Assembly (NCBI RefSeq): GCF_000719265.1
Contig: NZ_JOFL01000005.1
Span: 1 to 64,000, forward strand
DNA from: Streptomyces roseoverticillatus
Lineage (GTDB): Bacteria; Actinomycetota; Actinomycetes; Streptomycetales; Streptomycetaceae
Length of the DNA stretch: 64,000 bases
Reading direction: 5' to 3'
The notes under the pieces were generated by a model. It was not told the DNA's origin. It made no database searches and was given only the letters and a program-made list of their open reading frames with translations. A program made the translations under genes and the position numbers. Positions 1 to 64,000 of the stretch are shown here, one piece after another; position 1 is the first letter of the stretch; each line of letters begins with the position of its first letter.

Positions 1-216
1 TCCGCGGCTTTCGACCCCGACAAGCTCAACGTGGCCATCAACGGCGTCTGGGTCTGCCGCAACGGCTCCGTCGGCGACGACCGCGACCTCGTCGACATGC
101 GCTACCGGGAGGTCCGTATCACCGCCGACCTCGCCGAGGGCTCCGAGACCGCCGTCATCTGGGCCAACGACCTCACCGCCGACTACGTCCACGAGAACAG
201 CGCGTACTCCTCATGA
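1..216 (+). CDS. argJ: ArgJ C-terminal fragment, ornithine acetyltransferase (partial)
   Basis: The reading frame is open from base 1 and encodes the last 71 residues of a bifunctional glutamate N-acetyltransferase/ornithine acetyltransferase, which recycles the acetyl group in arginine synthesis. The tail contains [20 protein letters not shown] and the near-terminal [16 protein letters not shown], typical of the ArgJ C-terminus. Most of the gene (about 380-400 codons in the family) lies before the window. Its TGA overlaps the ATG of argB as ATGA, so the two are translationally coupled. Only the 3' end is visible, so nothing can be said about its promoter or the autocatalytic cleavage site. 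Confidence 0.9.
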
Positions 217-1178
217 CGACCACAGACAGCACGGACACCCCCGACACCGCGGGCACGACCCGCAAGCACACCGCCCTCCCTAAGGCGCGCATCCTCATCG
301 AGGCGCTGCCCTGGCTGACGCGGCACCACGGCAAGACCGTCGTCATCAAGTTCGGCGGCAACGCCATGGTCGACGACGAGCTCAAGGCCGCCTTCGCCCA
401 GGACGTCGTCTTCCTCCACCACGCCGGGCTGCGCCCCGTGGTCGTGCACGGCGGCGGCCCGCAGATCAGCGCCCAGCTCGACCGGATGGGCCTCACTTCG
501 GAGTTCAAGGCCGGCCTGCGCGTCACCACGCCCGAGGCCATGGACGTCGTCCGCATGGTCCTCGCCGGGCAGGTGCAGCGCGAACTCGTCGGGCTGCTCA
601 ACGAGCACGGCCCGCTCGCCGTCGGGCTGACGGGCGAGGACGCCCACACCATGACCGCCACCAAGCACTACGCCGAGATAGGCGGCGAGCGCGTCGACAT
701 CGGCCGCGTCGGCGAGATCACCGCCATCGACACCGGCGCCGTCCAGGCCCTGCTCGACGACGGGCGCATCCCCGTCATCTCCTCCGTCGCCCGCAGCGCC
801 GACGACGCCGACGCCCACGGGGTCTTCAACGTCAACGCCGACACCGCGGCCGCCGCGCTTGCCGCGGCCCTCGGCGCCGAGACGCTCATGGTCCTCACCG
901 ACGTCGAGGGCCTCTACGAGGACTGGCCGCACAGCGACGAGGTCATCAGCCGGCTCACGGCGAGCGAACTGGAGGCGCTGCTCCCGGACCTGGCGAGCGG
1001 CATGGTCCCCAAGATGCAGGGCTGCCTGCACGCCGTGCGCAACGGCGTCACCACGGCCCGCGTGATAGACGGCCGGGTCCAGCACTCGATCCTGCTGGAG
1101 ATCTTCACGGACGAGGGGATCGGCACGATGGTCGTGCCCGACCCTGCGGCGACCGACCAGAAGGGACTGCAGCCGTGA
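213..1178 (+). CDS. argB: Acetylglutamate kinase
   Basis: This 321-residue protein phosphorylates N-acetylglutamate, the second step of the acetylated arginine pathway in the cytoplasm. It has the amino-acid-kinase fold signatures [10 protein letters not shown] near residue 45, [11 protein letters not shown] near residue 80 and [13 protein letters not shown] near residue 208. Residues 1-25 form a Thr/Asp-rich extension before the conserved ALPWL segment, so it is slightly longer than the usual 290-310 residues. The gene overlaps argJ (ATGA) and argD (GTGA) by four bases each, consistent with one operon argC-J-B-D-R. Confidence 0.95.
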
Positions 1179-2371
1179 GCAACGCGGAACTCACCGGGCG
1201 CTGGCAGGGCGCCCTGATGGACAACTACGGGACCCCGCGCGTCCCCCTGCTCCGCGGCGAGGGCAGCACGGTCTGGGACGCCGACGGCAAGCCGTACCTC
1301 GACCTCGTCGGCGGCATCGCCGTCAACGCCCTCGGCCACGCCCACCCGGCGGTCGTCCGGGCCGTGTCGGACCAGATCGCCACCCTCGGCCACGTCTCCA
1401 ACCTCTTCACCGCCGAGCCGACGGTCGCCCTCGCCGAGCGGCTGCTCGGCCTCGCCGGCCGGCCGGGGCGCGTGTACTTCGCCAACTCGGGCGCGGAGGC
1501 AGTCGAAGCGGCCTTCAAGATCGGACGGCGGACGGGGCGGCCCCACATGGTCGCCGCCATCGGCGGCTTCCACGGCCGCACGATGGGCGCGCTGGCCCTC
1601 ACCGGCCAGCCCGCCAAGCAGGACCCCTTCCTGCCGCTCCCCGCCGGCGTCACCCACGTCCCCTACGGGGACGAGGACGCGCTCCGGGCGGCCGTCACCA
1701 CCGACACCGCGCTCGTCGTGCTGGAGCCCGTCCAGGGCGAGGGCGGCGTCATCGTCCCGCCCCCCGGCTACCTGGCCGCCGCCCGCGAGATCACCCGCGC
1801 CACCGGCACCCTCCTCGTCCTGGACGAGATCCAGACAGGTATCGGCCGCACGGGCCACTGGTTCGAGCATCAAGCACAGGGCGTCGAGCCCGACGTCGTC
1901 ACCCTCGCCAAGGGCCTCGGCGGCGGCCTGCCCATCGGCGCGACCCTCGCCTTCGGCGCGGCGGCCGACCTGCTGACACCCGGTCAGCACGGCTCCACCT
2001 TCGGCGGGAACCCCGTCGCGTGCGCCGCCGCCCTGGCCGTCATCGACACCCTGGAGACCGACGGGATCCTCGCCCGCGTGACGGCGGCGGGGGAGCGGCT
2101 GCGTGACGGGATCGCTGCGCTCGGCCACCCCCTGGTCGACCGTGTCCGTGGCGCGGGCCTGCTGCTGGGTATTGTCCTTTCCGAGCCCCTTGCACCGAAG
2201 GTGCAGCAGGCAGCACAGGACGCCGGCCTTCTGGTGAACGCGGTCGCACCCGACGTGGTGCGTTTGGCCCCGCCGCTGGTCATCACCGAAGATGAGGTGG
2301 AAACGTTCCTCCGGGCACTGCCGGGTGTCCTGGACGCCGCTGCTCCCGGGGAACGACGAAGCGGAGACTGA
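1175..2371 (+). CDS. argD: Acetylornithine aminotransferase
   Basis: This 398-residue class-III PLP-dependent transaminase interconverts N-acetylglutamate semialdehyde and N-acetylornithine. Visible motifs include [14 protein letters not shown] (phosphate and cofactor contact), [24 protein letters not shown] and the cofactor lysine in [15 protein letters not shown] near residue 250. The length is normal for the family. Its GTG start overlaps the argB stop, and the argR start lies seven bases after its stop. In many bacteria this enzyme also serves as succinyldiaminopimelate aminotransferase; the sequence alone does not settle that. Confidence 0.95.
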
Positions 2372-2378
2372 CGAGACG

Positions 2379-2921
2379 ATGACCCAGGCGCAGGAGCCGG
2401 AGCCGTTCCACGGCGGACAGGCCGTACCGCAGACCCGTACTGCCCGTCACCGCCGGATCGTGGACATCCTCGGCCGGCAGGCGGTCCGGTCGCAGAGCCA
2501 GCTCGCCAAGCTGCTCGCCGACGACGGCCTGTCCGTCACCCAGGCGACGCTCTCCCGCGACCTGGACGAACTGGGCGCGGTCAAGATCCGCAACACCGGG
2601 GGCGAGCTGATCTACGCCGTCCCCTCCGAGGGCGGCGACCGCACCCCCCGGGCCCCGCTCGGCGAGTCCGCGACCGAGGCGCGCATGGCCCGCCTCGCGG
2701 GCGAGCTGCTGATCTCGGCGGAGGCGTCCGCCAACCTCGTCGTCCTGCGCACCCCGCCGGGCGCCGCCCAGTTCTTCGCCTCGGCGATCGACCAGGCGGG
2801 TGTCCACGAGATCATCGGCACCATCGCGGGCGACGACACGGTGATGCTCATCAGCCGCGACCCCAAGGGCGGCCAGGCCCTCGCGGACCACCTCCTGAGG
2901 CTGGCTCAGAAGGAGCGCTGA
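2379..2921 (+). CDS. argR: Arginine repressor
   Basis: This 180-residue protein is the arginine-responsive repressor. The N-terminal winged helix-turn-helix carries [14 protein letters not shown] and [19 protein letters not shown]. The C-terminal oligomerisation and arginine-binding domain carries [15 protein letters not shown], the conserved Asp pair that contacts arginine. I start it at ATG 2379 rather than at an in-frame upstream codon at 2292 inside argD, because the shorter protein matches the family. Its likely targets are the arg genes here; a candidate site lies before argG at about 4607-4635. Confidence 0.95.
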
Positions 2922-3054
2922 CGAGCCGTCCGGACGCGTCCGCGGGCCGCCGCGGGCGTGAACTCGCCACCGGCGTGGGCAGGATGACGAGGGGCGCGGG
3001 GCGTCGGCCTCATGAAATCCGGCCCAACAGCAGGCATGGGGCGAGGGAGGACAC

Positions 3055-4257
3055 ATGCTGGCGATCCGCGCGGCGAAGCTCTTCGACGGGATAGGCCCGG
3101 GGACCGTCGAACGGCCCACGGTGCTGGTGGAGGGCGGGCGGATCACCGGCGTGGTGCCCGGCGGGAGCGTGCCCGCGGAGGCCGGGCTCGTGGACCTGGG
3201 GGAGGCGACGCTGCTGCCCGGGTTCGTGGACACCCACGTGCACCTCGCCTTCGACGCGAGCCAGGACGCCGTCGGCCGGCTGCGGCGCGCCGGTGACGAG
3301 GAACTGCTCGACCGCATGCGGGCCGCGGCCCGCGCGACCCTCGCCGCGGGCGTGACGACCGTGCGCGACCTGGGGGACCGGGGATATCTGGCGCTGCGGA
3401 TCCGGGAGGAGACCGCCAAGGACCCCGCGGCCGGGCCCACCGTGCTCGCCTCCGGCCCGCCCCTGACGACCGCCCGCGGCCACTGCTGGTTCCTCGGCGG
3501 GCGGGCCGAGGGCGTCGACGGGATCCGGGCGGCCGTCCGCGAACGGGCCGGGCGCGGTGTGGACGTCGTGAAGGTGATGGTGACCGGCGGCGACCTCACC
3601 CCCGGCTCCGACCCCTGCCACGTGCAGTACGGGCACGCCGAGCTGCTCGCCGCCGTGCGCGAGGCGCACCGGCACGGCCTTCCGATCACGGCCCACGCGC
3701 ACTCCGCCGCCGGCATCGCCGACGCCGTGGCCGCCGGGTTCGACATGGTCGAGCACTGCTTCTTCGTCACCGAGATCACCGACGAGAGCGACGAGACCGA
3801 CCCCGGCGTGAACTACGACCGGCGGGTGCTCGACGACATGGTCCGCCTCGGCGTGGTCGCTTCCCTCACCCTCGGATCCCTGCCCGGCGGCCCGCCGCCC
3901 CCGCCGCGGATCGCCCGCCGCATCCCCGGCCTGGTCGCCGGGCTGGCCGCGATGCGCGAGGCGGGGGTGGGGGTGGTGTGCGGCAGCGACTCGGGGATCT
4001 TCCCGGTCAAGGCCCATGGCAGCCATCCGTACAGCGTCGCCGCCATGGTGGAGACGGGATTCACCCCGCTGGAGGCGCTCCGCGCGGCCACCTCGGCCGC
4101 GGCCCGCGCCTGCGGCGTCGCCTGCCGCAAGGGCTGCATCGCCCCCGGCTTCGACGCGGACCTCGTGGCCGTGGCCGGTGACCCGCTCGCCGACATCACG
4201 GCCGTCCACGCGGTGACCGCGGTCTTCCGCGAGGGGACGCGGATCCCCCTGGCGTAG
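3055..4257 (+). CDS. Metal-dependent amidohydrolase, substrate unknown
   Basis: This 400-residue protein belongs to the amidohydrolase superfamily (imidazolonepropionase and Xaa-Pro dipeptidase-like group). The HxH metal motif appears as GFVDTHVHLAF near residue 62. A candidate carboxylated lysine is in VVKVMVTGG near residue 177, later histidines are in ITAHAHSAAG and DMVEHCFF, and the final Asp is in VVCGSDSGIFP near residue 310. It has no signal peptide. It sits alone on the + strand between argR and the oppositely oriented tRNA-Pro gene, preceded by a GGAGG-type ribosome site. No link to arginine metabolism can be shown, and the substrate is not identifiable from sequence. Confidence 0.75.
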   Translation: MLAIRAAKLFDGIGPGTVERPTVLVEGGRITGVVPGGSVPAEAGLVDLGEATLLPGFVDTHVHLAFDASQDAVGRLRRAGDEELLDRMRAAARATLAAGVTTVRDLGDRGYLALRIREETAKDPAAGPTVLASGPPLTTARGHCWFLGGRAEGVDGIRAAVRERAGRGVDVVKVMVTGGDLTPGSDPCHVQYGHAELLAAVREAHRHGLPITAHAHSAAGIADAVAAGFDMVEHCFFVTEITDESDETDPGVNYDRRVLDDMVRLGVVASLTLGSLPGGPPPPPRIARRIPGLVAGLAAMREAGVGVVCGSDSGIFPVKAHGSHPYSVAAMVETGFTPLEALRAATSAAARACGVACRKGCIAPGFDADLVAVAGDPLADITAVHAVTAVFREGTRIPLA

Positions 4258-4317
4258 CCGGCCGGCCGCGCGTGTTCCCCGGAAGGGCCCGGAAACGACG
4301 GAAGGGACCGGAAACGA

Positions 4318-4356
4318 CGGAAGCCGCTCCCTCGCTGTGCGAGGAAACGGCTTCCG
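4318..4356 (-). terminator. Hairpin 3' of tRNA-Pro
   Basis: A 9-bp stem (cggaagccg with cggcttccg) encloses a second 6-bp hairpin (cctcgc/gcgagg). It lies about 20 bases past the tRNA-Pro 3' end in the direction of transcription, and could also stop transcripts from the amidohydrolase gene. Just beyond it is a 19-bp-period direct repeat of the ggaaacgacggaag motif at 4290 and 4309. Confidence 0.6.
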
Positions 4357-4374
4357 ACCTGCGATGTTCGCTGG

Positions 4375-4448
<74 letters not shown>

Positions 4449-4585
4449 GTGCTCGTCCCTCCCGGGTTTCTTCCCGGTGGGGCGTGCAGAAAGAAAATAT
4501 CCTGTTTGGCGGCGTGATCCAAATTCGGGGTCCGCGGTCCCGTCCGCGTGACGAGGCCGTCACGCAAAGCAAACCACGAAGAGCA

Positions 4586-4635
4586 TTGACGAACCATACG
4601 GTCGAGTGCATAGTTATACCCATCAGCGAATGCAT
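4586..4635 (+). promoter_or_regulatory. argG promoter with ARG-box-like operator
   Basis: TTGACG at 4586-4591 and CATAGT at 4609-4614 are separated by 17 bases, a good HrdB-type promoter. The stretch around and after the -10 (4607-4635) contains TGCATAGTTATA and, further on, GAATGCAT, resembling AT-rich ARG boxes bound by ArgR. An operator over the -10 region would let arginine-loaded ArgR block argG. The promoter is read directly; the ArgR role is inferred from family knowledge. Confidence 0.65.
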
Positions 4636-4650
4636 CGTAAGGAGAAACCC

Positions 4651-5847
4651 GTGACCGAGCGCGTCGTACTCGCCTACTCCGGCGGCCTGGACACCTCCGT
4701 CGCCATCGGCTGGATCGCCGAGGAGACGGGCGCCGAGGTCATCGCCGTTGCCGTGGACGTCGGCCAGGGCGGCGAGGACCTGGACGTCATCCGCAAGCGC
4801 GCGCTCGCCTGCGGTGCGGTGGAGGCGGAGGTCGCCGACGCCAAGGACGAGTTCGCCGAGGAGTACTGCCTCCCGGCGATCAAGGCCAACGCCCTCTACA
4901 TGGACCGATACCCGCTGGTCTCCGCCCTCTCCCGGCCCACGATCGTCAAGCACCTCGTGGCCGCCGCGAAGAAGCACGGCGCGACCACCGTCGCCCACGG
5001 CTGCACCGGCAAGGGCAACGACCAGGTGCGGTTCGAGGCCGGCATCTCCTCCCTCGCGCCCGAGCTCAAGTGCATCGCCCCCGTCCGGGACTACGCGATG
5101 ACGCGGGACAAGGCCATCGCTTTCTGCGAGGCCAAGGGCCTGCCGATCGCCACCACCAAGAAGTCGCCGTACTCCATCGACCAGAACGTCTTCGGCCGGG
5201 CCGTCGAGACCGGCTTCCTGGAGGACATCTGGAACGCCCCGATCGAGGACGTCTACGACTACACGGCGAACCCGGCCACCCCCCGGGAGGCCGACGAGGT
5301 GATCATCACCTTCGAGCAGGGCGTCCCGGTCGCGATCGACGGCAAGCCCGTCTCCGTGCTGCAGGCCATCCAGCAGCTCAACGAGCGGGCCGGCGCGCAG
5401 GGCATCGGCCGGCTCGACATGGTCGAGGACCGGCTCGTGGGCATCAAGTCCCGGGAGATCTACGAGGCGCCCGGCGCGATCGCGCTGATCACCGCCCACC
5501 AGGAGCTGGAGGCCGTCACGGTCGAGCGCGAGCTCGCCCGCTACAAGCGGCAGGTCGAGCAGCGGTGGACCGAGCTCGTCTACGACGGCCTGTGGTTCTC
5601 CCCGCTCAAGCGGGCCCTGGACGGCTTCATCGCCGAGGCCAACGAGCACGTCTCCGGCGACATCCGGATGACGCTGCACGGCGGCCGGGCCGTCGTCACG
5701 GGCCGGAAGTCCGAGAAGTCGCTCTACGACTTCAACCTCGCCACGTACGACACGGGCGACACGTTCGACCAGTCGATGTCGAAGGGCTTCATCGAGATCT
5801 TCGGCCTGTCCTCGAAGATCGCCGCGAAGCGGGACCTGGCCTTCTAA
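4651..5847 (+). CDS. argG: Argininosuccinate synthase
   Basis: This 398-residue enzyme condenses citrulline and aspartate with ATP. The N-terminal ATP-binding signature [15 protein letters not shown] is at residues 5-19, followed by [14 protein letters not shown] near residue 118. I chose GTG 4651 because AAGGAG lies seven bases upstream and the protein then begins directly at the conserved core; an in-frame ATG at 4606 lies inside the promoter/operator region. The gene is followed by a hairpin at 5883-5910 and then argH. In S. coelicolor argG is, as I recall, located elsewhere; in S. clavuligerus argG and argH are adjacent as here. Confidence 0.96.
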
Positions 5848-7392
<1,545 letters not shown>

Positions 7393-7432
7393 GGCCCCTG
7401 ACGCCCGGCTCGATCGACGCCCGGGCTCGGGC

Positions 7433-7490
7433 TGAGACGTCGGCAACCCGAATGAGACATCCACGTCTCATTCGGGTTATCGTCGTCTCA
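7433..7490 (+). promoter_or_regulatory. Nested TetR operator and leaderless promoter
   Basis: A perfect 14-bp inverted repeat (7445-7458 and 7465-7478) with a 6-base spacer has TGAGAC/GTCTCA at its centre. A second pair of TGAGACG/CGTCTCA half-sites lies outside it at 7433-7439 and 7484-7490, the last touching the start codon. TATCGT at 7478-7483 fits a -10 element, with GAGACA (four of six -35 bases) 17 bases upstream. Transcription would then begin at A7490, the first base of the tetR ATG. The operator therefore covers the whole promoter, implying tight autoregulation by the TetR protein. Confidence 0.8.
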
Positions 7491-8056
7491 TGAGTGTTGA
7501 CCGGGACCATGTGCTGAGGGAGGCCGCCGCCCTGCTCACCCGCAAGGCGACCGCCTCCATGGACGAGATCGCCAAGGCCGCGGGGATCGGCCGCGCCACC
7601 CTCCACCGCCACTTCTCCGGGCGCGACGCGCTCGTGCGCGCCTTGGAGGAGCTGGGCATCCAGCAGTTCGAGCAGGCCCTGGACGCGGCCCGGATCGAGG
7701 AGGGCGACGCGGCCGGCGCCGTCCGCCGCCTGATCGACGAGGCCGAGCCCGTCGCCGGCATGCTCGCCTTCCTCTTCACCGAGAACCAGCTCTACGAGAA
7801 CGGCACCAACGAGGGCTGGAACCGGCTCGACACCCGCGTCCAGCAGCTCTTCAGCCGCGGCCAGGAGGACGGCTCCTTCCGGCTCGACCTCACGCCCGCC
7901 TGGCTCACCGAGGCCCTCTACGGCCTGATCGGCACCGGCGCCTGGGCCGTCCAGGACCGGCGCGTGGCCGCCAAGGACATGCCCCGCATGGTCGCCGAAC
8001 TGCTCCTGGGCGGCGCCGAACGAAGGGCCGATACCGAGCGGAGGATAAAACGGTGA
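7490..8056 (+). CDS. TetR/AcrR family repressor
   Basis: This 188-residue regulator has an N-terminal helix-turn-helix at about residues 22-45 (SMDEIAKAAGIGRATLHRHF) followed by FSGRDALVRALEELG, the standard TetR start of helix 4. The C-terminal half is the variable ligand-binding domain. There is no ribosome-binding site before the ATG; the -10 spacing suggests a leaderless transcript. Its stop overlaps the GTG of the efflux gene (GTGA), so repressor and pump are one transcription unit. It probably binds the palindrome immediately upstream and is released by a substrate of the pump; the ligand is unknown. Confidence 0.85.
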   Translation: MSVDRDHVLREAAALLTRKATASMDEIAKAAGIGRATLHRHFSGRDALVRALEELGIQQFEQALDAARIEEGDAAGAVRRLIDEAEPVAGMLAFLFTENQLYENGTNEGWNRLDTRVQQLFSRGQEDGSFRLDLTPAWLTEALYGLIGTGAWAVQDRRVAAKDMPRMVAELLLGGAERRADTERRIKR

Positions 8057-9603
8057 CCGGAACCAACGGCCGCGCGCTGATCGCGGAGGCCCCCGCCGAG
8101 ACGCCCCGTCCCGGACGCTGGCTCGCGCTCGCCGTCCTCGCCCTGGCCGTCCTCCTCGTCGCCGTCGACGCGACCGTCCTCGGTCTCGCGACGCCCTTCC
8201 TCAGCGAGGACCTGCGCCCGTCCGGCACCCAGCTGCTGTGGATCGGCGACGTCTACTCGTTCGTCATCGCCGGACTCCTGGTCTCCATGGGCAGCCTCGG
8301 CGACCGCATCGGCCGCAAGAAGCTCCTGCTGACCGGCGCGGTGGCCTTCGGCGCGGTCTCCGTGCTGAACGCCTACGCCACCAGCCCCGAGATGATGATC
8401 GCGGCCCGGGCCCTGCTGGGCGTCGCGGGCGCGACGCTGATGCCCTCCACGCTCGCCCTGATCCGCAACATCTTCCACGACCCCAAGGAACGCAGCCTGG
8501 CCATCGGCATCTGGGGCGCCATGGCCTCGGCGGGCGCCGCGGTGGGCCCGGTCGTGGGCGGCTTCCTGCTGGGCCACTTCTGGTGGGGCTCGGTCTTCCT
8601 GATCAACCTGCCGGTGATGGCCGTGCTGGTGCTCGTCGGCATCAAGCTGCTGCCCGAGTCCCGCGACCCGTCGCCCGGCCCGTGGGACCTGCTCAGCGTG
8701 GTGCTCTCCATGACCGGCGTCATCGCCGTCGTCTACGCGATCAAGGAGGGGGCGACCCATGGACTGCGCTGGGACGTCGCCGCGGCGGGCGCCGTCGGAG
8801 TCCTCGCGCTGCTGTGGTTCGTCCGCCGGCAGCTCACACTGCCCTCGCCGCTGCTGGACATGCGCCTCTTCCACCACCGGGGCTTCTCCGGCGCGGTGCT
8901 GGCCGACCTGCTGACCGTCCTCGGCCTGTCCGGCATGGTCTTCTTCCTGTCGCAGTTCCTCCAGCTCGTCCAGGGGCGCAGCCCGCTGGAGGCGGGCCTC
9001 GCCGAGCTGCCGGCGGCGGTCGGTGCGGTCACGGCGGGGCTGCTCGCGGGGCGGGCCGCCCGGCGGTTCTCGGTGCGCTCGGTCGTGGCCGGCGGGCTCG
9101 CGGCGATCGGCGTGGCCCTCGCGGTCCTCGTCTGGCTGCAGTCCGACACCGCCTACCCGGTGCTCGGCGCTACCCTGCTGGTCGTGGGGGTCGGCGCGGG
9201 CTTCTCCTTCACCGTCACGGCCGACGTGATCCTCTCCAGCGTGCCCAAGGAACAGGCGGGCGCCGCCTCGGCCGTCTCGGAGACGGCGTACGAGCTCGGT
9301 GCCGCGCTCGGCATCGCACTGCTCGGCTCGATCGTCACCGGCGTCTACCGGGACTTCACCGTCCCCGCGGGCGTGCCCGCGGCGGCCGCCGGCGAGGCAC
9401 GCGAGTCCCTCGGCGGCGCCGTGGAGGCATCCTCCGCACTGCCGGCCGACCAGGCCACGAGCCTGCTCACCTCCGCGCAGGACGCCTTCGTCGACGGGCT
9501 GCAGATCGCCTCCGGCGTCGGCGCGGTGGTGCTGCTGGCGACGGCCGTCGCCGCGTGGTTCCTGCTCCGCGGGCAGAAGCTGGAGGAGGGCTACGGCGGC
9601 TGA
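8053..9603 (+). CDS. MFS drug efflux transporter, 14-TM DHA2 type
   Basis: This 516-residue membrane protein resembles the EmrB/QacA/LfrA group of proton-coupled exporters, with about 14 hydrophobic segments. Motif A appears as GSLGDRIGRKKLLL near residue 78, and the antiporter motif C region as WGAMASAGAAVGPVVGGFLLG near residue 155. It is co-transcribed with the TetR gene through a four-base overlap. Likely substrates are lipophilic cations or antibiotics, but this cannot be read from sequence. The stop codon is followed at once by phased 21-22-bp repeats. Confidence 0.85.
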   Translation: MTGTNGRALIAEAPAETPRPGRWLALAVLALAVLLVAVDATVLGLATPFLSEDLRPSGTQLLWIGDVYSFVIAGLLVSMGSLGDRIGRKKLLLTGAVAFGAVSVLNAYATSPEMMIAARALLGVAGATLMPSTLALIRNIFHDPKERSLAIGIWGAMASAGAAVGPVVGGFLLGHFWWGSVFLINLPVMAVLVLVGIKLLPESRDPSPGPWDLLSVVLSMTGVIAVVYAIKEGATHGLRWDVAAAGAVGVLALLWFVRRQLTLPSPLLDMRLFHHRGFSGAVLADLLTVLGLSGMVFFLSQFLQLVQGRSPLEAGLAELPAAVGAVTAGLLAGRAARRFSVRSVVAGGLAAIGVALAVLVWLQSDTAYPVLGATLLVVGVGAGFSFTVTADVILSSVPKEQAGAASAVSETAYELGAALGIALLGSIVTGVYRDFTVPAGVPAAAAGEARESLGGAVEASSALPADQATSLLTSAQDAFVDGLQIASGVGAVVLLATAVAAWFLLRGQKLEEGYGG

Positions 9604-9607
9604 TCCG

Positions 9608-9693
9608 CCGCGCGGGTGCGGCTAAACCTCCATGTGGGTACGGCGAACCCCCGCGCGGGTACGGCGAATCCGCCGCGCGAGTACGGCAGAACG
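9608..9693 (+). repeat. Four phased 21/22-bp direct repeats
   Basis: Four imperfect copies of a unit like CCGCGCGGGTACGGCGAATCC start at 9608, 9630, 9651 and 9673. The spacings of 22, 21 and 22 bases keep the GGGTACGGC core on the same face of the helix. The array fills the first part of the 313-base gap between the efflux gene and the lipase gene. The rest of the gap holds a terminator hairpin at 9747-9775 and the lipase leader. Function is unknown; regulator binding is one possibility. Confidence 0.75.
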
Positions 9694-9746
9694 GAACCGC
9701 GCTCGCCGGATTGAGCCGGGCACGGCTCACATGAGCAAAGCGCACG

Positions 9747-9775
9747 ACGGGCCGGGGCGGCAAGCCCCGGCCCGT
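9747..9775 (+). terminator. Terminator hairpin after the TetR-MFS unit
   Basis: A perfect 12-bp stem (acgggccggggc / gccccggcccgt) with loop ggcaa ends about 170 bases past the efflux gene and 140 bases before the lipase. It has no U-tract, as is usual in Streptomyces. Confidence 0.75.
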
Positions 9776-9916
9776 GTGACATATGCCGGAAACAATTTCC
9801 CTTGACGAGGTCCTTACGTCCGGGCAACGATCACGACCACTGGTCGACATTGTCGAACGTGGTTCGGTTTACGACAGCGGTTTTCCGCCGTCCCGTTGCC
9901 AAAGGACACCCCCCCC

Positions 9917-10747
9917 ATGCGCCTCCGCAGAACGGTCAGACTCCTGCTCGCCGCCGCGGCCACCGCGGCCCTGGGCCTCACGGGCCTCGCCGCCTCCCCG
10001 GCCTCCGCCTCCGTCCTCGACATCCCGCCGAAGGGCGCCAACGACTGGTCCTGCAAGCCGGATTCGGCCCACCCCGAGCCCGTCGTGCTGGTCAACGGCA
10101 CCTTCAAGCTCATGGCCGAGAACTGGTCCGCGCTCTCCCCGAAGCTGAAGGAGGCGGGCTACTGCGTCTTCGCCTTCAACTACGGCAACATGGAGACCGC
10201 CCCGATCCCGCAAGCGGCCGCGGAGCTGCGCGACTTCGTGGAGGCCGTGCGGGGCGCCACGGGCGCGAAGAAGGTCGACCTCGTCGGTCACAGCCAGGGC
10301 GGCATGATGCCGCGCTACTACGTGAAGTTCCTGGGCGGCGCGGACAAGGTCGACGACCTCGTCGGCATCGTCCCGTCCAATCACGGCACGAAGAACCCGC
10401 TGGCCGTCGCGGCCGGCTGGACGATCTGCCCGTCCTGCGTCGACCAGCAGTGGGGCTCGGACTTCATGAAGAAGCTCAACGAGGGCGAGGAGGCGCCGGC
10501 CGGACCCGACTACACCGTCGTCTCCACGCGCTACGACGAAGTCGTCGTCCCGTACACCAGCGCCCTGCTGAGCGGCCCGGCCGGGCGCGTCACCAACGTC
10601 GTGCTGCAGGACAAGTGCAAGCTCGACCTCTTCATGCACGACCAGGCCACCAAGGACCCGGTCGTCGCCCAGTGGGTTCTCAACGCGCTGGGACGCAAGG
10701 GCCCGGCCGATCCGGCCTTCCAGCCCACCTGCATCAGCCTGGGCTAG
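9917..10747 (+). CDS. Secreted lipase/esterase (alpha/beta hydrolase)
   Basis: This 276-residue protein has a signal peptide (positive MRLRRTVR, a hydrophobic stretch, then a likely cut after SPASAS near residue 33), so it is probably exported by Sec. The mature part resembles class-2 lipases: the nucleophile elbow GHSQGG near residue 123, an Asp in STRYDEVV and a His in FMHDQAT plausibly complete the triad. Six cysteines in the mature part suggest disulfides. I start at ATG 9917, preceded by AAAGGA at 9901-9906, rather than at 9896. It is a single-gene unit. Confidence 0.85.
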   Translation: MRLRRTVRLLLAAAATAALGLTGLAASPASASVLDIPPKGANDWSCKPDSAHPEPVVLVNGTFKLMAENWSALSPKLKEAGYCVFAFNYGNMETAPIPQAAAELRDFVEAVRGATGAKKVDLVGHSQGGMMPRYYVKFLGGADKVDDLVGIVPSNHGTKNPLAVAAGWTICPSCVDQQWGSDFMKKLNEGEEAPAGPDYTVVSTRYDEVVVPYTSALLSGPAGRVTNVVLQDKCKLDLFMHDQATKDPVVAQWVLNALGRKGPADPAFQPTCISLG

Positions 10748-10784
10748 CCGCGCCGCGGCCGGGAGAGGTAGATGTGACGAGGCG

Positions 10785-11462
10785 TCAGGCGGCCTTCGAG
10801 GCCCGGGCCTTGGTCGCGTAGACGTCCACGTACTCCTGGCCCGACAGGCTCATGACCTCGCTCATCACCTCGTCGGTGACGGCGCGCAGGATGTAGCGGT
10901 CGCGGTCCATGCCCTCGTAGCGGGAGAAGTCCAGCGGATCGCCGAAGCGGACCGTCACCGGGGCGAGGCGCAGCATGCCCTTGCCGCCCGGCTGGACCTT
11001 GTCCATGCCGACCATCGCGAACGGCACCACCGGCGCGCCCGTCATCAGCGCGAGGCGGGCGATGCCGGTGCGGCCGCGGTAGAGCCGGCCGTCGGGAGAG
11101 CGGGTGCCCTCGGGGTAGATGCCGAAGACCTTGCCCTCGTCGAGGATCCGGCGGCCGGTCATCAGCGCCGCGACACCGCCGTGGCCGCCGTCACGGTCCA
11201 CCGGGATCATGCCGGAGCTGCGGAAGAACCAGGCCATGAGCCGGCCCTTGACCCCCTTGCCCGTGACGTACTCGTCCTTGCCGATGAAGAACACCTGCCG
11301 CTTGACCACCAGTGCCAGGAACAGCGAGTCGACGAAGGTCACGTGGCTGCCCGCGAGGATGACCGGTCCGTTGCCGGGGATGTTCTCCGTGCCCTCCACC
11401 TTGGGGCGGTACAGGACGCGCATGAGCAATCCGAGGAACGCCTTGAGCAAGATGCGGGACAA
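10785..11462 (-). CDS. 1-acylglycerol-3-phosphate acyltransferase family (PlsC)
   Basis: This 225-residue protein has the acyltransferase signature HX4D as GSHVTFVDSLF, the EGTRSPDGRLYRGRTG block and VVPFAMVG, all typical of PlsC enzymes that acylate lysophosphatidate at the membrane. I choose TTG 11462 because GGAGGG sits five bases upstream and the protein then begins SRILLKAFLGLLMR, a hydrophobic N-terminus. An alternative start at 11519 would add 19 residues of uncharged-looking leader without a ribosome site. It is convergent with the lipase gene and divergent from glpQ. It may be a second PlsC paralogue rather than the essential one. Confidence 0.82.
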   Translation of the reverse strand: MSRILLKAFLGLLMRVLYRPKVEGTENIPGNGPVILAGSHVTFVDSLFLALVVKRQVFFIGKDEYVTGKGVKGRLMAWFFRSSGMIPVDRDGGHGGVAALMTGRRILDEGKVFGIYPEGTRSPDGRLYRGRTGIARLALMTGAPVVPFAMVGMDKVQPGGKGMLRLAPVTVRFGDPLDFSRYEGMDRDRYILRAVTDEVMSEVMSLSGQEYVDVYATKARASKAA

Positions 11463-11691
11463 CGGGGCCCTCCGGTCGTGGTGGTCGGTGCGGCGCATGC
11501 CTGCGCAGGGGCTGACCATACTCGTCGGTATGGCCCACGCGCACCCCGGGTAGGGGGAGGCGATACGGAGTGTTGACGTGAGTTTGCACGCCGTTTGTCT
11601 TCCGTCTTCACAGACGGAAGTCGTACGTGTTTACGATCTGCGCGTCCGACAGGTGCCCGACCGGCGCCGGGACCGCAAGCAAGGAGCGTTC

Positions 11692-12873
11692 ATGGATCAG
11701 GAGCAGCGGCCGGGCAGGCGCACCCTTCTGGGGGCCGCCGCGGCCCTCGGCGCGGGAGCGGTCGTCCTCGGCGGCGGAGCGGGCACGGCGGCGGCCGCGA
11801 CCTCCGCCCCGGCGGCGCAGGGTCGCGGCGGCGGCACGGGCGGCGGTTCGTACAAGGACCTGCCGGTGCCCACCGTCATCGGCCACCGGGGCGCCTGCGG
11901 CTACCGCCCCGAGCACACCCTCGGCTCCTACCAGTTCGCCCTCGACAACGGCGCGGACGTCATCGAGCAGGACGTCGTCCCCACCAAGGACGGGCACCTC
12001 GTCTGCCGGCACGAGAACGACATCACCGCCACGACGGACGTCGCCTCCCGCCCGGAGTTCGCCTCCCGTAAGACGACGAAGACCGTCGACGGCGAGGCCC
12101 ACACCGGCTGGTTCACCGAGGACTTCACGCTCGCCGAGCTCAAGACGCTGCGCGCCAAGGAGCGCATCCCCGGCAACCGGCAGCACAACACCCTCTACGA
12201 CGGCGTGTGGCAGGTGCCCACCTTCGAAGAGGTCCTGCAGTGGGCCGACGAGCAGGGCCGCAAGCGCGGCCGGCGCATATGGCTGCACGTCGAGACCAAG
12301 CACCCCACCTACTTCCGCAAGGCCGGCCTCGGCCTGGAGGAGCGGGTCGCCAAGCTGCTGCGCCGCTACAACCGCTCGGGCCGCAACGGCTACACCTTCC
12401 TGCAGTCCTTCGAGCCGAGCAGCCTCCAGCGGCTGGGCCGGCTGGGCGTCGACTGCCCGAAGGTGCTCCTGCTGGACGACCTCACGACGCAGCCGTGGGA
12501 CTTCGTCGAGGCCAAGGACCCCCGTAAGGTCGCCGACCTCATCACGCCCAAGGGCCTGAAGTGGGTCTCCGGCTTCGCCCAGGGCATCGGCCCGTGGCTG
12601 AACCTCATCATCCCGCGGGACAAGAACGACAAGCTGACCAAGCCGACGACGCTGGTGCGGGACGCGCACGCCGCGGGGCTGATCCTGCACCCGTACACCA
12701 TGCGCAACGAGAACAGCTTCCTGCCGGCGGACTTCCGGCGCGGCACCGACCCCAACGGGTACGGCGACGCGCTCGCGGCGTTCAAGACGTACTTCGCGAC
12801 CGGGATCGACGGCATCTTCTCGGACAACTGCGACACGGCGGTGCTCGCGCGCAGCGCGTTCCGCAAGGCCTGA
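11692..12873 (+). CDS. glpQ: Secreted glycerophosphodiester phosphodiesterase
   Basis: This 393-residue enzyme hydrolyses glycerophosphodiesters to glycerol-3-phosphate and an alcohol, scavenging phosphate or glycerol outside the cell. A twin-arginine-type signal (GRRTLLGAAAALGAGAVV) occupies residues 9-30. The GDPD domain starts with VIGHRGACGYRPEHTL near residue 63, followed by ADVIEQDVVPTKDG and LVCRHEND carrying the catalytic residues. ATG 11692 follows AAGGAG at 11681-11686. A large nested inverted repeat lies 52 bases after the stop. Confidence 0.9.
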   Translation: MDQEQRPGRRTLLGAAAALGAGAVVLGGGAGTAAAATSAPAAQGRGGGTGGGSYKDLPVPTVIGHRGACGYRPEHTLGSYQFALDNGADVIEQDVVPTKDGHLVCRHENDITATTDVASRPEFASRKTTKTVDGEAHTGWFTEDFTLAELKTLRAKERIPGNRQHNTLYDGVWQVPTFEEVLQWADEQGRKRGRRIWLHVETKHPTYFRKAGLGLEERVAKLLRRYNRSGRNGYTFLQSFEPSSLQRLGRLGVDCPKVLLLDDLTTQPWDFVEAKDPRKVADLITPKGLKWVSGFAQGIGPWLNLIIPRDKNDKLTKPTTLVRDAHAAGLILHPYTMRNENSFLPADFRRGTDPNGYGDALAAFKTYFATGIDGIFSDNCDTAVLARSAFRKA

Positions 12874-12924
12874 CGTACGGTCCGGGGCGGGCTCGGCACC
12901 GCCGGGCACGTCCCTGGGACATCT

Positions 12925-12984
12925 CGCCGTTGCGGCGGAAACAACGGTTCTGCCGCGCAGAAACGTGTTGCCGCCGCAACGGCG
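12925..12984 (+). terminator. Large nested inverted repeat downstream of glpQ
   Basis: Arms of 14 bp (CGCCGTTGCGGCGG and its complement) at 12925-12938 and 12971-12984 enclose a second hairpin (TTCTGC/GCAGAA at 12948-12962). The whole could fold as a long stem and terminate glpQ. The arm and its flanking bases recur at 28202-28219, which suggests a dispersed intergenic element rather than a simple terminator. Confidence 0.65.
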
Positions 12985-13023
12985 CTCAGCATCCCCAGCG
13001 GTAGCCGGGGGAGGAACCGGCCC

Positions 13024-13041
13024 ATCACCCGGACGGGTGAT
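13024..13041 (+). promoter_or_regulatory. Palindrome upstream of the sigma-like gene
   Basis: ATCACCCG-GA-CGGGTGAT is a perfect 8-bp inverted repeat ending 50 bases before the ATG of the sigma-like gene. Such compact dyads are typical operators for dimeric regulators. No regulator can be named. Confidence 0.5.
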
Positions 13042-13091
13042 AACCCGCAACACCGGCAACCGGCGCGGCAAGCGCACACGTCCCGCACCGC

Positions 13092-13610
13092 ATGACGCAG
13101 AGCGATCTCCTGACCCGGCTGAGCCCGCTGCTCAAAGCGGAGTGCGCCGCCGAGGCGGCCGCGGTCGCCGGGACCGATGCCGCCGACCTCGAGCAGGGCG
13201 TCTGGGTGCGGCTGCTCAGTGAGCGCCGCACCATCGTCTCCGAGGCCCGGCTGCGGGCGACCGTCAGAGCGGAGGCCCGCGCCGCGCGCCGCCGGGCCCG
13301 GCGCGAGGTGCTCTACGACCCCACCCACGGCGAGCCGCCGTGCGCTGCCGACGCGGGCGTCGAACAGCAGGTGCTCGCCGCCGAAGAGGGCCGCGCGCTG
13401 CGCGCCGCCGTGCGCCGCCTGCCCGGCCGGTGCCCCCGCCTGCTGGCGGCCCTGTTGTCCCGTAAGGACCCGACCTACCGAGAAATCGCAGGCGAGTTGG
13501 GAATGTCACAAGGATCTTTGGGGCCGGTTCGTTCCCGTTGCCTGGGATGCCTGCGCAGAATGCTGACGGCGGAGGTTGCGGCTCCTGAACCCTGGGGAAA
13601 GGAGCGGTAG
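13092..13610 (+). CDS. Small sigma-70-like (ECF-type) factor
   Basis: This 172-residue protein has remnants of region 2 (DAADLEQGVWVRLLSERRTI near residues 30-50) and a clearer region 4 with a helix-turn-helix (CPRLLAALLSRKDPTYREIAGELGM, then RCLGCLRRML at about 115-158). Region 2 is short and lacks an obvious aromatic -10 recognition block, so core-binding ability is uncertain. No anti-sigma gene is adjacent; the neighbour downstream is a GNAT enzyme. I recall a sigma-factor annotation at this place in S. coelicolor. Promoter targets are unknown. Confidence 0.7.
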   Translation: MTQSDLLTRLSPLLKAECAAEAAAVAGTDAADLEQGVWVRLLSERRTIVSEARLRATVRAEARAARRRARREVLYDPTHGEPPCAADAGVEQQVLAAEEGRALRAAVRRLPGRCPRLLAALLSRKDPTYREIAGELGMSQGSLGPVRSRCLGCLRRMLTAEVAAPEPWGKER

Positions 13611-13702
13611 ACAGCCGGCGCCACGGAGACGGCGTGCACCCGCGACGGCTCCTGTAGTTACGGATCAGGGCGGACCGAACCCAAAAGGGGAGGCGTGGGC
13701 AC

Positions 13703-14266
13703 ATGGGCATGAGCGTGACCATCTCTGCGGCGACCGATCACGACGCCGAGCAGATCCTCAAACTCCAGTACCTCTGTTATCAGGGCGAGGCCGAGCTCTA
13801 CGGCGACTACTCCATCGCACCGCTCACCCAGACGCTCGCCGAGCTCCGCGCCGAACTGGCGGCGGGCTGCGTGCTGGTGGCCCGGCTGGGCGACGAGGTC
13901 GTGGGCTCGGTGCGCGGCACGGCAGCCGGCCCGGAGGGCACGGCGGTGATCTCGGGGATGATCGTGCACCCCCGCATGCAGCGGCACGGGCTGGGCGGGC
14001 GGCTGCTCGCCGCGGTCGAGGCCCGGCTTGCGGCCGAGGGCGCCGCCCGCTTCCGGCTCGCGACCGGCCACCGCAACGAGGGGAACCTGCGCCTGTACCG
14101 CAAGTGGGGGTACGCGCAGGTCGCCACCGAGCAGGTCACGCGCAAGCTGACGGTGGTGACGATGGAGAAAAGCCAGAAGGAGCAGCAGGAGCAGCAGGAG
14201 CAGCAGGAGAAGGCGCCCGGTGCTCGTGACGGCGCCGCCGAGGCGGCGCTCGCGACGAGCTTCTAG
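13703..14266 (+). CDS. GNAT family N-acetyltransferase
   Basis: This 187-residue protein carries a single GNAT domain: VVGSVRGTAAG, the acetyl-CoA loop VHPRMQRHGLGGRLLAAVEARL near residues 92-115, and NEGNLRLYRKWGYAQV. The substrate is unknown. The tail after residue 150 is low complexity, with three exact 9-bp repeats (gagcagcag, 14180-14206) that encode EQQ units and could change in number by slippage. Its TAG stop shares the palindrome CTAG with the stop of the convergent membrane gene, so the two coding regions overlap tail to tail by four bases. Confidence 0.8.
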   Translation: MGMSVTISAATDHDAEQILKLQYLCYQGEAELYGDYSIAPLTQTLAELRAELAAGCVLVARLGDEVVGSVRGTAAGPEGTAVISGMIVHPRMQRHGLGGRLLAAVEARLAAEGAARFRLATGHRNEGNLRLYRKWGYAQVATEQVTRKLTVVTMEKSQKEQQEQQEQQEKAPGARDGAAEAALATSF

Positions 14267-14691
14267 GCGGCCTGTGGCTGTGCCGCGCGGCGCAGCCACA
14301 TCATCGCGGTCACCGGCAGGATGACCGGGATGAAGAGGTAGCCCATGCCGTAGTCCGACCAGACCGTGGCGTCGGGGAAGGCGGACGGCGCGACGAGCGT
14401 CCACGTGCCGACGACGAGGACGCCGGCCAGTTCGGCGGCGCAGCACACGAGGGCCGCCCTGCGGGCCGCGGGGCCGCCGCGGACGAGGGAGTACGTGATG
14501 AAGGCGTACACCACGGCGGCGACGGCGGACAGCACGTAGGCCAGCGGGGCCCGGCCGAAGTCCAGGATCATCTGGACGATCGAGCGGGAGGCCGCGGCGA
14601 CGGTGAAGACGCCGTAGAGCCACACCAGCAGCCGGCCCGGGCCCTCGCCGAGGTTGAAGCCGGGCTTGGCGGGGGTGGTCGGTTCGGTCAC
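14263..14691 (-). CDS. Small integral membrane protein, function unknown
   Basis: This 142-residue protein has about four hydrophobic segments (LLVWLYGVFTVAA, YVLSAVAAVVYAFITYSL, AALVCCAAELAGVLVVGTW, GYLFIPVILPVTAMMWL). I start it at GTG 14691, giving VTEPTTPAKPGFNLG, because this lies two bases after the stop of the upstream membrane gene and implies coupling. A longer open frame upstream overlaps that gene and is not coding. No family function is recognised. Confidence 0.75.
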   Translation of the reverse strand: MTEPTTPAKPGFNLGEGPGRLLVWLYGVFTVAAASRSIVQMILDFGRAPLAYVLSAVAAVVYAFITYSLVRGGPAARRAALVCCAAELAGVLVVGTWTLVAPSAFPDATVWSDYGMGYLFIPVILPVTAMMWLRRAAQPQAA

Positions 14692-14693
14692 GG

Positions 14694-15062
14694 TCAGCCT
14701 CCCCAGATGTCGTAGAGCCGTACTTCGAGCACGGCGAGGATGACGGCGCCGGCCGCCACGGTGGCCGAGCCCCAGCGGGTGCGCTCGGCCAGCGACATGA
14801 AGCCCGCGGCGGGGACGGCCGCGGCCGAGCCGATCAGGTAGGCCAGGAAGATGGCGGTGCCCTGGCCGGGCTTGTCGCCGCCGGCCAGCCGCACCACGCC
14901 GACGACGAGCTGCGCGACCGCCAGTACGGACACCACGGCCATGCCGATGAAGTGCCAGTCCTTGGTGGACTGGTCGCGGGAGAAGGCGAAGCCGCACCAG
15001 GCGGCGAGCGCGAGGGCGGTCACGCCGACGACGAGCGTCAGTGCGTCGATCACCGCGGCCAC
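14694..15062 (-). CDS. Small integral membrane protein, function unknown
   Basis: This protein of about 122 residues has three or four hydrophobic segments, beginning IDALTLVVGVTALALAAWCGF, then FIGMAVVSVLAVAQLVVGVV, AIFLAYLIGSAAAVPAAGF and ATVAAGAVILAVLEV. It is the first gene of a two-gene leftward unit with the membrane gene at 14263. The start is uncertain: GTG 15062 or GTG 15053; an ATG at 15179 would add an Arg/Pro-rich leader that looks non-coding. The function is not recognised. Confidence 0.7.
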   Translation of the reverse strand: MAAVIDALTLVVGVTALALAAWCGFAFSRDQSTKDWHFIGMAVVSVLAVAQLVVGVVRLAGGDKPGQGTAIFLAYLIGSAAAVPAAGFMSLAERTRWGSATVAAGAVILAVLEVRLYDIWGG

Positions 15063-15314
15063 CGCGCTGCCGGGGCGTGCGGATGGGGCTGGACAAGCAT
15101 GGGACGACTTTAATGGCCCGTCCCCGGGACACCGCGCTCGGCCCCGCGCCGGGCGCCGCCGGCCCGTGGCCTTGACCACACCGGAGATCGCGCCGTGCGG
15201 GTGAGGGGGCTCGTCACAGATGACCTCCGGGCGCGTCCGCGCAGGTCACCGGCGGTTACCGAATGGCTTGAAGATCACTTACGGAAGTGTGGCGTGTCCA
15301 CGTATTGGCCTTTC

Positions 15315-15341
15315 CTGTCCGCTATTCGGACAGCCTTGGCC
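15315..15341 (+). promoter_or_regulatory. Palindrome and promoter of the Cys/Met leader peptide
   Basis: CTGTCCG-CTATT-CGGACAG (15315-15333) is a perfect 7-bp dyad. TTGGCC at 15336-15341 and TTTACT at 15361-15366 form a plausible weak promoter with 19-base spacing. TTTACT lies six bases before ATG 15373, so the RNA would start at the initiation codon. The rest of the region from 15063 to 15314 holds no gene that I can see. Confidence 0.5.
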
Positions 15342-15372
15342 GACTCGCACGCCTGTCTGTTTTACTTCCTGC

Positions 15373-15462
15373 ATGACCACGACGAGCAGCCGCACCTGTG
15401 CGACCGAGGCGATGACGACGCCCGGCGCTGCTCGTTGCATGTGTCGAATGTGTGACTGCTGA
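15373..15462 (+). CDS. Cys/Met-rich leader peptide, candidate attenuator
   Basis: This 29-codon frame encodes a peptide ending RCMCRMCDC. Four cysteines and two methionines fall in its last nine residues, and there is a fifth Cys at position 9. Cysteine is normally well under 1 percent of Streptomyces residues, so the clustering is striking. There is no ribosome-binding site, and the -10-like TTTACT is placed for a leaderless RNA. It is followed by about 200 untranslated bases and then the methionine-type ABC operon. By analogy with polycysteine leaderless small frames that attenuate sulfur genes in mycobacteria, ribosome stalling at these codons may control metN expression. Expression is not proven. 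Confidence 0.65.
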   Translation: MTTTSSRTCATEAMTTPGAARCMCRMCDC

Positions 15463-15665
15463 GGGCCCCCGTTCCGTGCCTCGCGCCCCGAAGCGAGACC
15501 CGTAGAGCCCGCGTCCCGCGTCCCACCGGACCGGACCGGAAGGCTCGCCCCGCGTCACCAGGACATCCCCGAAGCCGCGACCCCGTTCGCGCCCGCCGGG
15601 GCACCCTATGCCGCGCTCCGCAATGAATGCCCGTGCCCGGCCGCCCCACAGCCGCGCACTCGACA

Positions 15666-16730
15666 GTGACGGAAACCCCTGTGATCACCACTACGGGCCT
15701 GACAAAGGTCTACCGCTCACGCGGCCGCGAGGTCACCGCCCTCGACGGCGTCGACCTCCACGTGCGCGAGGGCGAGGTGTACGGCGTCGTCGGTCAGAGC
15801 GGCGCCGGAAAGTCGACCCTCATCCGCTGCGTCAACCTCCTGGAGCGGCCCAGCTCCGGCACGGTCACCGTGGCGGGCCAGGACCTCACCGCCCTCGCCG
15901 GGCGCGGCAACCGCGCCGGAGCCGAACTGCGCAAGGCGCGCAGCCGCATCGGCATGGTCTTCCAGCACTTCAACCTGCTGTCCTCGCGGACCGTGCAGTC
16001 CAACATCGAGCTGCCCCTGGAGATCCTCGGCGTCTCCGGCAAGGAGCGCGAGCGCAAGGCCCTCGAACTCCTCGACCTCGTCGGCCTCGCCGACAAGGCC
16101 AAGGCCTACCCCGGACAGCTCTCCGGCGGCCAGAAGCAGCGCGTGGGCATCGCCCGCGCCCTCGCCGGCGACCCCAAGGTGCTGCTCTCCGACGAGTCGA
16201 CGTCCGCGCTCGACCCGGAGACCACCCGCTCCATCCTGCAGCTGCTGCGCGACCTCAACCAGCAGCTCGGCCTGACCGTCCTCCTCATCACCCACGAGAT
16301 GGAGGTCGTCAAGACGATCTGCGACTCCGCGGCCCTGATGAAGGGCGGCCGCGTCGTGGAGTCCGGCACCGTCTCCGAACTGCTGGCCACCCCCGGCTCG
16401 GAGCTCGCGGCCGAGCTCTTCCCGGTCGGCGGCGAGCCCTCCGGCCCGGACCGCACCGTCGTGGACGTCACCTTCCACGGCGACGCCGCGACCCAGCCGG
16501 TCATCTCCCAGCTCTCCCGTACGTACAACATCGACATCTCGATCCTGGGCGCCGCGATGGACACCGTCTGCGGCAAGCAGGTCGGCCGGATGCGCATCGA
16601 GCTGCCCGGCCGCTTCGAGGAGAACGTCGTCCCGATCGGCTTCCTGCGCGAGCAGGGCCTCCAGGTCGACGTCGCCGACGTCAAGACCCCGGCGCCCGCC
16701 GACGAGCTCCTGAAGGATGGTGCCAAGTGA
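15666..16730 (+). CDS. metN: Methionine-type ABC transporter ATPase
   Basis: This 354-residue ATPase energises import. It has Walker A GQSGAGKSTL, Q-loop FQHFNLL, signature LSGGQKQRVGIARAL and Walker B VLLSDESTSALDPET. A C-terminal NIL domain from about residue 265 (VVDVTFHGDAATQPVI) is the ligand-sensing domain of MetN and gives trans-inhibition by methionine. I favour GTG 15666; GTG 15681 is also possible. Its stop overlaps the permease start (GTGA). With the permease and NlpA lipoprotein it forms a D-methionine/L-methionine importer, although other sulfur amino acids cannot be excluded. Confidence 0.88.
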   Translation: MTETPVITTTGLTKVYRSRGREVTALDGVDLHVREGEVYGVVGQSGAGKSTLIRCVNLLERPSSGTVTVAGQDLTALAGRGNRAGAELRKARSRIGMVFQHFNLLSSRTVQSNIELPLEILGVSGKERERKALELLDLVGLADKAKAYPGQLSGGQKQRVGIARALAGDPKVLLSDESTSALDPETTRSILQLLRDLNQQLGLTVLLITHEMEVVKTICDSAALMKGGRVVESGTVSELLATPGSELAAELFPVGGEPSGPDRTVVDVTFHGDAATQPVISQLSRTYNIDISILGAAMDTVCGKQVGRMRIELPGRFEENVVPIGFLREQGLQVDVADVKTPAPADELLKDGAK

Positions 16731-17503
16731 CCTGGGCCGAGATGCAGCCCCTGCTGCAGAACGCGTGTCTGGACACCCTCTTCATGGTGTGGTGGTCCAC
16801 CGTCTACACCATCCTCGGCGGCCTGCCGCTGGGCATCCTGCTGGTCCTCACCGACCGCGGCGGCCTCCTGCAGAACGTTGTGGTCAACAAGATCGTCGGG
16901 GTGGTCGTCAACCTCGGCCGCTCGCTGCCCTTCATCGTCCTCATGGTGTGGCTGATCCCCTTCAGCCGCTTCGTGGTCGGCACCTCCATCGGGCCCAGCG
17001 CGGCCGTCGTGGCCCTGGCCATCGGCGCGATCCCGTTCTTCGCCCGGCTGGTGGAGACCGCGCTCCGCGAGGTCGACCACGGTCTCGTCGAAGCCGTCCA
17101 GTCCATGGGCGGCGGCACCTGGACCGTGATCTTCAAGGTGCTGCTCCCGCAGGCCCTGCCCTCCGTCATCGCGGGCCTGACCACCACGATCATCGCCCTC
17201 ATCGGCTACTCCGCGATGGCCGGCGCGGTCGGCGGCGGCGGCCTGGGCAACCTGGCCATCGTCTACGGCTACCAGCGCTCCGAGACCGGCCTGATGAACA
17301 TCACCATCGTGCTGCTCATCGTCATCGTCACCCTCGTCCAGCTCGCCGGCGACCTCGCCGTGCGGACCCTCGCCCGGCGCGGCGGACGGCAGGCGGCCCC
17401 CGTGGGGCTGCGCCGCCTGTTCGCCCCCGCGCGCACCACGGCGAAGCCCGTGGCGACCGTCCCGGCCCAGGCCGAGGCGCCGGAGGCCGCCAAGCTCTCC
17501 TGA
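16727..17503 (+). CDS. metI: Methionine-type ABC transporter permease
   Basis: This 258-residue permease has five or six membrane segments and the EAA coupling loop EAVQSMGGGTWTVIFKVLLPQALP near residues 123-146, which contacts the ATPase. GYSAMAGAVGGGGLGNLA near residue 165 is characteristic of MetI. The C-terminal 45 residues are an Ala/Pro/Arg-rich cytoplasmic tail beyond the usual 217-residue family length. It is translationally coupled to the ATPase gene by a four-base overlap. Confidence 0.87.
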   Translation: MTWAEMQPLLQNACLDTLFMVWWSTVYTILGGLPLGILLVLTDRGGLLQNVVVNKIVGVVVNLGRSLPFIVLMVWLIPFSRFVVGTSIGPSAAVVALAIGAIPFFARLVETALREVDHGLVEAVQSMGGGTWTVIFKVLLPQALPSVIAGLTTTIIALIGYSAMAGAVGGGGLGNLAIVYGYQRSETGLMNITIVLLIVIVTLVQLAGDLAVRTLARRGGRQAAPVGLRRLFAPARTTAKPVATVPAQAEAPEAAKLS

Positions 17504-17515
17504 CCCGCAAGACTT

Positions 17516-17563
17516 CCTGATCGGAGCTGATCAGGCCTGGCACCGAGGGGCTTTTCGCCCCTC
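17516..17563 (+). terminator. Two hairpins between permease and lipoprotein genes
   Basis: A 7-bp stem (cctgatc/gatcagg, 17516-17535) is followed by GAGGGGC-ttttc-GCCCCTC (17545-17563). Both lie in the 141-base gap inside the operon. They may protect upstream mRNA or partly terminate transcription, allowing separate levels of lipoprotein. Confidence 0.5.
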
Positions 17564-17644
17564 ACCGCAGCACCACGAGCCCGGACCCTTTGCCGGGCGC
17601 AACACCTCGTGAACCCAGGAAAACCAGAAAGAGGGGCACTCTTC

Positions 17645-18520
17645 GTGCGTACCACCGTCAAGCTCACCGCCGCCGTCGCGGCCGCCGCCGCACTCACCCT
17701 CGGCCTGAGCGCGTGCAGCGCTCCGTCCGACACCTCCTCGTCCGGCAGCTCGTCGAAGAAGGGCAAGGACGCCGACCCGGCCGCCAAGCTCGTCGTCGCC
17801 GCCAGCCCGACCCCGCACGGCGACATCCTCAACTACGTCCGCGACAACCTCGCGGAGAAGGCCGGCCTGAAGCTGGAGGTGAAGGAGTTCAACGACTACG
17901 TGCTCCCCAACACCGCCACGCAGAACGGCGAGGTCGACGCCAACTTCTTCCAGCACAAGCCGTACCTCGACGACTTCAACAAGAAGAACAAGACGGACAT
18001 CGTCCCCGTCGTCAACGTCGAGATCGAGCCGCTCGGCCTGTACTCCGAAAAGGTAAAGAAGGCCGGCGACCTCGGCAGCGGCGCGACCATCGCCGTGCCC
18101 AACGACGCCACCAACGAGGGCCGCGCCCTGAAGCTGCTGGCCGACAACGGCGTCATCGTCCTCAAGGACGGCGTCGGCGCCGCCGCCAAGCTGTCGGACA
18201 TCAAGGACGACAAGGGCGTGAAGTTCACCGAGCTCGAGGCCGCCCAGATCCCCTCGCGCCTCGCCGACGTCGACGCCGCCGTCATCAACGGCAACTTCGC
18301 CATCGGCCACAAGCTCAACCCGGCCAAGGACGCCATCGCCCTGGAGAAGGCCGACGGCAACCCCTACGCCAACTTCCTCGCCGTGAAGAAGGGCAACGAG
18401 GATGACCCGCGCGTCCAGAAGCTCGCCAAGCTCCTGAACTCCGACGAGGTGAAGAAGTTCATCGAGCAGAAGTTCAGCAACGGTGCGGTCCTGCCCGCCT
18501 TCGGCGCGGTGAAGAGCTGA
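17645..18520 (+). CDS. metQ: NlpA-family methionine-binding lipoprotein
   Basis: This 291-residue lipoprotein is the extracellular substrate receptor. The signal peptide ends in lipobox LSAC, with the lipidated Cys near residue 23, followed by a Ser-rich linker. The NlpA domain starts KLVVAASPTPHGDILNYV and includes FNDYVLPNTATQNGEVDANFFQHKPYLDDF, whose parts are typical of MetQ. GTG 17645 is the best start because the signal peptide then begins with RTTVK. It closes the operon and is followed by a strong terminator. Confidence 0.88.
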   Translation: MRTTVKLTAAVAAAAALTLGLSACSAPSDTSSSGSSSKKGKDADPAAKLVVAASPTPHGDILNYVRDNLAEKAGLKLEVKEFNDYVLPNTATQNGEVDANFFQHKPYLDDFNKKNKTDIVPVVNVEIEPLGLYSEKVKKAGDLGSGATIAVPNDATNEGRALKLLADNGVIVLKDGVGAAAKLSDIKDDKGVKFTELEAAQIPSRLADVDAAVINGNFAIGHKLNPAKDAIALEKADGNPYANFLAVKKGNEDDPRVQKLAKLLNSDEVKKFIEQKFSNGAVLPAFGAVKS

Positions 18521-18564
18521 CCCCGGTCGCCCCTCCCGTCACCACAACCGCCCCTGTGGCCCCA

Positions 18565-18596
18565 GGCCCCGCGCACGCGACGACGTGCGCGGGGCC
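18565..18596 (+). terminator. Terminator of the methionine-type ABC operon
   Basis: A perfect 12-bp stem (ggccccgcgcac / gtgcgcggggcc) with an 8-base loop lies 45 bases after the lipoprotein stop and about 100 bases before the next gene. Confidence 0.8.
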
Positions 18597-18694
18597 GACG
18601 CGCTTGGCGCACGCACGCATCGATGCTGCATGCTGGTGCACCCGAGCCCGGACCGCCCCGTCCCGAGCCCACCTCCCCGGCGTTGGAGCAGCAC

Positions 18695-19336
18695 ATGACA
18701 TCCACCTTCCCGGACATCTCCATCAGTACGGACCGGCTGGTGCTGCGCCCGTTCGAGGCCCAGGACGTGCCCGCGCTCGCGGAGATGATGAGCGACGAGC
18801 TCGTCACCGCATGGACCTCCGTGCCGCACCCCTACACCACCGCCCACGCCCGTGACTGGGCCCTGCGCGAGGCCCCCGCCGAGCGCACCTCCGGGCGCGG
18901 AATCGTCTTTGCGGTCACCGAGTTCCTCACCCACCGCCTCGTCGGCTGCGTCCACCTCCACCACACCGACTGGCGCGCCCTCTCCGCCGAGGTCGGCTAC
19001 GTCGTCGCCCCCTGGGCCCGCGGCGAGGGCTACGCCTGCGAGTCCGTCCTCGCGGTGGCCGAGTGGCTCTTCAACGACCAGAAGTTCGAGCGCCTGGAAC
19101 TGCGCACCGCCGCCGACAACACGGCCTCCCAGCAGGTCGCGCAGAAGACCGGCTGCATCAGCGAGGGAGTGCTGCGCAACGCCTGGATAGGACGCGGCCG
19201 CACCGAGGACGGGGGCTGGACCGAGCTCCGCTCCGACCTCATCATCTGGAGCCTCCTTCCCGAGGACCTCGACGAGATGCGCGAACAGCCCGCCGGCGAC
19301 CCCGGGTACGCCGCGGCCTTCCGCGACTGGTCCTGA
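18695..19336 (+). CDS. GNAT acetyltransferase, RimJ/RimL type
   Basis: This 213-residue protein begins with ISTDRLVLRPFEAQDVPALAEM, the hallmark of RimJ/RimL-like acetyltransferases. It continues with VGYVVAPWARGEGYACESVLAVAEWLF (the acetyl-CoA site in the middle) and FERLELRTAADNTASQQVAQKTG. ATG 18695 has TTGGAG upstream; the in-frame ATG at 18623 lacks a ribosome site. The substrate may be a protein N-terminus or a small amine and is not predictable. Confidence 0.83.
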   Translation: MTSTFPDISISTDRLVLRPFEAQDVPALAEMMSDELVTAWTSVPHPYTTAHARDWALREAPAERTSGRGIVFAVTEFLTHRLVGCVHLHHTDWRALSAEVGYVVAPWARGEGYACESVLAVAEWLFNDQKFERLELRTAADNTASQQVAQKTGCISEGVLRNAWIGRGRTEDGGWTELRSDLIIWSLLPEDLDEMREQPAGDPGYAAAFRDWS

Positions 19337-19472
19337 CGCCCCGGCCGGCCGGGGCCCACCCCCGGCACGGAAAGCGGAGCCGGAAGGTCCGGACCAACAC
19401 GGGGTACGCTCACCCTGCCCGCAGACGGGCACCCACCGCAGACCCGCTCACAAGCCCAGGAGAATGACGACG

Positions 19473-20723
19473 ATGGCCGACCGGGTCACGGTGATCGGGT
19501 GGGACGGCTCACCACTCACGGACGCGGCCCGCTCCGCCCTGGCCGCCGCCACCCTCGTGGCCGGCGCCGCCCACCACCTGGCGCTCCCCGAAGTGCCGCC
19601 CGCCGCCGAACGCGTCCGCCTCGGCAGCGTCGACCTCGCCGCCCGCCGCATCGCCGGCCACCGCGGCTCCGCCGTCGTCCTCGCCGACGGCGACCCCGGC
19701 TTCTTCGGCGTCGTCCGCACCCTGCGCGCCCCCCAGCACGGGCTGGAGGTCGAGGTCGTGCCCGCCGTCTCCGCCGTCGCCGCCGCCTTCGCCCGCGCCG
19801 GCATGCCCTGGGACGACGCCCAGATCGTCGTCGCCCACAGCCGCGACCTGCGCCGCGCCGTCAACGTCTGCCGCGCCCACCCCAAGGTCGCCGTCCTCAC
19901 CTCGCCCGGCGCCGGCCCCGCCGAACTCGCCCTCCTCCTCGGCGACGTCCACCGCACCTTCGTCATCTGCGAGGAGCTCGGCACCGAGCGCGAACAGGTC
20001 ACCGTCCTCACCTCCGACAAGGCCCCCGACCACCACTGGCGCGACCCCAACGTCGTCATCGTCATCGGCGGCAGCGGCGCCGCCGGCCCCGTCGCCGTTC
20101 CCGGCTGGGGCGCCACCCGGCCCCGCGCCGGCGGCGGCTGGATCGCCGGCCGCGACCCCGGCTACCCCCCGGCCGTCCGCGGCTGGGCCCTGCCCGCCGA
20201 CGCCTACGGCAGCGACCTCGGCGAGGGCGAGGCCACCGAACTGCGCGCCGCCCAACTCGCCCGCCTCGGCCCCCGCGTCGGCGACCTCGTCTGGGACATC
20301 GGCTCCGGCTGCGGCGCCGCCGCCGTCGAGGCCGCCCGCTTCGGCGCCGCCGTCATCGCCGTCGACCGCGACCCCGACGCCTGCGCCCGCACCATGGCCG
20401 TCGCCCGCCGCTACGGCGTCCAGCTCCAGGTCGTCCACGGCGCCGCCCCCCAGGTCCTGGAGGACCTCCCCGAACCCGACGTCGTCCGCGTCGGCGGCGG
20501 CGGCCCCGCCGTCGTCGCCGCCTGCGCCGCCCGCCGCCCCGAGCGCATCGTCGCCCACGCCGCCACCCGCGACGAGGCCGAGGCCGTCGGCCGCGCCCTC
20601 GCCGAAGGCGGCTACGGCGTCGAGTGCACCCTGCTCCAGGCCGTGGAGCTCGACACCGCCGCCTGGTCCGAGCGCGAACGCTCCGTCGCCTTCCTGCTGA
20701 GCGGACGCCGCACCCACCTGTGA
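19473..20723 (+). CDS. cobL: Precorrin-6Y C5,15-methyltransferase (CbiE-CbiT fusion)
   Basis: This protein of about 416 residues methylates precorrin-6B at C-5 and C-15 and decarboxylates it in aerobic cobalamin synthesis. The N-terminal half is CbiE-like (RVTVIGWDGSPLT, VVLADGDPGFFGVVR, VEVVPAVSAVAAAFARAGMPW). The C-terminal half is CbiT-like with the SAM site LVWDIGSGCGAAAVEAARFG near residue 275. I prefer ATG 19473 because AGGAG (19458-19462) is ten bases before it but only one base before ATG 19464. It lies just upstream of the BluB-CobT gene. Confidence 0.85.
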   Translation: MADRVTVIGWDGSPLTDAARSALAAATLVAGAAHHLALPEVPPAAERVRLGSVDLAARRIAGHRGSAVVLADGDPGFFGVVRTLRAPQHGLEVEVVPAVSAVAAAFARAGMPWDDAQIVVAHSRDLRRAVNVCRAHPKVAVLTSPGAGPAELALLLGDVHRTFVICEELGTEREQVTVLTSDKAPDHHWRDPNVVIVIGGSGAAGPVAVPGWGATRPRAGGGWIAGRDPGYPPAVRGWALPADAYGSDLGEGEATELRAAQLARLGPRVGDLVWDIGSGCGAAAVEAARFGAAVIAVDRDPDACARTMAVARRYGVQLQVVHGAAPQVLEDLPEPDVVRVGGGGPAVVAACAARRPERIVAHAATRDEAEAVGRALAEGGYGVECTLLQAVELDTAAWSERERSVAFLLSGRRTHL

Positions 20724-20940
20724 CCCCGGCGGGCCGGGCGGAGGGTAGGCTGGCGGATCGTTGTACCGCCCCTCGGTGTCCGACACCACAGTCGCCAATG
20801 TCCCGAACGCACCCTCCTCTTGGCGGGAGCACGGCAAGGTAGGGGCGGGCGATGCACACGTGCCGCGAGGCGCGGACGCTCGTTCTTGACTATGGGCGTG
20901 AGCGGTTGGAAGGAGCACTACCGATGGGCGAGGGGTACGC

Positions 20941-23900
20941 ATGACCGACACCGGCCAGTTCCCGGGCGAGGGACAGCCGGAGAACGCAGGCGCGCTGCCC
21001 GGCCACCCGTTCCCCACGGAGGCCGCAGCCCCTGCCGACCCCGGCGCCCCGGCCCCTCCCGCCCCTCCTGTTACGTTCACCTTCCTCGACCACGGGGACG
21101 GCACGGAGGCGGACGGCGCCGACGAGGACGACCTCCTGCTGATGCCGGGCGCCCAGGGCGCCTGGATGGAACAGCCGCCCGTCCAGGGCGGTACGCATGA
21201 GAGCGGTGGGCGCGACACCGGCTCCGTCGACTACGGCGACGTCCGCACGCCCCCGGCCGCACCCGTGGCGCCGCGCCGCCCCCTCCACATGGGCCCGCCC
21301 GTCCCGGACCCCACCAGCGGAGTCGTCCGCTCCCTCGCCGACCGCGGCCCCGCCGCGCCGGCCCCCGCCCCGGGCTTCCCGCCCGTACCCCCTGCGGCGC
21401 CCGCACCGGGCCCCGAATACCTCGACACCACCACCGACGAGACGGGCATTCAGCAGGCGCCGCGCCTCGGCGAGGTGCCGCAGCAGCAGCCGGGCACGTG
21501 GGACGCCCAGCCGCAGCCGCCCGCCGCGACGGCGTTCGTGCCGCCCCAGGCAGCGGGCACGGCCGCCCCGGCGGCGCCGGTCGCCCCCGCCGGTGACGCG
21601 CCGTCAGCCGCCCCCGAGCAGCCCGCCGGGCATCCGGCGGCCCCCGAGACCCCCGCCGCGACGTCGACCGGGCTCTCCGCCATCGACGCGGTGGTCGCCG
21701 CGGCGACCGGGCAGGTCCACGTGCCGCCGAGCGTGTCCGGGCTTCCCGCGGACACGGCGGGGCAGGTCGCTGCTGCGGCCGCGCCGGTGGAGGTGCCTTC
21801 CGCCGAGGCCGTGCCGGGTGCCGAAGCCGGTGAGGTTCCGCAGTCTGCCGCGCCCGCTGATGCTCCGTCGGCTGATGCCGTGGCCGGCGCTCCGGTTGCA
21901 GTCCTGCAGGACGGTCAGCAGCCTGCCGCTCCGCAGACCGCGGCCCCCGTCGTTCCCGCCGAACCCGAACCCGAACCCGTAGGCGACGCTTCCGCGGGGG
22001 CCGAGCCGGTTCCGGGTGCCGTCCCGCAGGCGGACCAGCCTGTCGTGGCTGAGGCCGCAGCCGTTGCTGCCCCTGCCGAGGCCGCTCCGCAGGCTGAGCA
22101 GGCCGTAGACGTCGTGGCTGTTGCTGCCGATGCCCCGGCTGAGCAGACCGCGGACGCCACTGCTGCTCCGCAGCCGGACCAGCCCGTCGTGGCCGAGGCC
22201 GTCGCCCCGGCTGAGCAGGTTGCAGACGTGGCTGCGGGCGCCGACGAGGTGCAGGCCGCTGCTGTCGCCTCCGCCGCCGCACCGCCGGCCGAGCAGGCTG
22301 TAGACGTCGCCGCCACTGCTGATGCTGCGTCGCAGGCTGGACAGCCCGCGGTCGCCACTGCCGGTTCCCCTGACGCAACTCCGCAGGCTGAGCAGGTCGC
22401 TGACGCCGTTGCCGACGCTGCTCCGGAGGCCGGGCAGCCCGTCGACCCTGCCGTTGTCGTTCCGCAGGCCGTGGAGGCCGTTGCCGAGGCCGCTTGGCAG
22501 CCCGTCGCCGCTGCCGTTGCCGCGGAGGCTGTAGTTGCCGGTGCTGAGGCCCAGGCCGCGCAGCCCGGCGCGGCCGTCGCCGCTTCGCAGGCCGGGCAGC
22601 CCGCGGATCCTGCTGTTGCGGTTCCGCAGGTCGTAGAGGCCGTTGCTGAGGCTGCTTCGCTGTCCGCCGCCCCCGTTGCCGCTGGCCCGGAGGCCGTAGT
22701 CGCGGGTGCCGAGGCTCAGGCCGTGCAGCCCGGCGAAGCCGAGGGCGCTTCGCAGGCCGTGCAGCCCGTCGACCCTGCTGCCGCTGCTCCGGAGGTCGCC
22801 GTCGCGGGTGCTGAGGCCCATGCCGTGCAGCCCGGTGCAGCCGATGCTGTTGCCGACGCTGCTCCGGAGGCCGTGCAGCCCGCGGACCCCGCTGCTGTCG
22901 TTCCGCAGGCCGTAGAGGCCACTGCCGAGGCCGCTTCGCTGTCCGCCGCCCCGGTTGCCGCCGGCCCGGAGGCCGTAGTCGCGGGTGCCGAGGCCCAGGC
23001 CGTGCAGCCCGGCGGAGCCGACGCTGCTCCGCAGGCCGTGCAGCCCGTCGACCCCGCTGCCGCCGCGCCGGAAGTCGCCGTCGCGGGTGCTGATGCCCAC
23101 GCCGTGCAGCCCGGTGCAGCCGATGCTGTTGCCGACGCTGCTCCGGAGGCCGGGCAGCCCGCGGACCCCGCTGCTGCTGCCCCGCAGGCCGTAGAGGCCG
23201 CTGCCGAGGCTGCTCCGCAGCCCGTCGAACCCACTGCTGCTGCCCCGGAGGCCGCCGTCTCCGGTGCCGAGGCCCAGGCGGCACAGCCCGGCGAAGCCGA
23301 GGCCGCTCCGCAGGCCGCCGCCGGTGCTCAGGCTCAGGCCGTGCAGCCCGGCGCAGCCGACGCCGCTCCGCAGGCCGGACAGTCCGCGGACCTCGCTGCT
23401 GCTGCCCCGCAGCTCGCCGAGGCCGTTGCCGAGTCTGCTTCGCAGCCTGTCGACCCCACTGCCGCCGCTCCGGAGGCCGCCGTCTCCGGTGCCGAGGCCC
23501 AGGCCGCGCACCCCGGCGCAGCCGAGGCCGCTTCGCAGGCCGGGCAGCCCGTCGCCCCCACTGCCGCCGTCGCCCAGGCCGCACAGCCTGGCGCAGCCGG
23601 CCCCGCCGCCGCTGACGTCCCGGCCGCCGCCCCGCAGCCCGGCGCAGCCGACCCCGCCCCGCAGGGTCCCGCCGACGCACCGGCAGCCTCCCCGGAGATC
23701 CCCTCCGAGCAGGCCGTCGCCGCCGACGCACCCGCCGACACCCCGTCCGCCCCGCACGCCCCCGTCGGCGTACCACAGCCCGAGCAGGCCACCATCTCCG
23801 AACCGCAGGCACCCGAGACCGAGGCCGCCGCGCACGCTCCGGCGGCCGGCAGCGAGCCCCAGGCGGCGCAGCCCGAGCAGGCCGCGGCCGGCCTGCCCGA

Positions 23901-25836
23901 GGCGGCGGCCGGCACCGGCGCCGACGCACAGCCCGTCGCCGAAGTCAGCATCCCCGCCCCCCAGCAGGCCCCGGACGAACCGGCCGCCGAGGCCGCGCCC
24001 GCCGTGGCACCCGACCCCGTCGTCGTCCCCGCGCCCCGCGCGGCGGAGCCCGCGGCGGAATCCGCGGGCGAGCCCGCGGTGGAGACCGTGCGGCCCGATG
24101 TCCCCGCGGCCACCGGCTACGGCGACGCCGAGCGCGAGGCCGTGCACCGCGTGATGCGGGAGCGGCGCGACATCCGCAACGGATTCCGTACGGACCCCAT
24201 CCCGCACGAGGTCCTGCTGCGCGTCCTGGAGGCCGCCCACACCGCCCCCAGCGTCGGGCACTCCCAGCCCTGGGACTTCGTCGTCATCCGCTCCGCGGAG
24301 ACCCGGCAGGCCATGCACGAGCTGGCACAGCGCCAGCGCGACGCGTACGCGAAGTCGCTGCCCAAGGGCCGGGCCAAGCAGTTCAAGGAAATGAAGATCG
24401 AGGCGATCCTCGAGACGCCCGTCAACATCGTCGTCACCGCCGACCCCACCCGCGGCGGCCGCCACACCCTCGGCCGGCACACCCAGCCGCAGATGGCGCC
24501 GTATTCCTCCGCGCTCGCCGTCGAGAACCTGTGGCTCGCCGCCCGCGCCGAGGGCCTCGGCGTCGGCTGGGTCAGCTTCTTCGACGAGCGCGAGATGGTC
24601 CGCAACCTGGGCCTGCCCGAGCACCTGGAGGTCGTCGCCTACCTGTGCGTCGGGTACGTCGACGAGTTCCCGGACGAGCCCGAGCTGATGCAGGCCGGCT
24701 GGTCCAAGCGCCGCCCGCTGTCGTGGGTCGTGCACGAGGAGGAGTACGGCCGCCGCGCCCTCCCCGGCGAGGACCCGCACGACCTGCTCGCCGAGACCCT
24801 CCGCGGCATCCGCCCGCTGGACGCGAAGGCGCTCGGCGAGGCCTGGGAGCGGCAGAAGCGGATGACCAAGCCGTCCGGCGCGCTCGGCATGCTGGAGATC
24901 ATCTCCGCGCAGCTGTGCGGCCTGTCGCGCAAGTGCCCGCCGCCGATCCCCGAGCCCGCCGCCGTCGCGATCTTCGCGGGGGACCACGGGGTGCACGCGC
25001 AGGGCGTCACCGCGTGGCCGCAGGAGGTCACCTCCCAGATGGTCGCCAACTTCCTGGGCGGCGGGGCCGTGTGCAACGCCTTCGCCAACCAGGTCGGCGC
25101 CGAGGTCTGCGTCGTGGACGTCGGCGTCGCGGGCGAGCTGCCCAGCACCCCCGGCCTCCTGCCGCGCAAGGTCCGGCCCGGCACCGCCGACATCACCGCG
25201 GGTCCCGCCATGACCCGCGAGGAGGCGATGCGCGCCCTGGAGGTGGGCATCGAGACCGCCCGCGACCTGGTCGCGGCCGGCAACAAGGCCCTCCTGACCG
25301 GCGAGATGGGCATCGCCAACACCACGGTGTCGGCCGCCCTCGTCTCCGTCTACACCGGCGCCGACCCGGCCGAGATCACCGGCCGCGGCACCGGCATCAA
25401 CGACGAGATGCACGCCCGGAAGATCGACGTCGTCCGCCGCGCGCTCGAACTCCACCAGCCGGACCCCAAGGACCCCATCGGCGTCCTGACCGCGATCGGC
25501 GGCCTGGAGCACGCGGCCCTCGTCGGCCTGATCCTCGGCGGCGCCTCGCTGCGCACCCCGGTGATCCTGGACGGCGTGAGCGCCGGCGCGGCCGCCCTCG
25601 TGGCCCGGGCGATCGCCCCCGAGGCCCTCGCGGCCTGCATCGCCGGCCACCGCAGCGCGGAGCCCGGCCACGTCGCGGCCCTCACCAAGCTCGGCCTGCG
25701 GCCCCTCGTCGACCTCGACCTGCGCCTCGGCGAGGGCACCGGCGCGCTGCTGGCCCTGCCGGTCGTGCAGAGCGCCGCCCGGGCGATGCACGAGGTCGCC
25801 ACGTTCGACACGGCCGGCGTCACCGAGAAGCGCTGA
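20941..25836 (+). CDS. cobT: BluB-CobT fusion with giant Ala/Pro/Gln repeat region
   Basis: This 1631-residue protein combines two lower-ligand enzymes of cobalamin synthesis. Residues about 1060-1275 are a BluB-type nitroreductase (RRDIRNGFRTDPIPHEVL, APSVGHSQPWDFVVIRS, AEGLGVGWVSFFD), which makes 5,6-dimethylbenzimidazole from FMN. Residues about 1298-1631 are CobT (IFAGDHGVHAQGV, TGEMGIANTTVSAAL, LDLRLGEGTGALLALP with the catalytic Glu near 1598), which makes alpha-ribazole phosphate. Residues 1-130 are an acidic conserved-looking N-terminus. Residues about 140-1055 are low-complexity Ala, Pro, Val, Gln and Glu, including a 93-residue tandem duplication. That part uses many GCT and GTT codons, unlike its neighbours. 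CobT alone is about 350 residues, so the extension is extreme. Confidence 0.88.
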   Translation: MTDTGQFPGEGQPENAGALPGHPFPTEAAAPADPGAPAPPAPPVTFTFLDHGDGTEADGADEDDLLLMPGAQGAWMEQPPVQGGTHESGGRDTGSVDYGDVRTPPAAPVAPRRPLHMGPPVPDPTSGVVRSLADRGPAAPAPAPGFPPVPPAAPAPGPEYLDTTTDETGIQQAPRLGEVPQQQPGTWDAQPQPPAATAFVPPQAAGTAAPAAPVAPAGDAPSAAPEQPAGHPAAPETPAATSTGLSAIDAVVAAATGQVHVPPSVSGLPADTAGQVAAAAAPVEVPSAEAVPGAEAGEVPQSAAPADAPSADAVAGAPVAVLQDGQQPAAPQTAAPVVPAEPEPEPVGDASAGAEPVPGAVPQADQPVVAEAAAVAAPAEAAPQAEQAVDVVAVAADAPAEQTADATAAPQPDQPVVAEAVAPAEQVADVAAGADEVQAAAVASAAAPPAEQAVDVAATADAASQAGQPAVATAGSPDATPQAEQVADAVADAAPEAGQPVDPAVVVPQAVEAVAEAAWQPVAAAVAAEAVVAGAEAQAAQPGAAVAASQAGQPADPAVAVPQVVEAVAEAASLSAAPVAAGPEAVVAGAEAQAVQPGEAEGASQAVQPVDPAAAAPEVAVAGAEAHAVQPGAADAVADAAPEAVQPADPAAVVPQAVEATAEAASLSAAPVAAGPEAVVAGAEAQAVQPGGADAAPQAVQPVDPAAAAPEVAVAGADAHAVQPGAADAVADAAPEAGQPADPAAAAPQAVEAAAEAAPQPVEPTAAAPEAAVSGAEAQAAQPGEAEAAPQAAAGAQAQAVQPGAADAAPQAGQSADLAAAAPQLAEAVAESASQPVDPTAAAPEAAVSGAEAQAAHPGAAEAASQAGQPVAPTAAVAQAAQPGAAGPAAADVPAAAPQPGAADPAPQGPADAPAASPEIPSEQAVAADAPADTPSAPHAPVGVPQPEQATISEPQAPETEAAAHAPAAGSEPQAAQPEQAAAGLPEAAAGTGADAQPVAEVSIPAPQQAPDEPAAEAAPAVAPDPVVVPAPRAAEPAAESAGEPAVETVRPDVPAATGYGDAEREAVHRVMRERRDIRNGFRTDPIPHEVLLRVLEAAHTAPSVGHSQPWDFVVIRSAETRQAMHELAQRQRDAYAKSLPKGRAKQFKEMKIEAILETPVNIVVTADPTRGGRHTLGRHTQPQMAPYSSALAVENLWLAARAEGLGVGWVSFFDEREMVRNLGLPEHLEVVAYLCVGYVDEFPDEPELMQAGWSKRRPLSWVVHEEEYGRRALPGEDPHDLLAETLRGIRPLDAKALGEAWERQKRMTKPSGALGMLEIISAQLCGLSRKCPPPIPEPAAVAIFAGDHGVHAQGVTAWPQEVTSQMVANFLGGGAVCNAFANQVGAEVCVVDVGVAGELPSTPGLLPRKVRPGTADITAGPAMTREEAMRALEVGIETARDLVAAGNKALLTGEMGIANTTVSAALVSVYTGADPAEITGRGTGINDEMHARKIDVVRRALELHQPDPKDPIGVLTAIGGLEHAALVGLILGGASLRTPVILDGVSAGAAALVARAIAPEALAACIAGHRSAEPGHVAALTKLGLRPLVDLDLRLGEGTGALLALPVVQSAARAMHEVATFDTAGVTEKR
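22684..23241 (+). repeat. 279-bp tandem duplication inside the BluB-CobT gene
   Basis: Two adjacent 279-bp copies start at 22684 and 22963. Each encodes 93 residues beginning GPEAVVAGAEAQAVQPG; the copies differ at a minority of positions. Degenerate shorter repeats of the same words (AQAVQPG, ADAVADAAPEAGQP, PQAVEA) fill about 21750-23650. The period is an exact multiple of three, so copy number can change without breaking the frame. Confidence 0.85.
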
Positions 25837-25954
25837 CGCCCCGGCGGCACGGCAAGGAGCCGGGGCGGAACGCCCGCCCCGGCCCTGACCGGCCCCCTCG
25901 GCCCCGTAAGGTGTCCTCACCAGCGCTTTCGCCCACGAGGAGACCCGCACCCCC

Positions 25955-27190
25955 ATGGCCGAGCACAACGAATCCGCCGCCTACCCCGTCGGACTGCGCC
26001 TCGCGGGCCGCCGCGTCGTCGTCCTCGGCGGCGGCCAGGTCGCCCAGCGCCGCCTCCCCGCGCTGATCGCCGCCGGCGCGGACGTCCTGCTGATCTCCCC
26101 GTCCGCCACCCCGTCCGTCGAGGCCATGGCCGACGCCGGAGAGGTGCGCTGGGAGCGCCGCCGCTACGCGGACGGCGACCTCGACGGTGCCTGGTACGCC
26201 CTCATCTCCACGAACGACCCCGACGCCAACCGGGCCGCCTCCGCCGAGGCCGAGGCCCGCCGCGTGTGGGCCGTGCGCAGCGACGACGCCGAAGCCGCCA
26301 CGGCGTGGACGCCCGCCACCGGCCGCAGCGAAGGCATCACCGTCGCCGTCCTCACCGGCCGCGATCCCCGCCGCTCCGCCGCCGTCCGCGACGCCATCGT
26401 CGAGGGCCTGCGCGACGGCTCCCTGACGGCCCCGCACTTCCGCACTCACCCCGCCGCGGGCCACGTCGCCCTCGTCGGCGGCGGCCCCGGCGACCCCGAC
26501 CTCATCACCGTGCGCGGCCGCCGGCTCCTCGCCCGGGCCGACGTCGTCATCGCCGACCGCCTCGGCCCGCGCGACCTCTTGGACGAGCTCCCCCCGCACG
26601 TCGAGGTCATCGACGCCGCGAAGATCCCGTACGGCCGCGCCATGGCCCAGGAAGCCATCAACAACGCCCTGATCGAGCACGCCCGGGCCGGCAAGGCCGT
26701 CGTCCGCCTCAAGGGCGGCGACCCCTACGTCTTCGGCCGTGGCATGGAAGAGGCCCAGGCACTGGCCGAGCACGGCATCCCGTGCACCGTCGTCCCCGGC
26801 ATCTCCAGCACCATCAGCGTCCCCGGCGCCGCCGGCATCCCCGTCACCCACCGCGGCGTCGCCCACGAGTTCACCGTCGTCAGCGGCCACGTCGCCCCCG
26901 ACGACCCGCGCTCCCTCGTCGACTGGGAGGCCGTCGCCCGGCTCCGCGGCACGCTCGTCCTGCTGATGTCCGTCGAGAACATCGGCGCCATCGCCGGGAC
27001 CCTCGTCCGGCACGGCCGGCCGGCCGCCACCCCCGTCGCCGTCGTGCAGGAGGGCACCACCGCCGCCCAGCGGCGCGTCGACGCGACCCTCGCGACCGTC
27101 GGCGAGCGCGTCAAGACGGAAGGCATACGGCCCCCCGCGGTCATCGTCATCGGCGACGTCGTAACGGTCGGCACCGGAACCGGCCGCTGA
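25955..27190 (+). CDS. cobA: Uroporphyrinogen-III C-methyltransferase with CysG-like N-terminus
   Basis: This 411-residue protein joins a Rossmann domain (residues about 18-150, RRVVVLGGGQVAQRRLPALI, as in the precorrin-2 dehydrogenase part of CysG) to an SUMT domain from residue about 170 (VALVGGGPGDPDLITVRGRR, RLKGGDPYVFGRGMEEA, CTVVPGISSTISVPGAAGIP). It makes precorrin-2, the branch point to siroheme and cobalamin. Whether it also acts as dehydrogenase or chelatase is not certain. An AGGAG lies upstream of ATG 25955. Its position after bluB-cobT points to a cobalamin role. Confidence 0.88.
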   Translation: MAEHNESAAYPVGLRLAGRRVVVLGGGQVAQRRLPALIAAGADVLLISPSATPSVEAMADAGEVRWERRRYADGDLDGAWYALISTNDPDANRAASAEAEARRVWAVRSDDAEAATAWTPATGRSEGITVAVLTGRDPRRSAAVRDAIVEGLRDGSLTAPHFRTHPAAGHVALVGGGPGDPDLITVRGRRLLARADVVIADRLGPRDLLDELPPHVEVIDAAKIPYGRAMAQEAINNALIEHARAGKAVVRLKGGDPYVFGRGMEEAQALAEHGIPCTVVPGISSTISVPGAAGIPVTHRGVAHEFTVVSGHVAPDDPRSLVDWEAVARLRGTLVLLMSVENIGAIAGTLVRHGRPAATPVAVVQEGTTAAQRRVDATLATVGERVKTEGIRPPAVIVIGDVVTVGTGTGR

Positions 27191-27254
27191 GGCCGCCGGA
27201 GCCCACCACCGCACCGCACCGCGACCGAGCACCCCGTACCGAGGACCGAGGACC

Positions 27255-28073
27255 ATGGCCGACATCATCACCATCGACGACCCCGCCGACCCGCGCCTGC
27301 ACGACTACACCGGCCTGACCGACGTCGAGCTGCGCCGCCGCCGCGAACCCGCCGAAGGGCTCTTCATCGCCGAGGGCGAGAAGGTCATCCGGCGCGCCCG
27401 CCACGCCGGGTACGAGATGCGCTCGATGCTGCTGTCCGCCAAGTGGGTCGACGTGATGCGCGACGTCATCGAGGAGGCGCCCGCCCCCGTCTACGCCGTG
27501 AGCCCCGAGCTCGCCGAACGGGTGACGGGCTATCACGTCCACCGCGGGGCCCTCGCCTCCATGCAGCGCAAGCCCCTCCCGACCGCGGCCGAGCTCCTGC
27601 GGACCACGCGCCGCGTCGCCGTCATGGAGGCCGTGAACGACCACACGAACATCGGGGCCATCTTCCGCAGCGCGGCGGCCCTCGGCATGGACGCCGTCCT
27701 GCTCTCCCCGGACTGTGCCGACCCCCTCTACCGGCGCTCGGTCAAGGTCTCCATGGGCGCCGTGTTCTCCGTGCCCTACGCGCGCCTGGAGACCTGGCCC
27801 CGCGACCTGGAGATCGTGCGCGAGGCGGGCTTCCGGATCCTGGCCCTCACCCCCGACGAGAAGGCCACGTCCATCGACGCGGCCGCACCGCACCGCCTGG
27901 ACCGCGTCGCCCTGATGCTCGGCGCGGAGGGCTCCGGCCTGTCCACGCGCGCCCTGATGGCGGCGGACGAATGGGTGCGCATCCCCATGGCCCACGGCAT
28001 CGACTCGCTCAACGTGGGCGCGGCGGCGGCCGTGTCGTTCTACGCGGTGACGGCGGGTCGGCCGCCGGCTTAG
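27255..28073 (+). CDS. SpoU/TrmH-family RNA 2'-O-methyltransferase
   Basis: This 272-residue protein has the SPOUT motifs in order: NDHTNIGAIFRSAAALG near residue 132 (motif 1 with the catalytic Arg), LMLGAEGSGLSTRAL (motif 2) and IPMAHGIDSLNVGAAAAVSFY (motif 3), which form the knotted SAM site. The N-terminal part (EPAEGLFIAEGEKVIRRARHAGYEM) is the substrate-binding domain of SpoU enzymes. The target, rRNA or tRNA, is not identifiable. It follows cobA by 64 bases on the same strand. Confidence 0.88.
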   Translation: MADIITIDDPADPRLHDYTGLTDVELRRRREPAEGLFIAEGEKVIRRARHAGYEMRSMLLSAKWVDVMRDVIEEAPAPVYAVSPELAERVTGYHVHRGALASMQRKPLPTAAELLRTTRRVAVMEAVNDHTNIGAIFRSAAALGMDAVLLSPDCADPLYRRSVKVSMGAVFSVPYARLETWPRDLEIVREAGFRILALTPDEKATSIDAAAPHRLDRVALMLGAEGSGLSTRALMAADEWVRIPMAHGIDSLNVGAAAAVSFYAVTAGRPPA

Positions 28074-28370
28074 CGGGTACGGGTGACTGCCCTTCTCCAC
28101 GGATTCCGCCGGACCCTCGCCGAGGAGGTTGCTCGCCGCGGCGGCGGGCATTCTCCTGAATGCGCACCGGTCAGCCTTGACGACCCGGCCCGATCCGATG
28201 TTTTCCGCCGCAACGGCGAAGCACCACAACGCGCCGGATCGGCGGTGCCGTAACCGGCCATGACGCCGTAACCCGGCCGGAGCCGAGGCGCTGGGCCGGG
28301 CCGCGCCATGAGGTCCGGGCCGGCTAGTGCCATGAGGCCGGCCGGTCAGCGCCGGAACGCCCGGCTCCGC
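28074..28370. other. Convergent intergenic region with dispersed-repeat copy
   Basis: These 297 bases separate the RNA methyltransferase from the convergent kinase gene. They contain a dyad of CCGATCCG (28190-28197) and CGGATCGG (28235-28242). Inside it, 28202-28219 is an 18-base copy, in inverse orientation, of the arm sequence found after glpQ. Three loose copies of the gccatgaggccgg motif follow at about 28258, 28306 and 28329. I see no coding frame. Confidence 0.6.
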
Positions 28371-29675
28371 TCAGCCCCCGCCGCCCGGCGCCCGGTCACC
28401 CCGCTGCGAAGAAACCGAAGGCACCGCCGGTAGCCCATCCGCGCGCCGGTCCGGCCCCTGGCAGCCCTGGGCCACGGCGATGCCCAGCGCCACCAGCAGC
28501 GTCACCACGACGAAGACGGTCACCCGCTGCCGCAGCAGCCGGGGATCCCGCGGGGGCGCGGACCGCCGGGCCCCCGCACCCGTCCGCGCCGCGGGCTGCC
28601 CGCGCCGGCCGGCCGCGGCCCCCGCGGCACCCCGGGCGGCGGCCTGCCCACGCTGGCCGCCCACCCGCCCCGGCCGCGCGGCCGGCCGCCGGCCGCCGGG
28701 CTCGGGCCGGGCCTGCGGCGGATGATGCGGCGCCGGCGCCTTGACCGTAGGCCGCTCCGTACGCTGCTCCGCATACTCCGCGGCGCGCCGGTCAGCCGAC
28801 CGGTCGGGCTCACGGCGCGTCAGGGGAACCCGGCCCTCGGAGATGCCCTGTGCCTCCCGGGCCGCGATCTCCTTGAGGCGCAGGGACAGCTGCAGCGTGC
28901 TCGGCCGCTCCTCGGGGTCCTTGGCCAGACACGCGTGGATCAGCGGCGCCAGAGCGTCCGGCACGGCCATGAGCTGCGGTTCCTCGTGGACGACGCGGTA
29001 GAGCATGACCTCCGAACTGCCCTGGCCGAAGGGTGAGTCCGCGGTCGAGGCGTACGCGAGGGTCGCGCCGAGGGCGAAGACGTCCGTGGCGGGGGTCACC
29101 GCGGCGCCCCGGACCTGCTCGGGGGCGAGGAAGCCGGGGGAGCCGACCGCGGTGCCCACGTGGGTGAGCGTGCTCGCGCCCGTCGCCCACGCGATGCCGA
29201 AGTCGATGATGCGGGGGCCCTTGGGGGACAGCAGGATGTTCGACGGCTTGAGGTCCCGGTGCACCACGCCCGCGTCGTGCACGGCCAGCAGGCCCTCGGC
29301 CAACGCCGCCCCGATGGAGGCGGTCTGAGCGGCCGACAGCGGCCCGTCCTCGTTCACCTTGTCGTGCAGGGAGGGCCCCGGCACGTACTGCGTCGCGAAC
29401 CAGGGGCGGTCCGCGTCCAGGTCGGCGGCCACGAGCCGCGCCGTACAGCCGCCGCGGATCCGCCGGGCCGCCTGCACCTCGCGCGCGAACCGCGAGCGGA
29501 ACTCCTGGTCCTCGGCCAGGTCCGGCCGGATCACCTTCAGTGCCACGCGCTGCCCGCGCCGGTCGGAGCCGAGGTACACCACGCCCATGCCGCCCGCGCC
29601 GAGCCGGCGGTGAAGCCGGAACGAGCCGACGACACGCGGGTCCTCGCGCCGGAGCCGCATCATCGCCATCTTCAT
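28371..29675 (-). CDS. Membrane-anchored Ser/Thr protein kinase (PknB type)
   Basis: This protein of about 434 residues has a kinase domain at residues 10-270: glycine loop RLGAGGMGVVYLG, VALKVIRP (ATP lysine), HRDLKPSNILL (catalytic loop), IIDFGIAWATG and an APE-like PGFLAPEQV. A Pro/Ala/Arg-rich linker follows, then one transmembrane segment (VFVVVTLLVALGIAVAQ) and a short outside tail without PASTA domains. TAAGCT at 29706-29711 on this strand is a likely -10. It places the RNA start near 29699 and so favours ATG 29675 over GTG 29705. Substrates are unknown. Confidence 0.88.
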   Translation of the reverse strand: MKMAMMRLRREDPRVVGSFRLHRRLGAGGMGVVYLGSDRRGQRVALKVIRPDLAEDQEFRSRFAREVQAARRIRGGCTARLVAADLDADRPWFATQYVPGPSLHDKVNEDGPLSAAQTASIGAALAEGLLAVHDAGVVHRDLKPSNILLSPKGPRIIDFGIAWATGASTLTHVGTAVGSPGFLAPEQVRGAAVTPATDVFALGATLAYASTADSPFGQGSSEVMLYRVVHEEPQLMAVPDALAPLIHACLAKDPEERPSTLQLSLRLKEIAAREAQGISEGRVPLTRREPDRSADRRAAEYAEQRTERPTVKAPAPHHPPQARPEPGGRRPAARPGRVGGQRGQAAARGAAGAAAGRRGQPAARTGAGARRSAPPRDPRLLRQRVTVFVVVTLLVALGIAVAQGCQGPDRRADGLPAVPSVSSQRGDRAPGGGG

Positions 29676-29711
29676 CCCCGCTGCCCGGTCCGTCTGACGT
29701 GGCACAGCTTA

Positions 29712-30172
29712 CGGATTGACGGGCGGGCGCGCTGATAGGCCGCGCATGCGTCGGCAAGTGGATTGCCCGCGCCCGGTGCGGCCGGCCGGCCGCGGGCCCG
29801 GTGCGGCCGCGGTGCGCCTCGGCTGCAAGGGGGTGAGGTCAAGGGCCCGCCGCGGCAGGGGGATTGGGGCCGTGCCCGGCCCTGGACCACCCGTTCCGTA
29901 CGAGGCGAGAGGGGGTAGTGGGGCGGGTGCGGCAAGCGGGGGAGCGGCCGCCCGGGCAGTGAAGATCATTACGCCCGGGGGCGGGCCGGACGTGATCGAA
30001 ACCACACCGGCCGGGGCGGGCGGCGGACACCTCCGGGGCTCCCCCTCCGGGAAGTCCCCAAGGGACGGACCGCTCGTCTCCAACCAGGGGAGTAGCCGCC
30101 CGGGCCCCGCTCATCCTCCCGGATGCCCGCCAATCGGTACGAGGGCATGACGTCCGCCCGGGGCCGCGCGCC
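29712..30172. other. Gene-free region upstream of the kinase and small membrane protein
   Basis: About 460 bases between the divergent kinase gene and the leader of the small membrane protein. The sequence is GC-rich with several G-runs. Apart from a TTGACG at 29716 without a matching -10, I see no convincing gene, repeat or RNA in it. Confidence 0.5.
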
Positions 30173-30234
30173 TAGATTGGAGACCGAGCGGCGGGTGGAG
30201 CACTCGTCCCCCGAGGTCAGACGCCCGCCGCTCG
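30173..30234 (+). promoter_or_regulatory. Promoter and structured leader of small membrane protein gene
   Basis: TAGATT at 30173-30178 fits a -10 element, with transcription expected near 30185. From 30185 a perfect 11-bp stem (cgagcggcggg / cccgccgctcg, 30185-30195 with 30224-30234) encloses an inner CTCG/CGAG hairpin. A stem at the very 5' end of an mRNA would protect it or regulate the next gene, whose ATG is 54 bases further on. No known riboswitch class is recognised. Confidence 0.5.
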
Positions 30235-30288
30235 TGCGACTTCACAAGGCAAGGGGACGGCGAGGACGAAAGGACGGGGAGCGGAACC

Positions 30289-30507
30289 ATGGCGGAGACG
30301 ATGGGACGTACGGTCAGCCGGGCGCGCGGTCACCGCGCCGCCGGCCTGGTCGCGGGCCTCTTCGCACCGCGGCCCTCCGGCACCCGGCACCCGCTGGTGG
30401 CGGTGGCCATGGTGGTGCCCCTCGCGGCCTTCCTCGCCTTCCTCTTCGGCGGCTGGGACGCCGTCGTCACACAAGCGTCGTCCGTCGCCGGAATGCTGGG
30501 GCGCTGA
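30289..30507 (+). CDS. Small single-span membrane protein, unknown
   Basis: This 72-residue frame has a basic N-terminus, one strong hydrophobic segment (HPLVAVAMVVPLAAFLAFLFGG) and a short polar tail. A good ribosome site (GGGGAGCGG) precedes ATG 30289, and a perfect terminator follows at 30590-30629. Third-position GC is high, as in true genes. No family is recognised. Confidence 0.62.
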   Translation: MAETMGRTVSRARGHRAAGLVAGLFAPRPSGTRHPLVAVAMVVPLAAFLAFLFGGWDAVVTQASSVAGMLGR

Positions 30508-30589
30508 GCGCCCCGGGCCCGGGAGAGCGGCCCGGGCCGGGGACAAGCCGGTGGATCAACCCCGTGGGGACGGGGGTACGGCGGACGGC

Positions 30590-30629
30590 ACGAAGGGCCG
30601 GGCACCTGGGGAGGCGCCCGGCCCTTCGT
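30590..30629. terminator. Bidirectional terminator
   Basis: A perfect 14-bp stem (acgaagggccgggc / gcccggcccttcgt) with a 12-base loop lies between the small membrane gene and the convergent tRNA array, and can end both transcripts. Confidence 0.78.
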
Positions 30630-30729
30630 ACTGCTCTCATCCCGGCCGCGCCGGTCACTCGCACGCGTGCTGCCTGCGGAAACGGCCGGAGGCCGGAGCC
30701 CTTGAGCCCCGGCCTCCGGCCGATCGGTG

Positions 30730-30801
30730 TGCGCGATACTGGGATTGAACCAGTGACCTCTTCCGTGTCAGGGAAGCGCTCTCCCGCTGAGCTAATCGCG
30801 C
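30730..30801 (-). tRNA. tRNA-Val (GAC), copy 3 in transcription order
   Basis: The complement folds into a 72-base tRNA: acceptor GCGCGAT/ATCGCGC, D arm AGCTCAGCGGGAGAGC, anticodon stem CTTCC/GGAAG with loop CTGACAC (anticodon GAC), and T arm ACTGGTTCAATCCCAGT, with discriminator A. CCA is not encoded. It is identical to the copy at 30924-30995. Confidence 0.95.
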
Positions 30802-30823
30802 GGGAAGGTCCGTGAAGACCTGG

Positions 30824-30895
30824 TGGACGATACTGGGATTGAACCAGTGACCTCTTCCGTGTCAGGGAAGCGCTCTCCCGCTGAGCTAATCGTCC
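30824..30895 (-). tRNA. tRNA-Val (GAC), acceptor-stem variant
   Basis: The body is identical to the flanking tRNA-Val genes, but the acceptor stem is GGACGAT/ATCGTCC instead of GCGCGAT/ATCGCGC. The changes on the two strands compensate each other, so all seven pairs are kept. The discriminator is A and the anticodon GAC. Confidence 0.95.
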
Positions 30896-30923
30896 GGGAT
30901 GCCCTGCGAAGACGCAGGTAGCG

Positions 30924-30995
30924 TGCGCGATACTGGGATTGAACCAGTGACCTCTTCCGTGTCAGGGAAGCGCTCTCCCGCTGAGCTAATCGCGC
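30924..30995 (-). tRNA. tRNA-Val (GAC), copy nearest tRNA-Gly
   Basis: This 72-base tRNA is identical in sequence to that at 30730-30801. Its 5' flank (cgggaaggtccg in the + orientation) is also shared with that copy, showing that tRNA plus flank was duplicated. Confidence 0.95.
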
Positions 30996-31001
30996 GGGAA
31001 G

Positions 31002-31074
<73 letters not shown>

Positions 31075-31219
31075 AGTGTCTGTCCGGTCCGCTTCCGCGT
31101 CCCGGCGACGTGTTGAACTCTAGCGGATTCCGGCGCCAGCTCAAATTCCGTTTCCGCAGCGTGCTGCCCTGATTGTTCACCCGGGCCACTCCGGACGGCC
31201 CCGCCATAGACTCAATGAC

Positions 31220-32290
31220 GTGCACAGCTTCCCCCCGAGCCTTCCTCCGATGGCCCGCTTCGGCGGCCTCCTCGCCACCGATCTGCGCGATGTCACCCGC
31301 GACCCGGCAGCCCTGGAGTCCACGGGCTGGTGGGCGGTGGTCGCGGACTTCGAGGGGCGGCTGACCTGCGCGCGCTTCGGCGACGTACGGCCGGAGCCGC
31401 CCCGCGCCGCGGACTCCGCCCGGTGGCGCGGCCCCGCCCCCGGGGACTGGACGAGCTCCCTGGACCGCGCCGCCTACACCGCGGGCGTCCGCCGCATCCG
31501 CGAGCACATCGCGGCGGGCGAGGTCTACCAGGCCAATCTCTGCCGCGTCCTCAGCGCGCCGCTGCCCGACCCGGCCACGGCCGACGTCGACGCCCTCACC
31601 GCCCTCCTCGCGCGCGACAACCCCGCCCCCTACGCGGGCTGCATCCGCCTCCCCGCCCACGGCGTCGAGGTCGCCACCGCCTCGCCCGAGCTCTATCTGC
31701 GCCGCACCGGCCGCACCGTCGAGTCCGGCCCCATCAAGGGCACCGGCCGCACCGCCGCCGACCTGCTGGAGAAGGACCACGCCGAGAACGTGATGATCGT
31801 GGACCTCGTCCGCAACGACCTCGGACGCGTCTGCGCCACCGGCTCCGTGACCGTCCCCGCACTCTGCGCGGTCGAGCCCCACCCCGGGCTGGTCCACCTC
31901 GTCTCCACCGTGCGCGGCCGGATCGCCGACGGCGCCGGGTGGGCGGAGCTGTTCTCGGCCACCTTCCCGCCCGGCTCGGTCACCGGCGCCCCCAAGGAGA
32001 GCGCCCTGCAGATCATCCGCGACCTGGAGACCGCCCCCCGCGGCCCCTACTGCGGCGGCATCGGCTGGGTCGACGCCGACCGCGGCACCGGTCAGCTCGC
32101 CGTCGGCATCCGCACCTTCTGGATCGACCGCACCGCCACGCCCGCCCCCGTCCTCCGCTTCGGCACCGGCGCCGGCATCACCTGGGGCTCCGACCCCGAG
32201 CGCGAGTGGGCCGAGACGGAACTCAAGGCTTCCCGGCTGCTCGCGATAGCGTCGGGCACCCATCAGCCGCTCGGAGGGACGATCCGGTGA
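31220..32290 (+). CDS. pabB: Aminodeoxychorismate synthase component I (chorismate-binding)
   Basis: This 356-residue protein has the chorismate-utilising fold: EVYQANLCRV near residue 102, ESGPIKGTGRT near residue 168, AENVMIVDLVRNDLGRV, and LVSTVRGR then FPPGSVTGAPKESALQII. With a glutaminase it makes 4-amino-4-deoxychorismate for folate. It is shorter than anthranilate synthase and lacks the long N-terminal domain. TAGACT (31207-31212) lies seven bases before GTG 31220, supporting a leaderless start there; ATG 31250 is an alternative. It overlaps pabC by four bases. Confidence 0.83.
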   Translation: MHSFPPSLPPMARFGGLLATDLRDVTRDPAALESTGWWAVVADFEGRLTCARFGDVRPEPPRAADSARWRGPAPGDWTSSLDRAAYTAGVRRIREHIAAGEVYQANLCRVLSAPLPDPATADVDALTALLARDNPAPYAGCIRLPAHGVEVATASPELYLRRTGRTVESGPIKGTGRTAADLLEKDHAENVMIVDLVRNDLGRVCATGSVTVPALCAVEPHPGLVHLVSTVRGRIADGAGWAELFSATFPPGSVTGAPKESALQIIRDLETAPRGPYCGGIGWVDADRGTGQLAVGIRTFWIDRTATPAPVLRFGTGAGITWGSDPEREWAETELKASRLLAIASGTHQPLGGTIR

Positions 32291-33108
32291 CGATCTGGCT
32301 CAACGGTTCGCTGCACGACACCGACAGCGCGCGCGTCTCGGTCCTCGACCACGGCCTGACCGTCGGCGACGGAGTCTTCGAGACCCTCAAGGCCGTCCGG
32401 GGCCGCCCGTTCGCCCTGACCCGCCACCTCGCCAGGCTGACCGCCTCGGCCCGCGCCCTCGGCCTGCCCGAACCCGACCTCGACGAGATCCGCCGCGCCT
32501 GCACGGCCGTCCTCGGCGCCAACCCCATGCCGCGCGGCCGGCTCCGCATCACCTACACCGGCGGCCTCGCCCCGCTCGGCTCCGAACGCGGCGCCGCGCG
32601 CCCCACCCTCGTCGTCGCCGTCGCCGAGACGCCCCCGCCCGCCGCCACGGCCGCCGTCGTCACCGTGCCCTGGACCCGCAACGAACACGGCGCCCTGGCC
32701 GGCATCAAATCCACCTCGTACGGCGAGAACGTCGTCGCCCTCGCCCGCGCCAAGGCGCACGGCGCCACCGAGGCCCTGCTCGCCAACACCGCCGGGGCGC
32801 TGTGCGAGGGCACGGCCTCCAACGTCTTCGTCGTCCTCGACGGGGAGCTGCACACCCCGCCCCTCGCCTCCGGCTGCCTCGCCGGAATCACCCGCGCCCT
32901 CGTCCTGGAATGGGCCGGCGCCAAGGAGACCGAGCTGCCCTACGACGTCCTGGAGCGCGCCGAGGAGGTCTTCCTGACCTCCACCCTCCGCGACGTCCAG
33001 GCCGTCCGCGCCGTCGACGGGCGGGAACTGCCCGGCGCCCCGGGCCCGGTCACCGCCAAGGCCGCCCGGATCTTCGACGAGCAGTCGACGGCGGACCTCG
33101 ACCCGTAA
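32287..33108 (+). CDS. pabC: Class-IV aminotransferase, probable aminodeoxychorismate lyase
   Basis: This 273-residue PLP enzyme of fold type IV would release pyruvate from aminodeoxychorismate to give 4-aminobenzoate. It begins IWLNGSLHDTDSARVSVLDHGLTVGDGVFETL. The PLP-lysine is in AGIKSTSYGENVVAL near residue 142, and the cofactor-phosphate motif is CEGTASNVFVV. GTG 32287 overlaps the pabB stop, so the two are coupled, which supports PabC over branched-chain or D-amino-acid aminotransferase. Confidence 0.82.
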   Translation: MTIWLNGSLHDTDSARVSVLDHGLTVGDGVFETLKAVRGRPFALTRHLARLTASARALGLPEPDLDEIRRACTAVLGANPMPRGRLRITYTGGLAPLGSERGAARPTLVVAVAETPPPAATAAVVTVPWTRNEHGALAGIKSTSYGENVVALARAKAHGATEALLANTAGALCEGTASNVFVVLDGELHTPPLASGCLAGITRALVLEWAGAKETELPYDVLERAEEVFLTSTLRDVQAVRAVDGRELPGAPGPVTAKAARIFDEQSTADLDP

Positions 33109-33171
33109 GCGCCGCGGACCGCACCCGCAAACCGCGTGACGCGGGGCCGCCGCGCCCGGTACAACACCAAG

Positions 33172-34008
33172 GTGACCACCACCCTGCGGCCCACCGCACC
33201 CGAGCAGCGCGGCCCCGGCGGCGCCCGGTCCCGCTCGTACGAGGTCTGCGTCAACAGCAGGCCCGTGGGCGCGGTCGACCTGAGCACCGACCACCGCTTC
33301 GGACCGGCCGCCGGGCGCATCGTCCGGCTCGCCATCGACGAGCGCGACCGCCACCGCGGGCGCGGCACCGTTGCCGCGCTCGCCGCCGAGGAAGTGCTGC
33401 GGAGCTGGGGCTGCACCCGCATCGAGGTGTCCATCGACGCCGGCTCCGAGGTGGGCCTCGGCCTCGCCGGCGCCCTCGGCTACGCCGAGCGCAACCGGAA
33501 CATGGCCAAAACGCTGACCGCCGCCCCCCGGCTGCCCGAGGGCACCGAAGGACGGCGGATGACGGACGCCGAGTACACCAGCTGGCGGGAGGAGTCCCGC
33601 GCCGCCTACATGCAGGATTGGATCGACCGGGGCGTCCCGGCCGACCAGGCCCGCGCCAAGGCCGAGGCTGACGACCGCCTGCTGCTGCCCGACGGCGCCG
33701 CCACCGCCGGCACCGTGCTGCGCGTCCTCACCCACGAGGGCACCCCCGTCGGCACCCTCTGGGTGGCGCTGCGCGACGGTGGCCCGGACACGCCGGACGC
33801 GTACGTCTACGACGTCGAGGTCGCGCCCGCCCAGCGGGGCCGCGGCCACGGCAGGTCACTGATGCTCCTGGCGGAGGCCGAGGTGCTCGCGCTCGGCGCG
33901 CGGACCCTCGGCCTCAACGTCTTCGCCGGCAACGTGCCCGCTTTGCGGCTGTACGAGTCGCTGGGCTACGCACCGACGGCGCACCACTTGTACAAGCCAC
34001 TGCTCTAG
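33172..34008 (+). CDS. GNAT acetyltransferase, probable double domain
   Basis: This protein of about 278 residues has a C-terminal GNAT domain (YDVEVAPAQRGRGHGRSLMLLAEAEVL, then NVFAGNVPALRLYESLGYAP) and a weaker N-terminal GNAT-like half (IVRLAIDERDRHRGRGTVAALAAEEVL). It is therefore likely a tandem-domain enzyme, as seen in MshD-like proteins. GTG 33172 lies six bases after TACAAC, with GTGACG 18 bases further up, consistent with a leaderless mRNA. The function is unknown. Confidence 0.78.
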   Translation: MTTTLRPTAPEQRGPGGARSRSYEVCVNSRPVGAVDLSTDHRFGPAAGRIVRLAIDERDRHRGRGTVAALAAEEVLRSWGCTRIEVSIDAGSEVGLGLAGALGYAERNRNMAKTLTAAPRLPEGTEGRRMTDAEYTSWREESRAAYMQDWIDRGVPADQARAKAEADDRLLLPDGAATAGTVLRVLTHEGTPVGTLWVALRDGGPDTPDAYVYDVEVAPAQRGRGHGRSLMLLAEAEVLALGARTLGLNVFAGNVPALRLYESLGYAPTAHHLYKPLL

Positions 34009-34037
34009 CCGCAGCCGGTGGCGCGCGGCGGACCGCG

Positions 34038-34541
34038 CTACGCGAGGAGCCGGTCCGCGATCTCCTCGATGCGTTCGCGCAGCCCGTCCTGGTTCCTGCT
34101 GCCGTCCAGCAGCTCGCCGCCGATGACGTACGTGGGCGTGCCCGTCACGCCGATCGCCTTGCCCTCGGCCTGGTCCGCGTCCACGATCAGCATGTGGCGG
34201 CCGTCGACGAGGGCGGTGTCCAGCTCCTCGGCGTCCAGCCCGAGCTCGCCCGCCACCTCGGTCAGCAGCTGCTCGCCGCGCGCGCCCAGCTCCTCGGCCC
34301 GGGCCAGCACGGCCTCCGCGTACGGCCAGCCCCGCCCCTGCTCGGCCGCCTCCTCCGCGGCCTGCGCCGCGGCGTAGGAATGCTTGTGCTTCTCCAGGGG
34401 GAAGTGCCGCAGCCGCAGCTCCAGCCGGTCGCCGTAGCGTGCGCGCAGCGCCCGCAGGTCGTCCAGCGCGGTGCGGCAGTCGGGGCACTGGAGCTCGCAC
34501 CACACGTCGAGGACGGCGGGGGAGGTGTTGGTCTCGCTCAT
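34038..34541 (-). CDS. DsbA-family thioredoxin-fold oxidoreductase
   Basis: This 167-residue protein has an active-site CPDC motif at about residues 18-21 (VWCELQCPDCRTAL) and the cis-Pro loop GVTGTPTYVIGG near residue 135. The insertion between them is helical, as in DsbA/FrnE relatives. There is no signal peptide, so it probably acts in the cytoplasm, for example as a thiol-disulfide reductase or glutathione-transferase-like enzyme. It converges with the GNAT gene. Confidence 0.85.
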   Translation of the reverse strand: MSETNTSPAVLDVWCELQCPDCRTALDDLRALRARYGDRLELRLRHFPLEKHKHSYAAAQAAEEAAEQGRGWPYAEAVLARAEELGARGEQLLTEVAGELGLDAEELDTALVDGRHMLIVDADQAEGKAIGVTGTPTYVIGGELLDGSRNQDGLRERIEEIADRLLA

Positions 34542-34767
34542 GCGGCCAGTCTTCCAGGCGGCGGGGGCGGCGGCCCTCCGGGTCTCCCCGGCCCGGTGCG
34601 GCCCGCTCCCGGCCCCGGCCCCCGCGGCCTGCCTGGTCCTCAGGGATGACTGCCGTCAGGGACGACCCGGAGATCTCCCTGAGCCCGGCGTCCGGCCATG
34701 GCCGCTCCGGCGGCGGACGGTGCACGATGGAAGGGCGAGCCCGGCAGCGAAGAGCAGGAGGAGCCCG

Positions 34768-35214
34768 ATGCTGACCTCGACCATCTGCGCCGCGGTGTCC
34801 GCGGCAGGCCTCGGCATCGCCGCGCTGACCGCCTACCGCAAGCGGTTCCTCGCGGCGACCCGGATCGCCGCCTTCTCCCTTGTTCCCATCGGGCTGGTCC
34901 TGACCGGGATCGTCGACTGGCTCACCGATGTCGTCTTCAAGCCGAGCGTCTGGGCCGGCTTCGGGATCCTCGCGCTCTCCGCCCTGCTGTTCATGGTGAG
35001 CAGAGTGGCCGAGCGGCGCCGCGTCGGCGGCGGCCGCAAGGAGCGCACGGCGGCGGAGGCGGGTGCGCAGCGCGATGCCATGGCCCCCGGTGCTTCCGCT
35101 CCGTCACTGGGCCCGGGCCGCGGTGCGAGCCGTCCGCAGGGCAAGGCGAAGAAATCGGCCGACGGGGAGGACTTCTCCGATATCGAGGCCATTCTGAAGA
35201 AGCACGGAATATGA
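34768..35214 (+). CDS. Small membrane protein, unknown
   Basis: This 148-residue protein has three hydrophobic segments (ICAAVSAAGLGIAALTAY, AFSLVPIGLVLTGIVDWL, WAGFGILALSALLFMVS) and a basic, Gly/Ala-rich cytoplasmic tail ending DFSDIEAILKKHGI. AGGAGG at 34757-34762 precedes ATG 34768. No function is recognised. The tail motif recurs in Streptomyces small membrane proteins as I recall, but that is not proof of role. Confidence 0.8.
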   Translation: MLTSTICAAVSAAGLGIAALTAYRKRFLAATRIAAFSLVPIGLVLTGIVDWLTDVVFKPSVWAGFGILALSALLFMVSRVAERRRVGGGRKERTAAEAGAQRDAMAPGASAPSLGPGRGASRPQGKAKKSADGEDFSDIEAILKKHGI

Positions 35215-35231
35215 CGGGCCGTCGGGCTCGT

Positions 35232-35254
35232 CCGCCGGGACGCCGCCCCGGCGG
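35232..35254. terminator. Hairpin between convergent genes
   Basis: A perfect 8-bp stem (ccgccggg/cccggcgg) with a 7-base loop lies just after the small membrane gene and before the convergent CGNR gene. The rest of this 209-base gap is more AT-rich than average and holds no gene that I can see. Confidence 0.55.
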
Positions 35255-35423
35255 GATTGTCGGCTGCCCGGATCCGGGTCCGTAGCGCGCACTGCCCGCG
35301 GTCCGGTGCGCGTATGCCCGCAGTCGTTTTCCGGGTAATGCACCCGGCGTGCATTGGCCCGCCCGTGTTTTCCCGTACGCCGACGGAGAACCGCACGGGA
35401 AATGCGGCCGGTCCTGCCCGGAT

Positions 35424-35981
35424 TCAGACCTTTGCGCCCGGCTCCTCGGCCTCGGCCTCCGCTCCCCGCCGCCGCGCCCGGTACGCGGCCACGTGCAGCC
35501 GGTTCCCGCACGTGCGCCCGTCGCAGTAGCGCCGCGAGCGGTTGCGGGACAGGTCCACGAAGGCGTGCCCGCAGTCCGGCGCGTGGCAGCGCCGCAGCCG
35601 GTCCCGCTCGCCCGCGACCAGCAGGAACGCCAGCGCCATGGCCCCGTCGGCCGCGAGGTTCTCGGCGACCGAGGCCCCGGGGGCGAAGTAGTGCACGTGC
35701 CAGTCGTAGCCGTCGTGCGCGCTCAGCTGCGGCGTCGTCCCGGCCTCGGCCACCAGCTCGTTGATCAGCCGGGCCGCCTCGCCCGTGCTCTCCGCGTCGA
35801 AGACCTGCCCGAACCGCTCGCGTATCGACCGCACCGCGGCGACGTCCCGCTCCCGCAGCACGACGCCGGTGATCCCGTGCCGCGCCACGAAGGAGCGCAG
35901 CTCCTCCAGGTCCTGCGGGCCCGTGTTGACGAGGTCGACGACGGAGTCGAGCGCAGCCTTGGTGTCGTGGTTGATCTGCAC
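35424..35981 (-). CDS. CGNR zinc-finger (ABATE-domain) protein
   Basis: This 185-residue protein ends in the CGNR zinc finger: CHAPDC and YCDGRTCGNR provide the cysteine pairs, followed by a basic helix HVAAYRARRR near residues 130-172. The N-terminal part resembles the ABATE stress-response domain (DLVNTGPQDLEELRSF). Such proteins are thought to bind nucleic acid and regulate stress genes; no target is known here. It starts at ATG 35981 with GGGAGCC upstream. Confidence 0.85.
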   Translation of the reverse strand: MQINHDTKAALDSVVDLVNTGPQDLEELRSFVARHGITGVVLRERDVAAVRSIRERFGQVFDAESTGEAARLINELVAEAGTTPQLSAHDGYDWHVHYFAPGASVAENLAADGAMALAFLLVAGERDRLRRCHAPDCGHAFVDLSRNRSRRYCDGRTCGNRLHVAAYRARRRGAEAEAEEPGAKV

Positions 35982-36075
35982 GTTCGTAGGCTCCCTGGCC
36001 GGACGGAGGCGGCAAGTGTTCGACCGCGGCCCACGACCTTACTGGCTGGGCGGCACCCGCGGGGCCCGTAGCGCG

Positions 36076-36120
36076 ACGGCGCCGTCGCCCCGCGGACCGT
36101 TCCGCGGACGACGGCGCCGT
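36076..36120 (-). terminator. Terminator downstream of ssgB
   Basis: A perfect 12-bp outer stem (acggcgccgtcg / cgacggcgccgt) encloses a perfect inner hairpin (ccgcgga-ccgt-tccgcgg). It lies 80 bases beyond the ssgB stop in the direction of transcription. Confidence 0.75.
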
Positions 36121-36199
36121 GCCGTGCCCTGTGTGCGAGATGTGGCGCGCAGCCTCCCCGAGTGGGCTGGCGCGCTCCGGGGTCAGCCCCGGCCCGGCC

Positions 36200-36613
36200 T
36201 CAGCTCTCCGCCAGGATGTGGGAGAGCTCCGTGTCCAGGTCGAAGTGACGGTGCTCGGTGCCCGGCGGCACCGCGGCGTCCGTCCGCTTGAGGAACGACT
36301 CCAGGGCCCGCGCGGGGGCCTCCAGCAGCGCCTCGCCCTCAGGGGAGCTCAGCGCGATGCACACGACGCCCTGACCGTGGCTGCGGGACGGCCAGACACG
36401 GACGTCGCCGGTGCCGGTGGGCCGGTGCAGCCCTTCGGCGAGCAGATCGCGGGCAAACACCCATTCGACCGTTTCTTCGGCTCCGGTGTGGAACGTGGCG
36501 TGCACGGCATACGGATCGGCCGTGTCGTACCGCAGGCCTGCGGGGACAGGCAGTGAGGATTCGCTCGACACGACGAGGCGCAAGTGCAGCTCGCAGCTGA
36601 CCGTGGTGTTCAT
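36200..36613 (-). CDS. ssgB: Sporulation septation protein SsgB
   Basis: This 137-residue SsgA-like protein starts MNTTVSCELHLRLVVSSESS and ends DLDTELSHILAES, which I recognise as the highly conserved SsgB of Streptomyces. SsgB is recruited by SsgA and positions FtsZ for sporulation-specific cell division. I start at ATG 36613; an upstream in-frame ATG would add an Arg-rich leader. The gene is monocistronic between two hairpin-bounded neighbours. A SigH-like promoter is visible 55-85 bases upstream. Confidence 0.95.
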   Translation of the reverse strand: MNTTVSCELHLRLVVSSESSLPVPAGLRYDTADPYAVHATFHTGAEETVEWVFARDLLAEGLHRPTGTGDVRVWPSRSHGQGVVCIALSSPEGEALLEAPARALESFLKRTDAAVPPGTEHRHFDLDTELSHILAES

Positions 36614-36672
36614 AAGCGCCAGGGCCTTTCGCTCAGTGTGCGCTCGGGGATTCGCACGTCGGCGAAATCGAC

Positions 36673-36698
36673 ATGCCACCTACGGTGCCGTTGTAAAC
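36673..36698 (-). promoter_or_regulatory. Candidate SigH/SigB-type promoter of ssgB
   Basis: On the minus strand GTTT (36698-36695) and TGGCAT (36678-36673) are 16 bases apart, close to the GTTT/GGGTAT consensus of stress sigma factors. ssgB of S. coelicolor is known to be SigH dependent. The -10 matches only four of six bases, so this is tentative. Confidence 0.4.
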
Positions 36699-36805
36699 CC
36701 CTCTGACCGTTTTGAGACTGTTCGGATACCTCGGACGGCGCAGCCGCTCGCGACGGAATACCGCCATTCCGGTGAGTTCCGGAACGGTCCGGTAGGTTGG
36801 GGCGT

Positions 36806-37261
36806 ATGAATGCGGAGAGTGACCGGCGGCAGGACGCCGCCGCGACGGGGGACGGGACGCGGGACGGGGACGGCGGGGGCGCCGCGCAGCCCGGCCTCGG
36901 GTCCCGGGCGCCCCGCTTCATCAAGCGCTCGCGGGCCCTGCACGTGAGCTGGCAGGTCGGTGTCTTCGTCGTCGGCCTGGCCGTCGTCGTCGCCGGCATC
37001 ATCATGCTGCCCCTGCCCGGCCCCGGCTGGCTCGTGATCTTCGCGGGCATGGCCATCTGGGCCACGGAGTTCGTCTGGGCCCAGCTCGTGCTGCGCTGGA
37101 CCAAGCGCAAGGTCACCGAGGCGGCCCAGCGCGCCCTCGACCCCCGGGTCCGGCGGCGGAACATCATCATCACCGTGACCGGCCTGGTGATCGCCGGCGC
37201 CCTCGCCGGGATCTACCTCTGGAAGTTCGGCCTGGTCCTGCCGTGGAAGGTGCACGCCTAG
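36806..37261 (+). CDS. TIGR02611-type PGPGW membrane protein
   Basis: This 151-residue protein has three membrane segments; the first ends in the signature IMLPLPGPGWLVIFAGMA near residue 65. An Asp/Gly-rich cytoplasmic head precedes it. The family is widespread in actinobacteria and of unknown function. TAGGTT at 36793-36798 lies seven bases before ATG 36806 with no ribosome site, suggesting a leaderless mRNA. It diverges from ssgB. Confidence 0.82.
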   Translation: MNAESDRRQDAAATGDGTRDGDGGGAAQPGLGSRAPRFIKRSRALHVSWQVGVFVVGLAVVVAGIIMLPLPGPGWLVIFAGMAIWATEFVWAQLVLRWTKRKVTEAAQRALDPRVRRRNIIITVTGLVIAGALAGIYLWKFGLVLPWKVHA

Positions 37262-37289
37262 CCACCCCCGCCGACCGGCCCGCCGGCGG

Positions 37290-37319
37290 TTCAAAGCACC
37301 GTCTGACATGCGGTAATGT
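37290..37319 (+). promoter_or_regulatory. Promoter of tRNA-Val (CAC)
   Basis: TTCAAA at 37290-37295 and TAATGT at 37314-37319 are 18 bases apart, and the predicted RNA start lies a few bases before the tRNA 5' end at 37333. Confidence 0.5.
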
Positions 37320-37332
37320 TTGCGGTGCGCCC

Positions 37333-37404
37333 GGGCGATTAGCTCAGCGGGAGAGCGCTTCGTTCACACCGAAGAGGTCACTGGTTCGATCCCAGTATCG
37401 CCCA
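37333..37404 (+). tRNA. tRNA-Val (CAC), first copy
   Basis: A complete 72-base tRNA: acceptor GGGCGAT/ATCGCCC, anticodon stem CTTCG/CGAAG with loop TTCACAC (anticodon CAC), T arm ACTGGTTCGATCCCAGT, discriminator A. It is identical to the copy at 38026-38097. Confidence 0.95.
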
Positions 37405-37407
37405 CAC

Positions 37408-37453
37408 AGGACAGAGGGTCCGCAAGGTTCACCCCTTGCGGACCCTCTGTCCT
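37408..37453 (+). terminator. 20-bp-stem terminator after tRNA-Val
   Basis: Two perfect 20-base arms (37408-37427 and 37434-37453) with loop ttcacc form one of the strongest hairpins in the window, starting four bases after the tRNA. The next gene begins only 19 bases later. Confidence 0.85.
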
Positions 37454-37471
37454 TCGGTGTCCGCTGGTCCC

Positions 37472-37963
37472 ATGCCCTCACCGGCCCTCTCCCGGATCCA
37501 CCGCTACCGCTTCCATGGCTCGTGGGCCCTCGCCGCCCCGCCCGACACCGTCTACGCCCGCCTCGAAGCCGTCGAGGGCTACCCCCGCTGGTGGCCGCAG
37601 GTCCGCGAGGTCCACCAGGCCGACGCCACCTCCGGCACCGCCCGCATCCGCTCCTTCCTCCCCTTCGACCTGACCGTGGCCGTCCGCTCCACCCGGCACG
37701 ACCCCGCCGCCCGCGTCCTGGAGATCGCCATGACGGGCGACATCGAGGGCTGGGCCCGCTGGACCGTCCTCCCGCAGGGCCCCGCGGCCTCCACCGCCCG
37801 CTACGAGCAGGACGTCGAGGCCCGCAAGCCCCTCCTCAGGCGCCTCGCCCTGCCCGCCAGACCCTTCTTCGCCGCCAACCACGCCTGGATGATGCGCACC
37901 GGCCGGCGCGGCCTGCAGGCCCTGCTGGCCGACCGGCCGGCCGGCGGTGCGGGAGGGATTTGA
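37472..37963 (+). CDS. SRPBCC/START-like ligand-binding protein
   Basis: This 163-residue protein has the pattern of polyketide-cyclase/START-like proteins: an initial strand (YRFHGSWALAAPPDTVYARL), EAVEGYPRWWPQVREV and a long C-terminal helix. It has no signal peptide. The ligand or reaction is unknown. The gene fits tightly between two identical tRNA-Val (CAC) genes and follows a 20-bp terminator, so its own promoter must lie within the hairpin region or expression depends on read-through. Confidence 0.75.
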   Translation: MPSPALSRIHRYRFHGSWALAAPPDTVYARLEAVEGYPRWWPQVREVHQADATSGTARIRSFLPFDLTVAVRSTRHDPAARVLEIAMTGDIEGWARWTVLPQGPAASTARYEQDVEARKPLLRRLALPARPFFAANHAWMMRTGRRGLQALLADRPAGGAGGI

Positions 37964-38025
37964 TGGAGGGCCGCCACGACCTGTATTGTTCAGTGCGTTG
38001 CCGGGGGAAACCCCGCACGAATCCC

Positions 38026-38097
38026 GGGCGATTAGCTCAGCGGGAGAGCGCTTCGTTCACACCGAAGAGGTCACTGGTTCGATCCCAGTATCGCCCA
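38026..38097 (+). tRNA. tRNA-Val (CAC), second copy
   Basis: Identical over all 72 bases to the tRNA at 37333-37404. A TATTGT -10-like hexamer lies at 37984-37989. Confidence 0.95.
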
Positions 38098-38105
38098 CAT
38101 GCAGG

Positions 38106-38139
38106 CAAGGCCGGTCCGTCAATCGACGGACCGGCCTTG
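38106..38139. terminator. Terminator between tRNA-Val and the exonuclease gene
   Basis: A perfect 15-bp stem (caaggccggtccgtc / gacggaccggccttg) with loop aatc separates the second tRNA from the convergent exonuclease gene and can serve both. Confidence 0.8.
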
Positions 38140-38193
38140 TGCGTTGCCCGCCCGTAAGCCCGTAAGCCGTGCCCCAAGGCACCCGGGCACCGC

Positions 38194-38916
38194 TCACGCC
38201 GCGGCCGGCAGCGACGGCCGCAGCGGCCACGCCGGATCGCACGCCTCCTCCGTCCCGTTCCGTGCGAACCACGCCTGCAGGCCCCGCGCCTGTGCCGCGT
38301 GCCACACCGCCTGCCGGGCGTGCAGCTCCGCCGGGCTCAGCCGCTCCAGCCGCGCCGCGAACCGGCGCCCCACCGCCCGCACCACCTGCAACGACGCCAG
38401 AGCGTCCGACGCCGCGTCATGCGCGCCCGTCAGCTCCACCCCGTACTGCGCGCACAGGTCCGTCAGCGTCCGGCGCCCCTTGCGATAGCGGTCCAGGTGC
38501 TTGTCCAGCACCCACGGATCCAGCACGCACAGCGGCGCCGCCCCCAGGTAGTCGGCCAGCGACGACGCCCGGTGCCGCCGCAACTCGCGGTCCAGCAGCG
38601 TCAGGTCGAACGGCGCGTTCATCACCACCAGCGGTGTCGCGCGCGCCGCCTGCCCGGCCAGCGCCCGCGCCACCTCCTCCATGACCGGAGCCGGCCACCG
38701 GCCGTTCCGCTGCAGATAGGCGTCGGTCAGCCCGTGTATCGCAACGGCCCCCTCCGGCACCGGAACCCCCGGGTCGACCAGCCAGCGCGTCACTACCGGA
38801 GCGGCCTCGGCCGCCGACTGCACCACGAGGGCCGCCGACACGATCCGGTCGTGCTCGACATCCACCCCGGTGGTCTCGGTGTCGAACGCGGCGAGTGTCC
38901 CCTCGAACCAGCACAT
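38194..38916 (-). CDS. DnaQ-like 3'-5' exonuclease
   Basis: This 240-residue protein has the DEDDh exonuclease motifs: AAFDTETTGVDVEHDRI near residue 10 (ExoI with D and E), VVMNAPFDLTLLDREL near residue 95 (ExoII) and GAHDAASDALASLQVV near residue 165 (ExoIII, with His and Asp). It resembles the epsilon subunit of DNA polymerase III or RNase T relatives and probably trims or proofreads nucleic acid. I start at ATG 38916 (MCWFEGTLAAFD); an upstream codon lacks support. The gene diverges from the DUF4365 gene. Confidence 0.85.
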   Translation of the reverse strand: MCWFEGTLAAFDTETTGVDVEHDRIVSAALVVQSAAEAAPVVTRWLVDPGVPVPEGAVAIHGLTDAYLQRNGRWPAPVMEEVARALAGQAARATPLVVMNAPFDLTLLDRELRRHRASSLADYLGAAPLCVLDPWVLDKHLDRYRKGRRTLTDLCAQYGVELTGAHDAASDALASLQVVRAVGRRFAARLERLSPAELHARQAVWHAAQARGLQAWFARNGTEEACDPAWPLRPSLPAAA

Positions 38917-39008
38917 CTTCACAACTCCTCGCACTTGCCCGGCGAATGGCGTGTTTCACCCTCCCCGGCAGGTGATACCCGGCTGTGGAGTCATGCGAAC
39001 CGCCGTTG

Positions 39009-39027
39009 TTTGCACGGGAGTTGCAAA
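39009..39027. promoter_or_regulatory. TTTGCA-N7-TGCAAA dyad in a divergent promoter region
   Basis: The perfect inverted repeat TTTGCACGGGAGTTGCAAA lies between the divergent exonuclease and DUF4365 genes. An outer GTTGTTT/AAACAAC pair (39005-39011 and 39030-39036) flanks it. It looks like an operator; no regulator is identified. Confidence 0.5.
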
Positions 39028-39083
39028 GGAAACAACACAGATGTACGGATCGAACGCCCGAACACGCCCGGAAGGATTCGGAC

Positions 39084-39722
39084 ATGGCGTTCCCGCGGCC
39101 CGACCCGGGCGGGCTGCTGTCTGAGCTTCCCGAGCCCCCCGCCCCGGCCCCCGTGCGCGGCTCGCTCGCCACCACCGCCTGCATGGAGACGCTCCAGATC
39201 GGCTATCTGCACGCCGTCGCCGCGGCCGCGGGCTGCTCGCTCGCCCAGCCCTTCCCCGACCACGGCATCGACTGGCACATCAGCCACACCGCCCCCGGCC
39301 ACGCCGTCGACGACGAAGTCACCATCAAGGTGCAGCTCAAATGCACCTACCAGCTCGGCCCCCGCCCGGCCGTGCAGCCGCCGCCCCGCGCCCCGGCACC
39401 CCCGGCCGGCCGGGCCGTCCCGCTGCCGGCGCCCACCTTCGCCTTCACCCTCGACAACGGCCACCTGGCCAAGCTGGCCCGCACCCCCGTCGCCGTCCAC
39501 CGGATCCTCGTCGTGATGATCGTGCCGAGATCGCGCGACGACTGGCTGCGCGCCGGCCACGACAGCCTCCACCTGAGGCACTGCTGTTATTGGACGAACC
39601 TCGCCGGCCACCCCGTGACCGGCAGGCAGCGGACCACCGTGCGGATCCCGGCCACACGCGTCTTCGACGACCGCGCACTCTGCGAGATCATGACGCGGGT
39701 CGGGGCGGGAGGGAGACCCTGA
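39084..39722 (+). CDS. DUF4365-like conserved hypothetical protein
   Basis: This 212-residue protein contains MLQIGYLHAVAAAAGC-type sequence (ETLQIGYLHAV), DHGIDWHISHT, VTIKVQLKCTYQ and VHRILVVMIVPRSRDDWL. This order of strands resembles the DUF4365 nuclease-like fold, in which D and QxK residues would be the metal site. The activity is inferred only from that resemblance. ATG 39084 has GGAAGGA upstream. It overlaps the next gene by one base (TGATG). Confidence 0.68.
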   Translation: MAFPRPDPGGLLSELPEPPAPAPVRGSLATTACMETLQIGYLHAVAAAAGCSLAQPFPDHGIDWHISHTAPGHAVDDEVTIKVQLKCTYQLGPRPAVQPPPRAPAPPAGRAVPLPAPTFAFTLDNGHLAKLARTPVAVHRILVVMIVPRSRDDWLRAGHDSLHLRHCCYWTNLAGHPVTGRQRTTVRIPATRVFDDRALCEIMTRVGAGGRP

Positions 39723-40963
39723 TGCACCGGCCGACCGAGCAGCCCGGACGCCCGCCCCGGCACACCCCGCCCGGCGGCCCCCCGCCCGAGACCGTCGACC
39801 CCGCCGTCCTCACCGCCCTCCTCGCCCGCCACGGCTGGCGCCGCAGCGGCGCGGCAGCAGGCACGTACAGCCGCTGGACGCCCCCCGACACCGGCACGGG
39901 AGCCCGCGGCCGCGCCCCCCGCACCAGCCTCCTCGTTCCCGAAAGCCGCACCTACCCCGACAGCACCGACCTCATCGCCGAAGCGCTCGCCGCACTCCAG
40001 CACAGCGCCACCCCCTCCGCCCCCGACATCCTCATCGCCCTGCGCACCCCCCTCGACGAGATCCACTGGCAGCGCGACACCCCCGAGCCCGACGCGCCCG
40101 CGGCCGCCTGGGCCGCCCAGGAACAGCTGCGCTCCGGCGCCCGCGCCCTCCTCCTCGCCGCGGCCCTGGCCACGCGCGGCCGCGCCGGCTACCACGGCGC
40201 CCGCCACCGCCGGCACGCCGAAGCCGCCCTCGACCGCCTCCTCGCCGGCCCCACCGCCGGCGGCCGCGAGCTGACGACCTTCCTCCCCGTGGGCACGAGC
40301 GCGGCGCCCGGCCCCGACGACGGCCGGCTGATCACCACCACGCTGCTCCGCGCCCTCTGCGCCGCCCGCGACGCCACCGACCACCAGCGGGCCACCGGCG
40401 GCGCCGACGCCTTCGAACCGGCCGTCGAGGCGGGCGTCTGCCAGGAGCTCACCGAGGCGATCGGCAAGCTCGTCCGCGGCTCCGGAGGCATCCGCATCAC
40501 CCTCCACTGGGCCCCCGCGGCAGGCCCGCCCGACGGCTTCGCGGCCCGCCCCGGCCCCGTCGAGTTCACCCCCGGCGACCTGCCCGTCCTCCGCGAGGCC
40601 GGCGCCCGCTACATCCGCGACGAGCCGCCCGTCACCGTCCACCTCACCGGAGTGGTCCTCCGCATGCGCCGCGAGGCCCAGAGCGGCCCCGGAGCGGTCC
40701 GGCTCAGGATCCTCTCCGGCGCGGACGTGCCCCAGCTCCGCGCCGTCCTGGACGAGGACGACTACCGCATCGCGGGCCACGCCCACCTCGTCGGCCTGCC
40801 CGTCCGCATGAGCGGCCGCCTGGAGAGCAAGGGCGGCTTCCGGCGCCTGACCGACGCCCGCGACGTCATGCCCGTACGGGTCGAGGACGGGGAGCGGGAC
40901 CGCCTGCTGAAGTCGCTCCACGAGAACCTCGACTTCTTCGGGGAGGCGTGCGGCGGCGACTGA
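39722..40963 (+). CDS. Conserved hypothetical protein, coupled to DUF4365 gene
   Basis: This 413-residue soluble protein is Ala/Arg/Pro-rich. It has no signal peptide or membrane span. Its C-terminal segment (VTVHLTGVVLRMRRE, VPVRMSGRLESKGGFRRLTDARDVM) looks like a beta-rich domain. No catalytic motif is recognised. The ATG overlaps the stop of the DUF4365 gene by one base, so the two products are made together and may act together. The next gene, thrS, is a separate unit. Confidence 0.72.
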   Translation: MHRPTEQPGRPPRHTPPGGPPPETVDPAVLTALLARHGWRRSGAAAGTYSRWTPPDTGTGARGRAPRTSLLVPESRTYPDSTDLIAEALAALQHSATPSAPDILIALRTPLDEIHWQRDTPEPDAPAAAWAAQEQLRSGARALLLAAALATRGRAGYHGARHRRHAEAALDRLLAGPTAGGRELTTFLPVGTSAAPGPDDGRLITTTLLRALCAARDATDHQRATGGADAFEPAVEAGVCQELTEAIGKLVRGSGGIRITLHWAPAAGPPDGFAARPGPVEFTPGDLPVLREAGARYIRDEPPVTVHLTGVVLRMRREAQSGPGAVRLRILSGADVPQLRAVLDEDDYRIAGHAHLVGLPVRMSGRLESKGGFRRLTDARDVMPVRVEDGERDRLLKSLHENLDFFGEACGGD

Positions 40964-41076
40964 AGGAGCACCCTCTCCGGGCCGCCCGGTAAACCGTTTC
41001 GCGACCAGGCTGCCGCTCTCGGTACGATTCAGGCGCGCAGTGACCGCTGCGGCGACCCATACGTCAGGAGAGACCG

Positions 41077-43053
41077 GTGTCAGACGTCCGTGTGATCATC
41101 CAACGCGATTCCGAGCGGGAAGAGCGCGTGGTGACGACGGGCACTACGGCTGCCGAGCTCTTCGCCGGTGAGCGCACCATCGTCGCCGCGCGCGTCGCGG
41201 GCGAGCTCAAGGACCTCGCGTACGCCGTCGCCGACGGCGAGGAGATCGAGCCCGTCGAGATCTCCTCCAAGGACGGCCTCGACATCCTGCGCCACTCGAC
41301 CGCGCACGTCATGGCCCAGGCCGTGCAGGAGCTCTTCCCCGAGGCCAAGCTGGGCATCGGCCCGCCGGTCAAGGACGGCTTCTACTACGACTTCGACGTC
41401 GAGAAGCCGTTCACCCCCGATGACCTCAAGGCCATCGAGAAGAAGATGCAGGAGATCCAGAAGCGCGGGCAGAAGTTCTCCCGCCGCGTGGTCACCGACG
41501 AGGAGGCCCGCGACGAGCTCTCGGCCGAGCCGTACAAGCTGGAGCTGATCGGCCTCAAGGGCTCCGCCTCGCACGACGACGGCGCGGACGTCGAGGTCGG
41601 CGCGGGCGAGCTGACGATCTACGACAACCTGGACCCGAAGACCGGCGACCTGTGCTGGAAGGACCTCTGCCGAGGCCCGCACCTGCCGACCACCCGTGTC
41701 ATCCCGGCGTTCAAGCTGATGCGCAACGCCGCCGCGTACTGGCGCGGCAGCGAGAAGAACCCGATGCTCCAGCGCATCTACGGCACCGCGTGGCCGTCGA
41801 AGGACGAGCTGAAGGCGCACCTCGACTTCCTGGCCGAGGCCGAGAAGCGCGACCACCGCCGCCTCGGCAGCGAGCTGGACCTCTTCTCCATCCCGGAGCA
41901 GATCGGCTCGGGCCTCGCCGTCTTCCACCCCAAGGGCGGCATCATCCGCCGGGTCATGGAGGACTACTCCCGCAGGCGGCACGAGGAGGAGGGGTACGAG
42001 TTCGTCTACACCCCCCACGCCACCAAGGGGAAGCTCTTCGAGACCTCGGGTCACCTGGACTGGTACGCCGACGGCATGTACCCGCCCATGCAGCTCGACG
42101 AGGGCGTGGACTACTACCTCAAGCCCATGAACTGCCCGATGCACAACCTGATCTTCGACGCCCGGGGACGCTCGTACCGCGAGCTGCCGCTGCGCCTGTT
42201 CGAGTTCGGGACCGTGTACCGGTACGAGAAGTCGGGCGTCGTGCACGGCCTCACCCGTGCCCGCGGCTTCACGCAGGACGACGCGCACATCTACTGCACC
42301 CGCGAGCAGATGGCTGAGGAGCTGGACCGGACCCTCACCTTCGTCCTGGACCTGCTGCGCGACTACGGCCTGAACGACTTCTACCTGGAGCTCTCCACCA
42401 AGGACCCGGAGAAGTTCGTCGGCTCGGACGAGGCCTGGGAGGAGGCCACCGAGACGCTGCGCAAGGTGGCCGAGAAGCAGGGCCTGGAGCTCGTCGCCGA
42501 CCCGGGCGGCGCGGCCTTCTACGGCCCGAAGATCTCGGTCCAGGCCAAGGACGCGATCGGCCGCACCTGGCAGATGTCGACCATCCAGCTCGACTTCAAC
42601 CTGCCGGAGCGCTTCGACCTGCAGTACACCTCGGCGGACGGCTCGCGCCAGCAGCCGGTCATGATCCACCGTGCGCTGTTCGGTTCGATCGAGCGGTTCT
42701 TCGCGGTGCTCCTGGAGCACTACGCGGGTGCGTTCCCGGCGTGGCTGGCCCCGGTGCAGGCGGTCGGCATCCCGATCGGCGACGCCCACGTCGAGTACCT
42801 GCAGGAGTTCGCCGCCGAGGCGAAGAAGAAGGGCCTGCGGGTCGACGTGGACGCCTCCTCGGACCGCATGCAGAAGAAGATCAGGAACCACCAGAAGCTG
42901 AAGGTTCCGTTCATGATCATCGTTGGTGACGAGGACATGGCCGCGGGCACGGTGTCCTTCCGCTACCGCGACGGCTCGCAGGAGAACGGCGTTCCGCGCG
43001 ACCAGGCGCTGGCGAAGCTCGCCGACGTGGTGGAGCGCCGCGTCCAGGTGTGA
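41077..43053 (+). CDS. thrS: Threonyl-tRNA synthetase
   Basis: This 658-residue class-II synthetase has an N-terminal TGS domain (residues 1-65), an editing domain ([16 protein letters not shown] near residue 72), motif 1-3 core regions ([13 protein letters not shown] near residue 398, [14 protein letters not shown] near residue 530) and a C-terminal anticodon-binding domain. Zinc ligands are expected in MNCPMHN, DDAHIYC and MIHRALF. The length is close to the E. coli enzyme. Only about 110 bases precede it, too few for a T-box, and none is seen. A strong terminator follows. Confidence 0.97.
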
Positions 43054-43076
43054 CGCGTCCCCGCGCAGGCGGGTTG

Positions 43077-43104
43077 GAGGGGCGGCCCATCAGGGCCGCC
43101 CCTC
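43077..43104 (+). terminator. Terminator of thrS
   Basis: A perfect 12-bp stem (gaggggcggccc / gggccgcccctc) with loop atca lies 24 bases after the thrS stop. Confidence 0.82.
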
Positions 43105-43143
43105 TCTGCGTCCACGCCCTCCCGGGCGCATATGCTTCCCACC

Positions 43144-43692
43144 ATGACGAGTGAGCCGGAGCAGCAGATCGGAGTCGGGGCGCCGGACGCGTTCCAGCGC
43201 CTGTGGACGCCCCACCGGATGGCGTACATCCAAGGGGAGAACAAGCCGACCGGTCCGGGAGCCGACGACGGCTGCCCGTTCTGCTCGATTCCGGAGAAGA
43301 GCGACGAGGACGGGCTGATCATCGCCCGGGGCGAGCGCGTCTACGCCGTGCTGAACCTCTACCCGTACAACGGCGGGCACCTCATGGTCGTCCCCTTCCG
43401 GCACGTCGCCGACTACACCGAGCTCGACGAGGCCGAGACCGCCGAGCTCGCCGACTTCACCAAGCGGGCCATGACCGCGCTGCGCACCGCCTCCGGAGCG
43501 CACGGCTTCAACATCGGCATGAACCAGGGCACGACCGCGGGCGCCGGCATCGCCGCCCACCTGCACCAGCACGTCGTCCCCCGCTGGGGCGGCGACACCA
43601 ATTTCATGCCCGTCGTCGGCCACACCAAGGTCCTGCCCCAACTGCTCGCGGACACCCGCAAGATGCTCGCGGACGCCTGGCCCGCGGCCTGA
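43144..43692 (+). CDS. HIT-family nucleotide hydrolase or Ap4A phosphorylase-like
   Basis: This 182-residue protein has the histidine triad HLHQHVVP near residue 139 and the metal-binding CPFC near residue 44. LNLYPYNGGHLMVVPFRHV is characteristic of the branch containing the mycobacterial Ap4A phosphorylase next to thrS and pgsA. TATGCT at 43131-43136 lies seven bases before ATG 43144 with no ribosome site, suggesting a leaderless mRNA. It may remove dinucleoside polyphosphates made by aminoacyl-tRNA synthetases. Confidence 0.87.
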   Translation: MTSEPEQQIGVGAPDAFQRLWTPHRMAYIQGENKPTGPGADDGCPFCSIPEKSDEDGLIIARGERVYAVLNLYPYNGGHLMVVPFRHVADYTELDEAETAELADFTKRAMTALRTASGAHGFNIGMNQGTTAGAGIAAHLHQHVVPRWGGDTNFMPVVGHTKVLPQLLADTRKMLADAWPAA

Positions 43693-43759
43693 GGACACGC
43701 GCCCTTGCAAAGCGGGCAAATCTCCCCGATTCCTCATTAAGAGCAGTTCTAATGGTGCG

Positions 43760-44626
43760 GTGACGTTCCTCCACCGCCGCACCGTGCTGCGCGCGGCCGC
43801 CGGCGGCGCCCTCGCCGGTGCCGCCGCGGTGGGCTGCGGCCCGTCCGGCGGCGATACGGGCGCCCGGGCCGCCGCGGATCCGTCCGTACGGGCCACGGGG
43901 CCTCCGCCCGGTCCTTCCGCAGCGTCCAAGGGGCCGAAGGGCGGCAGGGCGTCCCGGTTGCCGGCGCCGTCGTCGCCGTCCGGGCCGCCGCTCCCTTCCC
44001 TGTCCCTCGCCCCGCTCCCGCCGGGGCTTCCCGCCCAGATCGAGCACGGCCCCCGCACCGGCAAGGACGTGGCGCTGACCTTCCACGGCCAGGGGGAGCC
44101 GAAGCAGGTCACCGAGCTGCTGGGGGAGGCCGAGCGGGCCGGGGCGCGGGTGACGGTGCTCGCCGTGGGCACCTGGCTGGACGCCCAGCCGCAGCTCGCC
44201 CGGCGCGTCCTGGACGGCGGGCACGAGCTGGGCAACCACACGATGCGCCACCTCGACATCTGCTCGATGCCCGCGCCCGCGGCGTCCGCGGAGATCACCG
44301 AGTGCGCGGAGCGGCTGCGGCGGCTGACGGGCGGGATCGGCCGCTGGTTCCGGCCGTCCCGGGCGCGGCGGGCCACCGAGCAGGTGGCCCGGCTGGCCCG
44401 GGAGGCCGGCTATCCGCACGTCCTCTCCTACGACGTGGACTCCCTCGACTTCACCGACCCGGGGCCCGAGGCGGTCCGCCGCGCCGTGCTGGGCGCGGTG
44501 CGGCCGGGTTCGGTGGTGAGCCTGCACTTCGGGCACGCGGGCACGGTCGCCGCGCTGCCCGCAATCCTCGACGGCCTGCACCGCCGCGGCCTGCGCGCGG
44601 TGACGACTACGGAGCTGCTGACCTGA
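43760..44626 (+). CDS. Lipoprotein-like NodB-domain protein with degenerate active site
   Basis: This 288-residue exported protein has a signal (HRRTVLRAAAGGALAGAAAV) ending in GCG, a likely lipobox or Tat signal, then a Pro/Ser-rich linker to about residue 90. The polysaccharide-deacetylase fold follows. The metal histidines are present in HELGNHTMRHLD, but the usual TFDDG is TFHGQG, so the catalytic base and one metal Asp are missing. It may bind rather than deacetylate glycan. TCTAAT is six bases before GTG 43760 (leaderless). It overlaps the next gene by one base. Confidence 0.78.
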   Translation: MTFLHRRTVLRAAAGGALAGAAAVGCGPSGGDTGARAAADPSVRATGPPPGPSAASKGPKGGRASRLPAPSSPSGPPLPSLSLAPLPPGLPAQIEHGPRTGKDVALTFHGQGEPKQVTELLGEAERAGARVTVLAVGTWLDAQPQLARRVLDGGHELGNHTMRHLDICSMPAPAASAEITECAERLRRLTGGIGRWFRPSRARRATEQVARLAREAGYPHVLSYDVDSLDFTDPGPEAVRRAVLGAVRPGSVVSLHFGHAGTVAALPAILDGLHRRGLRAVTTTELLT

Positions 44627-45858
44627 TGAACCAGTTCTCCTCGTTCCCGAGCTCTCTGCGCCGGCCGCGTGCGCGCGGGGTGCACCGTGCCGTGCTGTTC
44701 GCCGCCGCCTGTGCTCTGCTGGCCTCCGGTTGCGGCGGGGACTCCGGTACGGAGGCGGCCGACCGCGCGCCGCACAAGGAGGGGCAGCAGCAACAGCAAC
44801 AGCAGCAGCGGGGGGCGGCGCCGGCGGCGGGGCTGCCCGGGATGCCGCCGCTGCTGGATCCGCACGACCTGTACGCGGCGGACCGGCCGAACAAGCTGTC
44901 GCCGGTGGTGAAGGACTTCCCGTCGCGGGTGTACGTGCCCAACACGGAGTCGGACACGGTGAGCGTCATCGACCCGAAGACGTACAAGGTCATCGAGACG
45001 ATCCCGGTGGGGAACCAGCCGCAGCACGTGGTGCCGTCGTGGGACATGAAGACGCTGTGGGTGAACAACGACCGCGGTCACACGCTGACGGCGATCGACC
45101 CGGCCACGGGGAAGAAGGGGCGGACGGTCGACGTCCACGACCCGTACAACCTCTACTTCACGCCGGACGGCAAGTACGCGGTGGTGATGGCGTCGATGGA
45201 CCGGGAGCTGGTGTTCCGGGACGCCCAGACCATGAAGCGGAAGAAGACGGAGCCGGTGTCGTGCAAGGGGGTGAACCACGCGGACTTCTCGCCGGACGGG
45301 AAGTACTTCATCGTCTCGTGCGAGTTCTCGGGCGAGCTGCTGAAGGTCGACACAGCGAAGATGAAGGTGATCGGTCAGCAGAAGCTGCCGTTCGAGGGGG
45401 CGATGCCGCAGGACGTGAAGATCTCCTCGGACGGGAAGACGTGGTACATCGCCGACATGATGGCGGACGGGGTGTGGGTGCTGGACGGTGACAGGTTCAC
45501 CGAGCCGTGGCTGATGCCGACGGGCAAGGGCGCGCACGGGCTGTACGTGAGCCGGGACTCGAAGTCGATGTACATCTCGAACCGGGGCGAGGGGTCGATC
45601 TCGGTGCTGGACCTGCCGAGCCGCAAGCTGGTGAAGAAGTGGGAGCTGCCGGAGGGCGGGAGCCCCGACATGGGCGGGGTGTCGGCGGACGGCAATGTGC
45701 TGTGGCTGTCGGGGCGTTACGACTCCGAGGTGTACGCGATCGACACGCGGGACGGGCACCAGATCGCCAAGATCCGGGTGGGTGCCGGGCCGCACGGGCT
45801 GGCGGTGTACCCCCAGCCGGGCCGGTACTCGCTGGGCCACACCGGGATCTTCCGGTAG
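44626..45858 (+). CDS. YVTN beta-propeller lipoprotein
   Basis: This 410-residue protein is a lipoprotein (lipobox LASGC near residue 29), followed by an eight-glutamine run and about six YVTN-type blades such as RVYVPNTESDTVSVIDPKTYKVIETIPVGNQPQHV and GLYVSRDSKSMYISNRGEGSISVLDLPSRKLV, each cited in part. It forms an extracytoplasmic propeller of unknown ligand. Its ATG overlaps the stop of the NodB-like gene (TGATG), so the two are co-translated and may act together at the cell surface. Confidence 0.82.
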   Translation: MNQFSSFPSSLRRPRARGVHRAVLFAAACALLASGCGGDSGTEAADRAPHKEGQQQQQQQQRGAAPAAGLPGMPPLLDPHDLYAADRPNKLSPVVKDFPSRVYVPNTESDTVSVIDPKTYKVIETIPVGNQPQHVVPSWDMKTLWVNNDRGHTLTAIDPATGKKGRTVDVHDPYNLYFTPDGKYAVVMASMDRELVFRDAQTMKRKKTEPVSCKGVNHADFSPDGKYFIVSCEFSGELLKVDTAKMKVIGQQKLPFEGAMPQDVKISSDGKTWYIADMMADGVWVLDGDRFTEPWLMPTGKGAHGLYVSRDSKSMYISNRGEGSISVLDLPSRKLVKKWELPEGGSPDMGGVSADGNVLWLSGRYDSEVYAIDTRDGHQIAKIRVGAGPHGLAVYPQPGRYSLGHTGIFR

Positions 45859-45911
45859 GGGCCGGGGTTCTTCCGGTGAGGCCCGGGGAGTGACGGCGGG
45901 CCGGGCGTAGG

Positions 45912-45939
45912 CGGGCGCCGGGACGGGACCCGGCGCCCG
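45912..45939. terminator. Bidirectional terminator
   Basis: A perfect 11-bp stem (cgggcgccggg / cccggcgcccg) with a 6-base loop lies between the convergent propeller gene and the unknown membrane gene. Confidence 0.75.
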
Positions 45940-45940
45940 G

Positions 45941-47605
45941 TCACGCGTTGTAGACGTCCGCCGCGCTGGGCTTGGCGTCCTGGACGGCGCCGCTGAGGGA
46001 CATGGCGCGGCTGGTGAAGCGCTCGGTGTTCACGCCGTGCTCCTTGAGGACGCGCAGGGCGGCCTCGTGCACCACGCGCAGGACGGGGGTCGTGGCGCGG
46101 AGGGCGTCGTCGGCCATGAAGCGGTGCCGCCAGGGCTTCTCGGCCCAGGCGTGGCGCAGGCCGAAGGGCTCGGGCAGGACGAGCTTGCCGCCCCAGTACT
46201 CCAGGAGGGGCGGGTACCAGGTGAGGGGGGCGCGGGCGGCGAGGCGGACGACTTCGCGGGGCGGGACGACGGAGAGGGTCCTGGTCCGGTTCTCCCAGAA
46301 CTTGATGGTCTTGGGAGTGGTCTTGGTGCGGGCCGACGGCTTGCCCATGAAGATGCCGTTGACGGGGCCGAGGGCGTAGCCGGTGACCTCGATGCGCAGG
46401 GTCTTGTGGAGGACGGTGACGGTGATGAGGAGGGTGATCACGAGCTGGCCGTCCCAGAGGACGAACTGGACGCCGAGGTAGTGCCGGCTGCCCGCGCCGA
46501 ACTGCTGTTCGTTGCAGATCTTCTGGAGTTCGGCGCCCCTTATCTGGAAGCCGTCGGTGCCCCCGGGACGGGAGACGGCGCCGGCGCCCTCGCCGACGTC
46601 GGAGACGACCCAGTGCTCGACGGAGGGGGTGGGGAAGCCGCCGGTGTGCAGGGGGCTGCGCTCCAGGAGGTGGAGCTGGTCGTGGATGGCGCGGACGACG
46701 TCCCAGCTGCGGAAGGGGTTGATCTCCTTGCCGGGTTCGAGCGGGACGAGCTCCTCGGCGAGCTGCCAGCTGCCCCAGCGGGTGCCCATGCCGAGTATGC
46801 CCTTGGTGCCGGCGTAGAAGGCGACGTTGCTCTGCTGCTCGGCGGCGAGCCGCTCCAGGGACTGGCGGAGCCGCTCGGCGGCGGTCTCGCCGGGGTTCTT
46901 GGGGACGGCTTCGGGGATCTTGGCGCCGATGCCGCCGCCGGAGAGCAGGCCGGTCCAGCGGTCGCGGAGGTCCTTGGCGGTGCGCTCGCAGACGGACTTG
47001 GCCCAGAAGCCGCCGACGAGCGGGGCGATGAGCATGGCGCGCAGGTAGAACGCCCAGAATCCTTGGAAGGGCAGCTTGACCAGGAGGATGACGGCGAGGA
47101 TGCCGAGACCCACGAGGAGCGCCGTGCCGAGGGCGCCGGCGCGCTTGTTCTGGGCGCCGGCGATGGTGCGGCGCAGCTGGAAGACGCCGAGCCAGAGCAG
47201 GACGCCGGGGAGGAAGAGCAGCCCGCAGACGCCCGTGATGAGGGTGAGCCTGGCGTCGCGCTGCTTGCGGATGCGATTGGCCGCGAGGCAGTGCTCGACG
47301 ACGGGCTGCGGGTCGAGGCCGAAGGACTGGATGAGGGGCTTGCGGCCGCCGCCGAGCACGCGCAGCTGGACGGCGCGGGCGAAGGCCTCGCCCAGGTTGG
47401 GCTCGAAGAGCGATATGCGGGGCGGCTTGACCTCGGACTTGGCCCAGTCGGAGTTGGCCTTGAGGAGCTGGTCGGCCGGGCCGTCGCGGTAGGCGGCCGA
47501 GGCGAGCGCCTGGGTCGCCGCGGTCTGTCCGGAGGAGCCCGAGAGCGGGATCTGTGCCCCGGGGCTGAAGTCGAACGGGTCCCCTGCTGCCACTGCTGCC
47601 CCCAA
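45941..47605 (-). CDS. Membrane protein of unknown function, 554 residues
   Basis: I do not recognise this family. Residues about 120-215 hold three or four hydrophobic segments (LTLITGVCGLLFLPGVLLWLGVF, ALGTALLVGLGILAVILLV, FWAFYLRAMLIAPLVGGFW). A weak pair (LVITLLITVTVLHKTLRIEVTGYAL) lies near residue 410. The long hydrophilic remainder includes NVAFYAGTKGILGMGTRWGSW and DGFQIRGAELQKIC, which look like conserved structural blocks. There is no signal peptide at the start. It is monocistronic and leftward. Conserved hypothetical status is inferred from gene-like codon use. Confidence 0.78.
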   Translation of the reverse strand: MGAAVAAGDPFDFSPGAQIPLSGSSGQTAATQALASAAYRDGPADQLLKANSDWAKSEVKPPRISLFEPNLGEAFARAVQLRVLGGGRKPLIQSFGLDPQPVVEHCLAANRIRKQRDARLTLITGVCGLLFLPGVLLWLGVFQLRRTIAGAQNKRAGALGTALLVGLGILAVILLVKLPFQGFWAFYLRAMLIAPLVGGFWAKSVCERTAKDLRDRWTGLLSGGGIGAKIPEAVPKNPGETAAERLRQSLERLAAEQQSNVAFYAGTKGILGMGTRWGSWQLAEELVPLEPGKEINPFRSWDVVRAIHDQLHLLERSPLHTGGFPTPSVEHWVVSDVGEGAGAVSRPGGTDGFQIRGAELQKICNEQQFGAGSRHYLGVQFVLWDGQLVITLLITVTVLHKTLRIEVTGYALGPVNGIFMGKPSARTKTTPKTIKFWENRTRTLSVVPPREVVRLAARAPLTWYPPLLEYWGGKLVLPEPFGLRHAWAEKPWRHRFMADDALRATTPVLRVVHEAALRVLKEHGVNTERFTSRAMSLSGAVQDAKPSAADVYNA

Positions 47606-47727
47606 TGCCGCGCATGTCCGGTCCTGCGGCCTTCCGACGGATGCCGACGACCGCCCGCGTCATACGTGTTGGTCCGCGGACCCAGCGTATCGGCGCGGGG
47701 TGCCGGCTGTCGCAGAGATCGTGAAGG

Positions 47728-47758
47728 CCGCCCGCCCCGCTCGGTGCGAGGCGGGCGG
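47728..47758 (-). terminator. Terminator of the EF-G2-like gene
   Basis: A 9-bp stem (ccgcccgcc/ggcgggcgg) with a 13-base loop lies ten bases beyond the stop codon on the minus strand. Confidence 0.72.
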
Positions 47759-47768
47759 TTCGCGCCTG

Positions 47769-49976
47769 TTACGCTCCGCCCTCCGCCGATTCCCGCAGCC
47801 GCTCGGCGATCTGAGGGGGCATCGGTTCGTGGCGGGCGTAGGAGCGGGTGAACCGGCCGGTGCCGTGCGACAGGGAGCGCAGGTCGACGGCGTAGCGGCT
47901 GATCTCGATCTCGGGGACCTCGGCGCGCACGAGGGTGCGGCCCGCGCCGGACTGCTCGGTGCCGATGACGCGGCCGCGGCGCCCGGACAGGTCGCTCATG
48001 ACGGGGCCCACGTAGTCGTCGGAGACCAGGACCTCGATCTCGGCGACGGGTTCGAGGAGGTGGATCCTCGTTTCGGCGGCGGCCTCGCGCAGGGCGAGGG
48101 CGCCCGCGGTCTGGAACGCGGCGTCGGAGGAGTCCACCGAGTGCGCCTTGCCGTCGAGGAGGGTGACCCGGATGTCGACCAGGGGGTAGCCGGCGGCGAG
48201 GCCGCGGGCGGCCTGGGCGCGGATGCCCTTCTCGACGGAGGGGATGAACTGGCGCGGGACGGCGCCGCCGACGACCTTGTCGACGAACTCGATGCCGGAG
48301 CCGCCGGGCAGCGGCTCGACCTCGATCTCGCAGATGGCGTACTGGCCGTGGCCGCCGGACTGCTTGACGTGCCGGCCGCGGCCGCCGGCCTTGCCGCCGA
48401 AGGTCTCGCGGAGCGACACCTTGTGGGGCACGACGTCGACCTGGACGCCGTAGCGGGTGCGCAGCCGTTCCAGGGCCACGTCCCGGTGGGCCTCGCCCAG
48501 GCACCACAGGACGACCTGGTGGGTCTGGGCGTTCTGTTCCAGGCGCATGGTGGGGTCTTCGGCGACGAGCCGGGCGAGGCCCTGGGAGAGCTTGTCCTCG
48601 TCGGCCTTGCTGTGCGCCTGGATGGCGACGGGCAGCAGCGGGTCGGGCAGCTGCCAGGGCTCCATGAGGAGGGGGTCGCCCTTGGCGGAGAGGGTGTCGC
48701 CGGTCTCGGCGCGGGTGAGCTTGGCGACGCAGGCGATGTCGCCGGCGATGGCCTGGGGGAGGGGCCGCTGCTGTTTGCCGAAGGGGGAGGAGAGCGCGCC
48801 GATGCGCTCGTCGACGTCGTGGTTCTCGTGGCCGCGGTCCTCCAGGCCGTGGCCGGAGACGTGGACGGTCTCGTCGGGGCGCAGGGTGCCGGAGAAGACG
48901 CGGACGAGGGAGATCCGGCCGACGTACGGGTCGGACGAGGTCTTGATCACCTCGGCGGCGAGCGGGCCCGCGGGGTCACAGGTCACGGGCGTGCGGGGGC
49001 GGCCGTCGGGGGTGGTGACGGCCGGGGCCTCGCGTTCGAGGGGGGTGGGGAAGCCGCCGGTGATCAGCTCCAGGAGCTCGACGGTGCCCAGGCCCTGCTT
49101 GGCGCCCTCGGCGGCGGGGGCCGCGGCGAGAACGGGGTGGAAGCTGCCGCGCGCCACGGCGCGCTCCAGGTCCTCGACGAGCGTCTTGACGTCGATCTCC
49201 TCGCCGCCGAGGTAGCGGTCCATGAGGGTTTCGTCCTCGCTCTCGGCGATGATGCCCTCGATGAGCCGGTTGCGGGCCTCCTCGATGAGCGGCAGGTGCT
49301 CGGGGCCGGGTGCGGCCTCGGCCCGGGTGCCGGAGGAGTAGTCGAAGACGCGCTGGGAGAGCAGGCCGATGAGGCCGGCCACGCAGCGGTGCCCGTCGGG
49401 GCCCTCGGGCCCGTGCAGCGGGAGGTAGAGCGGCAGCACGCCGTCGGGGGAGTCGCCGCCGAAGGCCGTCCGGCAGGTCTCCGTCATCTCCTCGAAATCG
49501 GAGCGGGCTGCCTCCAGATGGGTGATGACGATGGCGCGGGGCATCCCGACGGCGGCGCACTCCTCCCAGACCATGCGGGTGGCGCCGTTGATGTTCTCGG
49601 CGCCCTCTGCGGCCGAGACGACGAAAAGGGCCGCGTCCGCCGCCCGCAGACCGGCCCTGAGCTCCCCGACGAAGTCGGCGTAGCCGGGGGTGTCCAGCAG
49701 ATTGATCTTGATGCCGGCCCATTCGACCGGGGCCAGCGACAACTGCACCGAGCGCTGCTGGCGGTGCTCGATCTCGTCGTAGTCCGAGAGCGCACCACCG
49801 TCCTCGACGCGGCCGGCCCGGTTGACCGCACCGGTCGCCAGCGCGAGGGCCTCCACCAGCGTCGTCTTTCCGGAGCCGCTGTGGCCGACCAGCACCACAT
49901 TGCGTACGTGGCTCGGCCGGTCGGCCGATACTGCTCTGCCCGCGGCCCCTGGGTACGTGCCCGTCTTCTCGCCCAT
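47769..49976 (-). CDS. EF-G2-like translation GTPase paralogue
   Basis: This 735-residue protein has EF-G architecture: a GTPase domain with P-loop GHSGSGKTT near residue 33 and DTPGYADF (G3) near residue 99, then domains II-V (GGRGRHVKQSGGHGQYAICE near residue 515, and DYVGPVMSDLSGRRGRVIG near 665). The G4 motif NKxD is replaced by THLE, and the switch I RGITI motif by RSVQL, so nucleotide handling probably differs from EF-G. It resembles the EF-G2 group, which does not replace EF-G in mycobacteria. ATG 49976 follows GGGAGG. It diverges from pgsA. Confidence 0.85.
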   Translation of the reverse strand: MGEKTGTYPGAAGRAVSADRPSHVRNVVLVGHSGSGKTTLVEALALATGAVNRAGRVEDGGALSDYDEIEHRQQRSVQLSLAPVEWAGIKINLLDTPGYADFVGELRAGLRAADAALFVVSAAEGAENINGATRMVWEECAAVGMPRAIVITHLEAARSDFEEMTETCRTAFGGDSPDGVLPLYLPLHGPEGPDGHRCVAGLIGLLSQRVFDYSSGTRAEAAPGPEHLPLIEEARNRLIEGIIAESEDETLMDRYLGGEEIDVKTLVEDLERAVARGSFHPVLAAAPAAEGAKQGLGTVELLELITGGFPTPLEREAPAVTTPDGRPRTPVTCDPAGPLAAEVIKTSSDPYVGRISLVRVFSGTLRPDETVHVSGHGLEDRGHENHDVDERIGALSSPFGKQQRPLPQAIAGDIACVAKLTRAETGDTLSAKGDPLLMEPWQLPDPLLPVAIQAHSKADEDKLSQGLARLVAEDPTMRLEQNAQTHQVVLWCLGEAHRDVALERLRTRYGVQVDVVPHKVSLRETFGGKAGGRGRHVKQSGGHGQYAICEIEVEPLPGGSGIEFVDKVVGGAVPRQFIPSVEKGIRAQAARGLAAGYPLVDIRVTLLDGKAHSVDSSDAAFQTAGALALREAAAETRIHLLEPVAEIEVLVSDDYVGPVMSDLSGRRGRVIGTEQSGAGRTLVRAEVPEIEISRYAVDLRSLSHGTGRFTRSYARHEPMPPQIAERLRESAEGGA

Positions 49977-50221
49977 GTGTCCCGCCTCCCGGTCGACACC
50001 TGCGGTACACCGAGCTTTCCACTGCGGTAACGCTGCGTCCATACGTCGCACACGGGGGTGCATCCGTACGCCCCGCGGTGGCGCCGCAGGGGGAGGCGGA
50101 GGGGCCGGTGCGCGCGCTGCGAGCAGTGCGTGCGCGGCCCGGAGGGGGCGCCTGGCTACGATGGGCCAGCCGGTGGCCTCCCTGACCACGCGGCCCGACA
50201 CGACACCCCTCCGGGAAGGCC

Positions 50222-50890
50222 ATGCTGAACAAGTACGCGCGTGCGTTCTTCACGCGTGTTCTCACGCCGTTCGCCGCCCTGCTCATCCGCCTCGGCGTCA
50301 GCCCCGACGCGGTGACCCTCGTCGGTACCGGCGGTGTGGTGGCGGGCGCCCTGGTCTTCTATCCGCGGGGGGAGTTCTTCTGGGGCACGGTCGTCATCAC
50401 CCTGTTCGTCTTCTCGGACCTGGTGGACGGCAACATGGCCCGGCAGCTGGGCCGCTCCAGCCGCTGGGGCGCCTTCCTGGACTCCACGCTCGACCGCGTC
50501 GCCGACTCGGCGATCTTCGGCGGGCTCGCGCTGTGGTACGCGGGCAGCGGTGACGACAACGTGCTCTGCGCGGTGTCGATCTTCTGCCTCGCCAGCGGCC
50601 AGGTGGTCTCGTACACGAAGGCGCGCGGCGAGAGCATCGGCCTGCCCGTGAACGTCAACGGCCTCGTCGAGCGGGCCGAGCGGCTGGTCATCTCGCTGGT
50701 GGCGTGCGGCTTCGCGGGCCTGCACAAGTTCGGCGTGCCGGGCATCCAGTACCTGCTGCCGGTGGCGCTGTGGATCGTGGCCGTCGGCAGCCTCGTGACG
50801 CTGATCCAGCGGGTGGTGACGGTGCGCCGCGAGTCGGCCGAGGCGGAGGCCGAGGCCGCGGCGGCGGCGCAGGGCGGTGGCAACGGGTGA
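50222..50890 (+). CDS. pgsA: Phosphatidylinositol phosphate synthase (CDP-alcohol phosphatidyltransferase)
   Basis: This 222-residue membrane enzyme has the CDP-alcohol phosphotransferase signature DGNMARQLGRSSRWGAFLDSTLDR near residues 69-92, matching DGxxARx8Gx3Dx3D. It has about six hydrophobic segments. In actinobacteria this locus makes phosphatidylinositol phosphate from CDP-diacylglycerol and inositol phosphate. It overlaps the acyltransferase gene by four bases (GTGA), and with pimA forms the PIM operon known from mycobacteria. Confidence 0.88.
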   Translation: MLNKYARAFFTRVLTPFAALLIRLGVSPDAVTLVGTGGVVAGALVFYPRGEFFWGTVVITLFVFSDLVDGNMARQLGRSSRWGAFLDSTLDRVADSAIFGGLALWYAGSGDDNVLCAVSIFCLASGQVVSYTKARGESIGLPVNVNGLVERAERLVISLVACGFAGLHKFGVPGIQYLLPVALWIVAVGSLVTLIQRVVTVRRESAEAEAEAAAAAQGGGNG

Positions 50891-51882
50891 AGGACCGGCT
50901 GACCGACGCGCTGTACGGGCTCGGCTGGGCCACCGTCAAGAAGCTGCCGGAGCCGCTGGCCGTCCGGCTGGGGCAGCAGATCGCCGACGTGGCGTGGCGG
51001 CGGCGCGGCGGCGGCGTGCTGCGTCTGGAAGCCAACCTGGCCCGGGTGCTGCCGGGGGCGTCTGCGGAGCGCCTCGCGCGGGTGTCCCGCGCGGGCATGC
51101 GCTCGTACATGCGCTACTGGATGGAGTCCTTCCGGCTGCCGGTGTGGAGCGCGGAGCGCACGCGCACGTCCTTCGCGCCGGAGGGTTTGCACCACCTGGA
51201 GGAGGCCCTGGCGAGCGGGCGCGGCGTGGTCATCGCCCTGCCGCACATGGGCAACTACGACCTCGCGGGCGCGTGGGTGACCACGCGGCTCGGGGTGCCC
51301 TTCACGACGGTGGCCGAGCGGCTGAAGCCCGAGACGCTCTACGACCGCTTCGTGGCCTACCGCGAGGGCCTGGGCATGGAGGTGCTGCCCCACGCGGGCG
51401 GCAGCGCCTTCGGCACGCTGGCGCGCCGGCTGCGCGCCGGGGGACTGGTGTGCCTGGTGGCCGACCGCGACCTGTCCTCCTCGGGCATAGAGGTCACCTT
51501 CTTCGGCGAGGCCACCAAGATGCCCGCCGGGCCCGCGATGCTCGCCGTGCAGACCGGGGCGCTGCTGCTGCCGGTGACGCTCTGGTACGACCGCTCGCCG
51601 GTGATGAAGGGGCGGGTGCACGCCCCCGTCGAGGTGCCCGCGGAGGGCACGCGCGCCGAGAAGGCCGCCGCGATGACCCAGCAGGTCGCCGACATTTTCG
51701 CCGCGGGGATCGCCGAGCACCCCGAGGACTGGCATATGCTCCAGCGACTGTGGCTCGCCGACCTGGAGCCGCGCCCGGACGGGCCTTCCGGCACGCCGGA
51801 GCAGGCGCCGGGCGGGCCCGGGGGAGAGGCGCGGGGCGAGGGCGCGGGCAGGGCCGAGAGCGACCGGAGGGCCGGGGAATGA
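50887..51882 (+). CDS. patA: Phosphatidylinositol mannoside acyltransferase
   Basis: This 331-residue LpxL/HtrB-family acyltransferase carries the HX4D motif as LPHMGNYDLAG near residue 117, and GLVCLVADRDLSS and LPVTLWYDR further on. It would transfer a fatty acyl group to mannosylated phosphatidylinositol at the cytoplasmic face of the membrane. GTG 50887 overlaps pgsA, and its stop overlaps pimA (ATGA). The tail from about residue 300 is Gly/Glu-rich and probably unstructured. Confidence 0.87.
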   Translation: MKDRLTDALYGLGWATVKKLPEPLAVRLGQQIADVAWRRRGGGVLRLEANLARVLPGASAERLARVSRAGMRSYMRYWMESFRLPVWSAERTRTSFAPEGLHHLEEALASGRGVVIALPHMGNYDLAGAWVTTRLGVPFTTVAERLKPETLYDRFVAYREGLGMEVLPHAGGSAFGTLARRLRAGGLVCLVADRDLSSSGIEVTFFGEATKMPAGPAMLAVQTGALLLPVTLWYDRSPVMKGRVHAPVEVPAEGTRAEKAAAMTQQVADIFAAGIAEHPEDWHMLQRLWLADLEPRPDGPSGTPEQAPGGPGGEARGEGAGRAESDRRAGE

Positions 51883-53039
51883 GGATCGGGATCGTCTGTC
51901 CCTATTCGTGGGACGTGCCCGGCGGCGTGCAGTTCCACATCCGGGACCTGGCCGAGCACCTCATCCGGCTGGGCCACGAGGTGTCGGTGCTGGCCCCGGC
52001 GGACGACGAGACGCCGCTGCCGCCGTTCGTCGTCTCGGCCGGGCGGGCCGTGCCCGTCCCCTACAACGGCTCTGTGGCACGGCTGAACTTCGGCTTCCTC
52101 TCGGCCGCCCGCGTGCGGCGCTGGCTGCACGACGGCGACTTCGACGTCATCCACATCCACGAACCCACCTCTCCCTCGCTGGGCCTGCTGACCTGCTGGG
52201 CCGCGCAGGGCCCCATCGTGGCGACCTTCCACACCTCCAACCCGCGCTCCCGGGCGATGATCGCGGCCTATCCGATCCTCCAGCCCGCCCTGGAGAAGAT
52301 CAGCGCCCGCATCGCGGTGAGCGAATACGCCCGCCGGACGCTGGTCGAGCACCTGGGCGGCGACGCCGTGGTCATCCCCAACGGCGTTGACGTCGACTTC
52401 TTCGCCCGCGCCGAGCCCAAGCAGGAGTGGCAGGGCGGGACGATCGGCTTCATCGGCCGCATCGACGAACCCCGCAAGGGCCTGCCCGTGCTCATGCGCG
52501 CCCTGCCGAAGATCTTCGCCGCGTGCCCCGACGCCCGGCTGCTGGTCGCCGGCCGGGGCGACGAGGAGGAGGCCGTGGCCGGCCTGCCCCCCGAGATGCG
52601 CGACCGCGTCGAGTTCCTCGGCATGGTCAGCGACGAGGACAAGGCGCGGCTGCTGCGCAGCGTCGACGTCTATGTCGCCCCCAACACGGGCGGGGAGTCC
52701 TTCGGCATCATCCTGGTCGAGGCGATGTCGGCGGGTGCCCCCGTCCTCGCCAGCGACCTGGACGCCTTCGCCCAGGTGCTCGACCAGGGCTCGGCCGGCG
52801 AGCTCTTCGCCAATGAGGACGCCGACGCGCTCGCCGCCGCGGCCGTCCGGCTGCTGGGCGACCCGCAGCAGCGGGCCGGGCTGAGCGAGCGCGGCAGCAC
52901 TCACGTGCGCCGCTTCGACTGGTCCCGCGTGGGCGCCGACATCCTGGCCGTCTACGAGACGGTCACGGCCGGCGCGGCCTCGGTCGCCACCGACGAACGC
53001 ACCAGCCTCCGCGCCCGCTTCGGCCTCGCCCGCGACTGA
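51879..53039 (+). CDS. pimA: Phosphatidylinositol alpha-mannosyltransferase
   Basis: This 386-residue GT-B glycosyltransferase (GT4) starts MRIGIVCPYSWDVPGGVQFH with the GG loop of PimA. It has VIHIHEPTSPSLGLL, then RIDEPRKGLPVLMRALP and the C-terminal donor-site motif GGESFGIILVEAMSAGAPVLAS near residue 282. It adds the first mannose from GDP-mannose to phosphatidylinositol. It is coupled to patA by a four-base overlap and ends the operon. Confidence 0.93.
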   Translation: MRIGIVCPYSWDVPGGVQFHIRDLAEHLIRLGHEVSVLAPADDETPLPPFVVSAGRAVPVPYNGSVARLNFGFLSAARVRRWLHDGDFDVIHIHEPTSPSLGLLTCWAAQGPIVATFHTSNPRSRAMIAAYPILQPALEKISARIAVSEYARRTLVEHLGGDAVVIPNGVDVDFFARAEPKQEWQGGTIGFIGRIDEPRKGLPVLMRALPKIFAACPDARLLVAGRGDEEEAVAGLPPEMRDRVEFLGMVSDEDKARLLRSVDVYVAPNTGGESFGIILVEAMSAGAPVLASDLDAFAQVLDQGSAGELFANEDADALAAAAVRLLGDPQQRAGLSERGSTHVRRFDWSRVGADILAVYETVTAGAASVATDERTSLRARFGLARD

Positions 53040-53045
53040 GACCGC

Positions 53046-53070
53046 CCCGGGGCCGCCGCTAGGCCCCGGG
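53046..53070. terminator. Hairpin between convergent pimA and membrane gene
   Basis: A 9-bp stem (cccggggcc/ggccccggg) with loop gccgcta runs into the stop codon of the minus-strand membrane gene. It can serve both transcripts. Confidence 0.65.
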
Positions 53071-53736
53071 CCCCGCTCCCTGGGGCACCGGTGCCCCCGC
53101 CGCCACGGCTGTCCCGAACAGGGATATCCCGTGCCGCGCCCGGAAGCGCCGGCTGCGCCGTACGGTGATCACCACCACCAGGGCCAGCAGGGCGAACGAC
53201 TGGATCCGGCCGACGACCGGGACCGCGTCGACGGGCAGGACCAGCGCCTGCACCGTGCTCAGGGCGGCGTCGAGCAGCTCCACGCCTCCCCACAGCAGGG
53301 TCAGGCCGCGCAGCGCCTGCCGGTACACGGGCAGTTCCTGCCAGGCGCGCTCGGCCTCCGCGTCGCCGCTGCCGCGCCGCAGGTGCGCGCCGAAGTGGAA
53401 GGCGAACGGCCGGGAGAGGAACAGGGTGCCCCCGATCCACAGGCCCAGTACGGCCGGGATCGCGGCGTCCTTGAGCAGCAGCACCCGCGGATCCCCGCTC
53501 ACCAGCGACATGGCCGCCGAGACGGCGAGCAGGGCGACGACGAGCAGGTCGAAGGAGGCGACGTGCCGGCGGCGGACGGCCGTCACGACCGCGTGCGCGG
53601 CCGGTATCGCGCCGCTGATCAGCAGGGCCTGCCACTGGGCGGTGCCCTGCGCCCGCAGCGCGTAGTACAGCGCGACGGGCAGGACGATCGTGATGGTCAG
53701 GGGGACGAGCAGCGCTCGCCAGGCATGCGGTGTCAT
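53059..53736 (-). CDS. VC0807-like integral membrane protein
   Basis: This 225-residue protein has five or six membrane segments, beginning ALLVPLTITIVLPVALYYALR and ending SFALLALVVVITVRR. The middle part LRGLTLLWGGVELLDAAL resembles the VC0807 family, whose function is unknown. The gene is monocistronic, and a GGGGGAGG-type ribosome site precedes ATG 53736. Confidence 0.75.
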   Translation of the reverse strand: MTPHAWRALLVPLTITIVLPVALYYALRAQGTAQWQALLISGAIPAAHAVVTAVRRRHVASFDLLVVALLAVSAAMSLVSGDPRVLLLKDAAIPAVLGLWIGGTLFLSRPFAFHFGAHLRRGSGDAEAERAWQELPVYRQALRGLTLLWGGVELLDAALSTVQALVLPVDAVPVVGRIQSFALLALVVVITVRRSRRFRARHGISLFGTAVAAGAPVPQGAGPGA

Positions 53737-54092
53737 GGGGTTTCCTCCCCCGCTGCGGTGCCGGTCCTTCGTGGTCCTCCGAGGTCTGACACGACGCTAG
53801 GCGCGGGCCGGGTGGAGAGGGATCGGCGCCAGGGCCGAGATAAGGGTGGAGATCCTCACTCCCCGCCTCCACCCGCAGGTGGAGCGGACCGGCCCGGCAG
53901 ACAACCTCCGCCGCTGCGGCGAGCAACCGCCGCGGCGGATTTCGGCGGTGCCGAACCACCATTCCGCTGCCGGGGACACCGGCACCGGACACCGCTCGGC
54001 AACGGGGCCCCGCGCCGTACCGCGGCCTCCGCCCGCGCAGCGCCCCCGCTCCGCGGCAGCGGGCCCCGCGCCGAGCGGTAACGTGGCCCGGC
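53737..54092. other. Divergent promoter region with several inverted repeats
   Basis: These 356 bases lie between two divergent genes. GGGTGGAG (53844-53851) and CTCCACCC (53867-53874) form an 8-bp dyad, with further GGTGGAG copies at 53811 and 53879. A GC-rich imperfect dyad lies at about 53908-53946. I see no coding frame with gene-like properties. Confidence 0.5.
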
Positions 54093-54635
54093 GTGACCAC
54101 ATTGATCTGGATCGTCGCCGCGCTGGTCGTCATCGGCGTCTATCTCAGCTGGACCGCCGGCCGGCTGGACCGCCTGCACAGCCGCATCGACGCCGCCCGC
54201 GCCGCCCTGGACGCCCAGCTCCTGCGCCGCGCCTCCGTCGCCCAGGAGCTCGGCACGGCCGGGGTCCTCGACCCGGCCGCCTCGATCGTGCTCTACCAGG
54301 CCGCGCACGCGGCCCGGCAGGCCGAGGAGGAGCACCGCGAGGTCGCCGAGAGCGAGTTGAGCCAGGCCCTGCGCGCGGTCTTCGCCGAGGCGCCGCAGGT
54401 CGACGCCGTCCGGGAGGCGCCCGGCGGTGAGGAGTCGCTGACCGAGCTGTCCGAGGCGGTGCGCAGGGTGCCCATGGCCAGGCGCTTCCACAACGACGCC
54501 GTGCGTGCCGCGCGCGCCGTGCGCAAGCACCGCGTCGTGCGCTGGTTCCGCCTCGCGGGCCACGCGCCGTTCCCGATGGCCTTCGAGATGGACGACGAGC
54601 CGCCCGCCGTCCTGGAATCCAGGGCGGGCGGCTGA
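54093..54635 (+). CDS. LemA-like membrane-anchored protein
   Basis: This 180-residue protein has one N-terminal membrane helix (LIWIVAALVVIGVYLSW), followed by long amphipathic helices (RLDRLHSRIDAARAALDAQLLRRASVAQEL), resembling the LemA layout of an outside N-terminus and a helical bundle. The resemblance is weak and the function unknown. A hairpin overlaps its stop codon. It is transcribed alone before pdxS. Confidence 0.68.
   Translation: MTTLIWIVAALVVIGVYLSWTAGRLDRLHSRIDAARAALDAQLLRRASVAQELGTAGVLDPAASIVLYQAAHAARQAEEEHREVAESELSQALRAVFAEAPQVDAVREAPGGEESLTELSEAVRRVPMARRFHNDAVRAARAVRKHRVVRWFRLAGHAPFPMAFEMDDEPPAVLESRAGG
54599..54632 (+). terminator. Hairpin overlapping the LemA-like stop codon
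   Basis: A 9-bp stem (gccgcccgc/gcgggcggc) continues as CCTGG-aat-CCAGG after a small bulge. It covers the last codons of the gene, about 100 bases before pdxS. Confidence 0.55.
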
Positions 54636-54736
54636 GCGGACAAGCCACCGGCCTCCGATTGGCTCTTTTTCCGGGGAAAGCCCGCTCGGTTGTATGAGGG
54701 TCGCAGCATCACCGCCCTTGATAGTGAGGTCACAAC

Positions 54737-55651
54737 GTGTCCAGCACGGTCCCCAGCACGTCCACCACCCCCGAGACCGGTACCGCCCGCGTCAAGCGCG
54801 GCATGGCCGAGCAGCTCAAGGGCGGCGTGATCATGGACGTCGTCAACGCCGAGCAGGCGAAGATCGCCGAGGACGCGGGCGCGGTCGCCGTCATGGCGCT
54901 CGAGCGGGTGCCGGCCGACATCCGCAAGGACGGCGGCGTGGCCCGCATGTCCGACCCCAACATGATCGAAGAGATCATCGGCGCCGTCTCCATCCCGGTC
55001 ATGGCCAAGTCCCGTATCGGCCACTTCGTCGAGGCCCAGGTCCTGCAGTCGCTCGGCGTCGACTACATCGACGAGTCCGAGGTCCTCACCCCGGCCGACG
55101 AGATCAACCACTCCGACAAGTGGGCCTTCACCACCCCCTTCGTCTGCGGTGCCACCAACCTGGGCGAGGCCCTGCGCCGCATCGCCGAGGGCGCCGCCAT
55201 GATCCGCTCCAAGGGCGAGGCCGGCACCGGCAACGTCGTGGAGGCCGTGCGCCACCTGCGCCAGATCAAGAACGAGATCGCGAAGCTGCGCGGCTTCGAC
55301 AACAACGAGCTCTTCGCCGCCGCCAAGGACCTGCGCGCCCCGTACGAGCTCGTCAAGGAGGTCGCCGAGCTCGGCAAGCTGCCGGTCGTCCTCTTCTCCG
55401 CCGGTGGCGTCGCCACCCCCGCCGACGCCGCGCTGATGCGCCAGCTCGGCGCCGAGGGCGTCTTCGTCGGCTCCGGCATCTTCAAGTCCGGCGACCCGGC
55501 CAAGCGCGCCGCCGCCATCGTGAAGGCCACCACCTTCTACGACGACCCGAAGGTCATCGCGGACGCCTCCCGCAACCTCGGCGAGGCCATGGTCGGCATC
55601 AACTGCGACACCCTCCCCGAGGCCGAGCGCTACGCCAACCGCGGCTGGTAA
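54737..55651 (+). CDS. pdxS: Pyridoxal 5'-phosphate synthase lyase subunit
   Basis: This 304-residue TIM-barrel enzyme makes PLP from ribose 5-phosphate, glyceraldehyde 3-phosphate and ammonia supplied by PdxT. It has [34 protein letters not shown] and [15 protein letters not shown] with the catalytic lysine, then [10 protein letters not shown]. The first 20 residues are a Ser/Thr/Pro-rich extension. GTG 54737 is the chosen start. pdxT follows after 132 bases on the same strand. Confidence 0.96.
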
Positions 55652-55783
55652 CACCCACCGCTTCCCCGGCCGGGCGGTCCGCGCACACGGCGGGCCGCCC
55701 AGCCGTCTCCCACCCGTCACCCGACCACCGCCCCTCACGGAGCGCTTCGCGCGCCCCTCGTTCTCGCGAGACGGAGAACTCCC

Positions 55784-56383
55784 GTGGCATCCCTTTCCAC
55801 GCCCACCATCGGTGTCCTCGCCCTCCAGGGCGACGTCCGCGAGCACCTCATCGCCCTCGCCGCCGCCGACGCCCTCGCCCGCCCGGTGCGCCGCCCCGAA
55901 GAGCTCGCGGAGATCGACGGCCTGGTGATACCCGGTGGCGAGTCCACCACCATGTCCAAGCTCGCCGTCGTCTTCGGCATGCTGGAGCCGCTGCGCGAGC
56001 GCGTGAAGGCCGGGATGCCGGTCTACGGCACCTGCGCCGGCATGATCATGCTGGCCGACAAGCTCCTGGACGGCCGGGAGGACCAGGAGACGCTCGGCGG
56101 CATCGACATGATCGTCCGCCGCAACGCCTTCGGCCGGCAGAACGAGTCCTTCGAGGCGGCCGTCGAGATGGCCGGCATCGAGGGCGGCCCCGTCGAGGGC
56201 GTCTTCATCCGCGCCCCCTGGGTCGAGTCCGTCGGCGCCGCCGCCGAGGTCGTCGCCACCCACGACGGCCACACCGTCGCCGTGCGCCAGGGCAACGTGC
56301 TGGCCACGTCCTTCCACCCGGAGCTCACCGGCGACCACCGCGTCCACGCCCTGTTCGTGGACATGGTGCGCGCAGCCCGGTAG
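55784..56383 (+). CDS. pdxT: Pyridoxal 5'-phosphate synthase glutaminase subunit
   Basis: This 199-residue class-I glutaminase delivers ammonia to PdxS. It has [32 protein letters not shown], the nucleophile in [12 protein letters not shown] near residue 82, and the His-Glu pair in [13 protein letters not shown] near residue 176. The start ATG/GTG region fits GTG 55784. It is probably co-transcribed with pdxS. Confidence 0.95.
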
Positions 56384-56446
56384 CCCGGTCCCGGTAGGAT
56401 CTCTGTCGTTCGTTTCAGAAGTTGGTTACGCGAAGGAGACAGGCAG

Positions 56447-57199
56447 ATGTCCGGCCACTCTAAATGGGCTACGACGAAGCACAAGAAGGCCGTGATCGAT
56501 GCCAAGCGCGGCAAGCTCTTCGCGAAGCTGATCAAGAACATCGAGGTCGCGGCCCGCATGGGCGGCGTCGACATCGAGGGCAACCCGACCCTCTACGACG
56601 CCATCCAGAAGGCGAAGAAGCAGTCGGTCCCCAACAAGAACATCGACTCCGCGGTCAAGCGCGGCGGCGGTCTTGAGGCCGGCGGCGCCGACTACGAGAC
56701 GATCATGTACGAGGGTTACGGACCGAACGGCGTCGCGGTCCTCATCGAGTGCCTCACCGACAACCGCAACCGCGCCGCCTCCGACGTGCGCGTCGCCATG
56801 ACCCGCAACGGCGGCTCCATGGCCGACCCGGGCTCGGTGTCGTACCTGTTCAACCGCAAGGGCGTCATCATCGTCCCCAAGGGCGAACTGACCGAGGACG
56901 ACGTCCTGGGCGCGGTCCTGGACGCCGGCGCCGAGGAGGTCAACGACCTCGGCGAGAGCTTCGAGGTCATCAGCGAGGCCACTGACCTGGTCGCGGTCCG
57001 CACCGCGCTCCAGGAGGCGGGCATCGACTACGACTCCGCCGAGGCCAACTTCGTCCCCACCATGCAGGTGGAGCTCGACGAGGACGCCGCGCGCAAGATC
57101 TTCAAGCTGATCGACGCGCTCGAGGACAGCGACGACGTCCAGAACGTGTTCGCCAACTTCGACGTCTCCGACGACGTCATGGCGAAGGTCGACGCGTAA
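56447..57199 (+). CDS. yebC: YebC/PmpR-family protein
   Basis: This 250-residue protein begins [25 protein letters not shown], the invariant YebC start, and contains [22 protein letters not shown] near residue 89 and [12 protein letters not shown]. The family was long called transcriptional regulators; more recent work links it to translation of proline stretches. GAAGGAGA precedes ATG 56447. It sits between pdxT and ruvC as in many actinobacteria and is followed by a strong terminator. Confidence 0.95.
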
Positions 57200-57217
57200 G
57201 ACTTCCGGCTGCGGTCG

Positions 57218-57259
57218 GCGGACGGGCCGGCGGGGAACACACCCCGCCGGCCCGTCCGC
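57218..57259 (+). terminator. 18-bp-stem terminator after yebC
   Basis: Two perfect 18-base arms (57218-57235 and 57242-57259) with loop aacaca lie 19 bases after the yebC stop and separate it from the ruv operon. Confidence 0.85.
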
Positions 57260-57323
57260 ATGACCGGCCGTTGTCAGTGGCAGCCGGTAGCCTGCCCGGG
57301 CAGGTGAGCGAAGGGATGGTGCG

Positions 57324-57875
57324 ATGCGGGTGCTGGGGGTGGACCCGGGCCTGACGCGGTGCGGCGTCGGCGTGGTCGAGGGCACCGCGGGCCGCCCGCT
57401 GCGCATGGCCGGGGTCGGCGTGATCCGCACCCCCGCGGACGCCGAGGTCGCCGACCGCCTCGTCCTCATAGAGCGCGGCATCGAGCAGTGGCTCGACGAG
57501 CACCGGCCCGAATTCGTCGCCGTGGAGCGCGTCTTCAGCCAGCACAACGTCAGCACGGTCATGGGCACCGCCCAGGCCAGCGCCGTCGCCATGCTGTGCG
57601 CCGCCCGCCGCGGCCTGCCCGTCGCCCTGCACACCCCCAGCGAGGTCAAGGCCGCCGTCACCGGCTCCGGCCGGGCCGACAAGGCCCAGGTCGGCTCCAT
57701 GGTCACCCGCCTCCTGCGGCTCGACGCCCCGCCCAAGCCCGCCGACGCCGCCGACGCCCTGGCCCTGGCCATCTGCCACATCTGGCGCGCCCCGGCGGCC
57801 GGCCGCCTGCAGCAGCTCGCCGCCGCCCAGCGCCGCGCCACCGCTCCCGTACGCCTCCCGAAGGGCACCCGATGA
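57324..57875 (+). CDS. ruvC: Holliday junction resolvase RuvC
   Basis: This 183-residue endonuclease resolves Holliday junctions. The acidic catalytic residues are visible in [12 protein letters not shown] near residue 6, [15 protein letters not shown] near residue 66 and [16 protein letters not shown] near residue 140. The length is typical. ATG 57324 follows GAAGGGATGG. Its stop overlaps the ruvA start (ATGA). Confidence 0.95.
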
Positions 57876-58489
57876 TCGCCTTCGTCTCCGGCCCCGTCGC
57901 CGCCCTCGCCCCCGACACCGCGGTCGTCGAGGTCGGCGGCATCGGCATGGCCGTCCAGTGCACGCCCGGCACCCTGGCCGGCCTGCGCGTCGGGCAGCAG
58001 GCCCGCCTCGCCACCTCCCTCGTCGTCCGCGAGGACTCCCTGACCCTCTACGGCTTCGCAGACGACGACGAGCGCCAGACCTTCGAACTGCTGCAGACCG
58101 CGAGCGGAGTGGGCCCCCGCCTCGCCCAGGCCATGCTCGCCGTCCACAGCCCCGACGCCCTCCGGCAGGCCTTCGCCTCGGCCGACGAGAAGGCGCTCAC
58201 CGCCGTCCCCGGCATCGGCAAGAAGGGCGCGCAGAAGCTGCTCCTGGAGCTGAAGGACCGGCTCGGCAAGCCGGCCGGCTCCGCCGCGGCAGCCCCGGCC
58301 CCCGCCGCCGCGGGCTGGCGCGATCAGCTGCACGCCGCGCTCGTCGGCCTCGGCTACGCCCCGCGCGAGGCCGACGAGGCCGTGGCCACGGTGGCGCCCA
58401 AGGCGGAGGCGGTGATCGCCGAGGGCGGCACGCCGCAGGTCGGCCAGCTGCTGCGGGCCGCGCTGCAGACGCTGAACCGGGCGCGGTGA
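57872..58489 (+). CDS. ruvA: Holliday junction branch-migration subunit RuvA
   Basis: This 205-residue protein binds the Holliday junction and loads RuvB. It starts [25 protein letters not shown] (OB domain) and has two helix-hairpin-helix motifs ([36 protein letters not shown]). After an Ala/Pro linker near residue 135, a C-terminal RuvB-contacting domain ([16 protein letters not shown]) follows. It overlaps ruvC by four bases. Confidence 0.95.
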
Positions 58490-58562
58490 GTCCTTCGGAG
58501 GGCGCCCCCGGCCCTGCGGAACGACCGCCCGCACACCACCATCCAACCGTGAGGTTTCACCC

Positions 58563-59639
58563 GTGAACTGGGACGACGCATCCGACCCCGCAGGCGACCG
58601 CCTCGTCGGCACCGACGCCGACGGCGAGGACCGGGCCGTCGAGGCCGCGCTGCGCCCCAAGGACCTCGGCGAGTTCGTCGGCCAGGAGCGCGTCCGCGAG
58701 CAGCTCGACCTCGTCCTCAAGGCCGCCCGCGCCCGTGGTGCCACCGCCGACCACGTGCTGCTCTCCGGCGCCCCCGGGCTCGGCAAGACCACCCTCTCGA
58801 TGATCATCGCGGCCGAGATGGGCGCCCCCATCCGCATCACTTCCGGCCCCGCCATCCAGCACGCCGGCGACCTCGCCGCGATCCTCTCCTCCCTCACCGA
58901 GGGGGAGGTCCTCTTCCTCGACGAGATCCACCGCATGTCGCGGCCCGCCGAGGAGATGCTGTACATGGCCATGGAGGACTTCCGCGTCGACGTGATCGTC
59001 GGCAAGGGCCCCGGCGCCACCGCCATCCCCCTGGAGCTGCCGCCCTTCACCCTCGTCGGCGCCACCACCAGGGCCGGCCTCCTGCCGCCCCCGCTGCGCG
59101 ACCGCTTCGGCTTCACCGGGCACATGGAGTTCTACGCCCCCGCCGAGCTGCAGCGCGTGGTGCACCGCTCCGCCCGCCTGCTGGACGTGGAGATAGCGGA
59201 CCAGGGCGCCGCCGAGATCGCCGGCCGCTCCCGCGGCACCCCCCGCATCGCGAACCGCCTGCTGCGCCGCGTCCGCGACTACGCCCAGGTCAAGGCCGAC
59301 GGAGTGATCACGCGCGAGATCGCCGCCCAGGCCCTGGACGTCTACGAGGTCGACGCCCGCGGCCTCGACCGCCTCGACCGCGCCGTCCTGACCGCCCTCC
59401 TCAAGCTCTTCGGCGGCGGCCCGGTCGGCCTGTCGACGCTGGCCGTGGCCGTCGGCGAGGAGCGCGAGACGGTCGAGGAGGTCGCCGAGCCGTTCCTCGT
59501 CCGCGAGGGCCTGCTGGCCCGTACGCCCAGGGGCCGCATCGCCACCCCCGCCGCGTGGGACCACCTCGGCCTCCCGCGCGGCGCCGGTGCGGCGGGCCCG
59601 GCGGGCACCCCGCCCCAGCAGGGCCTCTTCGGCGGGTGA
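58563..59639 (+). CDS. ruvB: Holliday junction helicase RuvB
   Basis: This 358-residue AAA+ motor drives branch migration. It has [22 protein letters not shown] sequence near residue 35, Walker [13 protein letters not shown] near residue 66, Walker [11 protein letters not shown] near residue 118, and the arginine finger region STRAGLL-like [17 protein letters not shown] winged helix ends the protein. GTG 58563 is preceded by a weak GAGG. It is the third gene of the ruvCAB unit. Confidence 0.96.
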
Positions 59640-59800
59640 CGGCGCGGGGGCTGGTCGGGTCAGGAACCACGGTGCCATGCTGGGCGTTGTTCCATAGGCG
59701 CGGACTCGCTTAGACTCCGCCGATGCCGTCCGGTACCGGCACGGCATACCACCCCCGTAGAAGGCCGCCTCCCGCGGTCGTGTGAAGGAAACCCCGTCCC

Positions 59801-60316
59801 GTGAATATCGTGACTCTCCTGCCGTTCATCGTGCTCATCGGGGCCGTGTTCCTGATGACGCGGTCGGCCAAGAACAAGCAGCGCCAGGCGGCGCAGATGC
59901 GCGACCAGATGCACCCGGGCACCGGTGTGCGGACGATCGGCGGCATGTACGCAACCGTCAAGGAGGTCAACGACGACACGGTCCTCCTCGAGGTGGCCCC
60001 CGGCGTCCACGCCATCTACGCGAAGAACGCCATCGGTGCCGTCCTGGAGGACGCGGAGTACAACCGCATCGTCCACGGGATCGACCCGGAGTCCGAGACC
60101 CCTGTCGTCCCGGACGACGCGTCGTCGCTGACCGAGGCCGATGCCGAGGCCCCGGCCGACAAGAAGATCGACCTGGGCAAGGGCGAGGCCGCGGAGGCGG
60201 AGAAGGCCGCGGAGCCGGAGTCCGCGGACAAGGCCGCGGAGCCGCAGGCCAAGGACGTGAAGGACGCCAAGGGCGCCGAGCGGGACGGCAAGGACGGCGA
60301 CACCGACGCGAAGTAG
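59801..60316 (+). CDS. yajC: Preprotein translocase subunit YajC
   Basis: This 171-residue protein has one N-terminal membrane span (IVTLLPFIVLIGAVFLM), then the conserved cytoplasmic part RQAAQMRDQMHPGTGVRTIGGMYATV. Residues after about 105 are a Lys/Glu/Ala-rich tail longer than in most bacteria. It associates with SecDF and SecYEG. GTG 59801 follows AAGGAA. A long hairpin separates it from secD. Confidence 0.93.
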   Translation: MNIVTLLPFIVLIGAVFLMTRSAKNKQRQAAQMRDQMHPGTGVRTIGGMYATVKEVNDDTVLLEVAPGVHAIYAKNAIGAVLEDAEYNRIVHGIDPESETPVVPDDASSLTEADAEAPADKKIDLGKGEAAEAEKAAEPESADKAAEPQAKDVKDAKGAERDGKDGDTDAK

Positions 60317-60320
60317 CCCA

Positions 60321-60368
60321 TCGGGGAACCGCGGAGCACTGCTCGGTCAGTGCGCCGCGGTTCCCCGA
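60321..60368 (+). terminator. Long hairpin between yajC and secD
   Basis: A perfect 14-bp stem (tcggggaaccgcgg / ccgcggttccccga) continues into an inner GCACTG-ctcggt-CAGTGC hairpin. It suggests that secD has its own promoter or that yajC is expressed separately. Confidence 0.78.
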
Positions 60369-60463
60369 CGGTCTAGGCTCCGGCGGGGGGCAGGTCCCCA
60401 CTACATTCGTGGCCGCCCGGCAACAGCACGGCCCCGGGCGGTTGGACAGGGAGAAACGACAAG

Positions 60464-62305
60464 GTGGCAGCACCGAAGAAGGGCCGCAGGTCCCCGGGCG
60501 GCCAGGGCAGGCCGGGCCGGGTCCTGGCCCTGATCCTGATCGCCATGGTGGCGCTCACCGGGGGGATGTTCGCCTCCGGGCGGACCACACCGCGGTTGGG
60601 CATCGACCTCGCGGGCGGCACCAGCTTCACGCTGGAGGCCAAGAACGAGCCCGGCAAGCCCAACGCGATCAACCCGACCAACATGAACACCGCGGTCGGC
60701 ATCATCGAGCGGCGTGTCAACGGTCTCGGCGTCACCGAGGCCGAGGTCCAGACGCAGGGCGACAACCACATCATCGTGAACATCCCCAAGGGGACGAACG
60801 CGAAGCAGGCCCGCCAGCAGGTCGGCACCACCGCCAAGCTCGGCTTCCGCCCCGTGTTGTCCGTGGCCCCCGGTGCGAAGACCGAGCCCACTCCCAACGC
60901 GTCCTCTCCCGGTAAGGACTCCGGCAAGGCCAAGGACGACAAGGCCAAGGACGACAAGAACAAGCCGTCCGGCTCGCCCTCCGCCTCCGCCTCGGCCGGC
61001 AGCCCCTCCGCGAGCGCGAGCCCGCGCCAGCAGGGCCGCCCCGTCACCGACGCCGTCAAGGCCGACGCCACCCCGTCCGCCTCGGCCGTCGCCAAGGACG
61101 ACAAGGCGAAGGACGAGAAGAAGGACGACGCCAAGAAGGACGACAAGGCGAAGGACGACAAGTCCAAGGAGCCCACGCCGTCCCCGGCCGACGTCGCCGC
61201 GCTGCAGAAGCAGCTCGACGCCCTGGACTGCACCACCCCCGAAGGCCGCGCCAAGGCCAACGAGGCCGCGTCGAGCGCCAAGACCACCGACGTCATCGTC
61301 GCGTGCAAGAAGGACGGTTCGGCCAAGGAGATCCTCGGCCCGGTGTCCGTCGAGGGCACCAACGTCACCGGCGCCAGCGCCGTCTTCGACAGCCAGCAGG
61401 GCCGCGGCTGGCTCGTCCAGCTGAAGTTCGACTCCACCGGCTCCAAGAAGTTCGCCGCGGTCACCGGCCAGCTCGCGAGCAAGCAGGCCCCGCAGAACCA
61501 GTTCGCGATCGTGCTGGACGGCGAGGTCGTCTCCGACCCGTCCGTCTCGACCTCGATCACCGGCGGCCAGGCGGAGATCTCCGGCGGCTTCACCCAGGCC
61601 ACCGCCCAGGACCTGGCCAACGTGCTGTCCTACGGCGCCCTGCCGCTCTCCTTCGACGTCGTCACCGAGCAGACGGTCACCGCCGCGCTCGGCGGGGACC
61701 AACTGCGCGCCGGCCTCCTCGCCGGTGCCATCGGCCTCCTCCTGGTCGTCGTCTACCTCGTGGCGTACTACCGCGGTCTCGCGCTCGTCGCCCTCGCCAG
61801 CCTCCTGTGCTCGGCGATCCTCACCTACGTGATCATGGTGCTGCTGGGCCAGGCCATCGGCTTCGCGCTGAACCTGCCGGCCGTCTGCGGTGCGATCGTC
61901 GCGATCGGCATCACCGCCGACTCCTTCATCGTCTACTTCGAGCGCATCCGCGACGAGATCCGCGAGGGCCGCACGCTGCGCCCGGCGGTCGAGCGCGGCT
62001 GGCCGCGCGCCCGCCGCACGATCCTGGTCTCCGACTTCGTGTCGTTCCTCGCCGCCGCGGTGCTCTTCATCGTCACCGTCGGCAAGGTGCAGGGCTTCGC
62101 GTTCACGCTCGGCCTGACCACGCTCCTCGACGTCGTCGTGGTCTTCTTCTTCACCAAGCCGCTGATGACGCTCCTCGCCCGGCGCAAGTTCTTCGCGAGC
62201 GGGCATCCGTGGTCCGGGCTCGACCCCAAGCGGCTCGGCGTCAAGCCGCCGCTGCGGGCCTCCCGCCGCCGCCCCTCCGCCCCCGCCGACCCGAAGGAGG
62301 CGTGA
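60464..62305 (+). CDS. secD: Protein translocase subunit SecD
   Basis: This 613-residue RND-type protein uses the proton gradient to finish protein export. It has an N-terminal membrane span, the D1 motif GIDLAGGTSFTLEAK near residue 48, a large outside P1 domain and five more spans near residues 415-590 (ITADSFIVYFERIRDEIREGR is conserved). Residues about 146-243 are a Lys/Asp/Ala/Ser-rich insertion with repeated KDDKAKDDK words, which lengthens P1. The secF start follows one base after its stop. Confidence 0.95.
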   Translation: MAAPKKGRRSPGGQGRPGRVLALILIAMVALTGGMFASGRTTPRLGIDLAGGTSFTLEAKNEPGKPNAINPTNMNTAVGIIERRVNGLGVTEAEVQTQGDNHIIVNIPKGTNAKQARQQVGTTAKLGFRPVLSVAPGAKTEPTPNASSPGKDSGKAKDDKAKDDKNKPSGSPSASASAGSPSASASPRQQGRPVTDAVKADATPSASAVAKDDKAKDEKKDDAKKDDKAKDDKSKEPTPSPADVAALQKQLDALDCTTPEGRAKANEAASSAKTTDVIVACKKDGSAKEILGPVSVEGTNVTGASAVFDSQQGRGWLVQLKFDSTGSKKFAAVTGQLASKQAPQNQFAIVLDGEVVSDPSVSTSITGGQAEISGGFTQATAQDLANVLSYGALPLSFDVVTEQTVTAALGGDQLRAGLLAGAIGLLLVVVYLVAYYRGLALVALASLLCSAILTYVIMVLLGQAIGFALNLPAVCGAIVAIGITADSFIVYFERIRDEIREGRTLRPAVERGWPRARRTILVSDFVSFLAAAVLFIVTVGKVQGFAFTLGLTTLLDVVVVFFFTKPLMTLLARRKFFASGHPWSGLDPKRLGVKPPLRASRRRPSAPADPKEA

Positions 62306-62306
62306 G

Positions 62307-63419
62307 ATGTCCAAGCTCGGCAATCTCGGTGCCCGGCTCTACCGCGGCGAGGTCGGCTACGACTTCGTGGCCAAGCGGAAGATCTGGTACGGCATCTCGA
62401 TCCTCATCACCATCACGGCCATCGTCGGCCTGGCGGTGCGCGGCCTGAACATGGGCATCGAGTTCTCCGGCGGCGCGGTCTTCACCACGCCCAAGACCTC
62501 GGTCTCGGCGGACGCCGCCCGCCAGACGGCGGAGGAGGCCTCCGGCCACACCGCGATCGTCCAGAAGCTCGGCAACGGCCCGCTGCGCATCCAGGTCAGC
62601 GACGTCACCACCGAGCAGTCGCGCGCCACCCAGGAAGCCCTGGCCAAGAAGCTCGGCGTCTCCACGGACAAGGTCAACACCGACATCGTCGGCCCGAGCT
62701 GGGGCGACCAGATCGCCAACAAGGCATGGACCGGCCTGGCCGTCTTCATGATCCTCGTGGTGATCTACCTCGCGATCGCCTTCGAGTGGCGGATGGCGCT
62801 CGCCGCCCTGGTCGCACTGATCCACGACCTCACCATCACCGTCGGCGTCTACGCCCTGGTCGGCTTCGAGGTCACCCCGGGCACCGTGATCGGTCTGCTC
62901 ACCATCCTCGGTTACTCCCTCTACGACACCGTCGTCGTCTTCGACGGCCTGAAGGAGAGCTCGAAGGACATCACGAAGCAGACCCGCTTCACCTACAGCG
63001 AGATCGCCAACCGCAGCCTCAACGGCACCCTGGTGCGCTCGATCAACACCACCGTGGTGGCGCTGCTGCCGGTCGCCGGCCTGCTGTTCATCGGCGGCGG
63101 CTTCCTCGGCGCGGGCATGCTCAACGACATCTCGCTCGCCCTGTTCGTCGGCCTCGCGGCCGGCGCCTATTCCTCGATCTTCATCGCCACCCCGCTGGTC
63201 GCCGACTTCAAGGAGCGCGACCCGCAGATGAAGGCCCTGACCAAGCGGGTGCGCGCCAAGCGCGCCGCCGCGGCCGCGAAGGGCGAGGCGGGCGAGGCGG
63301 AGCCGCGCGACGCCGTCCCCGGAGCGGAGAACGACGAGGACGAGGACACCGGCACCGCCGGCGTCGTCGCCCCCCGCGCCCGCGGCAGCCGCGGCCGTGC
63401 CCAGGGGAAGCGCCGATGA
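62307..63419 (+). CDS. secF: Protein translocase subunit SecF
   Basis: This 370-residue partner of SecD has six membrane segments and the motifs GIEFSGGAVF near residue 51, GYSLYDTVVVFDGLKE near residue 200 and RSINTTVVALLPVAGLLFIGG. A charged tail with acidic and Arg-rich parts extends the C-terminus. ATG 62307 has AAGGAGG upstream, within the secD 3' end. Its stop overlaps the apt start (ATGA). Confidence 0.95.
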   Translation: MSKLGNLGARLYRGEVGYDFVAKRKIWYGISILITITAIVGLAVRGLNMGIEFSGGAVFTTPKTSVSADAARQTAEEASGHTAIVQKLGNGPLRIQVSDVTTEQSRATQEALAKKLGVSTDKVNTDIVGPSWGDQIANKAWTGLAVFMILVVIYLAIAFEWRMALAALVALIHDLTITVGVYALVGFEVTPGTVIGLLTILGYSLYDTVVVFDGLKESSKDITKQTRFTYSEIANRSLNGTLVRSINTTVVALLPVAGLLFIGGGFLGAGMLNDISLALFVGLAAGAYSSIFIATPLVADFKERDPQMKALTKRVRAKRAAAAAKGEAGEAEPRDAVPGAENDEDEDTGTAGVVAPRARGSRGRAQGKRR

Positions 63420-63982
63420 GCGCCACCGGGGTCGGCCCCGCCGACGAGAAGCTGCGTGACCTGCTGCTCGGGCACATCCACGACGTGCCCGACTACCCCA
63501 AGCCGGGCGTGATGTTCAAGGACATCACCCCGCTGCTCGCCGACGCCACCGCGTTCGCCGCCCTGACCGACGCCCTGGCGGAGGCGTGCAGGCGCCACGG
63601 CGCCACCAAGGTCGTCGGCCTGGAGGCCCGGGGCTTCATCCTCGGCGCCCCGGCCGCCGTCCGCGCAGGGCTCGGCTTCGTGCCCGTGCGCAAGGCGGGC
63701 AAGCTCCCCGGAGCCACGCTGGCCCAGGCGTACGAGCTGGAGTACGGCACGGCGGAGATCGAGATGCACGCCGATGCGGTGGGCCCGGGCGACCGCGTCC
63801 TCGTCATCGACGACGTGCTGGCCACGGGCGGCACCGCCGAGGCCTCGGTCCGGCTGATCCGCCGGGCCGGCGCCGAGGTGGCCGGGGTCGTCGTGCTCAT
63901 GGAGCTCGGCTTCCTGCCCGGCCGCGAGCGGCTCTCCGGCGCCCTCGAAGCGGCGCCGCTGGAGGCACTGATCACCGTCTGA
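63416..63982 (+). CDS. apt: Adenine phosphoribosyltransferase
   Basis: This 188-residue enzyme salvages adenine with PRPP to give AMP. It has DYPKPGVMFKDITPLL near residue 23, GLEARGFILGAP near residue 68 and the PRPP loop VLVIDDVLATGGTAEAS near residue 128. It overlaps secF by four bases. In Streptomyces the next gene is usually relA, outside this window. The last 18 bases hold nothing further. Confidence 0.95.
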   Translation: MSATGVGPADEKLRDLLLGHIHDVPDYPKPGVMFKDITPLLADATAFAALTDALAEACRRHGATKVVGLEARGFILGAPAAVRAGLGFVPVRKAGKLPGATLAQAYELEYGTAEIEMHADAVGPGDRVLVIDDVLATGGTAEASVRLIRRAGAEVAGVVVLMELGFLPGRERLSGALEAAPLEALITV

Positions 63983-64000
63983 CCTGCCACGACGGCGCAG

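Follow-up and report, generated by a model that had tools for sequence, protein, structure and literature searches.

We find that the methionine importer operon metNIQ of Streptomyces roseoverticillatus is preceded by metL, a short reading frame that ends in clustered Cys and Met codons and is conserved across the Streptomycetaceae. We consider it quite probable that this element is a leaderless leader peptide whose translation senses the methionine supply, and probably also the cysteine supply, and controls metNIQ. Its best reading is a ribosome-mediated attenuator that would sense charged tRNA-Met and probably tRNA-Cys too; the frame carries the regulatory codons of such a leader, and the attenuation idea is a reasonable one. 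The element is likely an RNA-level control on methionine uptake in Streptomyces, in a phylum whose methionine operons, according to the available text of a 2005 comparative study, showed no conserved upstream RNA structures (PMC1262725). The stretch of DNA analyzed here (the window) is 64,000 nucleotides long. The leader and the operon lie on its plus strand:

15373..15462, plus strand, metL leader peptide of 29 codons, presumed leaderless as in S. lividans
15681..16730, plus strand, metN, ATP-binding protein with ABC_tran and NIL domains, GTG start
16727..17503, plus strand, metI, permease with domain PF00528 (BPD_transp_1), its GTG start overlapping the metN stop
17609..18520, plus strand, metQ, substrate-binding lipoprotein with domain PF03180 (Lipoprotein_9)

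For metQ, the best NCBIfam models are MetQ/NlpA, with scores under the curated cut-offs. The frame 16717-17520 was rejected as metI, having no domain match; it is 16727-17503 that matches PF00528 instead.

A mixed Cys/Met sensor upstream of metNIQ had been put forward in the first-pass annotation as something new. Novelty of the element is not supported: it has already been published as metL of S. lividans TK24, in a report whose first author we take to be Droste. The available text of that report (PMC8079986) places metL (SLIV_29928) upstream of metNIQ, gives its peptide as MSTTSDRTPATEATTTPGARCMCRRMCAF with a leaderless start, and describes several hairpins, no typical Rho-independent terminator, an unclear mode of termination, and dependence on methionine. 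The window has the same arrangement, with a short frame directly 5' of the same operon, in the same place, that encodes an orthologous peptide; the MSTTSDRTPATEATTTPGARCMCRRMCAF peptide itself is encoded identically in L114, L132, L150, L175, and L186. The published description covers one genome and, in its available text, stresses methionines and threonines, without mention of Cys codons, conservation, the CGA-AUG ending, or the upstream palindrome (PMC8079986). Our results go beyond it in the breadth of the element, in that Cys always accompanies Met, in the near-invariant CGA-AUG ending both inside and outside the family, and in the palindrome. We found no further description of the metL element, and none of a mixed Cys/Met codon leader, of the CGA before the last Met, of the 5' stem that ends at the Cys codons, or of the palindrome, in the literature within our coverage, which excludes most subscription papers.

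Mycobacteria reportedly have leaderless polycysteine short ORFs, with contiguous Cys codons, upstream of sulfur genes, as Canestrari is said to have described in 2020. As far as that partial account goes, metL resembles them in being short and in carrying Cys codons upstream of sulfur genes; that it would be leaderless as well agrees with its promoter spacing and with what is published for its orthologue. Unlike these ORFs, whose contiguous Cys runs precede cys operons, the window leader precedes a methionine importer and has its Cys interspersed among Met and Arg, and its end, RCMCRMCDC, has no contiguous Cys run. Other Cys leaders are reported, in the available texts, from mycobacteria, P. 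acnes, and B. longum, where the mycobacterial cys operons are without a conserved terminator hairpin (PMC1262725), and from Rhodobacterales, as a Cys uORF before cysS (PMC8632094). With trp/his-type attenuators, the window leader shares leader codons for the operon's substrate and a stem that joins these codons to the 5' end of the leader; it differs from them in its presumed leaderless start and in that no U-tract terminator was found.

Translation of the frame gives MTTTSSRTCATEAMTTPGAARCMCRMCDC and then a stop. As first annotated, its last nine residues comprise four Cys and two Met, and Cys is indeed rare in this DNA, at 0.95% of codons in the long high-GC3 frames of the window (Met, 1.6%). 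None of 3000 dinucleotide shuffles of 15133-15680 reaches this count of six; the shuffle maximum for the last nine residues of the best short frame is four (7 of 3000). Among short frames of 10 to ~80 amino acids on both strands of the window, the leader stop is the only one with at least five Cys plus Met in nine residues. Further in-frame starts are present upstream (e.g., 15220), and the conserved block starts at the ATG at 15373. A profile search with the leader peptide gave no NCBIfam match. Directly upstream lies a promoter:

15356..15366, plus strand, promoter box TCTGTTTTACT, with -10 hexamer TTTACT and without a clear -35

The remaining positional claims of the first-pass annotation were likewise borne out: TTTACT (15361-15366) sits six bases 5' of the ATG, no GGAG-like ribosome site is seen by eye 5' of that ATG, and the gap put at about 200 bases measures 218, from the leader stop to the metN GTG at 15681. 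The leaderless look agrees with what is published for the S. lividans orthologue (PMC8079986, available text), and by that analogy the leader transcript would start at the A of the ATG, with which the -10 spacing agrees. TCTG lies directly 5' of TTTACT in the window, and TCTGNTTTACT-N6-ATG has one exact copy genome-wide. A promoter scan of the metL upstream region found no sigma-70-type two-hexamer site.

We find the leader in nearly all Streptomycetaceae loci examined. A search of 295 genomes of the genus gave 288 with a metN match, and the upstream regions of the best 109 of these 288 were examined (29 loci first fetched plus the next 80 best-scoring, a set in which close relatives by metN are over-represented). 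Together with 15 of 80 named metN loci (13 Streptomyces and two Kitasatospora) and the window, the leader frame is present in 125 of 125 loci, with frames chosen by likeness to the leader peptide. TTTACT lies 6 or 7 nt 5' of the leader ATG in 123 of them, the two exceptions, L005 and L157, having one-base variants of it. Class and family searches, which partly overlap with the genus-set genomes, recovered the leader in 85 of 86 Streptomycetaceae loci: 84 by a script that required at least two Cys/Met after residue 8, so that tail counts are biased, and L307 by eye, with a variant -10. Frame selection took no account of which codon precedes the last Met. The family search covered 150 genomes from 17 genera; metN was found in 15 genera, and the leader in at least one locus of each of these 15.

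The resulting 209 locus entries, in which some genomes occur twice, reduce to 154 distinct leader versions, on which the counts below are made; these are related and not independent. It had been proposed that frame, start, and Cys/Met codons would be conserved while the flanks drift, and this is the pattern we observe, since it is the spacer and the N-terminal half of the peptide that vary from genus to genus. Loss of the codons in related genomes, the outcome named as speaking against the element, did not arise: all 154 versions have at least one Cys and at least one Met in their last 14 residues, with at least two Cys in 149 and at least two Met in 138. The tail has on average 2.9 Cys and 2.2 Met per 14 residues, compared with ~0.3 of each in the rest of the peptide. 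Read in its other two frames, the tail has 0.00 Met per 14 residues but 2.0 (frame +1) and 1.0 Cys; the argument from frame is thus strong for Met and weak for Cys. A better argument for Cys comes from Cys-rich leaders with different N-termini in other genera, for example L313 and L317. The trait is kept despite unlike N-termini in L313 (MFTTAHISGTAATATGCRCMCRSCQMCRMCGC) and L299 (MTATTNWTPTGTLPAGERAMCRRMCHC), both from other genera. The remaining one of the 86 loci, L289, is without the promoter and the leader 5' half, yet keeps the ...CGTATGTGTCGAATGTG end.

The end of the leader is marked by a particular codon pair:

15445..15450, plus strand, CGA-ATG, a rare Arg codon and the last Met codon, followed by three further codons and the stop

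The codon 5' of the last Met is CGA in 153 of the 154 distinct versions and CGC in one. CGA makes up 2.7% of Arg codons in the long high-GC3 frames of the window, and one of 184 Arg codons in the leader bodies of the 154 versions. Because the versions are related, 153 of 154 does not amount to as many independent events; more weight lies in the occurrence of the ending across 15 genera and outside the Streptomycetaceae. Earlier Arg-Met pairs can use CGC (L279 and L288), which ties the choice of CGA to the last pair. Leader stems explain part of the T-ending codons of the second half (GGT, GCT, CGT, and TGT in most relatives), but they leave CGA-ATG unexplained, as the ending persists where its supposed partner is missing. 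Three residues follow the last Met in 141 versions and two in 13, and the first of these is Cys in 124 and Arg in 30. Since the final CGA-AUG is near-invariant and the next residue is not, Met sensing appears better supported than Cys sensing.

In Streptomyces, CGA is presumably decoded by inosine wobble. We tentatively suggest a widespread dual sensor of sulfur amino acids, in which the CGA-AUG pair close to the stop would keep the P site occupied by an inosine-adenine wobble until Met-tRNA arrives, the synonymous codon would set the sensitivity, and the Cys codons would add a cysteine input. Support for CGA as a slow codon comes from the Salmonella his leader, in which, according to the available text of PMC4046918, Arg-Arg pairs with CGA lost more attenuation than CGU or CGC pairs, although strong stalling was also seen with a single CGU in one context. 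If there is such a CGA-AUG gate, selection would here have fixed a single rare synonymous codon in nature so as to tune an attenuator, and the effects of codon context on stalling could be tested in a native system. Dual Cys/Met sensing, if true, would tie the methionine importer to the state of both sulfur amino acids.

The ending is also found outside the family. We examined 33 of 35 listed metN loci from other families (L328 is incomplete), and a search for frames with CGN-ATG one to four codons before a stop gave seven matches. CGA-ATG followed by two or three codons and a stop, with a usable start, occurs in five of the 33 loci (L242, L250, L253, L256, and L320), in frames of otherwise unlike sequence; L251 has the CGA-ATG ending and no usable start, and L259 has CGT-ATG. 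On the reverse strand, none of the 33 loci has the ending; when the set was shuffled 200 times, 0.045 loci had it on average and never more than one. Cys/Met-rich frames of another shape, without the CGA-ATG ending, occur in L243-L246 and L248, and weaker Cys/Met-containing frames in L247, L249, L261, and L330; the remaining loci of the 33 mostly have no such frame. These candidate leaders suggest that the CGA-ATG ending is older than the Streptomycetaceae or arose more than once.

We find several candidate structures in the leader RNA and in the spacer:

15380..15437, plus strand, leader RNA stem pairing codons 3-6 with codons 19-22, 11 bp in the window, with inner hairpins
15480..15497, plus strand, hairpin 1, CTCGC-GCCCCGAA-GCGAG, directly after the leader, a single exact copy in the genome
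15633..15659, plus strand, hairpin 2, GTGCCCGGC...GCCGCGCAC, just 5' of the metN ribosome site
15660..15665, plus strand, TCGACA, complementary to TGTCGA (15442-15447) in the leader

The window leader (15373-15442) folds with z = -3.81, and one of 200 shuffles folds as well. Over the 154 versions, the leader 5' half has a mean z of -1.96 and falls below -1 in 128 (mononucleotide shuffles). When 123 distinct sequences, mostly from Streptomyces, were scanned for helices of at least six pairs, codons 3-6 paired with the stretch running up to the first Cys of the tail in 110, and two segments of the leader each paired with one arm of hairpin 1, in 100 and 95, respectively; these helices overlap, and some weaker pairings exist besides. 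Covariation support for the leader stem is moderate. Pair changes among the 127 TEA-type versions run from G-C to A-U in 19 and from A-U to G-C in 3, and stem cells are paired in 92.3%, against a shuffle mean of 90.7%, with 0 of 500 shuffles reaching 92.3% in a control that ignores relatedness. Kitasatospora-type leaders have a different fold, similarly placed, with another inner hairpin. Of 107 distinct Streptomyces versions, 91 keep hairpin 1 as an exact 18-mer, loop included, and 104 keep its core CGCCCCGAAGCG; among the 47 other versions, the counts are 22 and 23, respectively. Hairpin 2 forms in the spacer fold and keeps its position, while its sequence differs in the relatives shown; its region has z < -1 in only 79 of 154 versions.

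In the attenuator that we favor, RNA polymerase would start at the A of the ATG, and the translating ribosome would open the computed 5' stem, which ends at the Cys/Met codons. A shortage of charged tRNA-Met or tRNA-Cys would slow the ribosome on the last codons, most strongly when its P site holds the slow CGA and its A site the last AUG. A ribosome stalled there might alter the fold or the protection of the downstream leader RNA, such that metN is expressed. This might act by relieving Rho-dependent or structure-dependent termination, or by freeing the metN start region. Counting against this reading, a terminator scan found no intrinsic terminator between the leader and metN, and shuffled sequences fold as well as the 228 nt 3' of the leader stop (z 0.0). 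The many versions outside Streptomyces that lack hairpin 1 or the pairing of the leader with TCGACA, the weak frame-specificity of Cys, and the modest stem covariation count against it as well. C exceeds G in the spacer of all 154 versions. An argument for a Rho site from this C-richness was rejected, because the highest C/G in 78-nt windows has a median of 1.95 in the spacer (n = 39), which equals that of metN coding sequence (1.92, n = 78).

It is possible, rather than probable, that tRNA-Met alone is read and that the Cys codons reflect a constraint of RNA structure on UGU/UGC beside AUG. Such a Met-only sensor would fit the last Met with its CGA, the Arg that follows it in 30 of 154 versions, and the Pro that follows it in three of the five leaders from outside the family. 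It would also fit the Cys triplets in frame +1, the coincidence of T-ending codons with stems, and the methionine dependence stated for metL in the available text of PMC8079986. Against it stands the constancy of Cys in the tail, including in genera with N-termini unlike those of Streptomyces.

Control of metN translation by one specific pairing is an alternative that we consider unlikely. Here, UGUCGA(AU)GUGYG in the leader would pair with CGCAC-UCGACA just 5' of the metN ribosome site and keep metN off until a stalled ribosome breaks the pairing. The TGTCGA/TCGACA match, which was spotted by eye prior to the helix scan, forms a helix in 84-92 of the 123 sequences, with an extension in 70; the 127 TEA-type versions have a mean duplex z of -2.6, and 110 of them have TCGACA. 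However, the 27 other versions keep the leader motif and yet have a mean z of -0.45 and TCGACA in only 2, while L101 and L124 weaken the pairing without a compensating change. The pairing would at best be lineage-limited, and we rejected it as a general mechanism because it is lost in most non-TEA-type versions.

Less likely still is a structured RNA or binding site, in which CGAAUG and the stems would form a motif for a ligand, a protein, or a small RNA and translation would be incidental. The strong synonymous conservation and the retention of CGAATG across the Streptomycetaceae are what such a motif would lead one to expect. Rfam covariance models at gathering thresholds, however, matched only tRNAs in the window, leaving the SAM riboswitch, the T-box, and other leaders unmatched and the metL region without an Rfam family. 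The fixed distance from promoter to ATG, the placement of CGA-ATG in the leader frame in 154 versions (with frames chosen by leader likeness or Cys/Met content), and the Cys/Met enrichment in leaders with unlike N-termini also argue against it. A functional small protein, such as a metal-binding peptide, is hardly credible: the clustering of Cys and Met is in its favor, but the number and spacing of Cys vary among leaders, many Cys are changed to Arg, and the peptide has no NCBIfam match.

A palindrome lies upstream of the metL promoter:

15316..15332, no strand assigned, palindrome TGTCCG-CTATT-CGGACA, -57 to -41 from the leader ATG

It resembles the published NdgR motif GTCC-N7-GGAC, and it lies near a promoter, as an NdgR target site would. 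That motif comes from ChIP-seq in S. coelicolor, with targets that include cysteine genes and metF (PMC4340878, available text). The 15-bp GTCC-N7-GGAC layout is common to the NdgR regulon palindrome and the site upstream of metL; metNIQ is absent from the published ChIP-seq list, with NdgR sites in its Table 1, in the available text (PMC4340878). Of 158 Streptomyces entries, 155 have GTCC-N7-GGAC no more than 80 bases from the ATG of the leader, as do 23 of the 51 remaining entries. The window palindrome is the sole exact genome copy of TGTCCG-N5-CGGACA. As a regulon marker the palindrome was rejected: 25 genome sites have at most one mismatch, as compared with 26 for the reversed control, and thus the motif alone marks out no regulon. 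A putative activator site at the palindrome is plausible because metL has a good -10 and no recognizable -35. This NdgR-like palindrome may represent a second control layer of metNIQ.

Searches for sister leaders in the same genome, using the promoter and ATG pattern (six-base spacer only), hairpin 1, and a CGAATG-stop pattern, gave no second convincing locus. The CGAATG-stop pattern, whose TRR admits TGG as well, has 28 matches versus 18 for the reversed control; by their printed letters, only metL among the 28 has CGAATG and then a stop. Elsewhere in the window, groups of tRNA genes lie at 30730-31071 and 37333-38097, comprising four minus-strand and two plus-strand genes. Rfam scores are near-equal within each group, with one of the four lower.
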